Shown in pieces: positions 1-43,497 of a stretch of 43,497 nt of DNA; within the stretch, counting starts at the first letter, position 1; each line of letters begins with the position of its first letter. A program made the position numbers and the translations under genes. Under the pieces are notes generated by a model, which saw only the letters and a program-made list of their open reading frames with translations, searched no databases and was not told the DNA's origin. Source of the DNA: an uncultured Clostridia bacterium (GTDB taxonomy: Bacteria > Bacillota > Clostridia > Oscillospirales > Ruminococcaceae). The DNA lies in assembly GCA_947600065.1 (NCBI GenBank), contig CANQFZ010000013.1, positions 1 through 43,497 on the forward strand. Reading direction: 5' to 3'.

Positions 1-180
1 ACGTTTTATTGGTCTGATACATCTTTCGGTTTAATCTCTTACCTCTTACCTCTTACTTCTTACCTCTTACATCTAAATTTGAGTTCTAGCCTCTTATTTC
101 TTTTTATACGTTTTATTGGTCTGATACATCTTTCGGTTTAAACTCTTACCTCTTACCTCTAACCTCTTACATCTAAAAGC
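1..180. repeat. Duplicated 34-bp module plus CTCTTAC heptamer tracts
   Basis: A 34-bp module (starts ACGTTTTATTGG, ends CGGTTTAA) occurs at 1-34 and again, identical, at 108-141. Each copy is followed by tandem heptamers of CTCTTAC: five units at 36-70 (the fourth is TTCTTAC) and four at 143-170 (the third is CTCTAAC). Both tracts end in ATCTAAA. The whole block therefore behaves as a roughly 107-bp tandem duplication with a nested 7-bp repeat. No gene is visible here. The window starts inside the block, so its left limit is unknown. Confidence 0.85.
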
Positions 181-220
181 GGCGCTTTGTGGTTACAAAA
201 CTCCGCTTTCTTGTTTACAA

Positions 221-685
221 TTACAATATCCAAGCTTGAATGTCTATGCCGAGGAACTTTTTCTTCCTGAATCCGATACAGATACCTTGGTCGCCGTTTG
301 CTTTACAATCGCCGTAAAATCCTATTTCGGGATAATAAAAACCGTCCTTTGAATGAGTTATCTTGCTGATATTAACGGCAATGGCGTGGATCTTTATTTC
401 CTTTTCAACTTGGTCCTCGGAAACGTGTTTTTTCCTGCCAACATTGCCGTATGCGTCATTGACATATTCGGCAATCTCTTTTCGGTAATCCTCGATTTTC
501 ACATTCTCAATAAACCAGTTAAGGCAGGCAATTTCTTTTTCGGACAGCGCGAAATTGCGAGGTTTATAATGTCCTGTCTCGTCAAACTTATTGTCGCCCG
601 TTGAAAAAACTTCAACCTTTTTCCGCTTTCCGAAAAGTTCGATGTAAATAGAATCCTCGTTGTTCAGTTGTTCAATCGGTTTCAT
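221..685 (-). CDS. Hypothetical cytosolic protein, 154 aa
   Basis: I do not recognise this protein with confidence. It is charged, has no signal peptide or membrane segment, and ends in a glycine-rich beta-like stretch (PEIGFYGDCKANGDQGICIG) followed by KFLGIDIQAW. That ending is weakly reminiscent of small uncharacterised domains annotated as DUF or immunity-like proteins, but this is an impression only. The ATG at 685 is preferred because AGAGGTG lies six bases upstream. A GTG at 694 in the same frame would sit on top of that ribosome binding site. The gene begins 18 bases after the carB stop on the same strand, so it is probably cotranscribed with carB. No role in pyrimidine synthesis is implied by the sequence itself. 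Confidence 0.7.
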   Translation of the reverse strand: MKPIEQLNNEDSIYIELFGKRKKVEVFSTGDNKFDETGHYKPRNFALSEKEIACLNWFIENVKIEDYRKEIAEYVNDAYGNVGRKKHVSEDQVEKEIKIHAIAVNISKITHSKDGFYYPEIGFYGDCKANGDQGICIGFRKKKFLGIDIQAWIL

Positions 686-703
686 TTGGTTCACCTCTGA
701 AAA

Positions 704-3700
704 TCACTTTATATCCGCATGGTGAGACTGCAGGGACTTCACTCCGAAATGCGTGTTTTCCTTTATGGCGCGTATGCCCTCGGCGCTTGCTTTTGCCGCC
801 GCCATTGTGGTTATATACGGCACACGATGTTTTATCGCAGCTTTGCGGATATAGCTGTCATCGTGTGCGCTGGTCTTGCCTGCGGGGGTGTTAATAATAA
901 GCTGAATTTGTCCGTTTGAAATTTCATCGGCAATGTTCGGTCTGCCCTCGTAGATCTTGAATATCTTTTCAACGGGAATGCCCGCTTCCTTTATCATGCT
1001 GTATGAATTGCCCGTTGCAACTATCTTAAAACCAAGGTCGCTGAATGCCTTTGCTATTTCCACAAGTTCGGGCTTGTCGCGGTCGCAGACGCTGAGAAGA
1101 ACCGTGCCCTCGTTCGGAAGTCTCGTCTGTGTAGCTTCCTGCGCCTTATAATAAGCCTCGCCGAATGTGGGAGCAATACCGAGCACTTCTCCCGTTGAGC
1201 GCATTTCGGGTCCTAACAGCGGATCGACTTCGGGGAACATATTGAACGGGAACACCGCTTCTTTTACGCCATAGTGACCGATAACGCGGTCGTGAAGCTC
1301 GGGCACGGGAGATTTTCTTCCCGTAACGGGAGAAGTTATGATGTCCGTTGCTATCCTCACCATATTTATATCGCAGACTTTTGAAACGAGCGGCACTGTA
1401 CGCGACGCGCGGGGATTTGCTTCAAGAACAAACACCGTGTCGCCCTCTATGGCGTACTGCATATTCATAAGTCCCTTTACGCCCATTTCAACGGCAATTT
1501 TCCTCGTATAATCCTTTATTGTTTCAATATGCTTCTGCGAGAGATTTTTCGCGGGAAGTATACATGCCGAATCTCCCGAATGTATTCCCGCAAGCTCAAT
1601 ATGCTCCATAACGGCAGGCACAAAACAGTTTTCGCCGTCGGAAATTGCGTCCGCCTCGCACTCTGTCGCGTGATTTAAAAAGCGGTCGATAAGTATCGGG
1701 CGGTCGGGCGTTACGCCTACTGCCGCGGACATATAAACTTTCATCATCTCGTCGTCATGAACGACCTCCATTCCTCTGCCGCCGAGAACATAAGAAGGTC
1801 TTACCATAACGGGGTAGCCTATCTTGTTTGCTATTTCAAGCGCTTCGTCAACATTTACCGCCATTCCGCTTTCGGGCATGGGTATGCCGAGCTTGTTCAT
1901 CATCTCGCGGAACAAGTCTCTGTCCTCCGCTTCGTCAATGGTTTCGGGAGATGTTCCCAAAATATTAACGCCGTATTTTTTCAGATCGCTTGCAAGATTA
2001 AGCGGCGTCTGTCCGCCGAACTGTGCAATAACTCCGACGGGCTTTTCCTTTTCGTGGATAGAAAGCACGTCTTCGAGCGTAAGCGGCTCGAAATAGAGCT
2101 TATCGGAAGTGTCATAGTCGGTGGAAACGGTTTCGGGGTTGCAGTTTACGATTATCGACTCAAAGCCGAGTTTTTTCAGCGCAAGCGCCGCATGAACGCA
2201 GCAATAGTCAAACTCTATGCCCTGCCCTATTCTGTTGGGACCGCCGCCCAAGATCATAATTTTCGGCTTGTCGGTATTTACGGGGCTTTTATCTTCGGGG
2301 AGGTTATATGTTGAATAATAGTAAGCGCTGTCCTGTGTGCCGCTTACATGAACGCCCTCCCATGCCTCGCATATTCCCGCTTTAAGGCGCGCGTTCCTTA
2401 TTTCCTCTTCGGAAACGGCGAGAAGCTGACTTAAATAGCGATCGGAGAAACCGTCCTGCTTTGCCTTTCTGAGAACGTCTGCGGTGGGTATGGTGCCTTT
2501 TAATTTTGCAAGCTCGTTTTCTTCTTCGACAAGCTCTTTCATCTGTTCGAGGAACCAATGCTTTATTTTAGTGAGCTGATATATCTCCTCAACCTCTGCG
2601 CCCTTGCGGAGAGCCTCGTAGATGATAAACTGACGCTCGCTTGAGATCGTGCGGAGTTTATCCAAAAGCTCGTCTTTTGAAAGCTCGTTGAAGTTCTTTG
2701 CATATCCGAGACCGTATCTTCCTGTTTCAAGGCTGCGTATGGCTTTCTGGAAAGCCTCTTTATAGGTCTTTCCTATGCTCATAACTTCGCCGACGGCTTT
2801 CATCTGCGTACCTATCTTGTCCTCGGCTTTCTTGAACTTTTCAAACGCCCACCTTGCGAATTTAATTACGACATAATCGCCGTCGGGAACATACTTGTCG
2901 AGCGTTCCGTATTTGCCGCAGGGTATTTCCGCGAGCGTCAGCCCGCAGGCGAGCATTGCGGAAACAAGAGCTATCGGAAAGCCCGTTGCCTTTGAGGCAA
3001 GCGCGGAAGAACGCGACGTCCTCGGGTTTATTTCTATAACAACAACTCTGCCTGTTTCGGGGTCGCGGGCGAACTGACAGTTGCAGCCGCCGATAACTTG
3101 AATAGCTTCTACTATCTTATAAGCCTGACGCTGAAGGTCAAGCTGAACGTCTTCTGGTATAGTAAGCATGGGCGCGGAGCAGAACGAGTCTCCCGTATGA
3201 ACGCCAACGGGGTCGATGTTTTCTATAAAGCAGACTGTGATTATATTGTTATCCGCGTCGCGGACTACCTCGAGCTCAAGTTCTTCCCAGCCGCTTATAC
3301 ATTCTTCTACAAGAACCTGTCCGACAAGGCTCGCCTGTAATCCCCTTTCGCAAACGACTTTAAGCTCGTCTACGTTATATACCATTCCGCCGCCTGCGCC
3401 GCCCATGGTATACGCGGGACGAAGAACAACGGGATAGCGCAGTTTTTCCGCAATCTTTACCGCCTCGTCAACGGTATAAGCAACCTCGCTTCTCGCCATT
3501 TCAATGCCGAGTTTTTCCATGGTGTGCTTAAATTCTATTCTGTCCTCGCCGCGCTGTATAGCGTCGATCTGAACGCCGATAACCTTAACGCCGTATTTAT
3601 CCAAAACGCCTGCCGTTCCGAGCTCGGAACAGAGGTTAAGTCCCGACTGTCCGCCGAGGTTTGGCAAAAGAGCGTCGGGGCGTTCTTTTTCGATTATCTG

Positions 3701-3925
3701 CGTCAGTCTGTCGACATTCAGCGGCTCGATATAGGTTATGTCCGCAACGTCGGGGTCTGTCATGATAGTCGCGGGATTTGAATTTACGAGAACTATCTCA
3801 TATCCGAGCTTTTTTAAAGCTTTACAAGCCTGTGTTCCCGAATAGTCAAACTCGCAAGCCTGTCCTATGATTATAGGACCCGATCCGATGATAAGGATCT
3901 TGTTGATATCTTGTCTTTTTGGCAT
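704..3925 (-). CDS. carB: Carbamoyl-phosphate synthase large subunit
   Basis: This 1,073-residue protein makes carbamoyl phosphate from bicarbonate, ATP and glutamine-derived ammonia for pyrimidine and arginine synthesis. It shows the two homologous halves of CarB: an N-terminal ATP-grasp half (IIIGSGPIIIGQACEFDYSG) and a C-terminal one (GGGPNRIGQGIEFDYCCVHA), then an MGS-like allosteric domain at the end (IVATGNSYSMIKEAGIPVEK). Length equals the E. coli enzyme. The longer frame reaches 3988, but the family start MPKRQDINKIL corresponds to ATG 3925, which has GGAG seven bases upstream. The small subunit carA is not next to it: upstream lies a divergent lipid kinase. The enzyme needs a CarA partner encoded elsewhere to use glutamine. 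Confidence 0.97.
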   Translation of the reverse strand: MPKRQDINKILIIGSGPIIIGQACEFDYSGTQACKALKKLGYEIVLVNSNPATIMTDPDVADITYIEPLNVDRLTQIIEKERPDALLPNLGGQSGLNLCSELGTAGVLDKYGVKVIGVQIDAIQRGEDRIEFKHTMEKLGIEMARSEVAYTVDEAVKIAEKLRYPVVLRPAYTMGGAGGGMVYNVDELKVVCERGLQASLVGQVLVEECISGWEELELEVVRDADNNIITVCFIENIDPVGVHTGDSFCSAPMLTIPEDVQLDLQRQAYKIVEAIQVIGGCNCQFARDPETGRVVVIEINPRTSRSSALASKATGFPIALVSAMLACGLTLAEIPCGKYGTLDKYVPDGDYVVIKFARWAFEKFKKAEDKIGTQMKAVGEVMSIGKTYKEAFQKAIRSLETGRYGLGYAKNFNELSKDELLDKLRTISSERQFIIYEALRKGAEVEEIYQLTKIKHWFLEQMKELVEEENELAKLKGTIPTADVLRKAKQDGFSDRYLSQLLAVSEEEIRNARLKAGICEAWEGVHVSGTQDSAYYYSTYNLPEDKSPVNTDKPKIMILGGGPNRIGQGIEFDYCCVHAALALKKLGFESIIVNCNPETVSTDYDTSDKLYFEPLTLEDVLSIHEKEKPVGVIAQFGGQTPLNLASDLKKYGVNILGTSPETIDEAEDRDLFREMMNKLGIPMPESGMAVNVDEALEIANKIGYPVMVRPSYVLGGRGMEVVHDDEMMKVYMSAAVGVTPDRPILIDRFLNHATECEADAISDGENCFVPAVMEHIELAGIHSGDSACILPAKNLSQKHIETIKDYTRKIAVEMGVKGLMNMQYAIEGDTVFVLEANPRASRTVPLVSKVCDINMVRIATDIITSPVTGRKSPVPELHDRVIGHYGVKEAVFPFNMFPEVDPLLGPEMRSTGEVLGIAPTFGEAYYKAQEATQTRLPNEGTVLLSVCDRDKPELVEIAKAFSDLGFKIVATGNSYSMIKEAGIPVEKIFKIYEGRPNIADEISNGQIQLIINTPAGKTSAHDDSYIRKAAIKHRVPYITTMAAAKASAEGIRAIKENTHFGVKSLQSHHADIK

Positions 3926-4015
3926 CAATAACTCCGTTCCCGCACCGCTATAGGTACGCATAAAAATAAAATAAAAAATTACAGGCAATACTCCCGTATT
4001 TTTACGCTATTTATT

Positions 4016-4044
4016 ATCATACCATAAATTGAAAAAAATTTCAA
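4016..4044 (-). promoter_or_regulatory. Sigma-A promoter for carB
   Basis: On the minus strand TTGAAA (4039-4044) and TATGAT (4016-4021) are separated by exactly 17 bases. This would start transcription around 4009 and give an 84-base leader before the carB ATG. I see no convincing PyrR site or terminator-antiterminator pair in that leader. Confidence 0.6.
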
Positions 4045-4090
4045 TAGCAATTCAACAAAATTCCCGACTTTTAAAAAAATTTATAAATAG

Positions 4091-4121
4091 TTTACCATTG
4101 TTCCAAAAAATATGATACAAT
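4091..4121 (+). promoter_or_regulatory. Possible promoter for the lipid kinase gene
   Basis: TTTACC at 4091-4096 and TACAAT at 4116-4121 are separated by 19 bases, which is longer than optimal. The -10 is good and the -35 weak. It lies 30 bases before a well-formed ribosome binding site (GGAGG). Confidence 0.3.
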
Positions 4122-4151
4122 AGAAATGTTGAATATTAACACGGAGGAACA

Positions 4152-5057
4152 ATGATGAGAAAAAAGCTTTTGCTCGTATACAATCCCGTTTCGGGAACAG
4201 GCGGGATAATATCTTCTCTGCCCGACGTCATTTCGGCATTTACTGCGGCGGGATATGACGTTACGGCTCACCCGACCTCTCAGCAGGACGACGGAAAGCA
4301 GTTTATAGAACAATATGCCGATAATTTCGACCTCGTTTGCTCCTGCGGCGGGGACGGAATGCTTCATGAGCTTTTCTGCGGAATGAAGGGTCACAGCGGG
4401 AAATGCGGCTATATTCCCTCGGGCACGGTAAACGATTTTGCTTCTTCTATGCGTATCCCGAAAAATATCCCCGAAGCCGTGAAAATGATAATAGAAGGAA
4501 ACTATAGAAATATAGATGCGGGAGAAATGAACAAAAACAGGTTTGCCTATATAGCGGCGTTCGGAGTGTTTACGGAAGTGAGCTATTCTACCAGCCACAA
4601 TCTTAAAAGCGTTCTGGGTTCTTTCGCTTATTTCCTCGAAGGAGTAAAAAGGTTCGACCCGTTTTATATCAACGAAAAGGCGGCAAATCTGAAAATAACC
4701 TGCAACGACTATATTTACGAGGGAGAATTTTCTTTCGGAATGGCGGGAAACACGCTTTCCGTGGCGGGCTCGACGCTTGCCGTTCCGTCCGATGCGTCTA
4801 TGGAAGACGGGCTTCTGGACTTTTTGTTTATCAGAACGCCGAAAACTCTCGCGGACTATGACAAGATACGCATTGCGCTTACAAACGAGGACAAGCCCTG
4901 CGACAGCGTTATACGCCTTAAAGCAAGCTCTTTGAAACTCGAATCCGAAAAGCCCATTGACTGGGATCTTGACGGGGAGTTTGGCGGGAGCATTTTAACT
5001 GCGGAATTTTCCGTGGACAAGCAGGCGATAACTATTGCGGCGCCCGAAAAGATTTGA
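4152..5057 (+). CDS. Diacylglycerol kinase family lipid kinase (DagK/YegS/BmrU-like)
   Basis: A 301-residue soluble lipid kinase that would phosphorylate diacylglycerol or a related lipid at the membrane and recycle it into phosphatidate. The N-terminus carries VYNPVSGTG, the usual first motif, followed by the nucleotide-binding CGGDGMLHELFCGM and the GYIPSGTVNDFASSM stretch near residues 65-105. The C-terminal half is the beta-rich lipid kinase domain (WDLDGEFGG near the end). Length is normal for the family. Two ATG codons follow GGAGG: 4152 (four bases away) and 4155 (seven bases away), and either could be used. The gene is monocistronic, divergent from carB, and faces gtrA across a shared terminator. 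The exact lipid substrate cannot be read from the sequence. Confidence 0.9.
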   Translation: MMRKKLLLVYNPVSGTGGIISSLPDVISAFTAAGYDVTAHPTSQQDDGKQFIEQYADNFDLVCSCGGDGMLHELFCGMKGHSGKCGYIPSGTVNDFASSMRIPKNIPEAVKMIIEGNYRNIDAGEMNKNRFAYIAAFGVFTEVSYSTSHNLKSVLGSFAYFLEGVKRFDPFYINEKAANLKITCNDYIYEGEFSFGMAGNTLSVAGSTLAVPSDASMEDGLLDFLFIRTPKTLADYDKIRIALTNEDKPCDSVIRLKASSLKLESEKPIDWDLDGEFGGSILTAEFSVDKQAITIAAPEKI

Positions 5058-5113
5058 AGTCTTATTGTAAGTTATCCCGAGCTTTCATAATTGAAAGATA
5101 CAATAACAACAAA

Positions 5114-5157
5114 ACACCGCTTTGCGGGGAAATGATATTCCCAAAACAAAGCGGTGT
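5114..5157. terminator. Bidirectional terminator between lipid kinase and gtrA
   Basis: ACACCGCTTTG (5114-5124) pairs perfectly with CAAAGCGGTGT (5147-5157), an 11-bp stem with a further GGGA/TCCC pairing inside. T-rich sequence follows on both strands, so it can serve both convergent genes. Confidence 0.85.
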
Positions 5158-5163
5158 CTTTTA

Positions 5164-5715
5164 TTATGAACTTTTTTTCTTCGACCTTGCGAATACAAAG
5201 AGCTTGCTGAAAATGTAATTCAGGACTATGACCACAACATTTGTAAAGACCTTTGCCAGAAGCTCGTACCACCCCGCGTGAAATCCCGTAAGATCCACCA
5301 GCAAGAACATAAGTATCACGTCCACCAAAAGCGTTGAAATTCTGGAAGCGTAAAATCTGAGCGCCTCGAGAAGTACTTTGCCGAAGGTTTTGTTTTCACT
5401 TCTGAACACGAAAAGCCTGTTTGTTATAAACGCAAACGTACTCGCAAATATCCACGAAAGTATGTTCGGAAAGACGGTGTTGCTTTCTATGCCGAAGCGG
5501 GAGGTAAGCATAAAGATCCACGAGAGCTTATCGGAAACGCTCTGCGCGTTTGGGAAAACCGCCCTGAAAACAATGTAACCGACTATTGATACAATTGTAG
5601 TGAGCACGCCGAAAATAAGGTACATTATTATTTCACGATATTTTCTGAAAAGCTCTTTTCTGCCTTCGCTTGTTTTTATAAGAGATATTATTTCGGAGAT
5701 TTTTCCTTTTTGCAT
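5164..5715 (-). CDS. GtrA family membrane protein
   Basis: A 183-residue integral membrane protein with four hydrophobic segments: IIMYLIFGVLTTIVSIVGYI, ILSWIFASTFAFITNRLFVF, ISTLLVDVILMFLLVDL and ELLAKVFTNVVVIVLNYIFS. The ends are basic (SKLFVFARSKKKSS). This is the GtrA family pattern, whose members are thought to move lipid-linked sugars or act in cell-surface polysaccharide synthesis. The ATG at 5715 is chosen because GGGAGTG lies five bases upstream. An earlier in-frame ATG at 5742 has no ribosome binding site. It stands alone, convergent with the lipid kinase, with no glycosyltransferase beside it, so its substrate is unknown. Confidence 0.9.
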   Translation of the reverse strand: MQKGKISEIISLIKTSEGRKELFRKYREIIMYLIFGVLTTIVSIVGYIVFRAVFPNAQSVSDKLSWIFMLTSRFGIESNTVFPNILSWIFASTFAFITNRLFVFRSENKTFGKVLLEALRFYASRISTLLVDVILMFLLVDLTGFHAGWYELLAKVFTNVVVIVLNYIFSKLFVFARSKKKSS

Positions 5716-5775
5716 TTTTTCACTCCCTGTGGTAAAACTCATTCTGCGTATACTATTTTTTTTAAAAGCAACTAT

Positions 5776-5804
5776 ATTCTACCACATAATCAAAAAAAAA
5801 TCAA
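5776..5804 (-). promoter_or_regulatory. Sigma-A promoter for gtrA
   Basis: On the minus strand TTGATT (5799-5804) and TAGAAT (5776-5781) are separated by 17 bases. They precede the gtrA ribosome binding site by about 50 bases. Confidence 0.55.
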
Positions 5805-5914
5805 CTGTTTTTTAAAAACGGTTCAGTCTGTATAAAAAATGAGTAAATTCCCAAAGTAAATTCAACAGTGGAATTTACTGAAACCGTCTTGAGCGTAAAA
5901 ATTTGTCAAAACTA

Positions 5915-5943
5915 TTGACATGATAGACGATTTGAGTTATAAT
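5915..5943 (+). promoter_or_regulatory. Perfect-consensus sigma-A promoter ahead of the Ter operon
   Basis: TTGACA (5915-5920), a 17-base spacer and TATAAT (5938-5943) match both hexamers and the spacing exactly. Transcription from about 5950 would run through the 105-base palindrome at 5978-6082 before reaching the vWA gene at 6200. The roughly 480 bases between gtrA and the vWA gene hold only this promoter, the gtrA promoter and the palindrome; I see no gene there. Confidence 0.75.
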
Positions 5944-5977
5944 ATATATGTATGCCGAAATGGTAGATTTATGGAAA

Positions 5978-6082
5978 CAGACTGTAGATAAAGCCCCATC
6001 TACGTTGTCAGCGTAGCTGCGGCAGGCACAAAGCCTAGCCGCAGCCACGCTTCCTAGTATCTGGGACTTTCTCTACAGTCTG
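5978..6082. repeat. 105-bp palindromic element (MITE/REP-like or structured leader RNA)
   Basis: The two ends are perfect inverted repeats, CAGACTGTAGA (5978-5988) and TCTACAGTCTG (6072-6082). Pairing continues inward as AAAG/CTTT and CCCA/TGGG with single mismatches. After an internal loop of about 12 bases per side comes a hairpin of GCGT, GCTGCGGC and AGGC closed by ACAAA. An alternative hairpin GTAGAT/ATCTAC (5984-6003) competes with the outer stem. The left arm resembles the sequence at 38195-38213 (AGACTGT, one mismatch, GATAAAGCCCC). It could be a small non-autonomous mobile element or a regulatory leader or small RNA. Confidence 0.7.
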
Positions 6083-6199
6083 AAGCAGAACTTTTTATAT
6101 AGTCTGATGGAAAATGTTTATTTTTGATGATATTGCACAAGATGATTATTTAAAAAGTCGGTATGCAAAATGATAGGTATCTTAAACGGAGGATTTTCT

Positions 6200-6841
6200 A
6201 TGTCGGATTATCTCAGAAGGCTTCCCGTATATCTGCTGCTCGACTGCAGCGGGTCTATGACGGGCGAACCCATAGAAGCGGTAAAACAAGGACTTAAAAC
6301 GCTTTTGTCGGAGCTTAAAAGCGATCCGCAGGCTCTCGAAACCGCCTATCTGTCAATTATAACCTTCGACAGCACGGCGAGGCAGATCTGCCCGCTGACG
6401 GAGCTTTTTTCCTTTAAAGAGCCGCAAATAAGCGCAGGCGGGGCTACGGCTCTCGGCGGAGCGCTGAAGGTGTTGGCTGAATGTATAAAAAACGAGGTGC
6501 GCTTATCTACCAATGAGCAGAAGGGCGACTGGAAGCCGCTGGTATTTATCATGACGGACGGCGCGCCGACAGACGATATTGATGAGGGAATAAACGCCTT
6601 AAAGCAGGTTTCGGCGGGAAACATCATCGCCTGTGCGGCAGGCGCAAATGCAAACACCGAGCCTTTGAAGAAAATTACGAACAACGTACTTATGATGAAC
6701 AACCTTACAACGGGAGATATGGCGCAGTTTTTCGCGTGGGTATCAAGCTCGGTAAAGCTTTCATCAAAGAGCGTTGAAGCAAAGCCCGGCGAGGCTGTTG
6801 TTCTTCCTCCGCCTCCGCAGGGATTTGTGATAGTGCCTTAA
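6200..6841 (+). CDS. TerY-like von Willebrand factor A (vWA) protein
   Basis: A 213-residue soluble vWA domain of the TerY type, first member of a TerY-P triad. The metal-ion-dependent adhesion site is complete: D15-x-S17-x-S19 in LLLDCSGSM, T83 in GGATALGGAL, and D120 in MTDGAPTDD. It should bind a divalent cation and probably docks partner proteins for the neighbouring kinase and phosphatase. The tail ends in a proline run (LPPPPQGFVIVP). The frame is open from 6170, but ATG 6200 follows GGAGG at good spacing and matches the usual start of the family (SDYLRRLPVYLLLD). It is the first gene of a tightly spaced operon. Its exact partner is not shown by the sequence. Confidence 0.9.
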   Translation: MSDYLRRLPVYLLLDCSGSMTGEPIEAVKQGLKTLLSELKSDPQALETAYLSIITFDSTARQICPLTELFSFKEPQISAGGATALGGALKVLAECIKNEVRLSTNEQKGDWKPLVFIMTDGAPTDDIDEGINALKQVSAGNIIACAAGANANTEPLKKITNNVLMMNNLTTGDMAQFFAWVSSSVKLSSKSVEAKPGEAVVLPPPPQGFVIVP

Positions 6842-6859
6842 ATGCTTCGGGGGTAATTT

Positions 6860-8158
6860 ATGAACGAATATTCCGAAACGAACAGTGAACAGCCCGAAAT
6901 ATCCGAACAGCAGGAAGTCACTGAACAATTGCCGAAAACAAGCGGGGAGAGCGAAAACAAAGCGGACGAAAACAAGCGCCTGTCGGACAGAGAAGTTATG
7001 GAGCATACCGCCAATATCTGGCAGTATACCGAAATAATCGACGACGGAACAGAAATGCACAGCGAATTTCACGAAAAGTTTTCAAAGACCGCTTTCGGAA
7101 ATATCATAGGCGCAAGAGTGCGCGGAAAAGCACATAAGCACAACGGCACAAACTGCGACGATTATTTTGAAACGGCTTTTACGGAGAATTTTGCGGCGGC
7201 TGTCGTTTGCGACGGCGCGGGCTCACAAAGGCTTTCGCGTATTGGTTCGAGGATAAGCGCCCAAAGCGCGGCGAGTTATCTTAAAAATAATCTTTCGGAG
7301 CTGTTTTCAAAAGACGCTTCTATCAAAGACAGGCTTTGCGCCGATATAAGCTCCGAGGAATTTATGAGCGCTTGCGGAAGTATTGCTTCGCTTGTGCAAA
7401 ATTCCGCGAAAGAAGCGCTCAAAGCGCAGAATGACGAGCTTTTAAAGCTTGAAAATGACGAGAGATATTTAAACGTTCTCGGGAGAAAGCCCGTTATCTC
7501 GGATATGTCGACGACATTCCTCGCGGCGGTGGTTGTGCCGCTTAATGACGGGAAACAGCGTTTCACCGCTTGTGTTCAGATAGGCGACGGCTGTATATGC
7601 GCGCTGGACACAAAGGAAAACGGCGAACGCTCCGTAAAGCTTATGGGCGAAGCGGACAGCGGAAAGTTTTCGAGCGAAACGGTCTTTCTCTCACAAAATA
7701 CCGTAAGCGACGCGGCAATTGCCTCTAAAACGCGCGTCAGCAGAGGAAGCTCGGATATCATAATGATTATGACGGACGGAGTTGCAGACGATTATTTCCC
7801 TGCCGTTCCGATGATGCAAAGACTGTATATCGACCTTTGTTTAAACGGAATTCTTCCTATGGGCGGCGATAAAACGCCGAAAGCTCCCGCTCCGATAAGT
7901 TATCCCGCGGTATCGGCGGAAAGGCAGAACGTTGCGCTTCAATATGCGAAACAACTTGCAGAGGACACATCTCCCGAGAGCATGAAAACGCTCTGGGAAA
8001 AGCGCGATATGCTCGGAGCATATTCGCTCGAAGCATACGACATAAGTATCGGAGAAAAACCCGAAGAACGCCTGAGGGTATGGCTCGACAACTACAACGA
8101 GCGCACGAGCTTTGACGACAGAACGCTCGTTATAATAGATTTTAAAGTTTCTGAATAA
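6860..8158 (+). CDS. PP2C-family protein Ser/Thr phosphatase (TerY-P triad)
   Basis: A 432-residue protein with a divergent PP2C (PPM) phosphatase domain starting near residue 80, after an acidic Gln/Glu-rich N-terminal extension likely to be disordered. Metal-binding motifs are visible: CDDYF near residue 96, VVCDGAGS with D118 and G119, MTDGVADD with D306 and G307, and a closing DDRTLVIIDF. It should remove phosphates placed by the kinase encoded next. It begins 18 bases after the vWA stop, with GGGGGT before the ATG, and 14 bases separate it from the kinase. The vWA, PP2C, kinase order is the known TerY-P triad arrangement. The insert between residues 255 and 300 is not recognised. Confidence 0.9.
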   Translation: MNEYSETNSEQPEISEQQEVTEQLPKTSGESENKADENKRLSDREVMEHTANIWQYTEIIDDGTEMHSEFHEKFSKTAFGNIIGARVRGKAHKHNGTNCDDYFETAFTENFAAAVVCDGAGSQRLSRIGSRISAQSAASYLKNNLSELFSKDASIKDRLCADISSEEFMSACGSIASLVQNSAKEALKAQNDELLKLENDERYLNVLGRKPVISDMSTTFLAAVVVPLNDGKQRFTACVQIGDGCICALDTKENGERSVKLMGEADSGKFSSETVFLSQNTVSDAAIASKTRVSRGSSDIIMIMTDGVADDYFPAVPMMQRLYIDLCLNGILPMGGDKTPKAPAPISYPAVSAERQNVALQYAKQLAEDTSPESMKTLWEKRDMLGAYSLEAYDISIGEKPEERLRVWLDNYNERTSFDDRTLVIIDFKVSE

Positions 8159-8172
8159 GGACGTGTAAATTT

Positions 8173-9657
8173 ATGCAGAGCGGCGAAATTATCCGCGCCG
8201 AATTTGAAAGCGGAGAGTCGATCGAATTTGTATTTGACGCAAACGCTCCGCGCGGCGGAATGAAACACACGTTTTTTACTCCCGACAAGAAATATGCGGT
8301 GCAGTTTTTCAACAACCCGAATGACGCGGCAAACCCGCTCATTCAGGATCGCATAAGGACAATAACGGGGATATACAATCCCACTGTTTCCGAAGAAAAC
8401 GGCGGCGCGGCGGGAAATACCGAAAAGACCGCAGCATATTTCAGACAGCGGTTCTGCTGGCCCGTGGGGATACTGAAATATCCTGTTTTCGGCATTGTGT
8501 GTCCGACTTATCCGAAGAACTTTTTCTTCGGCGCGGACGCGTCTGCTGTGCTGAATTTAAAGGGCAAGGACAAGAAATCCAACTGGTTTACGGGGAAAAA
8601 CAGGAAATACTTAGCTCCCGCAGAACGAGGAGATTTTCGTACAATGCTCGGCGCGGCAATAAGTCTTTGCCGCTCTATAAGAAGGCTGCATGTGGCGGGG
8701 CTTGCACACTCGGATCTGTCCTGCAACAATGTCCTTATTGACCCGAAAACAGGCTCGGCGGTCGTTATTGATATAGACAGCCTTGTTGTGCCGAATAAAT
8801 ATGCTCCCGAAGTTGTGGGGACAAGAGGATATATAGCGCCCGAAGTCCTTTCGACAATAATGCTTGATTTCAGAGATCCAAAGAGAAAACTGCCTTGCGT
8901 TCAGACGGATCTACATGCGCTGCCTGTGCTGATTTATGAATATCTGTTCTGCCGTCACCCGCTGATAGGTCCGAAGATCTACAGCAGCGCAAACGCGGAA
9001 GAAGATGATTTCCTTTGTCTCGGTCCGAGAGCGACATTTATCGAAGACCCGAAAGACACCTCGAACAGACCGCCCGATCTGAAATTTACGATAAACTCTC
9101 TTTCGGACGGACTTGAAAGGCTGTTTTTAAAGGCATTTTCGGACGGACTTCACGAGCCTTCGGAAAGACCGACGGCTATGGAATGGGAGCGCGAGCTGCT
9201 CAAAGCATGGGATAAGCTCGTATGCTGCGACAACCCCGCCTGCGAGAAAAAATGGTTTATACTGAGGGATAAGAACAGACCCGTCTGCCCTTTCTGCGGA
9301 AAAAGAAAAACCAAGGAAATAGTGCTTTTGGAGCTGAAAAGCGAAATGTACGGCAGAAAAGGCGTCTACCGCGACAAGAACGAGATAGCGGTTTTTGACA
9401 GAATGCCCGTATATGACTGGCACATTTTTTCAAACGTAAGAAACGACGAGAAAGCCGACACGCAGATGAGAGCATATATTGCGCTGCATAACGGAATGTG
9501 GCTCTTGGTTAACAGCGGCGCGGAGGGAATGTTGTCGCCGAGCGGAAGGCTCGTTCCGAAAGGAAGCGCGTTTGAGCTTAAAGACGGAGATTTTTTCAGG
9601 ATATCGGCAAAGGAAAACGGGCTTTTATGTAAAGTGACCGTATGCAACAAAAGTTAA
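8173..9657 (+). CDS. TerY-P triad protein kinase with zinc ribbon and FHA-like tail
   Basis: A 494-residue Ser/Thr-kinase-fold protein. The N-lobe has the triad-type GGMKHTFFTPDKKYAVQFF in place of a standard glycine loop and VAIK. The catalytic loop is HSDLSCNN (H179, D181, N186). The metal-binding DFG is D200-I-D, and the activation segment ends GTRGYIAPEV. After the kinase comes a zinc ribbon (C352-x4-C357, C372-x2-C375). The last 80 residues (LVNSGAEGMLSPSGRLVPKG, then LKDGDFFRIS) have an FHA-like look, which is my inference and would suggest phosphothreonine binding. No signal peptide or membrane segment is present. It would act with the upstream PP2C and vWA proteins in a phosphorylation switch for the Ter system. 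Confidence 0.88.
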   Translation: MQSGEIIRAEFESGESIEFVFDANAPRGGMKHTFFTPDKKYAVQFFNNPNDAANPLIQDRIRTITGIYNPTVSEENGGAAGNTEKTAAYFRQRFCWPVGILKYPVFGIVCPTYPKNFFFGADASAVLNLKGKDKKSNWFTGKNRKYLAPAERGDFRTMLGAAISLCRSIRRLHVAGLAHSDLSCNNVLIDPKTGSAVVIDIDSLVVPNKYAPEVVGTRGYIAPEVLSTIMLDFRDPKRKLPCVQTDLHALPVLIYEYLFCRHPLIGPKIYSSANAEEDDFLCLGPRATFIEDPKDTSNRPPDLKFTINSLSDGLERLFLKAFSDGLHEPSERPTAMEWERELLKAWDKLVCCDNPACEKKWFILRDKNRPVCPFCGKRKTKEIVLLELKSEMYGRKGVYRDKNEIAVFDRMPVYDWHIFSNVRNDEKADTQMRAYIALHNGMWLLVNSGAEGMLSPSGRLVPKGSAFELKDGDFFRISAKENGLLCKVTVCNKS

Positions 9658-9707
9658 TCAGCGGCAATACCGCTTGTATATCAAAACAGATCAAGAAAGG
9701 AAAACCT

Positions 9708-12461
9708 ATGGAGAAATTTGGACTGACAGATGCCGAGGTCGCCGAAAGCAAGGCGAAATACGGCGACAACTCTATGACAGAGCAGGCTCACGAGAGCTTC
9801 TGGGATAAGCTCAAGGACAATCTCGGCGACCCGATGATAAAAATTCTTATCGTCGCGCTGCTGATAAACGTTGTGCTGGCTGTTCTCGGAATAACGGGAG
9901 TTATAAAAGAGGGCGCGCCCGAATGGTATGAGCCGCTCGGAATTTTCATAGCGATATGCCTGGCAACGCTCGTTTCGACATTCTCCGAATACAGAAACGA
10001 AAACGCATTCCAGAAGCTTCAAGAAGAGGCTTCGAGAATTATGGTAAAGACCTACAGAAACGGCGTTATCGCGGAAGTTGCGATAAATGACATCGTAGTA
10101 GGCGACGCTATTTTGCTCCAGTCGGGAGATAAAATTCCCGCGGACGGCATTATAATCGACGGCGACATTAAAGTTGACCAGTCGGTGTTAAACGGCGAGA
10201 GCCGCGAGGCAAAGAAAAAGGCAATTCCCGACGGTTGGAAGGATACCGACGAGAACACTAACTTCGACAACGAATACAAAGTATTCAGAGGCGCAGTCGT
10301 ATGTTCGGGAAACGCCGTTATGCAGGTAACCGTTGTCGGCGACAAGTCCGTTTACGGAAAGATAGCGAGCGAGCTTCAGACAGATGACGACAGAGAAACT
10401 CCTCTGAAATTAAAGCTCGGAAACCTCGCGAACGGTATCTCAAAGTTCGGCTATATAGGCGGTATCGCTATTGCAATAGCAATGCTTGCAAAGACCATTT
10501 TGTTCGATACGAATTTTGACCCGTCGGCGTTCTTCTTTGCGGCAGACGGCGCTTTCCAGTGGATGGCGCTTGTTGAAGCGGTAATTCAGGCAGTTATGCT
10601 GGCGGTTATCATCATAGTTATGGCAGTGCCCGAGGGACTTCCGCTTATGATAGCGATAGTTTCCGCGCAGAATATGGGCAAGATGCTCAAAGACAACGTT
10701 CTTGTCCGCAAGGTTGCGGGAATTGAAACTGCGGGCTCGCTCAACATTCTTTTCTCCGATAAGACGGGAACGATAACCAAAGGCAAGCTCGAAGCGATAA
10801 ACTTTATCGACGGCGCGGTAAATGAGCGCAAGACAATGAACGAAATAAACGGAAAGCTCAAAGAGCTTCTGTCGCTGTCTATCCACAAAAACACCCTCTC
10901 TATGATTAGCGGCGAGGGCAAAGACCGCAGAGTTCTCGGCGGAAACGCCACGGAGCGCGCTATTTTAGGCTATGGCATAGACAATATTTCAAACGCAAAT
11001 GTAAAGGCAGTAAAGAACATTCCCTTTAACTCTACGAATAAATACTCCGCTACGCAAATAGAGGGCGAATACAACTTGACGCTGATAAAGGGCGCTCCGG
11101 AAAAGATCTTGCAGAGATGTTCGCATTATTATGACGAAAACGGAAGCAAACAGCCGTTTGATATGGCGAAGCTCAATGCGAAGATAGACGAGCTTGCAAA
11201 CCGCGCGATACGCGTTTTAGCGCTTGCGACAAGCGAGGACGCTCTCGGGGAGGACGCTCTCCCCGACGGAAACAACTGGACGCTTATAGGGTGTCTCGGA
11301 ATACGCGACGAGGTTCGTCCCGAATCCGTTACGGCAATCAAGGAAGTTAAGGGCGCAGGCGTTCAGGTCGTTATGATAACGGGCGACCGCCGCGAGACCG
11401 CTGTTGCAATAGCGAAAGAAGCGGGACTTATCGACGACGAAAAAACCAACCTTATGCTCACCTCAGACGAGCTTTCAAAGATGTCGGACGACGAGATAAA
11501 AGCAAAGCTCAAGGACATCAGAGTTATCGCTCGCGCGCTTCCTACGGACAAGAGCCGCCTTGTAAGGCTCGCGCAGGAACTTGACCTCGTTGCGGGAATG
11601 ACGGGCGACGGCGTAAACGACTCCCCTGCCCTCAAAAAAGCCGACGTCGGCTTTGCAATGGGCGGCGGAACGGAAGTTGCAAAAGAGGCTTCGGATATTG
11701 TAATCCTTGACGACAACTTCAACTCTATAGACCGCGCTATACTCTACGGACGCACGATCTTCAATTCGATAAGAAAGTTTATAGTATTCCAGCTTACGAT
11801 AAACGTTGCGGCGGTGCTTATCTCGTTTATCTGCCCGCTTATAGGGCTTGCAAACCCGCTCGACGTTATTCAGATACTCTGGGTAAACCTCGTTATGGAT
11901 ACCCTTGCGGCGCTTGCATTCGGCGGAGAGCCCGCGCTCACCCGCTTTATGCACGAAAAGCCCAAGCGCAGGACCGAGCCTATCATCAGCAAGAACATGA
12001 TGTCGGAAATTATCGTCGGCGCAGGCTGGACGTTTGCGTTATCGCTCGTTATGCTTATTCTCGGCAACTATTCGCCTTTTGGAAACGACACGAGCTATCT
12101 CGAAAACTGGGGCTTAATAAGAGAAGCAACAGGCGACGCGCTGAAGCTTGACGGCGCACATGCTATACTCCACACGGCATATTTCGCGTTCTTTATCTTC
12201 ATCGCCGTATTCAATGCATTTAACGCGCGTACCGAAAAGATGAACCTCTTTGACAACATCGGCAAAAACAAGGGCTTCCTTACGGTATTCGGCATTATCG
12301 CGGTAGTACAGATAGTTATGACCTATGTCGGAGGAGATATTCTTAACGGCTGGGGACTGAACGTTACGGAATGGCTGGTCGTTCTGGTACTCGGAATTTC
12401 GATAATTCCTATAGACCTTATAAGAAAAGCAATTGCGAACAGCGTTTCTAAGAAAGATTAA
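9708..12461 (+). CDS. PMCA-type (P-IIB) Ca2+-translocating P-type ATPase
   Basis: A 917-residue cation pump, expected to export Ca2+ from the cytosol. The domain order is complete: N-terminal M1-M2 helices, actuator domain with LNGESREAKK, M4 motif VPEGLPL, phosphorylation site SDKTGT (D351), nucleotide-binding KGAPEKIL, hinge MTGDGVNDSPALKKADVGFA, and a C-terminal membrane block. The M6 motif NLVMDTLAALAFGGEP resembles plasma-membrane Ca2+ ATPases rather than SERCA, suggesting one Ca2+ per cycle. The frame is open from 9642, but ATG 9708 has AAAGGA upstream and gives the normal N-terminus. It lies inside the Ter operon, between the kinase and the TerD gene. No calmodulin-like C-terminal regulatory tail is visible. 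Confidence 0.93.
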   Translation: MEKFGLTDAEVAESKAKYGDNSMTEQAHESFWDKLKDNLGDPMIKILIVALLINVVLAVLGITGVIKEGAPEWYEPLGIFIAICLATLVSTFSEYRNENAFQKLQEEASRIMVKTYRNGVIAEVAINDIVVGDAILLQSGDKIPADGIIIDGDIKVDQSVLNGESREAKKKAIPDGWKDTDENTNFDNEYKVFRGAVVCSGNAVMQVTVVGDKSVYGKIASELQTDDDRETPLKLKLGNLANGISKFGYIGGIAIAIAMLAKTILFDTNFDPSAFFFAADGAFQWMALVEAVIQAVMLAVIIIVMAVPEGLPLMIAIVSAQNMGKMLKDNVLVRKVAGIETAGSLNILFSDKTGTITKGKLEAINFIDGAVNERKTMNEINGKLKELLSLSIHKNTLSMISGEGKDRRVLGGNATERAILGYGIDNISNANVKAVKNIPFNSTNKYSATQIEGEYNLTLIKGAPEKILQRCSHYYDENGSKQPFDMAKLNAKIDELANRAIRVLALATSEDALGEDALPDGNNWTLIGCLGIRDEVRPESVTAIKEVKGAGVQVVMITGDRRETAVAIAKEAGLIDDEKTNLMLTSDELSKMSDDEIKAKLKDIRVIARALPTDKSRLVRLAQELDLVAGMTGDGVNDSPALKKADVGFAMGGGTEVAKEASDIVILDDNFNSIDRAILYGRTIFNSIRKFIVFQLTINVAAVLISFICPLIGLANPLDVIQILWVNLVMDTLAALAFGGEPALTRFMHEKPKRRTEPIISKNMMSEIIVGAGWTFALSLVMLILGNYSPFGNDTSYLENWGLIREATGDALKLDGAHAILHTAYFAFFIFIAVFNAFNARTEKMNLFDNIGKNKGFLTVFGIIAVVQIVMTYVGGDILNGWGLNVTEWLVVLVLGISIIPIDLIRKAIANSVSKKD

Positions 12462-12500
12462 AATAACGTTTATTTAAAATAATTTTGCGGGGGATTTGCT

Positions 12501-13718
12501 TTGGCTGACAATAATGATAACATCAAAAGCTTAGAGCTTTTAATAGCCAAAGCAAGCCCCGACAGCAAAATAATGCTCCCGAAAGGCGAATTTAAAGGAC
12601 CTCTTACTATTTCAAAGCCGCTGAAAATTATCGGCGAAAACACCACCGTCTGGACAGATAAAGCTCCCGCAGTTATCATAAAATCAACGGGAGTTAGCCT
12701 TAGCGCCATGCGTATCGAGGTTACGGACGGCAGACCCGAAAACGCGGCTTTGTGTTCGCTTTTTCCGTGTGAAATAAATGATGTGGAAATAAGCGGCGCT
12801 GTAAGCGGATTTGGGAGCGAAGACGGCTTTTTCGGCGTTCCGAGGACAATAGACCTTGGGGATTTTCAAGCCGAAGAAGAAAACACTTTTTTGACGACGG
12901 TCGTTGTTCCCGAAAGAACGGAGATAAAGGCGGAAAACATTACGTTTGAGCCGAGCGTTCTTTCAAAGGGTAAAAACGAGCTTCTGATAAAAGTAAGCGG
13001 CATACCGCATGGAACTTGTCTTTATTCCGAAGTCTTATTCAAATCTAAGTTTATAAGGAGAGCATATATTTGCGGAAAGGCGCTTTCTAATGCGGAAAAA
13101 GCCGACCGCAAAAGGATAGATTGTGAAAACTGTCACTCAGCTGATATTATAAAAAGCGCAGAGCTTTCTTTGCCGTCCGAAAATTCAATGCGTGAGGCGC
13201 TCATTCTCACACGGGGAATGAGAGTTCCGCTGGCAAAATATTCGGACATGAAATTTTCGGTATTTTTCAGCTGCAAGAATATGCCCGATAACTTAGACAT
13301 TGACCCTTATGTTTTCCTTTTGGGGGAGAACGGAAAAGCGCTTTCGGATAAAAGTCTTATATTCTTTGGAAACGAGCGCTCCAAAAACGGAGAAGCCGTT
13401 TATTTCCCGAAAGACGGTCATGTTGAGATCGACCTGTCAAAAGCTGACGCGAAAATCAAAAGAGTTGTTCTGGTCTATTCCGTATATGCGGGGAACAATG
13501 CCCGCAACTTTTCAAAGGTCAGAGAGCCGCGGGTAAGCCTATGGACAGACCGCGAACGAGTTTCATTCGTTATGAATGATGTTTGCGAAGTTACGTCGGC
13601 TGTTGCGCTTGAATTTTACGTCTACAAGGACGAGTGGAAAATTTCCGCAGTCGGCGCGGGCTTTAAAGAGGGCATGGCGCGGTTTTGCAGGGAACTGGGA
13701 ATACAAGTGGACGAGTAA
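12501..13718 (+). CDS. TerD-domain protein with N-terminal beta-helix-like module
   Basis: A 405-residue protein in three parts. Residues 8-75 read like coils of a right-handed beta-helix (GPLTISKPLKIIGENTTVW, then GVSLSAMRIEVTD). Residues 110-215 look like a beta-sandwich of unknown family. Residues 235-405 are a TerD domain: LDIDPYVFLLGENGKALSDK with D266 and D268, ARNFSKVREP, and EFYVYKDEWKISAVGAGF. TerD domains bind Ca2+ through such acidic residues, which fits the Ca2+ pump gene just upstream. Translation starts at TTG 12501 after GGGGGA. TerD proteins are linked to tellurite, metal and envelope stress. The first two domains are my reading of pattern, not a confirmed family hit. Confidence 0.85.
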   Translation: MADNNDNIKSLELLIAKASPDSKIMLPKGEFKGPLTISKPLKIIGENTTVWTDKAPAVIIKSTGVSLSAMRIEVTDGRPENAALCSLFPCEINDVEISGAVSGFGSEDGFFGVPRTIDLGDFQAEEENTFLTTVVVPERTEIKAENITFEPSVLSKGKNELLIKVSGIPHGTCLYSEVLFKSKFIRRAYICGKALSNAEKADRKRIDCENCHSADIIKSAELSLPSENSMREALILTRGMRVPLAKYSDMKFSVFFSCKNMPDNLDIDPYVFLLGENGKALSDKSLIFFGNERSKNGEAVYFPKDGHVEIDLSKADAKIKRVVLVYSVYAGNNARNFSKVREPRVSLWTDRERVSFVMNDVCEVTSAVALEFYVYKDEWKISAVGAGFKEGMARFCRELGIQVDE

Positions 13719-13757
13719 TCAAATTAACTTCTATTTATAAAAGGGTGGTCGTTTGAG

Positions 13758-15932
13758 ATGCAGGAATTTACGAGATATGTGGGATATGACGATCCCGACA
13801 GTTTCAGAGGTCTGCTTATCGAAAAATTCGTAGCTGTACAGAAAAACGGTCTGTTCTTCAAAGGAAAGCTTCCTTCAGCGTCGGTCGAGGAGATAACAAA
13901 CGCTTCGGGCTATACTGCGGCAAGCTTTGACAATGCCGACGACATAAAGAAAAGTCTGGATATGTGGCTGCATGACGCGAATATCCCCTGCGACAGCGCG
14001 GCTGTTGCAGAAGTTATGACAAAAGCAATAGCAGAATGCGGAGTAAACAAGAAAAATAACTTCTTCGTTTTCTTGTGCTGGATAATAAAATATCTAGCGA
14101 GCAGGCCGACAGAGCTTGTGTATATAGGCGGTGCTACTCAAAAAGAACTTTATTTCCTGCTGATAATGCAGGCTGCGGGAGTAAAGATAACGCTCGTCAG
14201 CTACGGACTTGACAAGGATTATGTAAAGCTTTTATATAAAGACAGGATAACGGTAAAAAGCGGCAGGATAAACGCTCCCTTACAGATAGATTTCACGAAG
14301 ATCGACCTTTCAAAAGAAGCGGCTTTGGCGAGTATGAGAGCCGAGGGCGAGCGCGTAAGCGGTCTTGTAAAAAAACTTTCCACGAGCGCGGCGGGTATCT
14401 TTGAAGATTTTATCACAAGCCGACAAACGCGCGTTGTAAAAAACGGCGGCGTTTATACCGAGGACGGAGATATCCCCGTTTACTGTGCGGCGCTGCTGGG
14501 ATATGACAGCGAGGACGTTTATACAAATATGCTTGTTAAATTCAAGGAGAGTTTTTCGGGACTTAAAAAACAGCTTATCTTTATAGAAAAGCCGCTTTCA
14601 AATCCCGACGCGGACGAGATAAAAGCCATAGGCTCCGTTACGAGAACAAGCACCTCGGGAATGATAGACGAAATGGCTATGCAGATAAATCTTCAGGGCG
14701 ACAAGAACAGGACTGCTCTGGCGAGAAAGGCTCTCAAAGATCTGCTTTCGGGTCTGGGTACGGCAAATCAGACGGTCGTTTTTAACTATGCTATGAAGAT
14801 CGTTACATGGCTTTACAGATGCACCCAGGCGAGAAAATATTCCGTGGCATACGAGGATATACCCGTTGTATTGTATTACGGCGACATATCGCAGTCCGAG
14901 GTCTATTTCCTGTTATTTATGTCAATGTGCGGGTTTGACGTTATATATATTTCGCCTAACCTCAACAATCAGAAAACTGTTGTAGATAAGAATGTTGACG
15001 GGAGAATTCAGATATTCTCACTTCCTCAATCAAAAGAGAGCGGAGAATATCCCAAAAAAGCCGTGAAGATGAAGGTATCTACCGTTGCATACAATGCCGA
15101 GCGCGACCTTGACACTATGCTCTACAACGGCGATACGGGAATATTCAGAAGCTTTCAGTTTCCGAACAGTCAGAGCGTTACGCTCAAAACGACTTATGAG
15201 GAAATAGCAATTCTCTGGAAGCAAGAGGCGCGCTTCAGACCTGGATTTGCAACGGCGGGAAATCTTGTATCGGTGCCGAATATCTTCGCCAAAATAAGCG
15301 GTGTTCAAGACGGCGACACGGGAAAATACTGGGACGGAGTTAGAGATAAACTTACTCCCGAAACGATACTCATAATAAAACAGCCGAACAAAACCGAAAC
15401 GAGCGCGACAGATCTTTCCGTATACAGACAGTTTTACAGAAACGGAGAAATTGACGCAGAAAAGCTAAAAAGCAGTATGCTCAATAAATACAGCTATCTT
15501 CCCGACAGGATACAGGATATGCTGTTCTATAAGCTTCAGGAAACGTGTTCGAGCAGATTTCTGAAACTTGACGGCGACGAGCTTATGTGCTCCGTCCTGC
15601 ACTATGGAATGAATTTAAGTCGAGAATTTTTGCAGATGGTACAGCAGTTTGACTTTACGAAAAAGATCCCGAAGCTTATATACATCGACGCAATAGAAGA
15701 TACCTTTACGCTCGAAGAATGTATACAGACAGTTTTATGCAGCCTAATAGGATTTGACGTATTGATATATACGCCGTCGGGCTATAAAAACCTCGAAACC
15801 TATGTAAAGAACGACGCTTTCGAGGAGCATATAATGAACCAGTTTTTGTACAAAACGGAGATTCCGAAATTTAAGATACCCTCCGAGGATAAGAACAGCG
15901 GTTTTTTCGGAAAGCTGTTCGGGAAACATTAA
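13758..15932 (+). CDS. YceG-like protein of the Ter/TelA stress system
   Basis: A 724-residue protein of the family typified by Bacillus subtilis YceG, found beside TerD and TelA genes. Three internal repeats are visible. Near residue 121 is VYIGGATQKELYFLLIMQAA, near 370 is VVLYYGDISQSEVYFLLFMS, and near 639 is LIYIDAIEDTFTLEECIQTV. Each pairs a beta strand with a conserved hydrophobic helix and then GV-x-I or GFDV. The biochemical role of YceG is unknown; it has been proposed to belong to a metabolite-producing module. No signal peptide is present. The start ATG 13758 follows AAGGGTGG. It sits 39 bases after the TerD gene and 19 before telA, so it is part of the same transcript. Confidence 0.82.
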   Translation: MQEFTRYVGYDDPDSFRGLLIEKFVAVQKNGLFFKGKLPSASVEEITNASGYTAASFDNADDIKKSLDMWLHDANIPCDSAAVAEVMTKAIAECGVNKKNNFFVFLCWIIKYLASRPTELVYIGGATQKELYFLLIMQAAGVKITLVSYGLDKDYVKLLYKDRITVKSGRINAPLQIDFTKIDLSKEAALASMRAEGERVSGLVKKLSTSAAGIFEDFITSRQTRVVKNGGVYTEDGDIPVYCAALLGYDSEDVYTNMLVKFKESFSGLKKQLIFIEKPLSNPDADEIKAIGSVTRTSTSGMIDEMAMQINLQGDKNRTALARKALKDLLSGLGTANQTVVFNYAMKIVTWLYRCTQARKYSVAYEDIPVVLYYGDISQSEVYFLLFMSMCGFDVIYISPNLNNQKTVVDKNVDGRIQIFSLPQSKESGEYPKKAVKMKVSTVAYNAERDLDTMLYNGDTGIFRSFQFPNSQSVTLKTTYEEIAILWKQEARFRPGFATAGNLVSVPNIFAKISGVQDGDTGKYWDGVRDKLTPETILIIKQPNKTETSATDLSVYRQFYRNGEIDAEKLKSSMLNKYSYLPDRIQDMLFYKLQETCSSRFLKLDGDELMCSVLHYGMNLSREFLQMVQQFDFTKKIPKLIYIDAIEDTFTLEECIQTVLCSLIGFDVLIYTPSGYKNLETYVKNDAFEEHIMNQFLYKTEIPKFKIPSEDKNSGFFGKLFGKH

Positions 15933-15951
15933 ACCGAAAGGATAAAACATT

Positions 15952-17127
15952 ATGGGACTTCAGTTTACCCCCTCCTCAGCACAGCCGCAGGCACAGGCTC
16001 AGCCTACAGAGATAGCTGCTTCGGGAACGGTTGTTACAGCACCCGCAGACGCTGCTCTTGACGCAAAGATCGAAGAAGCAAAGAACTTCAACATCGTAGT
16101 AAAGACCGATGAGATCAAACAGCAACTCGCTACAAGCGATGAGATCGACAAGCTCGTTTCTACTATCAACGTAAACGACAGCCAGACTATCGTTAAGTTC
16201 GGAGCAGAAGCCGCAGATGAGATCTCGAGAGCTTCCGACCAGGTTTTAAACTCCATGAGCATCGACCAGATAAACGACACGGGCACAATGCTTAAAAATC
16301 TCGCGGCAATTATGGATCAGTTCGACATCAAGGAAATTCAGGACGACAAGCCCGGTTTCTTTGGAAGCCTCAAGAAAAAGATCGAAAAGATCCTAAACAA
16401 ATACGACACCATGGGCAAGGAAATAGACAAGATCTATGTTCAACTCAAGCAGTATGAAAGCGAGATAGAACAGGCAAACCATAAGCTCGACTCGATGTAT
16501 GACGCTAACATCGGATATTATCAGCAGCTCGTAAAGTATATCATGGCGGGCGAACAGGGCGTAAAAGAGCTCGACGTGTTTATCGAGGACTACAAGAAGA
16601 AAGTTGAAGCAGCTCCCGACGACGGAACTATCCGCATGGATCTTTCAAATTTACAGCAAATGCGTGAAATTCTCGACCAGAGAGTTATGGATCTAAAGAT
16701 AGCGGAAAACGTTGCGCTCCAGACCGTGCCTATGCTGAAGACAATGGAATACTCAAACTTAAATCTTGTACGCAAGATAAACTCCGCATTTATCATCACC
16801 ATGCCCGTGTTCAAGCAGGCTCTCGCTCAGGCTATAATGCTCAAGCGCCAGAAGATCCAGGCTGAAAGCCTTGCGGCTCTCGACGAAAAGACAAACGAGC
16901 TGCTCATAAAGAACGCTCAGAATACTGTCGAGCAGTCAAAGATGGTTGCGTCTATGTCGGCTACTTCTTCTATAAAGGTTGAAACTCTCCAGCAGACATG
17001 GCAGACCATTGTAAACGGTATCGACGAGGTTCAGGCTATCCAGGATCAGGCTCGCGAAAAGCGCAAGGCTGACGCAGTTGCTCTTGAACAGATAAAGGCT
17101 GATTACAAGAGCAAAATGAAGGCATAA
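15952..17127 (+). CDS. telA: TelA family toxic-anion resistance protein
   Basis: A 391-residue, almost entirely alpha-helical soluble protein of the TelA/YceH family, linked to tolerance of tellurite and envelope-acting stress. It has a short Ala/Gln/Pro-rich N-terminus, then the family core beginning with DSQTIVKFGAEAADEISRAS. After GFFGSLKKKIEKILNKYDTM come long coiled-coil helices through the C-terminus (EQIKADYKSKMKA). Length is normal. The ATG at 15952 has AAAGGA upstream. It is the last gene of the operon and is followed 30 bases later by a strong terminator. Codon use looks slightly more biased than in its neighbours (many GAC, AAG, CTC), hinting at higher expression; this is a visual impression. 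Confidence 0.9.
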   Translation: MGLQFTPSSAQPQAQAQPTEIAASGTVVTAPADAALDAKIEEAKNFNIVVKTDEIKQQLATSDEIDKLVSTINVNDSQTIVKFGAEAADEISRASDQVLNSMSIDQINDTGTMLKNLAAIMDQFDIKEIQDDKPGFFGSLKKKIEKILNKYDTMGKEIDKIYVQLKQYESEIEQANHKLDSMYDANIGYYQQLVKYIMAGEQGVKELDVFIEDYKKKVEAAPDDGTIRMDLSNLQQMREILDQRVMDLKIAENVALQTVPMLKTMEYSNLNLVRKINSAFIITMPVFKQALAQAIMLKRQKIQAESLAALDEKTNELLIKNAQNTVEQSKMVASMSATSSIKVETLQQTWQTIVNGIDEVQAIQDQAREKRKADAVALEQIKADYKSKMKA

Positions 17128-17157
17128 AATTCAGGCTGTATGTATAAGCTGTAACAA

Positions 17158-17205
17158 AAACCGCTTTGTAACGGGGATTTCCCAAACAAGGCGGTTTCTT
17201 TTTTT
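17158..17205 (+). terminator. Terminator of the Ter operon
   Basis: AAACCGCTTTGT (17158-17169) pairs with ACAAGGCGGTTT (17186-17197) with one G-U pair, and is followed by seven T residues (17199-17205). It closely resembles the terminator at 5114-5157 (shared CCGCTTTG and GGCGG/GCGG arms). Confidence 0.9.
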
Positions 17206-17634
17206 GTTTAACAAAACGGGCGGCTACGGCATAAAATATCTTGCGTGGGTTAGTGAATCAAAGCAAAACTGCACGAACGAAAAACTCTGCATTTTTTGCA
17301 CGACCGACGCGGGGTAAAAACCACAGCCGCGCCGATGGTGGCAGAGCTTGTGCAATGCCCGCGAATAGCCGGAGGCTTTCAACGGCTGTTTAAAATACCC
17401 AATGGCTAGGGTGACAGTATACAGTTTACAGGGTAAAGTATTCAGTAATTGCTATGACCTAACGAACTGTATACTATCATCTGCCAACAAGGAGAGCGAG
17501 GGGATCCCAATAGGGGTTCCCTCGCAATCTGTTATAAGGAAAATTGAAAACATTTTTATCCGAATAAATACCGCCCTATGCATCATCAGTAATAACTGAA
17601 AATACAAAAAGGGCGGCGAGCCGTTTTTGGCAAA
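17206..17634. other. Non-coding region with two stacked hairpins
   Basis: No supported gene lies in these 429 bases. GTATACAGTT (17417-17426) pairs with AACTGTATAC (17465-17474). Just downstream, 17496-17508 pairs with 17513-17525 (GCGAGGGGATCCC against GGGGTTCCCTCGC) around the loop AATA, a 13-bp stem without a T-run. Sequence around 17411-17445 has a loose 7-base period (GTGACAG, TATACAG, TTTACAG, GGTAAAG, TATTCAG). Further right, CCGCCCT and AGGGCGG flank a CAGT-AATA-ACTG mini-hairpin and lead to a T5 run near 17627, a possible weak terminator. Confidence 0.6.
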
Positions 17635-17766
17635 TTATTGTCTGATATAAATGCCCTGCTCTTCGATATAATCTTCAAGCTCCTGTTTCATATCGCGAAT
17701 TTTTTCCTCGTCTTTTGTGACTTGGTCGTTCGTTTTCTGTTCGGTGTTTTTCTCTTTATCGTCCAT
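17635..17766 (-). CDS. Small acidic hypothetical protein, 43 aa
   Basis: An unrecognised 43-residue protein made mostly of Asp, Glu, Lys, Gln and Asn, with a predicted single amphipathic helix (EEKIRDMKQELEDYIEEQGI). The best support is its ribosome binding site: GGAGGTG lies nine bases before the ATG at 17766. The frame can be extended to 17826, but that extension (hydrophobic, Cys-containing) has no better start. It lies 95 bases downstream of ppk on the same strand and may be the last gene of a prfB-ppk transcript. It contains no toxin or antitoxin motif that I can identify. It could still be a chance frame. Confidence 0.5.
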   Translation of the reverse strand: MDDKEKNTEQKTNDQVTKDEEKIRDMKQELEDYIEEQGIYIRQ

Positions 17767-17861
17767 GACAGCGTTCACCTCCAAAAAGCTCCCTGTATTT
17801 AAGCATGCGGCAAGATGTCTGCACACTTTTTTAATTGATGGTTTAGAAATTAAGCTCGTCG

Positions 17862-19997
17862 TTATCTCGGCTTTTTTACTTTTCTTATCTTAACTCTTAT
17901 TGCGCCTGTATCGGGCTGTTCGGTTGCATTATTTGCAATGTTCGCACCGTTTTGTTCATTTATGCTGTTTGCGGCATTATAAGCCTGCTCGTAAAAATAT
18001 ATCTGAGAGTTAAGAGCGGGCGCGCCGTTTTGCTGTACACGGCGATATTGTCCGTCAGACATAAGCTCGCGGGCTTTTACATTGTCCTTCATACAAATGC
18101 TGAAAATATCGCAGACCCTGTCCGCAAGCGCTTTGTCAAGAACAGGCGCGGCAACCTCTACCCTGCGCTCGGTGTTTCTTGTCATAAAGTCCGCGCTCGA
18201 AATATAAACTCTGCGGCGTTCGTCCTTTCCGAAAATGTAGATACGGCTGTGTTCGAGAAAGCGCCCGACGATAGAAATAACGCGGATATTTTCGGTTTCT
18301 CCGGGAACTCCAGGAATAAGGCAGCATATCCCTCTCACTACAAGCTCTATCTTTACTCCCGCGCGCGAAGCCTCGGCGAGCTTTTCAATAAGATCCTTGT
18401 CTGTGAGCGAATTTATCTTTATCGCAATATAACCGTCCGCGCCGTAGGTTATCTCGTTGTCTATAAGCTCGACAATGCGGCTCTTAAGCCCTTTAGGAGC
18501 GACAAGCAGCTTATTGGTGCTTTCAACAGTGCTTTCCTCCGTGAGAGCGTTAAACACAACGGAAGCGTCTGCGCCTATCTCCTTGTTTGCGGTCATGAGC
18601 GTAAGGTCGGTATAGAGCTTTGAGGTCCTTTCGTTGTAATTTCCCGTGCCGACCTGGGTGATATAGCTTACGTCCGTTCCGTCGCGGAGCGTTATGAGAA
18701 GAAGCTTTGAATGGACTTTCAGTTCTTCGAGCCCGTAAATAACGTTTACGCCCGCGTCTTCGAGCTGTTTTGACCAGCCGATGTTGTTTTCCTCGTCAAA
18801 CCTTGCTCTGAGTTCCACAAGCGCCAGAACGTCCTTTCCGTTTTCTGCGGCTTTGTTCAGGGCGTTTATTATCTTGCTGTCGCGTGCAACGCGATAAAGG
18901 GTTATCTTTATGGACGAGACATTCGGATTTTCCGCCGCCTCGTCGAGCAGTCTTATAAACTGATTTATGTTTTCATAAGGGTAATTGAGCAGAATGTCCT
19001 TGTGCTGTATCTGCTCTATAAGCGAAACATTTCGCGATATGGAAGAAGGCTGCTGGGGAGTGAGTGGTTCAAAAAACAGGCTCTTTTCCTTTTCGAGCCG
19101 CTTTTCAAGCAGGTTCATAAAGCTTAGTGAAAGCGGAGAGCGCTGCTTGAAAACAAACGAATGTTTTACATCGAGCACCTTTTCGAGAAGCTCGACGCTC
19201 TCGCTGTCGGGATTTCCCCAGAACTCAATACGAACGGGCTGGAGCTTTTTGCGCTTTTTTATGAGCTTTGACATAATGTCCCTGAAATCCACATCATGGT
19301 CGAAAAGCGCCTCGTCTATGGGAATATCGGCGTTTCTCGTAACTCTGAAAATACAGCGCGACTCGATGATAAAGTTTGAAAATACCTGTTTTGCGCAGTG
19401 GCTTATTATCTCCTCAATGAGCAGGAATTTTCCGCTTTTGGGGAGGAATACCGCTTTCGGAAGATTTTCGGGAACGGGCAGTATTCCGAAGGTGCAGCGT
19501 GTTTCGGTCTTTTTTCTTATCTTGCAGCCGACATAGACCTCTCCGTTTTTGAAAAACGGAACGGGGTGTTTCTTATCGACAAGCCCCGTAAACAACAGCG
19601 GGAGCACCTCGCGCATAAAATATGCCTTGAAAAAGGCTTCGTCCTGCGGAGTGAGGCTGTTTATCGGAAGATGTTCTATCCCATATTCCGAAAGCCCTTT
19701 CATTATTTTTTCATACGCTTTATCTTTCGGAGAAATGAGCTTTCTTACGCTCGATGATATCTCCGAAAGCTGTTCTTTCGCGGTCATATTTGTTTTGTTG
19801 TCGCGGTCTTTGGGGTCGTAATTCATCTTGTCGAAAAGACTTCCGACCCTTATCATAAAGAACTCGTCAAGATTTGAGCAAAAAATGCTCACAAATCTCA
19901 GACGCTCAAAAAGCGGCGTGTTCTCATCAAAGGCTTCTTCAAGGACACGTTCGTTGAATTTAAGCCACGAAAGCTCGCGGTTTTCATAAAAGCCCAA
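17862..19997 (-). CDS. ppk: Polyphosphate kinase 1
   Basis: A 711-residue PPK1, which reversibly polymerises the terminal phosphate of ATP into inorganic polyphosphate. The four-domain family layout is present: N-terminal ENRELSWLKFNERVLEEA, head domain, then C1 and C2 catalytic domains. The autophosphorylated histidine should be H429 in KVHSKLLLI, followed by VGTGNYNERTSKLYTDL. The second catalytic histidine is H583 in FLEHSRIYIF. Translation starts at TTG 19997 with GGAGG eight bases upstream; no ATG fits the conserved N-terminus better. It begins 18 bases after the prfB stop, so the two genes are almost certainly cotranscribed. The C-terminal 35 residues are Asn/Ala-rich and then basic, outside the conserved fold. 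Confidence 0.96.
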   Translation of the reverse strand: MGFYENRELSWLKFNERVLEEAFDENTPLFERLRFVSIFCSNLDEFFMIRVGSLFDKMNYDPKDRDNKTNMTAKEQLSEISSSVRKLISPKDKAYEKIMKGLSEYGIEHLPINSLTPQDEAFFKAYFMREVLPLLFTGLVDKKHPVPFFKNGEVYVGCKIRKKTETRCTFGILPVPENLPKAVFLPKSGKFLLIEEIISHCAKQVFSNFIIESRCIFRVTRNADIPIDEALFDHDVDFRDIMSKLIKKRKKLQPVRIEFWGNPDSESVELLEKVLDVKHSFVFKQRSPLSLSFMNLLEKRLEKEKSLFFEPLTPQQPSSISRNVSLIEQIQHKDILLNYPYENINQFIRLLDEAAENPNVSSIKITLYRVARDSKIINALNKAAENGKDVLALVELRARFDEENNIGWSKQLEDAGVNVIYGLEELKVHSKLLLITLRDGTDVSYITQVGTGNYNERTSKLYTDLTLMTANKEIGADASVVFNALTEESTVESTNKLLVAPKGLKSRIVELIDNEITYGADGYIAIKINSLTDKDLIEKLAEASRAGVKIELVVRGICCLIPGVPGETENIRVISIVGRFLEHSRIYIFGKDERRRVYISSADFMTRNTERRVEVAAPVLDKALADRVCDIFSICMKDNVKARELMSDGQYRRVQQNGAPALNSQIYFYEQAYNAANSINEQNGANIANNATEQPDTGAIRVKIRKVKKPR

Positions 19998-20015
19998 TTT
20001 TTGTCCCTCCGATTA

Positions 20016-21122
20016 TTACTTTTGGCTTTGCATTTTGAGATATGCATTTATAAATCCGTCAAGATCCCCGTCCATAACGGCGTTTATATTTCCGCTCTCA
20101 AAATTTGTGCGGTGGTCTTTGGCGAGAGTATACGGCATAAATACATACGAGCGTATCTGGCTTCCCCATTCGATCTTTAATTGTTCGCCCTTTATGTCGC
20201 TTATCTTTTCGAGATGTTCCTGCTCTTTTATCTGAATGAGCTTACTCATCAGCATCTTCATTGCAAACTCGCGGTTCTGAACCTGCGAACGCTGGGTCTG
20301 GCAGGCTGTGACAATGCCCGTAGGCTTATGGATAAGTCTGACTGCCGAGCTTGTTTTGTTTATATGCTGACCACCCGCGCCGCTTGAACGGTAAACTTCC
20401 ATTATGAGATCTTCCGGGCGTATTTCTACAGAAATGTCTTTTTCAATTTCGGGCATTACTTCAACGGAAGCGAAGCTTGTATGTCTCCTTCCTGCCGCGT
20501 CGAACGGCGACACTCTGACAAGTCTGTGAACGCCGTGTTCGCTCTTTAAAAAGCCGTATGCATTAAAGCCCTCTATATGGATAGAAGCGCTTTTTATTCC
20601 CGCTTCGTCCCCGTCGAGAATGTCGAGAATTTCGGTTTTGAACCCGTGGGAATCCGCCCATTTCGTATACATTCTCACAAGCATTGACACCCAGTCCTGC
20701 GCCTCTGTGCCGCCTGCGCCCGCATGAAATGAAAGAATTGCGTTTGAGCTGTCATATTCGCCCGTGAGGAGCGTTGAGAGCTTTTGTTCTTCGAGAGAGG
20801 TCTTTACTTTTTGCGCAAGTTCTTTTACCTCGCCCAACATACTCTCGTCATTTTCTTCTTCCGCAAGTTCTATCATCGTCAGAACATCATCGCGGTTTGA
20901 ACAAAGCTTATTGTATTCCTCGATCGTCTGCTTATAGTGCCCGATCTGCTGAAGAATAGCACTCGATTTTTCCGCATCGTCCCAGAAGTTCGGCTCTGTC
21001 GTTTTCATCTCAAGCTCATCAAGCTTTATCTTTACCGCGTCCAGATTTAAAGCAGAGCGAAGATCGTCGAGCTCGGGCTTTAAATTTTCCATTTCCAGGC
21101 GCGTTTCATCATATTGTATCAT
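20016..21122 (-). CDS. prfB: Peptide chain release factor 2, without programmed frameshift
   Basis: A 368-residue class I release factor that terminates translation at UGA and UAA. The RF2-specific stop-codon motif SPF is present (VRVSPFDAAGRRH), and the catalytic GGQ is G250-G251-Q252 in SSGAGGQHINKTSSAVR. The gene reads through in one frame from ATG 21122 (AAGGA eight bases upstream). The region where many bacteria have the CUU-UGA-C frameshift reads GCT TTA AAT CTG GAC (LRSALNLDAVK), with no stop and no Shine-Dalgarno-like element. Autoregulation by frameshifting is thus absent. The leader instead carries a short ORF ending in UGA-C (21177-21209). ppk follows on the same transcript. Confidence 0.96.
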   Translation of the reverse strand: MIQYDETRLEMENLKPELDDLRSALNLDAVKIKLDELEMKTTEPNFWDDAEKSSAILQQIGHYKQTIEEYNKLCSNRDDVLTMIELAEEENDESMLGEVKELAQKVKTSLEEQKLSTLLTGEYDSSNAILSFHAGAGGTEAQDWVSMLVRMYTKWADSHGFKTEILDILDGDEAGIKSASIHIEGFNAYGFLKSEHGVHRLVRVSPFDAAGRRHTSFASVEVMPEIEKDISVEIRPEDLIMEVYRSSGAGGQHINKTSSAVRLIHKPTGIVTACQTQRSQVQNREFAMKMLMSKLIQIKEQEHLEKISDIKGEQLKIEWGSQIRSYVFMPYTLAKDHRTNFESGNINAVMDGDLDGFINAYLKMQSQK

Positions 21123-21176
21123 ATAAAAAATCCTTTCGTTACTATAGGTTTGAATTATTATAAAAAGCCAAGCCCG

Positions 21177-21209
21177 TCAGTAACGCTTTTCGTCAGAAAA
21201 AATATGCAT
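21177..21209 (-). CDS. Putative 10-codon leader ORF upstream of prfB, ending in UGA
   Basis: In the prfB leader an ATG at 21209 opens the peptide MHIFSDEKRY, stopped by UGA at 21177-21179 and followed by C. AAAGG lies about ten bases upstream of the ATG. The last codons and the UGA fall inside a possible hairpin, AAAAGC (minus strand, about 21185-21190) with GCTTTT (about 21163-21168), followed by U-rich sequence. UGA-C is the slow-termination context used in classical RF2 frameshift sites. A regulatory role is my inference. Confidence 0.4.
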   Translation of the reverse strand: MHIFSDEKRY

Positions 21210-21275
21210 GGGTTATCTGCCTTTCGATTATTTTGCAATGTTCCGTTATTAAGAACAATTCGCTGTCTTTGAATT

Positions 21276-21304
21276 ATTATACATCATTATTTAAAAAATG
21301 TCAA
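21276..21304 (-). promoter_or_regulatory. Perfect-consensus sigma-A promoter for prfB-ppk
   Basis: On the minus strand TTGACA (21299-21304), a 17-base spacer and TATAAT (21276-21281) match consensus exactly. Transcription would begin near 21269, giving an unusually long leader of about 147 bases before the prfB ATG. Confidence 0.8.
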
Positions 21305-21335
21305 GCGTCGAAAAAATGTCCGCCGATGATCGGGC

Positions 21336-23099
21336 TTAAATCGGCTCTGTCGCTTTTCTCAGCCACTCTTTTTCTTCTTCGTCCATAAGCGGCGAAAGCT
21401 TTTCAAAAACGAGCGCGTGATAATCGTTTAGAGTTTCAATTTGATGAGGATCAAGATACTTCTTTTCAATTCCCTCGCGGTCAAAAGGAACGAGCGTAAG
21501 CGGCGAAAATTTTAAAAATCCCGTTTCATTGTCAGCCTCGCACAACAGCAAGCTCTCATGCCTTATCCCGAACTTTCCCTCGACATACAGCCCGGGCTCG
21601 TCGGAGGTTATCATTCCTTCTTGAAGCGGCACTTCCTCTGCCGCGCGGCAGCTTATGCGCTGGGGGCCCTCGTGGACGTTCAGCACAAAGCCTACTCCGT
21701 GACCCGTGCTGTGTCTGTAGTCATAACCGTTCTGCCAGAGCGGTTCACGCGCGGCATAATCGAGGGTGCTTCCCCTCATGTCTTTGGGGAACTTTGCCGC
21801 AAGAAGGTTTAAATGCCCCGCGAGCACAAGCGTGAATGCGCGTTTTTCTTCTTCGGAAATTTCTCCGAGCACAAAGGTTCGGGTTATGTCGGTCGTGCCG
21901 TCAAGATAATGCCCGCCCGTATCTGAAAGCAACATTCCGCGCGGCTTTATCTCCGCGTTTGTTTCCTCCGTCACCGAATAATGCACTATAGCTCCGTGTT
22001 CTCCGTATGCCATTATCGGCGCAAAACTCTGCCCGAGGTAGTTTTCTCCGAGTTTTCTAAGCTCTTCGAGCTTTTCCGCCGCAGAAATTTCGGTCACTTT
22101 TTCAAAACCTACAGATGACTTCAGCCATTTCATAAAGCGCGTTACGGCAAGTCCGTCGCGGATATGAGCGTTCTTTTCGCAAGATATCTCCACATCGTCC
22201 TTTATTGCTTTAATAAGCTCTATGGGGCTTGGAGCATGTTTACCAATTGATTGCGACTTCTTTGAGGACTCAAGTGTGTGATTAGCGGTTTTTACGTCAA
22301 ACCAAATGGACTTGTTATATGCTGCTATTTCGCTGTAAATATCGTTGTAATCAAGAATTTCGATATTGTCGGCTTTAAGTTTTTCTACTATCTCGTCGCT
22401 GAATATCGTTTTATTCGCAAACAGCTTTGTGGGAGAGTTGTCCGTAAATATCATCATAAAAGCCAAAAACAGCGGACAGTATTCAATATCCCCGCCGCGC
22501 AGATTTAAGGTCCACGCTATCTCGTCAAGCGCGGAAACGACAAGGCAGTCTGCTTCTTTCTCTTTCAGTTTCTCACGGATAAGAGCTATCTTTTCCGCTC
22601 TTGTCCTGCCGCAATATTTTTCGGGCAGCATAAAAACAGGTTCTGCCGAAAGCGGCGGGCGGTCTTTCCAAACGAGCTCTCCGAAATCAATATCGGTAAG
22701 AAGCGAGGCTTTCTTTCTGAGATCACGCTCGAGAATAAATGCATACATATCTGAAACCGTTCTCCCGTCAAATCCGAGCACGGAATTTTCGGGCATTTCA
22801 TTCTTTAGGAAATCTTCTATAGTCGGCGTTTCGCTGTCTCCCATTTTCATAAGTGAAATGCCGCTGTCCGAAAGTTCGCGTTCAGCCTGTAAAAAATAGC
22901 GCCCGTCCGTCCAGAGAGCCGCTTTGTCGAGCGTTACGACAAGCGTTCCCGCAGAGCCCGTAAAGCCGCTCAGATACTCGCGGAGCTTGAAGTACTCTCC
23001 GATGTATTCCGAACAGTGAAAGTCGCTCGAAGGGATAACAGCCGCGTATATTCCCTTGCTTCTCATAACTTCCCGAAGCATTTCAATTTCTTTTTTCAT
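21336..23099 (-). CDS. Xaa-Pro aminopeptidase (M24B, long APP1-like form)
   Basis: A 587-residue metallopeptidase that would remove an N-terminal residue preceding proline. Two creatinase-type N-terminal domains (residues 1-300: GFTGSAGTLVVTLDKAALW, TDGRYFLQAE) precede the pita-bread catalytic domain. Dinuclear metal ligands are visible: the two Asp of LLSDTGGHYLDGTTDITRTF, the His of STGHGVGFVLNVHEGP, and Glu residues in SDEPGLYVEGKFGIRHE. The length fits the eukaryote-like three-domain form common in Clostridia rather than short PepP or PepQ. ATG 23099 is chosen because GAGGTG lies eight bases upstream; an ATG at 23117 has none. The start overlaps the pulA end by 17 bases, implying translational coupling. 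No signal peptide, so cytosolic. Confidence 0.93.
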   Translation of the reverse strand: MKKEIEMLREVMRSKGIYAAVIPSSDFHCSEYIGEYFKLREYLSGFTGSAGTLVVTLDKAALWTDGRYFLQAERELSDSGISLMKMGDSETPTIEDFLKNEMPENSVLGFDGRTVSDMYAFILERDLRKKASLLTDIDFGELVWKDRPPLSAEPVFMLPEKYCGRTRAEKIALIREKLKEKEADCLVVSALDEIAWTLNLRGGDIEYCPLFLAFMMIFTDNSPTKLFANKTIFSDEIVEKLKADNIEILDYNDIYSEIAAYNKSIWFDVKTANHTLESSKKSQSIGKHAPSPIELIKAIKDDVEISCEKNAHIRDGLAVTRFMKWLKSSVGFEKVTEISAAEKLEELRKLGENYLGQSFAPIMAYGEHGAIVHYSVTEETNAEIKPRGMLLSDTGGHYLDGTTDITRTFVLGEISEEEKRAFTLVLAGHLNLLAAKFPKDMRGSTLDYAAREPLWQNGYDYRHSTGHGVGFVLNVHEGPQRISCRAAEEVPLQEGMITSDEPGLYVEGKFGIRHESLLLCEADNETGFLKFSPLTLVPFDREGIEKKYLDPHQIETLNDYHALVFEKLSPLMDEEEKEWLRKATEPI

Positions 23100-24864
23100 T
23101 GGTTTTACACCTCGCAATAAGAACGCTGTGTTTCCCGCAGGACAGTCCTTTTTTCAGATACAGCGGGCTGTCCGAAGCGGAATTTTCATCAGCGTAAATT
23201 TCATATTCATAGTTTTTATCAATTACAAGTTTTTTGTCGGTAGGGTTTATTATCATCACAAACTTTTCGTTTTTCATGACAATAAAGCCGTTTGTTTCGG
23301 AAAATGTTCCGCCGCCGAACTCATTCAAAAACCGCTTTCTGAAAGCTAAAATTCCTCGGTAATATTCGCAGAGAGCGCGATTTTCGGAGATCATATCCCA
23401 CTTTATGGAGTTTATGCTGTCGGGGAGGTCATAGCTGTTCGAGCTATGATTTTTGGTTCGGAGAAACTCCTGACCCGAGTGCAGGAATAAAATGCCTTTT
23501 GATACTGCCAGAAGCGCAGCGGCTGTTTTTTCGAGAGGCATTATTTTGCGTTTGTCATGTGTTTTAAGCGCAATACATAGCCTGTCAAAAAGCGTGTGGT
23601 CGTCGTGACATTCGGCATAATTTATCGTCTGCGATATTTCGCAAATACCGCGCTTTCCTAAAACGGCATTTTTTATCGGCTCAAAGCGCCCCATATTCCC
23701 GCACAAAAATCCCTTGTCGTTTACGTCAAAGACATTCCCGCGAAGCGCGTCGCGGAAGCTGTCGCTGAAAAAAGCAATTCCCGAAAGCCTGTCTGCGTTT
23801 TTAAGTACCGCGCGGCGGTTTTCCGAAAGAGCGCTCTCCCCGCCTGTCCAGCCCTCTCCGTAAATGAGAATGTCGGGGTTTATTGCTTTCAGCTTTTTTC
23901 GGATAAACCTCATCGTTTCAATATCCAGAAGCCCCATAAGGTCAAAGCGAAATCCGTCCAGATGATATTCTCTTGCAAGGAATGTGACGCTGTCAAGAAT
24001 AAACTTCCGCGCCATTTTCCTCTCGCTCGCAAACTCGTTTCCGCAGCCCGAGCCGTTTGAAAATCCGTTCTCTCCCCTGAAAAAATACCCCGACACCTGC
24101 CGCTCAAAAACAGACCTTCCCGCGTCAAAAACGTGATTATAAACAACGTCCGCTATAACTCCCATTCCCGCGTTATGGACCGCCATAACAAGTTTTCTTA
24201 GTTCAATTATCGCGTTATCGACGGCATAATAACCGCAGGGAGCGTTATAAAAACGCGGGTCGTATCCCCAGTTATATTCTCGTTTATTGTAATCAAAATC
24301 GAAAACGGGCATGAGTTGTATATGCGTTACGCCGAGGGTTTTTATATATTCAAGCCCGCAGACGTCGCCATAACTGTTCTTTACATTCTCTTCGCAAAAC
24401 GCAAGGAATTTTCCGCGGTTTGAAAAGCCCGCGCTTTCGTCCATAGAAAAATCGCGGACGGAAAGCTCGTAGATTATCGGGTCTTTAATTGAAACGGGCT
24501 TGTCGTTTTCCCAACCGAGCGGCGCGTTTTTGTCCATATCCGTTATGATACCGCGCGTTCCGTCTTTGTTTATAAGATATGAATAGCTGTCGGAAAACTC
24601 TCTTTCCTTGCCGTTTTGAATAACCGAAAAGTCATACTCTTTTCCCGAAAGGTCTCCTTTTACTTCAAGCTCGAAAACGCTTTTGTTACGTTTCATACGG
24701 ACTTTAAAAATACGCTTGTTATCCGCGTTGTAAAGCCTTAAAAAAGCCTTTTCGGCAAAAGGCTGCCAAAATCTGAAAAGCGTTTTATTCGGCGAATAAA
24801 TTGCTCCCAATTTGCCGCGAAAGCCGCTCTTTTCGATTATTTTAAGCTCACTTTTTGTCATCAT
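23083..24864 (-). CDS. pulA: Type I pullulanase, intracellular (GH13)
   Basis: A 593-residue alpha-1,6-debranching enzyme. Residues 20-115 form a CBM48-like beta-sandwich (FRFWQPFAEKAFLRLYNAD), followed by the GH13 barrel. The type I pullulanase signature YNWGYDP is present. The catalytic triad is the Asp of GFRFDLMGLL (nucleophile), the Glu of YGEGWTGG (acid/base) and the Asp of AECHDDHTLFDRL. There is no signal peptide, so it works on cytosolic glycogen or imported maltodextrin, in step with malQ two genes upstream. The gene starts at ATG 24864 (or 24861), overlapping the TtcA-like gene end by 17 bases. It is slightly shorter than many intracellular pullulanases, with no visible extra N-terminal domain. 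Confidence 0.93.
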   Translation of the reverse strand: MMTKSELKIIEKSGFRGKLGAIYSPNKTLFRFWQPFAEKAFLRLYNADNKRIFKVRMKRNKSVFELEVKGDLSGKEYDFSVIQNGKEREFSDSYSYLINKDGTRGIITDMDKNAPLGWENDKPVSIKDPIIYELSVRDFSMDESAGFSNRGKFLAFCEENVKNSYGDVCGLEYIKTLGVTHIQLMPVFDFDYNKREYNWGYDPRFYNAPCGYYAVDNAIIELRKLVMAVHNAGMGVIADVVYNHVFDAGRSVFERQVSGYFFRGENGFSNGSGCGNEFASERKMARKFILDSVTFLAREYHLDGFRFDLMGLLDIETMRFIRKKLKAINPDILIYGEGWTGGESALSENRRAVLKNADRLSGIAFFSDSFRDALRGNVFDVNDKGFLCGNMGRFEPIKNAVLGKRGICEISQTINYAECHDDHTLFDRLCIALKTHDKRKIMPLEKTAAALLAVSKGILFLHSGQEFLRTKNHSSNSYDLPDSINSIKWDMISENRALCEYYRGILAFRKRFLNEFGGGTFSETNGFIVMKNEKFVMIINPTDKKLVIDKNYEYEIYADENSASDSPLYLKKGLSCGKHSVLIARCKTNEKRN

Positions 24865-25660
24865 CTTCAAACCTGTCAAGAAAGCTGTGTATCCCGTCGC
24901 TGTCCTTGTATGAGATTATCCTGTCAAGGCGGACGTTATGCACGCTTCGGAAAATGTTCACGGCTACCTGCGGATTTTCCTCGCAAAGCTCTGCGATAAG
25001 CCGCTTTATCGCCGCACGCTCCGAGCCGTTTTCGCGGTCTTTAAGCGCGCAGTCGCAGCCCGCTCTTTCTATTTTGCACCTGTCCGCCCACTCGATTATG
25101 TCCTTTTCACGGACAAAATACAAAGGACGGATAAGCTCCATTCCCTCAAAATTCTGAGCCTTTACGCGCGGGAGCATTGTCTGAGCCTGCCCGCCGTAAA
25201 GCATACCCATAAGTATGCTTTCTATTGCGTCGTCGAAATGATGTCCGAGAGCAATTTTGCCGCAGCCGAGCTCCTTTGCTTTTTTGTACAGCAGTCCCCT
25301 GCGCATTTTTGAACACAGAAAGCAGGGGTTTTTCTCCTTTTCAACGAGCCTGAAAACATCGGTCTTAAAGATCGTAAGATCAACATTGAGGCGCTCTGCG
25401 TTTGACTTTATAATACTAAGCGTCTGCTCGGAAAAGCCCGCGTCCATTGTGAGATATTTTACGGATATGGGTGTTTTCCCGTAAAGCTCGTATCTGCGAA
25501 AGAGCGCCGCAAGCAGAAGCGAATCTTTTCCTCCCGAAACGCAGACGCATATTTTGTCGCCGCTTTTAAAGAGCCTGTATTCTTCTATTGCCTTATAAAA
25601 AGGCTTTGTAATGCCGTGGGCAAAATCTTTGCTGAGGCTGTCGAGAATTATGTCTTTCAT
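24848..25660 (-). CDS. ttcA: TtcA-like tRNA 2-thiolation ATPase (PP-loop)
   Basis: A 270-residue enzyme of the TtcA/TilS superfamily, expected to adenylate and thiolate a tRNA base such as C32. The PP-loop is VSGGKDSLLL near residue 45. The pair of cysteines PCFLCSKMRRGLL and a later AGCDCALKD supply the Fe-S cluster cysteines typical of TtcA, and GHHFDDAIES is the second family signature. The frame is open up to 25906, but that extension lies inside malQ and lacks homology. ATG 25660 overlaps the malQ stop as ATGA, giving the family N-terminus MKDIILDSLSKDFAHGI. No good ribosome binding site is present, which fits translational coupling to malQ. TilS is ruled out by length and cysteines. Confidence 0.85.
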   Translation of the reverse strand: MKDIILDSLSKDFAHGITKPFYKAIEEYRLFKSGDKICVCVSGGKDSLLLAALFRRYELYGKTPISVKYLTMDAGFSEQTLSIIKSNAERLNVDLTIFKTDVFRLVEKEKNPCFLCSKMRRGLLYKKAKELGCGKIALGHHFDDAIESILMGMLYGGQAQTMLPRVKAQNFEGMELIRPLYFVREKDIIEWADRCKIERAGCDCALKDRENGSERAAIKRLIAELCEENPQVAVNIFRSVHNVRLDRIISYKDSDGIHSFLDRFEDDDKK

Positions 25661-27135
25661 AGGCGCATATATATCTCGGCAAATTCTTTGAGCATTTTCG
25701 CGTGTTTGTTTTTCAAGGCTTTTTTGCCTATTCTCCAGCTCCAGTTTCCGCCGAGAGTGGACGGCAGGTTCATTCTTCCCTTTTTGCCGAGCCCTAAAAT
25801 GTCCTGCGCGGGAATTATCGCAAGGTTTGCGGGAGAAGCGTATGCCGCGCGGATAGCGCAGTTGTTGAGCTTCATGGAAAACAGCTTTCCGAGATACTTT
25901 CTGCACATCGCCTTGGTTTTAAGATCCGCTTCGGAATACCACTGCGCAAATGTCGCGTTATCGTGTGTTCCCGTATAACAAACGCAGTTCTTCGGATAAT
26001 TGTGCGGGAGATGATCATTGTCGGAGTTTTCGGGATTAAACCCGAACTGAAGCACTCTCATTCCCGGAAAACCGCTTTCGGCTAGAAGCTGTTTTACGCT
26101 GTCGAAAATATCTCCGAGATCTTCGGCGATTATATCCGCATTCGGAACTTCTTTTGCGATAATGTTAAACAAATTCATGCCCGGACCTTTTTCCCAATTT
26201 CCGTGTTCTGCCGTTTTTTCTCCGAACGGAATTGCATAATAGGTGTCAAATGCACGGAAATGGTCAATTCTAAGCATATCGAAAAGCTCGGCGGATCTCT
26301 TTACTCGAGCCACCCACCATGCATAATCGTTCATCTTCATGGCCGCCCAGTCGTAGAGCGGATTTCCCCAGAGCTGACCCGTCTTTGAAAAATAATCGGG
26401 TGGTACTCCCGCAACACGCCTCGGATTAAGTCTTTCGTCAAGCTCAAACAGATTAGGCTCTGCCCAAACGTCCGAGCTGTCGGGGGAAACATAGATCGGT
26501 ATGTCTCCAATTATCTTAATGCCTTTTTGCGAACAGGTATTATGAAAGCGCGTCCACTGACGGAAGAAAATGTACTGGCAGAACTTGTGATAGCGAATTT
26601 CTTCCGAAAGATCTTCGGAATATCTCTTTACAGCGTCCGCGCGGCGGAATTTTATATCGTCGTCCCACTGCGTCCAGGGTCTCCCGCCAAACTTGCTCTT
26701 AACCGCCATAAACAGCGCGTAATCATCGAGCCAGCTTTTCTGTTCAAGCGCAAAGCCCGTAAACCCGACGTCGTCCGTGAAATTTGCGAGAGCTTTATGC
26801 AAAAGCTCCGAGCGTGTTTTCGACACCTTTTCATAATCGACCACAAGCGGGTCTGCGCCATAATCGGCGTTTTCACACTCTGTTTTTGACAGAAGCCCCT
26901 GCTCGCAAAGCTCGTCAAGGTCTATCATAAGCGGATTTCCCGCGAATGACGAGAAAGGCTGATAGGGAGAATCCCCGTATCCCGTAGGTCCTATAGGAAG
27001 CACCTGCCAGTATGTCTGACCTGCGCTTTTGAGCCAATCCGCAAATTTCTCGGCTTCTTCTCCGAGAGTTCCTATTCCGTATTTTGACGGAAGCGAGGTT
27101 ATATGCATAAGAACTCCGCAGCTTCTTTTATCCAT
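25657..27135 (-). CDS. malQ: 4-alpha-glucanotransferase (amylomaltase)
   Basis: A 492-residue GH77 enzyme that transfers alpha-1,4-glucan segments between maltodextrins. Family motifs are clear: SCGVLMHITSLPSKYGIGTLG at the N-terminus, YWQVLPIGPTGYGDSPYQPF, DIPIYVSPDSSDVWAEPNLF, RIDHFRAFDTYYAIPFG (catalytic Asp), IIAEDLGDI (catalytic Glu), and CYTGTHDNAT (third Asp). Start ATG 27135 has AAGGAG upstream. The stop overlaps the next start as ATGA. Together with pulA it forms a cytosolic route for glycogen or maltodextrin breakdown, although a tRNA thiolation gene sits between them. No transporter or phosphorylase gene is in the neighbourhood. Confidence 0.97.
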   Translation of the reverse strand: MDKRSCGVLMHITSLPSKYGIGTLGEEAEKFADWLKSAGQTYWQVLPIGPTGYGDSPYQPFSSFAGNPLMIDLDELCEQGLLSKTECENADYGADPLVVDYEKVSKTRSELLHKALANFTDDVGFTGFALEQKSWLDDYALFMAVKSKFGGRPWTQWDDDIKFRRADAVKRYSEDLSEEIRYHKFCQYIFFRQWTRFHNTCSQKGIKIIGDIPIYVSPDSSDVWAEPNLFELDERLNPRRVAGVPPDYFSKTGQLWGNPLYDWAAMKMNDYAWWVARVKRSAELFDMLRIDHFRAFDTYYAIPFGEKTAEHGNWEKGPGMNLFNIIAKEVPNADIIAEDLGDIFDSVKQLLAESGFPGMRVLQFGFNPENSDNDHLPHNYPKNCVCYTGTHDNATFAQWYSEADLKTKAMCRKYLGKLFSMKLNNCAIRAAYASPANLAIIPAQDILGLGKKGRMNLPSTLGGNWSWRIGKKALKNKHAKMLKEFAEIYMRL

Positions 27136-27175
27136 AAGAACACTCCTTTAAAATGCATTTTCCGTAACTGTCGGT

Positions 27176-28702
27176 TCATCTGTTCCAGTATTTTCTGTCA
27201 AGGCTTCTAAAGCCTATAGCCTGTGAAATGCAGGCTCTGTCTATATCTTTCAATCCCGCAAGGTCTGCACATGTTCTTGCCACCTTTAAAATCCTGTCGT
27301 ATGCGCGGGCGGAAAGTCCGAGCCTGTCAAACGCCGCTTTGAGCATATCGCCGGCATCGGGCGTCAGTCGGCAGACTTCGCCGATTATATCTGATGTTAT
27401 GCGGCTGTTTGACTTTATATTCGTGCCCTTAAAGCGCTCTGCCTGTATGTCGCGGGCGCGCTGTACCCTCTCGGCTATCCGAGCGGAGCTTTCCTGCGCT
27501 TTCCTTTCGGAAAGGTCTTCATATTCGACGGGCTTTACTTCTATCTGTATATCTATCCTGTCGAGAACGGGCTGTGAAATTTTATTCAGGTACATTGTGA
27601 CCATCTTTTCGGAGCAGGTGCATTTTTTCTTCGGGTTTCCGAAATTGCCGCAGGGACAGGGATTCATTGCCGCAACAAGCATAACGTCGCACGGGTAGCT
27701 TACAGAGCCGCTTGCTCTCGAAATCACTATCTCGCAGTTTTCAATAGGCTGCCTTAAGGTTTCAAGAGTTCTCCTGTCAAACTCGGGAAGCTCGTCTAAA
27801 AACAAAACTCCGTTATGCGCGAGTGATATTTCTCCGGGGCGCGGAACAGTGCCTCCTCCAACTAACCCCGCGCCGCTTATGGTATGGCTCACCGGACGGA
27901 ACGGACGGTTTGTAACAAGAGGATCTTTCGGGTCTATTATGCCCGCTATAGAATGTATCTGCGTCGTTTCAATGCTTTCCTCGAACGTTATCCTCGGAAG
28001 TATGGACGGAATGCGCTTTGCGAGCATTGATTTTCCCGATCCGGGAGGACCGAGCATAAGAATATTATGCGAGCCTGCGGCGGCGACCTCAATAGCTTTT
28101 TTTGCCGCAGTCTGCCCCATAACATCTGCGAAATCCTCGCGGTATATAAGCTTTTCCGCACTCGGTATGTAGCGCGGTTCGGGAGTAAGTCCCGTTCCCG
28201 TTCGCAAAAAATCGACTATCTGCGTTATATGTTCTACGCCGTATACCTCTATGCCGTCCGCGACAGAAGCTTCTTTTGCGTTCGACTTCGGAAGAAACAG
28301 CCGCTTTATGCCGTTTTGCGAAGCGGTTATTGTCATACTGAGAGCGCCGTTTATATGAGAGATCCTTCCGTCAAGCGACAGTTCTCCTATAAATGCTGTG
28401 TCGGAAAGGTCGCAGTCGATAACGCCGCCAAGGACCATTATTGCGACAGTTATAGGCAGGTCGAACATCGAGCCTATTTTTTTGACGCTTGCGGGAGCTA
28501 AATTTACCGTGACGCGCCCGTTTAAAAGTTTCAGATTGAGCTGTCCCAACACCGCGCGTATTCTGGCTTTGCTTTCCTGAACGGCAATATCGGGAAGACC
28601 CACAACGTCAAAAATGGGTTGTCCGGGAGAGATGCTCGCTTCGACATCTACAGGAAAAGCATTCAATCCGAAAAGACCTACACTTTTTATTTTACTGAAC
28701 AT
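27176..28702 (-). CDS. comM: ComM/YifB-type Mg-chelatase-like AAA+ ATPase
   Basis: A 508-residue AAA+ protein of the YifB/ComM family, a hexameric helicase linked to branch migration during natural transformation. It has the N-terminal Lon-like fold (FSKIKSVGLFGLNAFPVDVE, VVGLPDIAVQESKARIRAVL), Walker A GPPGSGKSMLAKRI, Walker B GVLFLDELPEF, and a zinc-binding insert (MNPCPCGNFG, then KKCTCSEKM). The C-terminal Mg-chelatase domain ends with LSARAYDRILKVARTCADL. ATG 28702 has GAGG seven bases upstream. It is the first gene of the minus-strand run, 40 bases before malQ. Whether this organism takes up DNA is not shown here; the family is widespread beyond competent species. Confidence 0.95.
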   Translation of the reverse strand: MFSKIKSVGLFGLNAFPVDVEASISPGQPIFDVVGLPDIAVQESKARIRAVLGQLNLKLLNGRVTVNLAPASVKKIGSMFDLPITVAIMVLGGVIDCDLSDTAFIGELSLDGRISHINGALSMTITASQNGIKRLFLPKSNAKEASVADGIEVYGVEHITQIVDFLRTGTGLTPEPRYIPSAEKLIYREDFADVMGQTAAKKAIEVAAAGSHNILMLGPPGSGKSMLAKRIPSILPRITFEESIETTQIHSIAGIIDPKDPLVTNRPFRPVSHTISGAGLVGGGTVPRPGEISLAHNGVLFLDELPEFDRRTLETLRQPIENCEIVISRASGSVSYPCDVMLVAAMNPCPCGNFGNPKKKCTCSEKMVTMYLNKISQPVLDRIDIQIEVKPVEYEDLSERKAQESSARIAERVQRARDIQAERFKGTNIKSNSRITSDIIGEVCRLTPDAGDMLKAAFDRLGLSARAYDRILKVARTCADLAGLKDIDRACISQAIGFRSLDRKYWNR

Positions 28703-28746
28703 AACTGAACCTCACAATTGTGCTGTAAATATTATTATCAACATAT

Positions 28747-28775
28747 ATTTTACCACATCTGTAAATAAATTGCAA
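28747..28775 (-). promoter_or_regulatory. Sigma-A promoter for comM-malQ run
   Basis: On the minus strand TTGCAA (28770-28775) and TAAAAT (28747-28752) are separated by 17 bases, about 45 bases before the comM start. Confidence 0.5.
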
Positions 28776-28826
28776 CGGTTATAATTATTTTTTGCGAAAA
28801 TTTATCAGCATATTGTGTTTTTGTTA

Positions 28827-28855
28827 TTGAAAAATTTTTTTATTTGTGCTATAAT
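28827..28855 (+). promoter_or_regulatory. Promoter for the rlmB-era operon, extended -10
   Basis: TTGAAA (28827-28832), a 17-base spacer and TATAAT (28850-28855), with TG one base upstream of the -10 hexamer (extended -10). The rlmB start is about 40 bases downstream. Confidence 0.75.
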
Positions 28856-28896
28856 GAATAATGTATTGTTATAGCTTGCTTTGTTAGAGGAAAAAT

Positions 28897-29631
28897 ATGG
28901 AAAATAGTTCTGAAAATCAGATCATCTTTGGGCGAAACGCCGTTACAGAAGCGCTTCGCTCGGATAAGACTGTAGACACTGTCTACATACAAAAAGACCT
29001 TAAAATCGAAGGTATCGCTGCTCTTGCAAAAGAACGCGGCGCCGTAGTAAAGATCGTCGGCGCGGAAAAGATAGCTTCTCTTTCGGGAACACAGAAAAAC
29101 GGCGGCGTTTGCGCGGAGCTGTCTGCGGCAGAATATGCAGAGCTTTCGGATATCCTTGAGGTATCGAAGATAAAAGGAAAGCCGCCTTTTGTAGTTATAG
29201 CGGACGAAATAGCCGACCCTCATAATCTCGGTGCAATTATCCGAACGGCTGAGGCGGCGGGAGCCGACGGCGTTATTATCCCGAAAAGACGGAGCGTAGG
29301 ACTTAACGCAACGGTGTTTAAGACTTCGGCAGGCGCGGCGGCTTGGATAAAGGTCGCAAGGGTTACAAATCTTGTGGAAACAATAAAGACGCTGAAGAAA
29401 AACAATATATGGGTATACGGTATGGAAGCCGACGGAGAGCCCTATGAAAAGGTAGATTTTTCGGGAGGAGCGGCAATTGTCGTAGGCTCCGAAGGCGCGG
29501 GGCTTTCAAGGCTCGTGAGAGAAAACTGCGACAGGACAGTTTCACTGCCGATGAACGGAAAAGTAAATTCTCTGAATGCTTCGGTTTCGGCGGGAATACT
29601 TATGTACGAAATAATTAAATACAGGAAATAA
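28897..29631 (+). CDS. rlmB: 23S rRNA 2'-O-methyltransferase (RlmB/TrmH family)
   Basis: A 244-residue SPOUT-class methyltransferase that should 2'-O-methylate a guanosine of 23S rRNA (G2251 in E. coli). The N-terminal substrate-binding domain has IIFGRNAVTEALRSDKTVD. The knotted catalytic domain shows three motifs: ADEIADPHNLGAIIRTAEAA, VGSEGAGLSRLVRENCD, and SLPMNGKVNSLNASVSAGIL. The length and motifs fit RlmB, but TrmH-like relatives with other targets cannot be excluded. It begins with ATG 28897 after AGAGGAAAAAT. It heads a seven-gene plus-strand operon with several other RNA-modification genes. Confidence 0.93.
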   Translation: MENSSENQIIFGRNAVTEALRSDKTVDTVYIQKDLKIEGIAALAKERGAVVKIVGAEKIASLSGTQKNGGVCAELSAAEYAELSDILEVSKIKGKPPFVVIADEIADPHNLGAIIRTAEAAGADGVIIPKRRSVGLNATVFKTSAGAAAWIKVARVTNLVETIKTLKKNNIWVYGMEADGEPYEKVDFSGGAAIVVGSEGAGLSRLVRENCDRTVSLPMNGKVNSLNASVSAGILMYEIIKYRK

Positions 29632-29650
29632 TCCAAAGGGAAGTGTTTTT

Positions 29651-32446
29651 ATGGCAAAAAAGAATTATGATATCGACAATATTCTGAAAGAAGTTGACGA
29701 TCTGCGTATCGACGAATCTGACGATAATACGGACGGTAATAAAAAGAACCTTGCGGGTTCGCAGAAAAAATCGGGAACAAAGGCTGACAAAAAGCCCGAT
29801 TTCAGCGTTACACAGGTTATTGATCAATATTCCGACAAGAAGAAAGGAGCTGCCGCAAAGCAGTCGTCCGACAGCTCAAAGGAAACAGAACCCGAAAGCG
29901 AAAAAGTAAAACGCCTTTTTGACGACGATCTGCGCGGAAAGAAAAAAACCGACAGCAAGATGTTTTTGGACAGCGGCGACCAAAAAACCTCGGACAAAGA
30001 ATTAGAACAAAAGTCCGAGAGCGATGAATTTGTTTTCCATACAAAGGAAGATCTCGTTACTACAGACGAAATGAAAAAACGCAAGCAGCAGCGCATAGAC
30101 GAAATAAACGAAGCGCTTTTAAAGGCTGACTTTGAAGCACAAAGCGACGACGAGATGCTGGATCTTATGAACCCTGCCGAAAAGCGCGAAAAAGTTGCGG
30201 ATATGCTTAGAGCGGGCGACGAAAAAGGCGACAAGGCTAACACTCTCTCGATTTCCGAAAAAGATTTAAAAAACATTGCAAAAGAAGAATATGTTATAGA
30301 ATATAAGCCGCACGTAAAAGAAACCGATACTCCCGACGAGATATTGGGCGCTTCGGCAAAACAACAACCGAGCCGCGGAGAAATGCATATAGGCGAATCC
30401 ATAACCGATGCGCTCGATAAAAAAATAGCTGTTGAAAGCGAACAGGAGCAGTCGAACGCCGCCGATACCGCTGATAACGAAGAAGACATATCGGACGTAC
30501 CTGATGACAGCGAAGATGTAGAAAAAATGCGCGAGGCAAACGAGCTTGCTCAAAAGCGCAAACGCAAGATAGCAAGCTTTATCCTCGAAAACCCGACCGA
30601 AGAAGAGGACGAATTTAAACCGACAAATGACGCCTTTGAAGAAAGTGAAGATGACGAAGAAGACGAAGACAAGCCCATTGACCTCGACGACGAAAACATT
30701 ATACGCGAGCGTCTGAGCCGCTCGTCAAAGGGACTTTTCTGGCGGCTTGTCATAACGGGAGTTTTGTTTGTTGTAACGCTTTTCATAGGCATAGTAAACA
30801 CTGCGAACATCCAGGAGCTCGGAGCGATCGGCGGCGTTATCAGCCTGCGCTCTGCAACGGAAAACTATCTTTATTGTATGCTGACTATAGGCGTTTTGTC
30901 GTTCGGCTCGTGTTCTTCGGTCATTGCAAACGGTTTTTCAAAGCTCTTTAAAAAGCGTCCCGACGGTGATACGCTGTGCGCGGTGGCGCATACGGCGGCA
31001 ATTGTCGCAATGATACCCTATCTTTTCAGGATAGATTATACTCAGCTTCAGCAATCACACGTTTATCTTGTGGTATCGCTCGCATTGCTCTGCTTTAACA
31101 CGCTTTCAAAGCTGATAACGGTAAAGACCGCGCAGAAGAACTTTGAATTTATTTCGGCCGACGGAGCAAAGTATTTCGCGGACTTCTGCGAAAAAGGCAG
31201 CGCCGAGCAGCTCGCAAAAGGCGCCGTTCCGGGCGTTCCGATAACGACGGCTGTGAGAAAGACCGAAATGCTGAAGGATTTCATTATTTCGACATACTGC
31301 GAGGACGCTTCGGACAAAATTGCGGGAAAAGCGTCTATAGTTACCGTTGCGGCGGCAATAATCGCGGCTGTAATTGCGTTTTTCACAAACGGAGATATAG
31401 ACTGGGAGAACAACCTCTCATGGAGCTTTACGGTGCTTTCGGCGGTATGCTGTCTGGGAGCGTCGCTGTCATGCTCTATGACTGTCACAATACCGCTTTT
31501 GTTCGCGTCTATAAAGGGGAAAAAGGATAAGTTCGCAATACTCGGTTATAATGCCGTAGAAAATTTCAGCGAAACGAACTCGGTGCTTGCAGAAGCGTCC
31601 GACCTATTCCCTCCCACGAGCGTAGTAATAAACAACATCTGCGGCTATGACAAACCCTCCGCACGCGGCGAAGGAAAAGTAAATATAGACGAAGCAATTA
31701 TCCTCGGAGCAAGTCTTGCTTATGCTTCGGGCAGTATCCTTTCGGACGCGCTGTTCAATATGCTCGACTATAAGAAGGAGCTTTTAAAGCCCGTGAGCGG
31801 CACGGTCTATGAAAACAACCTCGGAGTTATGGGCTGGATAGACAGAAGGAGAGTTCTCCTCGGAACGCGCGAACATATGATCGCTCACGAAATATCCGTT
31901 CCGAGCGTAAAGAAAGAGTCAGCCGCAAATACCAAAAATGACAATGTGATCTATCTTGCCGTCGGAGGAGAAGTCTGCCTGCTTTTCTTCGTATCGGTAA
32001 AAGCCGACGAAGTCATACAGGAAAAGGCAAGCAAGCTTTCGGAAGAAGGAGTAACGCTTCTGGTAAAGTCGGTGGACGGAATGATAACCGCTCCTTTTGT
32101 GGAAAACATATTCGGTCTATATGAGGGTTCTGTAAAGGTTATACCGTTTGACTGCCACGAAGTATTCAACAACTGCACGAAATTTGTATCGAGCGGAAGC
32201 GGAGCGCTTTCCGTTGACGGAACGTTCTCCTCTTTTGCCGAAGGTATTTCTGCGGCAAAAGGACTGCGCGCGAAAATTTCAATAGGCTCGATCATACAGA
32301 TAGTTACGGCGGGGCTCGGCATACTGCTTGCAATAATATTTATGTTCGCAAAGAATTACAGTATGTTCAACGGACTTTGGATACTTATCTACGGAGTGAT
32401 AAGCGCGGCGATAACCATAGGCGTTCCGTTTATAAAGCGGTTATGA
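29651..32446 (+). CDS. Degenerate P1B-type ATPase-like membrane protein with long acidic N-terminus
   Basis: A 931-residue protein. Residues 1-360 are acidic, Lys/Asp/Ser-rich and likely disordered. The rest copies the topology of heavy-metal P1B ATPases: four membrane helices (about 362-487), a shortened actuator region (about 488-556), two helices (about 557-615), a P/N-like region (about 616-878) and two final helices. The N-domain echo GVMGWIDRRRVLLGTREHM and the fold around VIYLAVGGEVCLLFFVSVKA are recognisable. Every catalytic motif is lost: no TGES, LSCSMTVTIP where CPCALGLATP belongs, DLFPPTS at D651 instead of DKTGT, and no TGD or GDGxND. It therefore cannot pump by the usual mechanism. 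Its role is unknown. The gene starts 19 bases after rlmB and overlaps tadA, so expression is coupled. Confidence 0.8.
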   Translation: MAKKNYDIDNILKEVDDLRIDESDDNTDGNKKNLAGSQKKSGTKADKKPDFSVTQVIDQYSDKKKGAAAKQSSDSSKETEPESEKVKRLFDDDLRGKKKTDSKMFLDSGDQKTSDKELEQKSESDEFVFHTKEDLVTTDEMKKRKQQRIDEINEALLKADFEAQSDDEMLDLMNPAEKREKVADMLRAGDEKGDKANTLSISEKDLKNIAKEEYVIEYKPHVKETDTPDEILGASAKQQPSRGEMHIGESITDALDKKIAVESEQEQSNAADTADNEEDISDVPDDSEDVEKMREANELAQKRKRKIASFILENPTEEEDEFKPTNDAFEESEDDEEDEDKPIDLDDENIIRERLSRSSKGLFWRLVITGVLFVVTLFIGIVNTANIQELGAIGGVISLRSATENYLYCMLTIGVLSFGSCSSVIANGFSKLFKKRPDGDTLCAVAHTAAIVAMIPYLFRIDYTQLQQSHVYLVVSLALLCFNTLSKLITVKTAQKNFEFISADGAKYFADFCEKGSAEQLAKGAVPGVPITTAVRKTEMLKDFIISTYCEDASDKIAGKASIVTVAAAIIAAVIAFFTNGDIDWENNLSWSFTVLSAVCCLGASLSCSMTVTIPLLFASIKGKKDKFAILGYNAVENFSETNSVLAEASDLFPPTSVVINNICGYDKPSARGEGKVNIDEAIILGASLAYASGSILSDALFNMLDYKKELLKPVSGTVYENNLGVMGWIDRRRVLLGTREHMIAHEISVPSVKKESAANTKNDNVIYLAVGGEVCLLFFVSVKADEVIQEKASKLSEEGVTLLVKSVDGMITAPFVENIFGLYEGSVKVIPFDCHEVFNNCTKFVSSGSGALSVDGTFSSFAEGISAAKGLRAKISIGSIIQIVTAGLGILLAIIFMFAKNYSMFNGLWILIYGVISAAITIGVPFIKRL

Positions 32447-32901
32447 TGCTGACTGACGAGGAATATATGGAAAAGGCTCTTGCGCTGGCAAAAAAGGCTT
32501 TTGATATGGGAGAAATTCCCGTTGGCGCTATAGTCGTAAACAAAGACGGAGAAATAATCGCAGAAGCCTATAACGAGCGAGAAACGCTTATTTCTCCCAC
32601 TGCTCACGCGGAGATACTCGCCATTGAGCGCGCCGCAAAAGCGCTTAAAAGCAGAAGACTTTCGGACTGTACTCTATATGTAACGCTCGAACCGTGTCCA
32701 ATGTGCGCGGGGGCGGTCATAAACGCATGTATAAAGCGCCTTGTTTACGGGGCATTTGACGAGAAAAACGGCGCTTGCGCTTCGGTGGCTACATTGTTTG
32801 ATGAAAAATTTACACATATTCCGCGCGTAAGAAGCAGAGTTCTCGAAGAAAAATGTGGGCAAATACTCTCGGATTTTTTCGGGAAATTGCGCGGGCAATA
32901 G
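32443..32901 (+). CDS. tadA: tRNA-specific adenosine deaminase
   Basis: A 152-residue zinc deaminase that converts A34 to inosine in tRNA-Arg(ACG). The zinc and catalytic motif HAEILAIERA supplies the His ligand and catalytic Glu, and PCPMCAGAVI supplies both Cys ligands. EIPVGAIVVN is the usual family segment. The frame runs upstream to 32377, but homology begins at MLTDEEYMEKALALAKKA. Two adjacent ATG codons fit: 32443 overlaps the previous stop as ATGA, and 32446 overlaps it by one base. The gene lies in an operon with rlmB, rimM and trmD, all acting on rRNA or tRNA. Confidence 0.95.
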   Translation: MMLTDEEYMEKALALAKKAFDMGEIPVGAIVVNKDGEIIAEAYNERETLISPTAHAEILAIERAAKALKSRRLSDCTLYVTLEPCPMCAGAVINACIKRLVYGAFDEKNGACASVATLFDEKFTHIPRVRSRVLEEKCGQILSDFFGKLRGQ

Positions 32902-32968
32902 AAAACAGGTCATTCGGAAAGACGTGTGTTTTTCCGATAATCAAAATCAGATCGGGGAAAACATCAGA

Positions 32969-34417
32969 ATGAGAGAAAAGCCTAATTCACAAAACAGATA
33001 CCGTACTCTCGCGGGAAATATCATAATATTGGGCATTGGGCAGTTCAGCTCCAAGCTTCTTGTGTATGTAATGCTGAAATTCTACACAAGTATGCTCGGA
33101 CCTGCGGGCTATGGCGATATGACAAACCTCATAAACGCCGGCGCGCTTCTTATCTCGGTTTTCTCGCTGTCCATTGCGGAAGGCGTATTGCGTTTCGGTC
33201 TTGAAAAAAACAACAACGGCAGTATGGTGTTTTCTATCGGAATAAACGTTGCAGTGTGCGGGTGCGTCGTATTTGCGGCGTTTGTGCCGCTGGTCGGGCT
33301 TATCCCGATGCTTAAAGGCTATGAGTGGATGCTGTTCATCTACGTTCTGGCGGGCGCTGTCAAAGAAGTATGCGGCATTTATGTGAGAGCAAGGGTCTCC
33401 GTAAAGCTGTTTGCGGTAGACGGCATACTGACTACGGTTTCAATGATAGTGTTCAACCTCGTTCTGCTCGGAATTTTCGGGCTGGGAATAAACGGTTATA
33501 TCTGGTCGGTCGTTCTGAGTAATCTTGCTTCCGTTATTTTCCTCAACATAACGGCAAAGCTCTACAAGCGCTATAGACCTATAGGGAACGATAAAACGCT
33601 TTATTCCTCAATGCTCCGATACAGCATACCGCTTATGCCGACGACGATAATGTGGTGGATCATAAATATGTCTGACGGCTTTATGGTCACTTCTTTTATC
33701 GGAAGCGACGCAAACGGTATCTACGGGTTTGCCTATAAATTTCCGAACCTTGCGGCAGTTGTAGTAGGCATTTTTGCCCAGGCGTGGCATATGTCCGCCA
33801 TAACCGAAAGAAACTCGCGCACCGTTTCAAACTTCTACTCGAATATTTTCAGCATGATGCAGACGGTGGTGTTTATCGCCTGTGCGGGGATAATGCTTAT
33901 TTTAAGACCCGTCATTATGCCGTTTTTCGGAACGGAAGAATTTGCGCCCGCGTATTTTTATGTTCCGACGCTGCTGGGCGCGGTTATTTTCCAGTGTTTC
34001 AACAACTTTCTGTCAAGCATATACGAGGCTTCGAGAAAAACTACCCATGCGCTCATTTCTTCGGCGATCGGCGCGGGAGCTAATATAATCCTAAACCTTC
34101 TGCTCATTCCCGCTATGGGCATAATAGGCGCGGCTGTTGCAACGTTTGCGAGCTATCTTATAGTATTTATCTACAGGGTCATTGATACGAAGAAGTTACT
34201 TTATATGACGATATACTGGCTTAAAGTCATTGTAAATATCCTGCTTCTTACGGGCATGGCGTGTTCGATAATGTTTTTAGAGTTCGGTCTGCTGCAGAAT
34301 GTAATTAACGCAGTTGTTTTCATTGTCATTGCCGCATTGAACTTCAAAACCTGTGTTCAGGCAGTTAGGTTAGTTTTAAACAAGAAAAAGGAAAAGAAAG
34401 ATGAAACAGTTTCTTGA
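32969..34417 (+). CDS. Lipopolysaccharide/polysaccharide flippase family (Wzx/MATE-like)
   Basis: A 482-residue membrane protein with about 14 hydrophobic helices and basic loops, matching the oligosaccharide flippase (polysaccharide biosynthesis protein) group of the MOP superfamily. The N-terminus RTLAGNIIILGIGQFSSKLL, then MLGPAGYGDMTNLINAGALL, is typical. IYGFAYKFPNLAAVVVGIFA and the late IIGAAVATFASYLIVFIYR also fit. It should flip a lipid-linked sugar intermediate across the membrane. The frame is open from 32855, inside tadA, but ATG 32969 gives the family start, with a rather distant GGGGAA upstream. The last 17 bases overlap rimM. The substrate is unknown, and its place among translation genes is odd though common in Clostridia. 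Confidence 0.85.
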   Translation: MREKPNSQNRYRTLAGNIIILGIGQFSSKLLVYVMLKFYTSMLGPAGYGDMTNLINAGALLISVFSLSIAEGVLRFGLEKNNNGSMVFSIGINVAVCGCVVFAAFVPLVGLIPMLKGYEWMLFIYVLAGAVKEVCGIYVRARVSVKLFAVDGILTTVSMIVFNLVLLGIFGLGINGYIWSVVLSNLASVIFLNITAKLYKRYRPIGNDKTLYSSMLRYSIPLMPTTIMWWIINMSDGFMVTSFIGSDANGIYGFAYKFPNLAAVVVGIFAQAWHMSAITERNSRTVSNFYSNIFSMMQTVVFIACAGIMLILRPVIMPFFGTEEFAPAYFYVPTLLGAVIFQCFNNFLSSIYEASRKTTHALISSAIGAGANIILNLLLIPAMGIIGAAVATFASYLIVFIYRVIDTKKLLYMTIYWLKVIVNILLLTGMACSIMFLEFGLLQNVINAVVFIVIAALNFKTCVQAVRLVLNKKKEKKDETVS

Positions 34418-34910
34418 AATTGCAAAAATAGTTGCCGCTCACGGTATCCGCGGAGAAGTCAGGTGTCAGTATTACTGCGACGCTCCCGAAATTCTCTGCG
34501 AGTTTGAAACGCTTTATCTGAACAAAGGAAAAACTCCCGTAAAGATAACGCGCGCTTATGTCCACAAAAATGTAGTGATAATAAAAATCGACGGCGTCGA
34601 TACAATAGAAGAAGCTCAAAAATATATCGGAAAAATGCTTTATATGGACAGAAACGACGTAGAGCTCCCCGAGGACGTTTATTTCATACAAGATATTATA
34701 GGTCTTACGGTAAAAAACGCTCAGACGGGCGAGGTCTATGGGAAAATTACCGATGTTTATCAAAACGGCGCGACGGACGTTTATTCTATAAAAAAAGAAA
34801 ACGGAAAGGAGCTTATGTTTCCGTATATAGACGACGTTGTGAAAAAAATTGACATAGAAGCGGGAGAAATGCTGATTATCCCGCTCGAGGGGCTGTTTGA
34901 TGAGGATTGA
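34401..34910 (+). CDS. rimM: 16S rRNA processing protein RimM
   Basis: A 169-residue ribosome maturation factor that binds ribosomal protein S19 in 30S precursors. The N-terminal barrel starts FLEIAKIVAAHGIRGEVRCQ, and the PRC-barrel C-terminal half contains YFIQDIIGLTVKNAQTGEVY, ending near MLIIPLEGLF. ATG 34401 lies inside the flippase 3' end (17-base overlap) and follows AAGGAAAAG. The stop overlaps the trmD start by 11 bases. The rimM-trmD pairing is highly conserved, often with rpsP and rplS, but neither ribosomal gene is here. Confidence 0.96.
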   Translation: MKQFLEIAKIVAAHGIRGEVRCQYYCDAPEILCEFETLYLNKGKTPVKITRAYVHKNVVIIKIDGVDTIEEAQKYIGKMLYMDRNDVELPEDVYFIQDIIGLTVKNAQTGEVYGKITDVYQNGATDVYSIKKENGKELMFPYIDDVVKKIDIEAGEMLIIPLEGLFDED

Positions 34911-35862
34911 TATAGCGACGCTGTTTCCCGAAATGTGCGAAAGGGTGTTCGGCGAGAGCATTGTCGGGCGCGGCATTAAAAACGGGTATCTAGAAGTTTA
35001 TGCTCACAATATCCGAGATTACACAAACGACAAGCACAAAAACGTTGACGACAAGCCCTTTGGCGGCGGCACGGGAATGGTCATGCAGGCTCAGCCTGTT
35101 TATGACTGCGTAAAAGCGATAGCAGCGCGCCACAAGATACCGCCCCGCGTTATTTATCTCTCTCCGCAGGGAAAGACGCTCTCGCAGGCTAAAATATGCG
35201 AGCTTGCTAAAGAAAGCGGGCTTATACTTCTATGCGGGCATTATGAGGGAATAGACGAAAGAGTTATAGAAGAACTTAATGCAGAGGAAATTTCGATAGG
35301 CGATTATGTGCTGACGGGCGGAGAATTGCCCGCGCTGGTACTTACCGACGCAATAGCGAGATTACAGCGGGGAGTGCTTCCCAACGAGGACGCCTACAGC
35401 ATAGAGAGCCACTATGACGGGCTTCTTGAATATCCCCAATATTCACGACCCGAAATATGGAACGAACGTAAAGTTCCCGAAATATTGCTTTCGGGAGATC
35501 ATAAACAGGTCGTTGAATGGCAGAGGAAAATGTCGCTTGAAAACACCAAAAAAAAGCGCCCCGATCTATACAAGGCTTATATAAAAAAAGCTTTTGAGAG
35601 TTTTATTTGCGATATGAAAGCCGTGTGTGACATTCCTAATTACGCAATATTTTCCGCAGTTTCCCTGTCGGACGAAATGCTAAAACAGGTAAGGCGAGGA
35701 AAGCTGAGAACGCTCGATATTGACAAAGAAAAGGGAGAATACGTTATTCTGACGGACGAGCAGGGTTTGCCGAAATTTGCGGTAGTCATAACCGAAAAGA
35801 TTTTGAACGGCGTTAAATTCAGGCTCATATACAAACCGAAAAAGGAAGAAACAAATGACTAA
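34900..35862 (+). CDS. trmD: tRNA (guanine37-N1)-methyltransferase TrmD with C-terminal extension
   Basis: A 320-residue protein whose first 235 residues are a standard TrmD, the SPOUT enzyme that methylates G37 in tRNA to prevent frameshifting. It has MRIDIATLFPEM, KPFGGGTGMVMQAQPV, LLCGHYEGIDERV and the knot motif SIGDYVLTGGELPALVLTDA. TrmD usually ends after KRPDLYKAY, but here about 85 residues follow. They contain LSDEMLKQVRRGKLRTLDID, then EYVILTDEQGLPKFAV, which resembles a PUA-like RNA-binding domain; that reading is inference. ATG 34900 is preferred over TTG 34897, with GAGGGG seven bases before. It overlaps rimM by 11 bases and era by eight. Confidence 0.94.
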   Translation: MRIDIATLFPEMCERVFGESIVGRGIKNGYLEVYAHNIRDYTNDKHKNVDDKPFGGGTGMVMQAQPVYDCVKAIAARHKIPPRVIYLSPQGKTLSQAKICELAKESGLILLCGHYEGIDERVIEELNAEEISIGDYVLTGGELPALVLTDAIARLQRGVLPNEDAYSIESHYDGLLEYPQYSRPEIWNERKVPEILLSGDHKQVVEWQRKMSLENTKKKRPDLYKAYIKKAFESFICDMKAVCDIPNYAIFSAVSLSDEMLKQVRRGKLRTLDIDKEKGEYVILTDEQGLPKFAVVITEKILNGVKFRLIYKPKKEETND

Positions 35863-36757
35863 AAACGTTTTTATAGCTATAACAGGCAGACCGAACGCGG
35901 GAAAAAGTTCGCTTACAAATCTGCTTGTGGGAGAAAAGATATCCATAGTGAGCGAAAAGCCGCAGACAACGCGAAACCGCATAAACGGCGTGCTTACAAA
36001 GGGCGACACGCAATATGTGTTTATTGATACCCCCGGATTTTTAAAGCCGCGGACAAAGCTTGCTGAACATATGGTAAAAGCCGTTAGGACAAGCGTAGAT
36101 GATGTCGACGTTGCAATTCTTATGGCGGACGCTACTAAAAAACTTTCCGCGGTAGAACAGGAACTGGCGAAATCGTTTGCTTCTCATAATACAAAGGTCA
36201 TACTTCTTCTGAACAAGATAGACCTTGTAAAATCAAAAGAAGAGCTTCTGCCGCTCCTCGACGAATACAGCAAACTCTACAGCTTTGAGGAAATAATTCC
36301 GATAAGCGTTAAAAAGCGAATAAACACGGAGCTTATTATGCCCCTGCTCGAAAAATACGCGGTAGAGGGAGAGCATTTCTTTCCCGACGACATCGCCACA
36401 GACCGCACGGAAAGGTTTTTATGCAGCGAGCTTATACGCGAAAAGCTCCTTTGGACAATGCAGCAGGAGATCCCCCACGGAACGGCTGTTGATATAGAGA
36501 GCTTTTCCTCACGCACAAATAAAAACAACGCCGAGGTTATAGATATCGGCGCGGTAATAATATGCGAAAAACGATCCCACAAGGGAATGATAATCGGAAA
36601 ATGCGGAGAACGTCTAAAGCAGATAGGTTCTCTCGCGAGAAAAGATATTGAAGAAATGCTGGATGCAAAGGTCAATCTTCAGATCTTTGTAAAAGTAAAG
36701 GAAAACTGGCGCGACAACGAGCGCTTTATAACCGACAACAAGATAGCCGACGACTAG
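35855..36757 (+). CDS. era: GTPase Era
   Basis: A 300-residue essential GTPase for 16S rRNA maturation. G motifs are intact: G1 GRPNAGKSS, G3 DTPGFLKPRTKL, and G4 NKID. The KH RNA-binding domain at the end reads MIIGKCGERLKQIGSLARKD. The ATG at 35855 lies within the last codons of trmD. It is the last gene of the rlmB operon and ends tail to tail with the XRE regulator, the two stop codons sharing the palindrome CTAG. No terminator is visible between the two genes. Confidence 0.97.
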   Translation: MTKNVFIAITGRPNAGKSSLTNLLVGEKISIVSEKPQTTRNRINGVLTKGDTQYVFIDTPGFLKPRTKLAEHMVKAVRTSVDDVDVAILMADATKKLSAVEQELAKSFASHNTKVILLLNKIDLVKSKEELLPLLDEYSKLYSFEEIIPISVKKRINTELIMPLLEKYAVEGEHFFPDDIATDRTERFLCSELIREKLLWTMQQEIPHGTAVDIESFSSRTNKNNAEVIDIGAVIICEKRSHKGMIIGKCGERLKQIGSLARKDIEEMLDAKVNLQIFVKVKENWRDNERFITDNKIADD

Positions 36758-37416
36758 AGCTTTTTAAGCTCCTTTTCGACGTTTGTAACGACCGAAAACA
36801 GCGCGGTGCTTTGCTTTGGATATTCGCGCTCTATGCGGGAGTTTGTGATCCTCTCATCGGCTGTTCCCTCTTTTTCGGCGGTCTTTGCCGCAACATCTTC
36901 GAGGCTCAGCTCTGCAAGCGTTATTCCCGAAAGGCTCTCACGCGGAACGGAAAACAGGTTTTCGTCGTTTTCCCCGCCCGCGCTGTAAACCATTCTGAAC
37001 GCGCGGTAGACCGCCGTCAGCATATAATTTCCGACCGACCTTGCAAGCTTTTGGTTATTGGTTTTTATAAGCAGCGAAAACACGACCTCTAACGCGTTTG
37101 TAATAAGCTTTTTTCTGAGCATAATACCCGCCGAAGAAGTGTTTACAACGGCGTTTTCATTTACTGCGCTTTCTTCAAGCTCGGCTTCTTTAACGACCGC
37201 GCCGTTACGCGAATTGCTTCTTCCAAGCAGATAATCGACCGAAACGTTATAAAAATCCGCCGCCTGTATCAGAAAATCAAGACCACATTCCCGCTTTCCG
37301 TTTTCATAATGCGACAAAAGCGCCTGGGCAACGCCGAGTTGGTCTGCGGCTTCTTTTTGTCTTAATCCTCGTTCTTTTCTAAGCAGCTTTAAAATTCTCG
37401 GAAAATCTTTATTCAT
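36754..37416 (-). CDS. XRE-family HTH transcriptional regulator
   Basis: A 220-residue protein with an N-terminal Cro/C1-type helix-turn-helix (RILKLLRKERGLRQKEAADQ, then LGVAQALLSHYENGKRECGL) followed by YNVSVDYLLGRS, the usual linker. The remaining 150 residues form an unrecognised helical domain with an acidic, low-complexity stretch; they may hold ligand-binding or dimerisation functions. ATG 37416 has GGAGAG nine bases upstream, and a good promoter lies further up. It is divergent from the histidine phosphatase gene, whose control region holds an inverted repeat around its -10, a candidate target. It could equally regulate itself or remote genes. Confidence 0.88.
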   Translation of the reverse strand: MNKDFPRILKLLRKERGLRQKEAADQLGVAQALLSHYENGKRECGLDFLIQAADFYNVSVDYLLGRSNSRNGAVVKEAELEESAVNENAVVNTSSAGIMLRKKLITNALEVVFSLLIKTNNQKLARSVGNYMLTAVYRAFRMVYSAGGENDENLFSVPRESLSGITLAELSLEDVAAKTAEKEGTADERITNSRIEREYPKQSTALFSVVTNVEKELKKL

Positions 37417-37460
37417 CTTTTTTATCTCTCCAAATTTTCCACATAATATTCACAAAGTAT

Positions 37461-37489
37461 ATTATATTACATTTGCCCCTAGAAGTAAA
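37461..37489 (-). promoter_or_regulatory. Sigma-A promoter for the XRE regulator
   Basis: On the minus strand TTTACT (37484-37489), a 17-base spacer, then TATAAT (37461-37466), about 45 bases before the start codon. Confidence 0.6.
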
Positions 37490-37521
37490 GCGGCATATTT
37501 AACAAAATTTCGACATTAGCA

Positions 37522-37537
37522 TAGGATATAATTCCTA
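37522..37537 (+). promoter_or_regulatory. Candidate operator: inverted repeat around a TATAAT box
   Basis: TAGGA and TCCTA flank TATAAT (37527-37532) as a perfect 5-bp inverted repeat upstream of the phosphatase gene. No good -35 hexamer lies at the usual distance, which would fit a regulated promoter. The adjacent XRE protein is a natural candidate to bind it, but that is inference. Confidence 0.35.
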
Positions 37538-37564
37538 ATTATACAATATATAGGAGCGTAAAAA

Positions 37565-38194
37565 ATGAGAAACTACTATCTGTACCTTATCCGTCACGGT
37601 ATCACACAAGGAAATCTCGACGGGAAATACATCGGGCAAACCGACCTTTCACTATGTCCCGAAGGGAAAAAAATGATCGAAAATTTCTGCAGCTGCGAGC
37701 TTTATCCCGAAGTTGAAAAGGTATATTCCTCGCCGCTCGCGAGGTGTCTTGAAACTGCCGAGATAATTTACCCCGACCAAAAACTTATGATAGTAGACGA
37801 GCTGTGCGAGATGAATTTCGGAGATTTTGAGGGAAAGACCTCCGAACAGCTCGCCGACCTGCGCGAATATAAAGACTGGCTGAGAGGCGGAGTGGATTCC
37901 GCGCCGCCGAACGGGGAGAAATACAGCGAGTTTATGCTTCGCTGTATAAGCGGTCTTGACAGCGTTTTCAGCGATATGATGAAGAACGACCTGCAATACG
38001 GCGCGGTGGTTACTCATGCGGGAGTTATCACAAATCTTCTGTGCGGCTATGGACTTCCTAAAGGAAAGCCCGCAGACTATATGTGCGCGCCGGGAGAGGG
38101 CTTTGAGATATCGCTCACGCCGTTTTTATGGCAGAAAGGTCCTACGTTTGAAATAACGAATAAGCTGACATTGACGGGAAATATAAATCCCTAA
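37565..38194 (+). CDS. Histidine phosphatase family protein (CobC/phosphoglycerate-mutase-like)
   Basis: A 209-residue enzyme of the histidine phosphatase superfamily, with the RHG signature LYLIRHGITQGNLDGKYIGQ. Next come PEGKKMIENF, SSPLARCLETAEII (second catalytic Arg), ELCEMNFGDFEGKTSEQLAD (catalytic Glu) and VVTHAGVITNLL (second His). The pattern is typical of the CobC/GpmB-type small phosphatases, which range from alpha-ribazole phosphatase to phosphoglycerate mutase-like enzymes; no cobalamin genes are nearby to decide. The ATG at 37565 follows AGGAGCGTAAAAA. The gene stands alone, divergent from the XRE gene, and ends at the terminator shared with feoB. Confidence 0.88.
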   Translation: MRNYYLYLIRHGITQGNLDGKYIGQTDLSLCPEGKKMIENFCSCELYPEVEKVYSSPLARCLETAEIIYPDQKLMIVDELCEMNFGDFEGKTSEQLADLREYKDWLRGGVDSAPPNGEKYSEFMLRCISGLDSVFSDMMKNDLQYGAVVTHAGVITNLLCGYGLPKGKPADYMCAPGEGFEISLTPFLWQKGPTFEITNKLTLTGNINP

Positions 38195-38238
38195 GACTGT
38201 TGATAAAGCCCCGTATGTATTTTCATACGGGGCTTTTT
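38195..38238. terminator. Bidirectional terminator between phosphatase and feoB
   Basis: AAAGCCCCGTATG (38205-38217) pairs perfectly with CATACGGGGCTTT (38224-38236) around TATTTT, and T5 follows (38234-38238). The bases just before it (GACTGTTGATAAAGCCCC) resemble the left arm of the palindrome at 5978 with one mismatch over 18 bases, suggesting that this terminator arose from, or shares, that element. Confidence 0.9.
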
Positions 38239-38240
38239 GC

Positions 38241-40307
38241 TTAAAAATTGAATATGACCGAGCAAGCGTTTATAATAAAGCACAATAAACAGCCTATCAC
38301 AAGAGGTATCAGAAAGCCGAGAGCTGCCCATTTCCAGCCGCCCGCTTCTTTTTTTATCGTAAGGAGCGTTGTTGAACACGGGAAATGAAACAGCGTGAAT
38401 ACTATAACGCACGCCGCCGTTATTGCTGTCCAGCCGTTCGCGGAAAATATCCCGAAAAGCTGTTCGGTAGATATCTCCGATATAACGCCGCTCTGCTCGT
38501 AGATCATTACTATAAGCGGGATAACAATTTCGTTTGCGGGAATACCGAGCAAAAACGCCGTTATTATAGCACCGTCCATTCCCAAAAGCTGACCGAAAGG
38601 CTCGAAAAAGTTTGTGATGTATGAGAGCAATGTCCCGCCGCCTATGCTCACATTTGCCAGAAGCCATATGACCGCGCCCGCAGGAGCGGCAATTGCCGCG
38701 GCTCTTCCGAGCACAAATATCGTTCGGTCAAGGCACGAGCGGATAAGTATTTTTGTCAGCTGTGGTTTTCTAAAAGGCGGAAGCTCCAGAGTAAACGACG
38801 AGGGTTCTCCGCGAAGCAGCGTTTTTGCAAGAATTTTTGACGCGGCAAACGTCATAAAAATTCCGAGCAGTATTGTAAAAGTGAATATCAGAGCGGACAA
38901 AAGACTTGAAACAAGGCTTTTGTTTTCCGCGCTGTTTACGAAAAACGCCGAGATAAGCGCCAATATCATCGGGAAACGTCCGTTGCAGGGGACGAGTGAA
39001 TTTGTAAGTATAGCAATAAGGCGCTCGCGGCGGCTGTCTATTATTCTCGCGCCCGTAACTCCCGCGGCATTACAGCCAAAGCCCATACACATACAAAGCG
39101 CTTGTTTTCCGCAGGCGCTGCATTTATGAAACGGCTTGTCGAGATTATACGCTATGCGAGGAAGATAACCGAGGTCTTCGAGCAAAGTGAACAGCGGGAA
39201 AAATATCGCCATAGGCGGGAGCATTACAGAAACTACCCATGCAAGCACCCTGTATGCCCCGTCTACTATTATTCCCGAAAGCCATTTTGGAGCGCTCAGC
39301 GCCGAGAAAAGCTCGCCTAGCCTGTCGCCGAGAAAGAACAGAGCCTTGCCCAGATATTCGGACGGGTAATTTGCGCCGATTATGGTTATCCAGAAAACCA
39401 GAACAAGCAGCAGAAACATTATCGGAAAGCCGAGCGCTCTGCTTGTAAGTATCCTGTCGAGCTTAGATATTTCGCGTTCGGGCATTTTTACTGCGTCCTT
39501 GCAGACGTCATTTGCATTCTGAAAAATGCAGCCGACTATTTTATCCTGTAGTATATCTGCGTTTATACCGTCTTTTGAAAGATGGGCTCTTGACTGTTCA
39601 ACTGCCCGACAAACATCGGCGTTTTTTAAAATATCACCGTTTATATCGGAAGTCAGCGTTCCGTCAACAAGCCTCAGCGCCGTCCATTTTGCGGGAACTC
39701 CGAGCGACAAACCCTGCTGTTCAATTGCCTTTGCGGTAATATCGGCGGCTTCTTCTATAGGCTTTATGTAATTAAGCTTTCGGACATTTTTGGGAGCGGG
39801 AGAAGAACAAAGCTCGTCGAGCCTGTCGGTCAGCAGTTTAATCGTACGCTTTTTATGCGCGGTTATCCCCACAACGGGAACTCCTAATCGCTTTTCGAGA
39901 AGCTCTATATCTATTCTAATTCCCGCACGTTTTGCCTCGTCGAGCATATTTATACATACGAGCGTTTTCGGGCATATCTCCGTTATCTGCAAAACAAGGT
40001 TGAGCCCGCGCTCAAGACAAGTCGCGTCGCAAACAACGACCGCCGCGTCCGCGCCGCCGAAACAAATATAATCACGCGCGGCTTCTTCTTCGGCAGAATG
40101 TGCAATAAGAGAATAAGTGCCGGGAATATCAACCAGTTTATATCTGAAAGCCTCGGTCTTAAAAAAGCCGCTCGCTGTTTCAACGGTCTTCCCTGCCCAG
40201 TTTCCCGTGTGCTGGTGTAAACCCGTGAGGGCATTAAAAACCGTGCTTTTGCCGACATTCGGATTTCCCGCGAGAGCAACGGTCTTGTCAAAAGAACTGT
40301 TGTTCAA
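38241..40307 (-). CDS. feoB: Ferrous iron transport protein B
   Basis: A 688-residue Fe2+ uptake protein in the inner membrane. The N-terminal GTPase has GNPNVGKSTVFNALTG (G1), DIPGTYSL (G3) and NMLDEAKRAG (G4), followed by the helical GDI-like domain (LEKRLGVPVVGITAHKKRTI). The membrane half contains two gate domains with GCNAAGVTGARII and GIPANEIVIPLIVMIYEQSG, and the C-terminus is hydrophobic. The start is TTG 40307 with GGGGGTGG six bases upstream, giving the usual N-terminus. It directly follows feoA (13 bases). No FeoC is present. No obvious iron regulator box could be identified upstream of feoA. Confidence 0.96.
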   Translation of the reverse strand: MNNSSFDKTVALAGNPNVGKSTVFNALTGLHQHTGNWAGKTVETASGFFKTEAFRYKLVDIPGTYSLIAHSAEEEAARDYICFGGADAAVVVCDATCLERGLNLVLQITEICPKTLVCINMLDEAKRAGIRIDIELLEKRLGVPVVGITAHKKRTIKLLTDRLDELCSSPAPKNVRKLNYIKPIEEAADITAKAIEQQGLSLGVPAKWTALRLVDGTLTSDINGDILKNADVCRAVEQSRAHLSKDGINADILQDKIVGCIFQNANDVCKDAVKMPEREISKLDRILTSRALGFPIMFLLLVLVFWITIIGANYPSEYLGKALFFLGDRLGELFSALSAPKWLSGIIVDGAYRVLAWVVSVMLPPMAIFFPLFTLLEDLGYLPRIAYNLDKPFHKCSACGKQALCMCMGFGCNAAGVTGARIIDSRRERLIAILTNSLVPCNGRFPMILALISAFFVNSAENKSLVSSLLSALIFTFTILLGIFMTFAASKILAKTLLRGEPSSFTLELPPFRKPQLTKILIRSCLDRTIFVLGRAAAIAAPAGAVIWLLANVSIGGGTLLSYITNFFEPFGQLLGMDGAIITAFLLGIPANEIVIPLIVMIYEQSGVISEISTEQLFGIFSANGWTAITAACVIVFTLFHFPCSTTLLTIKKEAGGWKWAALGFLIPLVIGCLLCFIINACSVIFNF

Positions 40308-40320
40308 TTTATACCACCCC

Positions 40321-40554
40321 CTATATTTCCGTTACAATTATTCCGCCGCTGTCGCAGTTTCTTATGGCTATAACTGCGCCGCAGATAATATATGCGCTCG
40401 GGTCGCCGAGGGGACTTCTGCCTATGCATTTTATGACCGCTCCCTCTACTACCCCTATATCCGAAAGCCGCCGCCTTAGCGCTCCGTGCGACATCAGCTT
40501 TTTTACAACGGCGCTCTTTCCTACTTTAAGACAACTGAGCGGAATTTCCAACAT
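40321..40554 (-). CDS. feoA: Ferrous iron transport protein A
   Basis: A 77-residue SH3-like FeoA, a small cytosolic partner of FeoB. It shows the family core LSDIGVVEGAVIKCIGRSPL followed by GDPSAYIICGAVIAIRN. The frame is open up to 40623, but that extension lies in the intergenic region. ATG 40554, with AAGGG seven bases upstream, gives the normal N-terminus (MLEIPLSCLKVGKSA). It is the first gene of the feoAB pair. Confidence 0.93.
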   Translation of the reverse strand: MLEIPLSCLKVGKSAVVKKLMSHGALRRRLSDIGVVEGAVIKCIGRSPLGDPSAYIICGAVIAIRNCDSGGIIVTEI

Positions 40555-40799
40555 AAGATCACCCTTTTTCACTGTTAGTATTACATAATATGCTTTATGA
40601 AAAATAACGTGAGGAGAGTTCAAACAGTTGTATCAATAAACGATTTTTGAAAGTTAAAAACAAAAATCCTGCAAAAATTTAATGTTTTTAGAAATAATTT
40701 GCCTTATTAAGAATTTTTTAGAAATTTGAAATTCATAATTTTTGTGAAAAAGTGACAATAAAAAAATCATATGTTATCTTTATTTGTTTGAATTTGCTG

Positions 40800-40828
40800 T
40801 AGACAAACGAAAGCAAATGAGTTATAAT
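40800..40828 (+). promoter_or_regulatory. Sigma-A promoter for glnN
   Basis: TAGACA (40800-40805), a 17-base spacer and TATAAT (40823-40828), 100 bases before the glnN start. Between feoA (40554) and this promoter the sequence is very AT-rich (about 245 bases) and holds no gene or clear regulatory site that I can identify. Confidence 0.65.
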
Positions 40829-40848
40829 AATAGCGTAACAAAGAAACG

Positions 40849-40893
40849 ACGGCGTTTCGAGAGCGGGTTTTCCGCGTCTTGGCGCCGTTTTTT
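40849..40893 (+). promoter_or_regulatory. Terminator-like hairpin in the glnN leader (possible attenuator)
   Basis: ACGGCG (40849-40854) pairs with CGCCGT (40883-40888), with an inner AGA-GCGG/CCGC-TCT stem closed by GTTTT, followed by six T residues (40888-40893). It lies between the promoter and the AGGAGG ribosome binding site at 40914-40919, where an attenuator would be expected. No glutamine riboswitch consensus could be recognised. Confidence 0.45.
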
Positions 40894-40928
40894 CGTATTT
40901 ATAAGTAATTATCAGGAGGAACGGGACT

Positions 40929-43019
40929 ATGGAAAATTTTAATGTAGTAGAGCAATTCGGCATTGATGTGTTCAATGAGGAAACAATGCGCCAGCGCCTG
41001 CCGAAAAATGTTTTCAAGACGCTGAAGAAAACAATTGCAGAAGGAAAAGAGCTTGACAGCTCAATTGCTGACATTGTCGCAAATGCAATGAAGGACTGGG
41101 CTATAGAAAAAGGCGCTACACACTATACGCACTGGTTTCAGCCTATGACGGGCATTACAGCCGAGAAGCACGACAGCTTTATCTCGCCCACAAACGAGGG
41201 CACAGTTATTATGGAGTTTTCGGGCAAAGAGCTTATAAAAGGCGAGCCCGACGCTTCAAGTTTCCCTTCGGGCGGTATAAGAGCGACGTTTGAGGCGCGC
41301 GGCTATACGGCTTGGGATCCGACTTCTTATGCATTCGTAAAAGGCGGATCGCTTTACATTCCGACCGCGTTCTATTCATATTCGGGCGAAGCGCTCGACA
41401 AGAAAACTCCTCTGCTGCGTTCGATGGACGTTGTATCCGATGCGGCGCTGAGAATACTTAAACTTTTCGGAAATACCACCACAAAGCGCGTTGTTGCGAC
41501 AGTCGGCGCCGAGCAGGAATATTTCCTTATTGACAAAAAGAATTACGACAAGCGCAAGGACCTTATTTTCACGGGCAGAACGCTTTTCGGCGCTCCCGCT
41601 CCAAAGGGTCAGGAGCTTGACGACCACTATTTCGGAGTTATCAAAGACCGCGTTGCGGACTATATGAAAGACCTCGACGAGCGCCTTTGGAAACTCGGTA
41701 TTACATCTAAGACCAAGCACAACGAGGTTGCTCCCGCGCAGCACGAAAACGCGCCTATATTTGCTCCCGCAAACCTTGCGACAGACCAGAACCAGCTCAC
41801 TATGGAGCTTATGAAAAAGGTCGCTCTTGAACACGGGCTTGTGTGCCTGCTTCATGAAAAGCCTTTTGCGGGCATAAACGGCTCGGGCAAACACGACAAC
41901 TGGAGCTTGTCTACAGACGACGGGCAGAACCTTCTCGATCCGGGAAATTCGCCCATGGAAAACGCTCAGTTTTTGACGTTCCTTGCGGCAATTATAAAAG
42001 CTGTTGACGAATATTCCGACCTTTTGAGAATGTCGGTTGCTTCTCCCGGAAACGACCACAGACTTGGCGCAAACGAAGCGCCTCCCGCTATCATCTCAAT
42101 ATTCCTCGGCGAAGAACTTCAGGGCGTTGTAGACGCGCTTGTTGAGGGTAAGGAATACACCTCTAACGGAAAGCAGATGTTCAATGTCGGCGTTTCGTCG
42201 CTCCCCGACTTCCCGAAAGACAGCACTGACAGAAACAGAACTTCTCCTTTTGCATTCACGGGCAACAAGTTCGAGTTCAGAATGGTTGGTTCTAACCTTA
42301 ATATTGCAGGTCCTAACACTATACTCAATACTATCGTAGCAAATTCTCTAACAGAATTTGCAGACGAGCTCGAAGGTGCGGAGAACTTCAATGAGGCTCT
42401 TCATGACCTGCTTGTAAAGACAATAAGCGAGCACAAGAGAGTTATCTTCAACGGAAACGGCTATGGAAACGAATGGCCTGTAGAGGCTGAAAAGCGCGGA
42501 CTTCCTAACCTCAAGTCAACGGTAGACGCAGTAGCCTGCGTAACCGCTCCAAAGAACATAGCTTTGTTCAAGAAATTCGGCGTATACAGCGAAGTCGAGC
42601 TTTATTCAAGACAGGAGATACTTTTCGAGAACTACTCGAAGGTAATAAACATCGAGGCGCTTACCGCTGCAGATATGGCAAAGACGGAGATACTTCCCGC
42701 GGTCATGAAATTTGCGAAGGACGTTTGCGACATTGCTGCAAGCAAGAAGGCTATGGGTCTTGAACCTACGGTTGAAACGGAAATGGCGAAGAAGGTAAAC
42801 GACCTTACCGCAGCGCTCTCCGAAAAGGCTTATGCGCTTTCCGACGCAGTCGTAAAGGCACAGGCGGTAGAAGGTGAAGAAGCGAAAGCGCGCTGCTATC
42901 ATGACGAGGTATTCAGCACCATGCAGTCGCTGAGAGCCGTAGCAGATGAGCTTGAAACAATTGTCGGCGAGGAATATTGGCCTTATCCGACATATGATGA
43001 GCTTTTGTTCAACGTTTAA
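40929..43019 (+). CDS. glnN: Type III glutamine synthetase
   Basis: A 696-residue GSIII enzyme that makes glutamine from glutamate, ammonia and ATP; the family acts as a large dodecamer. Characteristic motifs are [30 protein letters not shown] (metal-binding), [23 protein letters not shown], and [19 protein letters not shown]. The C-terminal helical tail ([20 protein letters not shown]) is typical of GSIII and absent from GSI. AGGAGG lies nine bases before ATG 40929. It stands alone behind its own promoter and a leader hairpin, and is the main nitrogen-assimilation gene visible here. Length is normal. Confidence 0.97.
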
Positions 43020-43040
43020 ACAGATCGCAGATCACACCGT

Positions 43041-43067
43041 GAGGGCAGAGGTTCTGCCTCTGCTCTC
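43041..43067 (+). terminator. Terminator after glnN
   Basis: GAGGGCAGAGG (43041-43051) pairs with CCTCTGCTCTC (43057-43067) around TTCTG (one G-U), followed by T/C-rich sequence at 43068-43079. Confidence 0.6.
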
Positions 43068-43112
43068 CTCTTTCTTCTGTGGTCTGTAAATAATCCCGCT
43101 CCCTTTTCATTT

Positions 43113-43134
43113 GGGCTGTCCTTTCGGGCAGCCC
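43113..43134 (+). terminator. Second terminator-like hairpin after glnN
   Basis: GGGCTGTCC (43113-43121) and GGGCAGCCC (43126-43134) form a 9-bp stem with one G-U pair around TTTC, followed by TCTTTCT. It may act in tandem with the hairpin at 43041. Confidence 0.6.
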
Positions 43135-43144
43135 TCTTTCTGTA

Positions 43145-43173
43145 TTGACAATCCGAGCGGATTGTGGTACAAT
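43145..43173 (+). promoter_or_regulatory. Strong sigma-A promoter in the window's right tail
   Basis: TTGACA (43145-43150), a 17-base spacer and TACAAT (43168-43173). The only visible downstream frame within reach is the 8-codon ORF at 43225, so its real target is either that, a non-coding RNA, or a gene beyond the window. Confidence 0.65.
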
Positions 43174-43224
43174 ATAGAAAAAGTTTTAGACTGGGTTTGT
43201 CGGAATTTCAAAGGAGCGGAGCAG

Positions 43225-43251
43225 ATGCGCTGTTCGGTCTTAAATTCTTAA
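43225..43251 (+). CDS. Possible 8-codon leader ORF
   Basis: AAAGGAG (43210-43216) stands eight bases before an ATG reading MRCSVLNS and then TAA. Promoter, ribosome binding site and spacing are all good, which is unusual for a chance tiny ORF. T-rich 7-base-period sequence follows. It may be a leader peptide or an accident. Confidence 0.3.
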   Translation: MRCSVLNS

Positions 43252-43497
43252 CTCTTATCTTTAACCTTTAAAGCGCTTTCTCTCTACGTTGTTTTTCTCG
43301 TTTTAACTTGTTTTCGGCTATAGGCGCATAATCGAAAGGAGTTAGCTTTTTTCATTCCGTTTCTTTGGTTCAAACGCACGCACCCATTTTGAACTTCGCT
43401 CATTTTCACTGTTGATAGACCAAACCGCGGAGGGAACCTGCCGGTTCCCCCGCTCCCCCTCCAGCGGTTTCCCGTTTCAAATGCAAGCATTTGAAAC
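43252..43497. other. Non-coding tail with three inverted repeats, cut by the window end
   Basis: No supported gene. Inverted repeats follow one another: GTTCAAA/TTTGAAC (43368-43374, 43388-43394); AAACCGC/GCGGTTT (43422-43428, 43464-43470) enclosing GGGAACC-TGCC-GGTTCCC (43432-43449); and a perfect hairpin GTTTCAAATGC-AA-GCATTTGAAAC (43474-43497) whose last base is the last base of the window. A loose 7-base-period run (TTAACTC, TTATCTT, TAACCTT) spans about 43246-43272. The pattern is reminiscent of a mobile-element end or a structured repeat family. Confidence 0.55.

Follow-up and report, generated by a model that had tools for sequence, protein, structure and literature searches.

Our results suggest that an order of Clostridia, probably the GTDB order Oscillospirales, carries an ancient and catalytically dead P1B-type ATPase that has been retained order-wide, and which, in the reading that we tentatively favor, would serve as a membrane scaffold or adaptor. 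The gene was studied in a window of 43,497 nucleotides, the whole stretch of DNA analysed, which belongs to a contig from an uncultured Clostridia bacterium (CANQFZ010000013.1); there it occupies positions 29651 to 32446 of the forward strand and encodes 931 aa with no internal stop, so that both the intact long frame and its exact coordinates given in an initial annotation stand. The designation of this gene as encoding a pseudo-P1B-ATPase (hereafter pseudo-pump) is based on a trace of TIGR01525, a match to LpCopA, profile-profile homology and motif loss. As homology to an enzyme, the loss of catalytic residues in all compared members and purifying selection coincide here, the family would qualify as a pseudoenzyme, as far as sequences can tell.

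Searches with the window protein returned nothing in Pfam at E<=1, and nothing in NCBIfam above the curated cut-off. Below the cut-off, NCBIfam gave a trace of the heavy-metal P-type ATPase model TIGR01525 (E 1.7e-5, residues 551-809, 23.9 bits, the cut-off being 346.25) and a second weak trace of CopA (E 3.2e-5), and a phmmer search against the PDB matched LpCopA (3rfu, E 1e-6, residues 558-843). In hhalign comparisons, an order-wide profile of 29 pseudo-pump members was aligned to one built from 12 ordinary P1B pumps of these genomes with 99.4% probability (E 5.6e-22, 445 columns), and a genus-only pseudo-pump profile with 96.6% (E 4.8e-10, 270 columns). Because of the E-value of the former comparison, which ties window residues about 439-899 to the P1B pumps, the likeness to P-type ATPases is beyond chance. 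We regard the homology to P1B pumps as secure on these alignments, with no structure needed; two AlphaFold2 models obtained from five close sequences had mean pLDDT values of 31.8 and 34.7, too low for either to be usable.

The catalytic apparatus of P1B pumps was searched for in 61 distinct pseudo-pump cores, after removal of L001, L027, L036, L052 and L084 (window-identical, partial or broken) and of 14 duplicates. DKTG, TGE[SP], CPC/CPH/SPC, EHP and GDGxND were each present in 0/61 cores, whereas all 12 ordinary P1B pumps compared displayed DKTG, TGE[SP], CPC, EHP, TGD and GDGxND; the letters TGD (3/61) and GDG (11/61) occurred in the pseudo-pumps at non-motif places. Thus, the proposed loss of all catalytic motifs holds for TGES, CPC, DKTGT and GDGxND, but not entirely for TGD, of which only the G is lost, the D being retained in 60/61 members and the T in 47/61. 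In the window, this TGD remnant (32069 to 32089, forward strand) reads S807-x-D809, T-x-D in most members, and is followed by I-T. Measured against an active heavy-metal pump, the family keeps the homology and lacks DKTGT, TGE with a full A domain, CPx, SEHP and GDGxND; with no phosphorylation motif, dephosphorylation loop or metal site, the known pump cycle should be out of its reach.

The site aligned to DKTGT (31583 to 31624, forward strand, residues 645-658) has E648 where the pumps carry the phosphorylated aspartate, followed by L-F-P. A new signature, [LIVF]-F-P, follows this position across the family (F in 52/61, P in 53/61), and its conservation together with that of T-x-D would be accounted for if the protein were an active ATPase or phosphatase whose site had been rebuilt, both elements forming a new catalytic center. 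We consider this highly improbable, as the phospho-Asp position itself is variable (E in 20 members, D in 18 and other residues in 23), GDGxND is absent throughout and the A domain is mostly missing.

The eight helices and P1B layout annotated at the outset were supported by family-averaged hydropathy, which placed helices at residues 366-384, 407-425, 441-459, 473-491, 561-579, 596-614, 881-899 and 910-928. Their order was read as MA MB M1 M2 / M3 M4 / M5 M6, as expected for P1B, and a ninth peak in the N-like region (766-784) as a buried strand; single sequences gave 5 to 11 peaks, most commonly 8 (23/61). On the forward strand of the window, the four helices read from hydropathy as MA, MB, M1 and M2, with M1 aligned to P1B, lie at 30746 to 31123 (residues 366-491), the shortened A-like loop without TGE at 31115 to 31324 (residues 489-558), the helices read as M3 and M4, without CPx, at 31331 to 31492 (residues 561-614), and those read from hydropathy as M5 and M6 at 32291 to 32434 (residues 881-928). 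A-, P- and N-like regions had also been proposed; a P/N remnant was found, but the A region is reduced to a loop of about 70 residues (58-71 across the family), compared to 129 residues separating the corresponding landmarks of ordinary P1B pumps, a figure defined by the invariant alignment columns E61 to A191 and reproduced by pattern search in 6/12 pumps, with other values or none in the remaining ones. Most of the A domain is therefore missing.

Taken together, the pseudo-pump resembles P1B ATPases (CopA/ZntA, TIGR01525; LpCopA 3rfu) in the eight-helix order, the cytosolic loop between M4 and M5, the N-domain core with G-x-G-like glycines and the D of TGD. Conversely, it differs from them in the absence of DKTGT, TGE, CPx, HP and GDGxND in 61 members, in the shortened A loop, and in a long acidic tail located where the pumps have metal-binding domains.

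The retention of eight helices, as well as that of P615, the proline following the lost CPx motif in M4 (50/61), raises the question of a passive or secondary transporter, or a lipid-binding protein, whose helix path works without being driven by ATP. This has been argued for human TMEM94, in which a P-ATPase-like body with A/P/N-like domains and no TGES is reported to bind lipid (PMC12134183), and whose structures, as reported there, do not run the pump cycle and argue against a pump role. The status of TMEM94 is disputed, since other work holds that it is a Mg2+ pump of the ER (PMC13322241); moreover, TMEM94 differs from the pseudo-pump in being eukaryotic, with ten helices and a retained D417. 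For the pseudo-pump we deem such a role distinctly unlikely, given that no conserved Cys/His/Ser metal-ligand set was found in M4 of the 61 members and that the long acidic tail would be left unexplained.

The main rival to the scaffold reading concerns the N-like region, which is the best-conserved stretch when families are compared. One segment of this domain (31814 to 31879, forward strand) carries G725 and G738, each invariant in 61/61 members, and these retained glycines together with T-x-D could reflect ligand binding instead of scaffolding. The protein would then be a regulator sensing a ligand or nucleotide, in which the N-like domain binds a nucleotide or another small molecule through the glycines and D809 (60/61), and this binding shifts the membrane portion or the tail as a signal; the conservation of the region between families agrees with this. 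On the other hand, the SEHP motif typical of P1B N-domains has lost its E and H in all members (EHP in 0/61) and the invariant glycines may be structural, and we regard sensing as possible, if rather unlikely.

The distribution of the pseudo-pump is wide within the order. A BLAST-like search recovered it in 55/61 near relatives, and as one copy in its own genome; a profile search found it in 184/197 genomes, 150/155 good assemblies and 105/111 genera of the order, with a single match per genome, except for two in G383. In a class-wide search of 291 genomes, the 12 from the order scored 305-753 bits with matches of almost full length; among the 279 outside, the best score was 133.6 bits for a partial match (positions 198-479), and the ten best matches proved to be CopA-type pumps that are intact and retain all six motifs. 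A phylum-wide search of 398 genomes gave full-length matches in all 6 from the order, and one of the 392 outside passed 1e-38, with a partial match (positions 198-478). In a tree of the M4-to-P region, the pseudo-pumps formed one clade (support 1.000), whose stem measured 1.68 substitutions per site. The possibility that the pseudo-pump substitutes for a lost pump was rejected, since ordinary P1B pumps scoring above the curated cut-off are present in 61/61 relatives. The order-wide retention (184/197), together with the lack of a Pfam or NCBIfam match above cut-off, points to an important function that has no name yet, and the gene would mark out the order cleanly.

Purifying selection on the pseudo-pump is strong, and in most pairs somewhat weaker than on the neighboring genes rlmB and tadA. 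Within the genus, dN/dS ranged between 0.043 and 0.154 for the core (11 pairs) and between 0.065 and 0.200 for the N-terminus (9 unsaturated pairs), compared to 0.038-0.086 for rlmB (10 pairs) and 0.029-0.100 for tadA (11 pairs), in pairs that overlap in their sequences (the window takes part in four) and of which several have dS values >1. The relaxed selection that would accompany a decaying gene was thus not observed. A decaying pseudogene or an assembly artefact would account for the broken frames in 2/19 family-level loci; yet given the purifying selection, the near-universal retention and the absence of further internal stops among the matches listed, we hold it to be extremely improbable, and for the family as a whole it was rejected on the basis of dN/dS and the 184/197 retention, even if single copies may be broken. 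The two broken copies, besides which none were seen among the matches listed, are that of G058, with an in-frame TGA (L036:3165-5561), and that of G047, with a frame break (L052:5221-7448); each is either real or an assembly error.

The gene had been placed inside an RNA-modification operon. Immediately upstream lies rlmB (28897 to 29631, forward strand; 23S rRNA Gm2251 methyltransferase, TIGR00186 E 2.8e-68, above cut-off), whose end is 19 bases from the pseudo-pump gene, and this neighbor was conserved in 52/53 informative genomes of the order. These derive from 77 rows which, some genomes being represented twice, amount to 62 genomes, 9 of them with <300 bases upstream; rlmB was also upstream in two more genomes (G321 and G199). 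In the one genome that deviates, G037, the upstream position is occupied by an Obg GTPase gene (L049:4137-5501) instead of rlmB. Over 64 loci, rlmB and the pseudo-pump gene were separated by a median of 18 bp; they overlapped by 4 bases at five loci, which belong to three genomes, and lay >100 bases apart in L018, L021, L022, L026, L017 and L036, in the last of these because its frame is broken. Upstream of rlmB, a promoter-like site, TTGAAA-17-TATAAT with TG before the -10 (28827 to 28855, forward strand), is a consensus match at 11/12 positions, in a region with 8 such sites compared to 5.6 expected by shuffling.

Downstream, the ATG of tadA (32446 to 32901, forward strand) overlaps the pseudo-pump stop codon by one base; the gene was identified with NF008113 (E 7.5e-44, 149.5 bits where the cut-off is 150, the query having begun one codon later). 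This neighbor is restricted to the genus: it was found in 28/29 genus loci, the contig of the remaining one (L020) ending first, and in 0/19 loci from other families, nor was it present in 3 loci that belong to the same family but to other genera, for which about 1.5 kb of downstream sequence was available in each case, or, on re-search, in 48 order-level loci and an extra same-family locus. In other families the downstream genes vary, and include NRDD, EF-G (three times), Iso_dh, Lon, nitroreductase (twice), SpoIID, YebC, methionine gamma-lyase, GH3, Era and GMP synthase, among others. The operon in its entirety was consequently rejected: only the linkage to rlmB is order-wide, and that to tadA is confined to the genus. 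Since rlmB stays upstream while the downstream genes vary, the selected pair is rlmB plus the pseudo-pump gene, and their linkage suggests dosage in step with ribosome production and not direct participation in rRNA methylation.

The N-terminal region of the window protein (29651 to 30703, forward strand, residues 1-351) is acidic and poor in hydrophobic residues, with 28% D+E, 17% K+R and a net charge of -42; the 360-residue acidic disordered N-terminus of the initial annotation is therefore acidic as described, but its length is about 351. Across 61 members, the tail had a median of 388 residues (range 9-605, some being shortened by contig ends), and it was near-neutral or positive in five. 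Near its putatively disordered tip we observed a consensus, [YF]-x-[ILV]-[DE]-[DE]-I-L-x-E, represented in the window by YDIDNILKEV (29666 to 29695, forward strand, residues 6-15). This motif is a new observation, and only in part of the order is it clearly recognizable. By pattern, it was found in 27/30 genus loci, the three misses lacking the true N-terminus, and in 7/19 loci of other families, among which L047 has I as its first residue and L036 matches within the leading fragment of its interrupted frame. A looser form was recognized by eye in several other-family loci, e.g., L038, L039 and L043, and none was seen by eye in L040 or L046. As L046 has only 9 residues before the core and L040 is devoid of the motif, tail and motif are not essential family-wide. 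The L046 member, from G045, is a protein of 544 residues without a long tail (L046:5487-7121), and further genomes of the same family (f10) have frames of only 550-564 aa, among the matches listed.

The tail-tip motif was also searched for in other proteins. Among 1589 ORFs of at least 80 aa from the window and loci L035-L113, scanned over their first 120 residues, the strict form occurred in the pseudo-pump alone, and a motif profile found no second motif-bearing protein in its own genome at E<=10. Run on 147 genomes from the order, this profile gave matches in 56 at E<=0.1, comprising 65 rows with chance matches included, the strongest being mostly the pseudo-pump itself. We read 18 rows that were not the pseudo-pump, 15 from these 65 and three from genome G423 (L134 among them): 8 had the motif at a tail tip, 8 appeared chance-like and 2, at contig ends, were probably torn pieces of the pseudo-pump (L143 and L145). 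The tail-tip rows were L121, L133, L135, L136, L137, L138, L139 and L140, and comprise an ABC-2 permease (L121), an LCP protein (L135), LspA with the motif at its last residues (L136), three VanW proteins (L138, and L137 and L140 named by their likeness to it) and a protein with a C-terminal tail motif, signal peptidase-like by eye and with no family match at E<=1e-5 (L133). The chance-like rows, named by eye, included two RecF, an XRE protein, a pyrophosphohydrolase, LigA, an internal site of a membrane protein, and AraC-like and MutS-like proteins; in LigA the site is also near the N-terminus, yet it is a cytosolic enzyme. In 196 class genomes, 10 had matches at E<=0.03, corresponding to 5/7 inside the order and 5/189 outside; none of the five outside matches was a clear tail tip and three had no clear motif, the two others read being an ABC-F-like protein and a match at residue 127 of a 491-residue membrane protein. 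The eight tail-tip rows were picked by the motif profile itself, and they therefore constitute a lead, not an enrichment test.

The eighth tail-tip protein, P0002 (G357, L139:1038-2924, reverse strand), is a second pseudo-pump with NKTGT in place of DKTGT and the motif YDLDDILREY from residue 13 of a low-complexity tail. These traits are shared with the pseudo-pump family, from which it differs by its retained SDHP and TGDN and by its tree position among ordinary ZntA-type pumps (support 0.754; FastTree, 42 sequences, including 10 of 29 ordinary matches). It was matched full-length in 1/147 genomes, and 29/29 other fetched matches carry DKTGT. For its grouping, P0002 was rejected as an intermediate of the pseudo-pump family, and it apparently decayed independently from a ZntA-type pump.

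A fixed membrane body carrying a long tail, with a short conserved peptide at the tail's end, has the build of an anchor or adaptor, and it is from this build that we infer the scaffold or adaptor function, just as a scaffold, sensor or regulator role had earlier been inferred. Together, the eight helices and the N/P remnant in the cytosol would form a fixed membrane platform, from which the long acidic tail would reach into the cytoplasm, where its terminal motif, when present, may bind a partner shared with certain other envelope proteins of the order. Co-transcription with rlmB would tie the dose of the pseudo-pump to ribosome production, i.e., to growth rate. The presence of the same peptide on the tails of LCP, LspA, VanW and ABC-2 proteins suggests a common cytosolic partner and offers a lead for scaffolding. 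A bolder version, which we find unlikely, is that the peptide [YF]-x-[ILV]-[DE]-[DE]-I-L-x-[ED], placed at the very end of disordered tails in the cytoplasm, is an order-private cytosolic address tag that gathers envelope proteins on one receptor, with the pseudo-pump, near-universal and tied to rlmB, as core client or hub and the LCP glycopolymer transferase, the ABC-2 exporter, LspA, the signal-peptidase-like protein and the VanW proteins as clients. In either case, the motif would be a handle on envelope organisation in poorly tractable bacteria.

Degenerate P-type ATPases have been described in eukaryotes, namely TMEM94 (PMC12134183) and Plasmodium guanylyl cyclase beta (PMC6592433). The cyclase is reported to carry a degenerate P-type ATPase domain with most signature residues unidentifiable, and differs from the pseudo-pump in being of P4 type, fused to a cyclase and from a protist (PMC6592433). 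In the open-access literature searched, we found no bacterial P-type ATPase family wholly turned pseudoenzyme, and nothing relevant on pseudo-, inactive, degenerate or non-catalytic bacterial P-type ATPases or on the pairing of rlmB with the pseudo-pump gene in Oscillospirales; open-access titles and the beginnings of abstracts on tail motifs contained none on the present one.

Two further observations concern the surroundings of the gene in the window. After tadA, a polysaccharide flippase-like gene (32969 to 34417, forward strand; PF01943 E 1.3e-12) is retained in genus loci. On the reverse strand, amylase/pullulanase-like, TtcA/TilS-like and malQ-like genes, named from their translations, lie together at 23083 to 27135.
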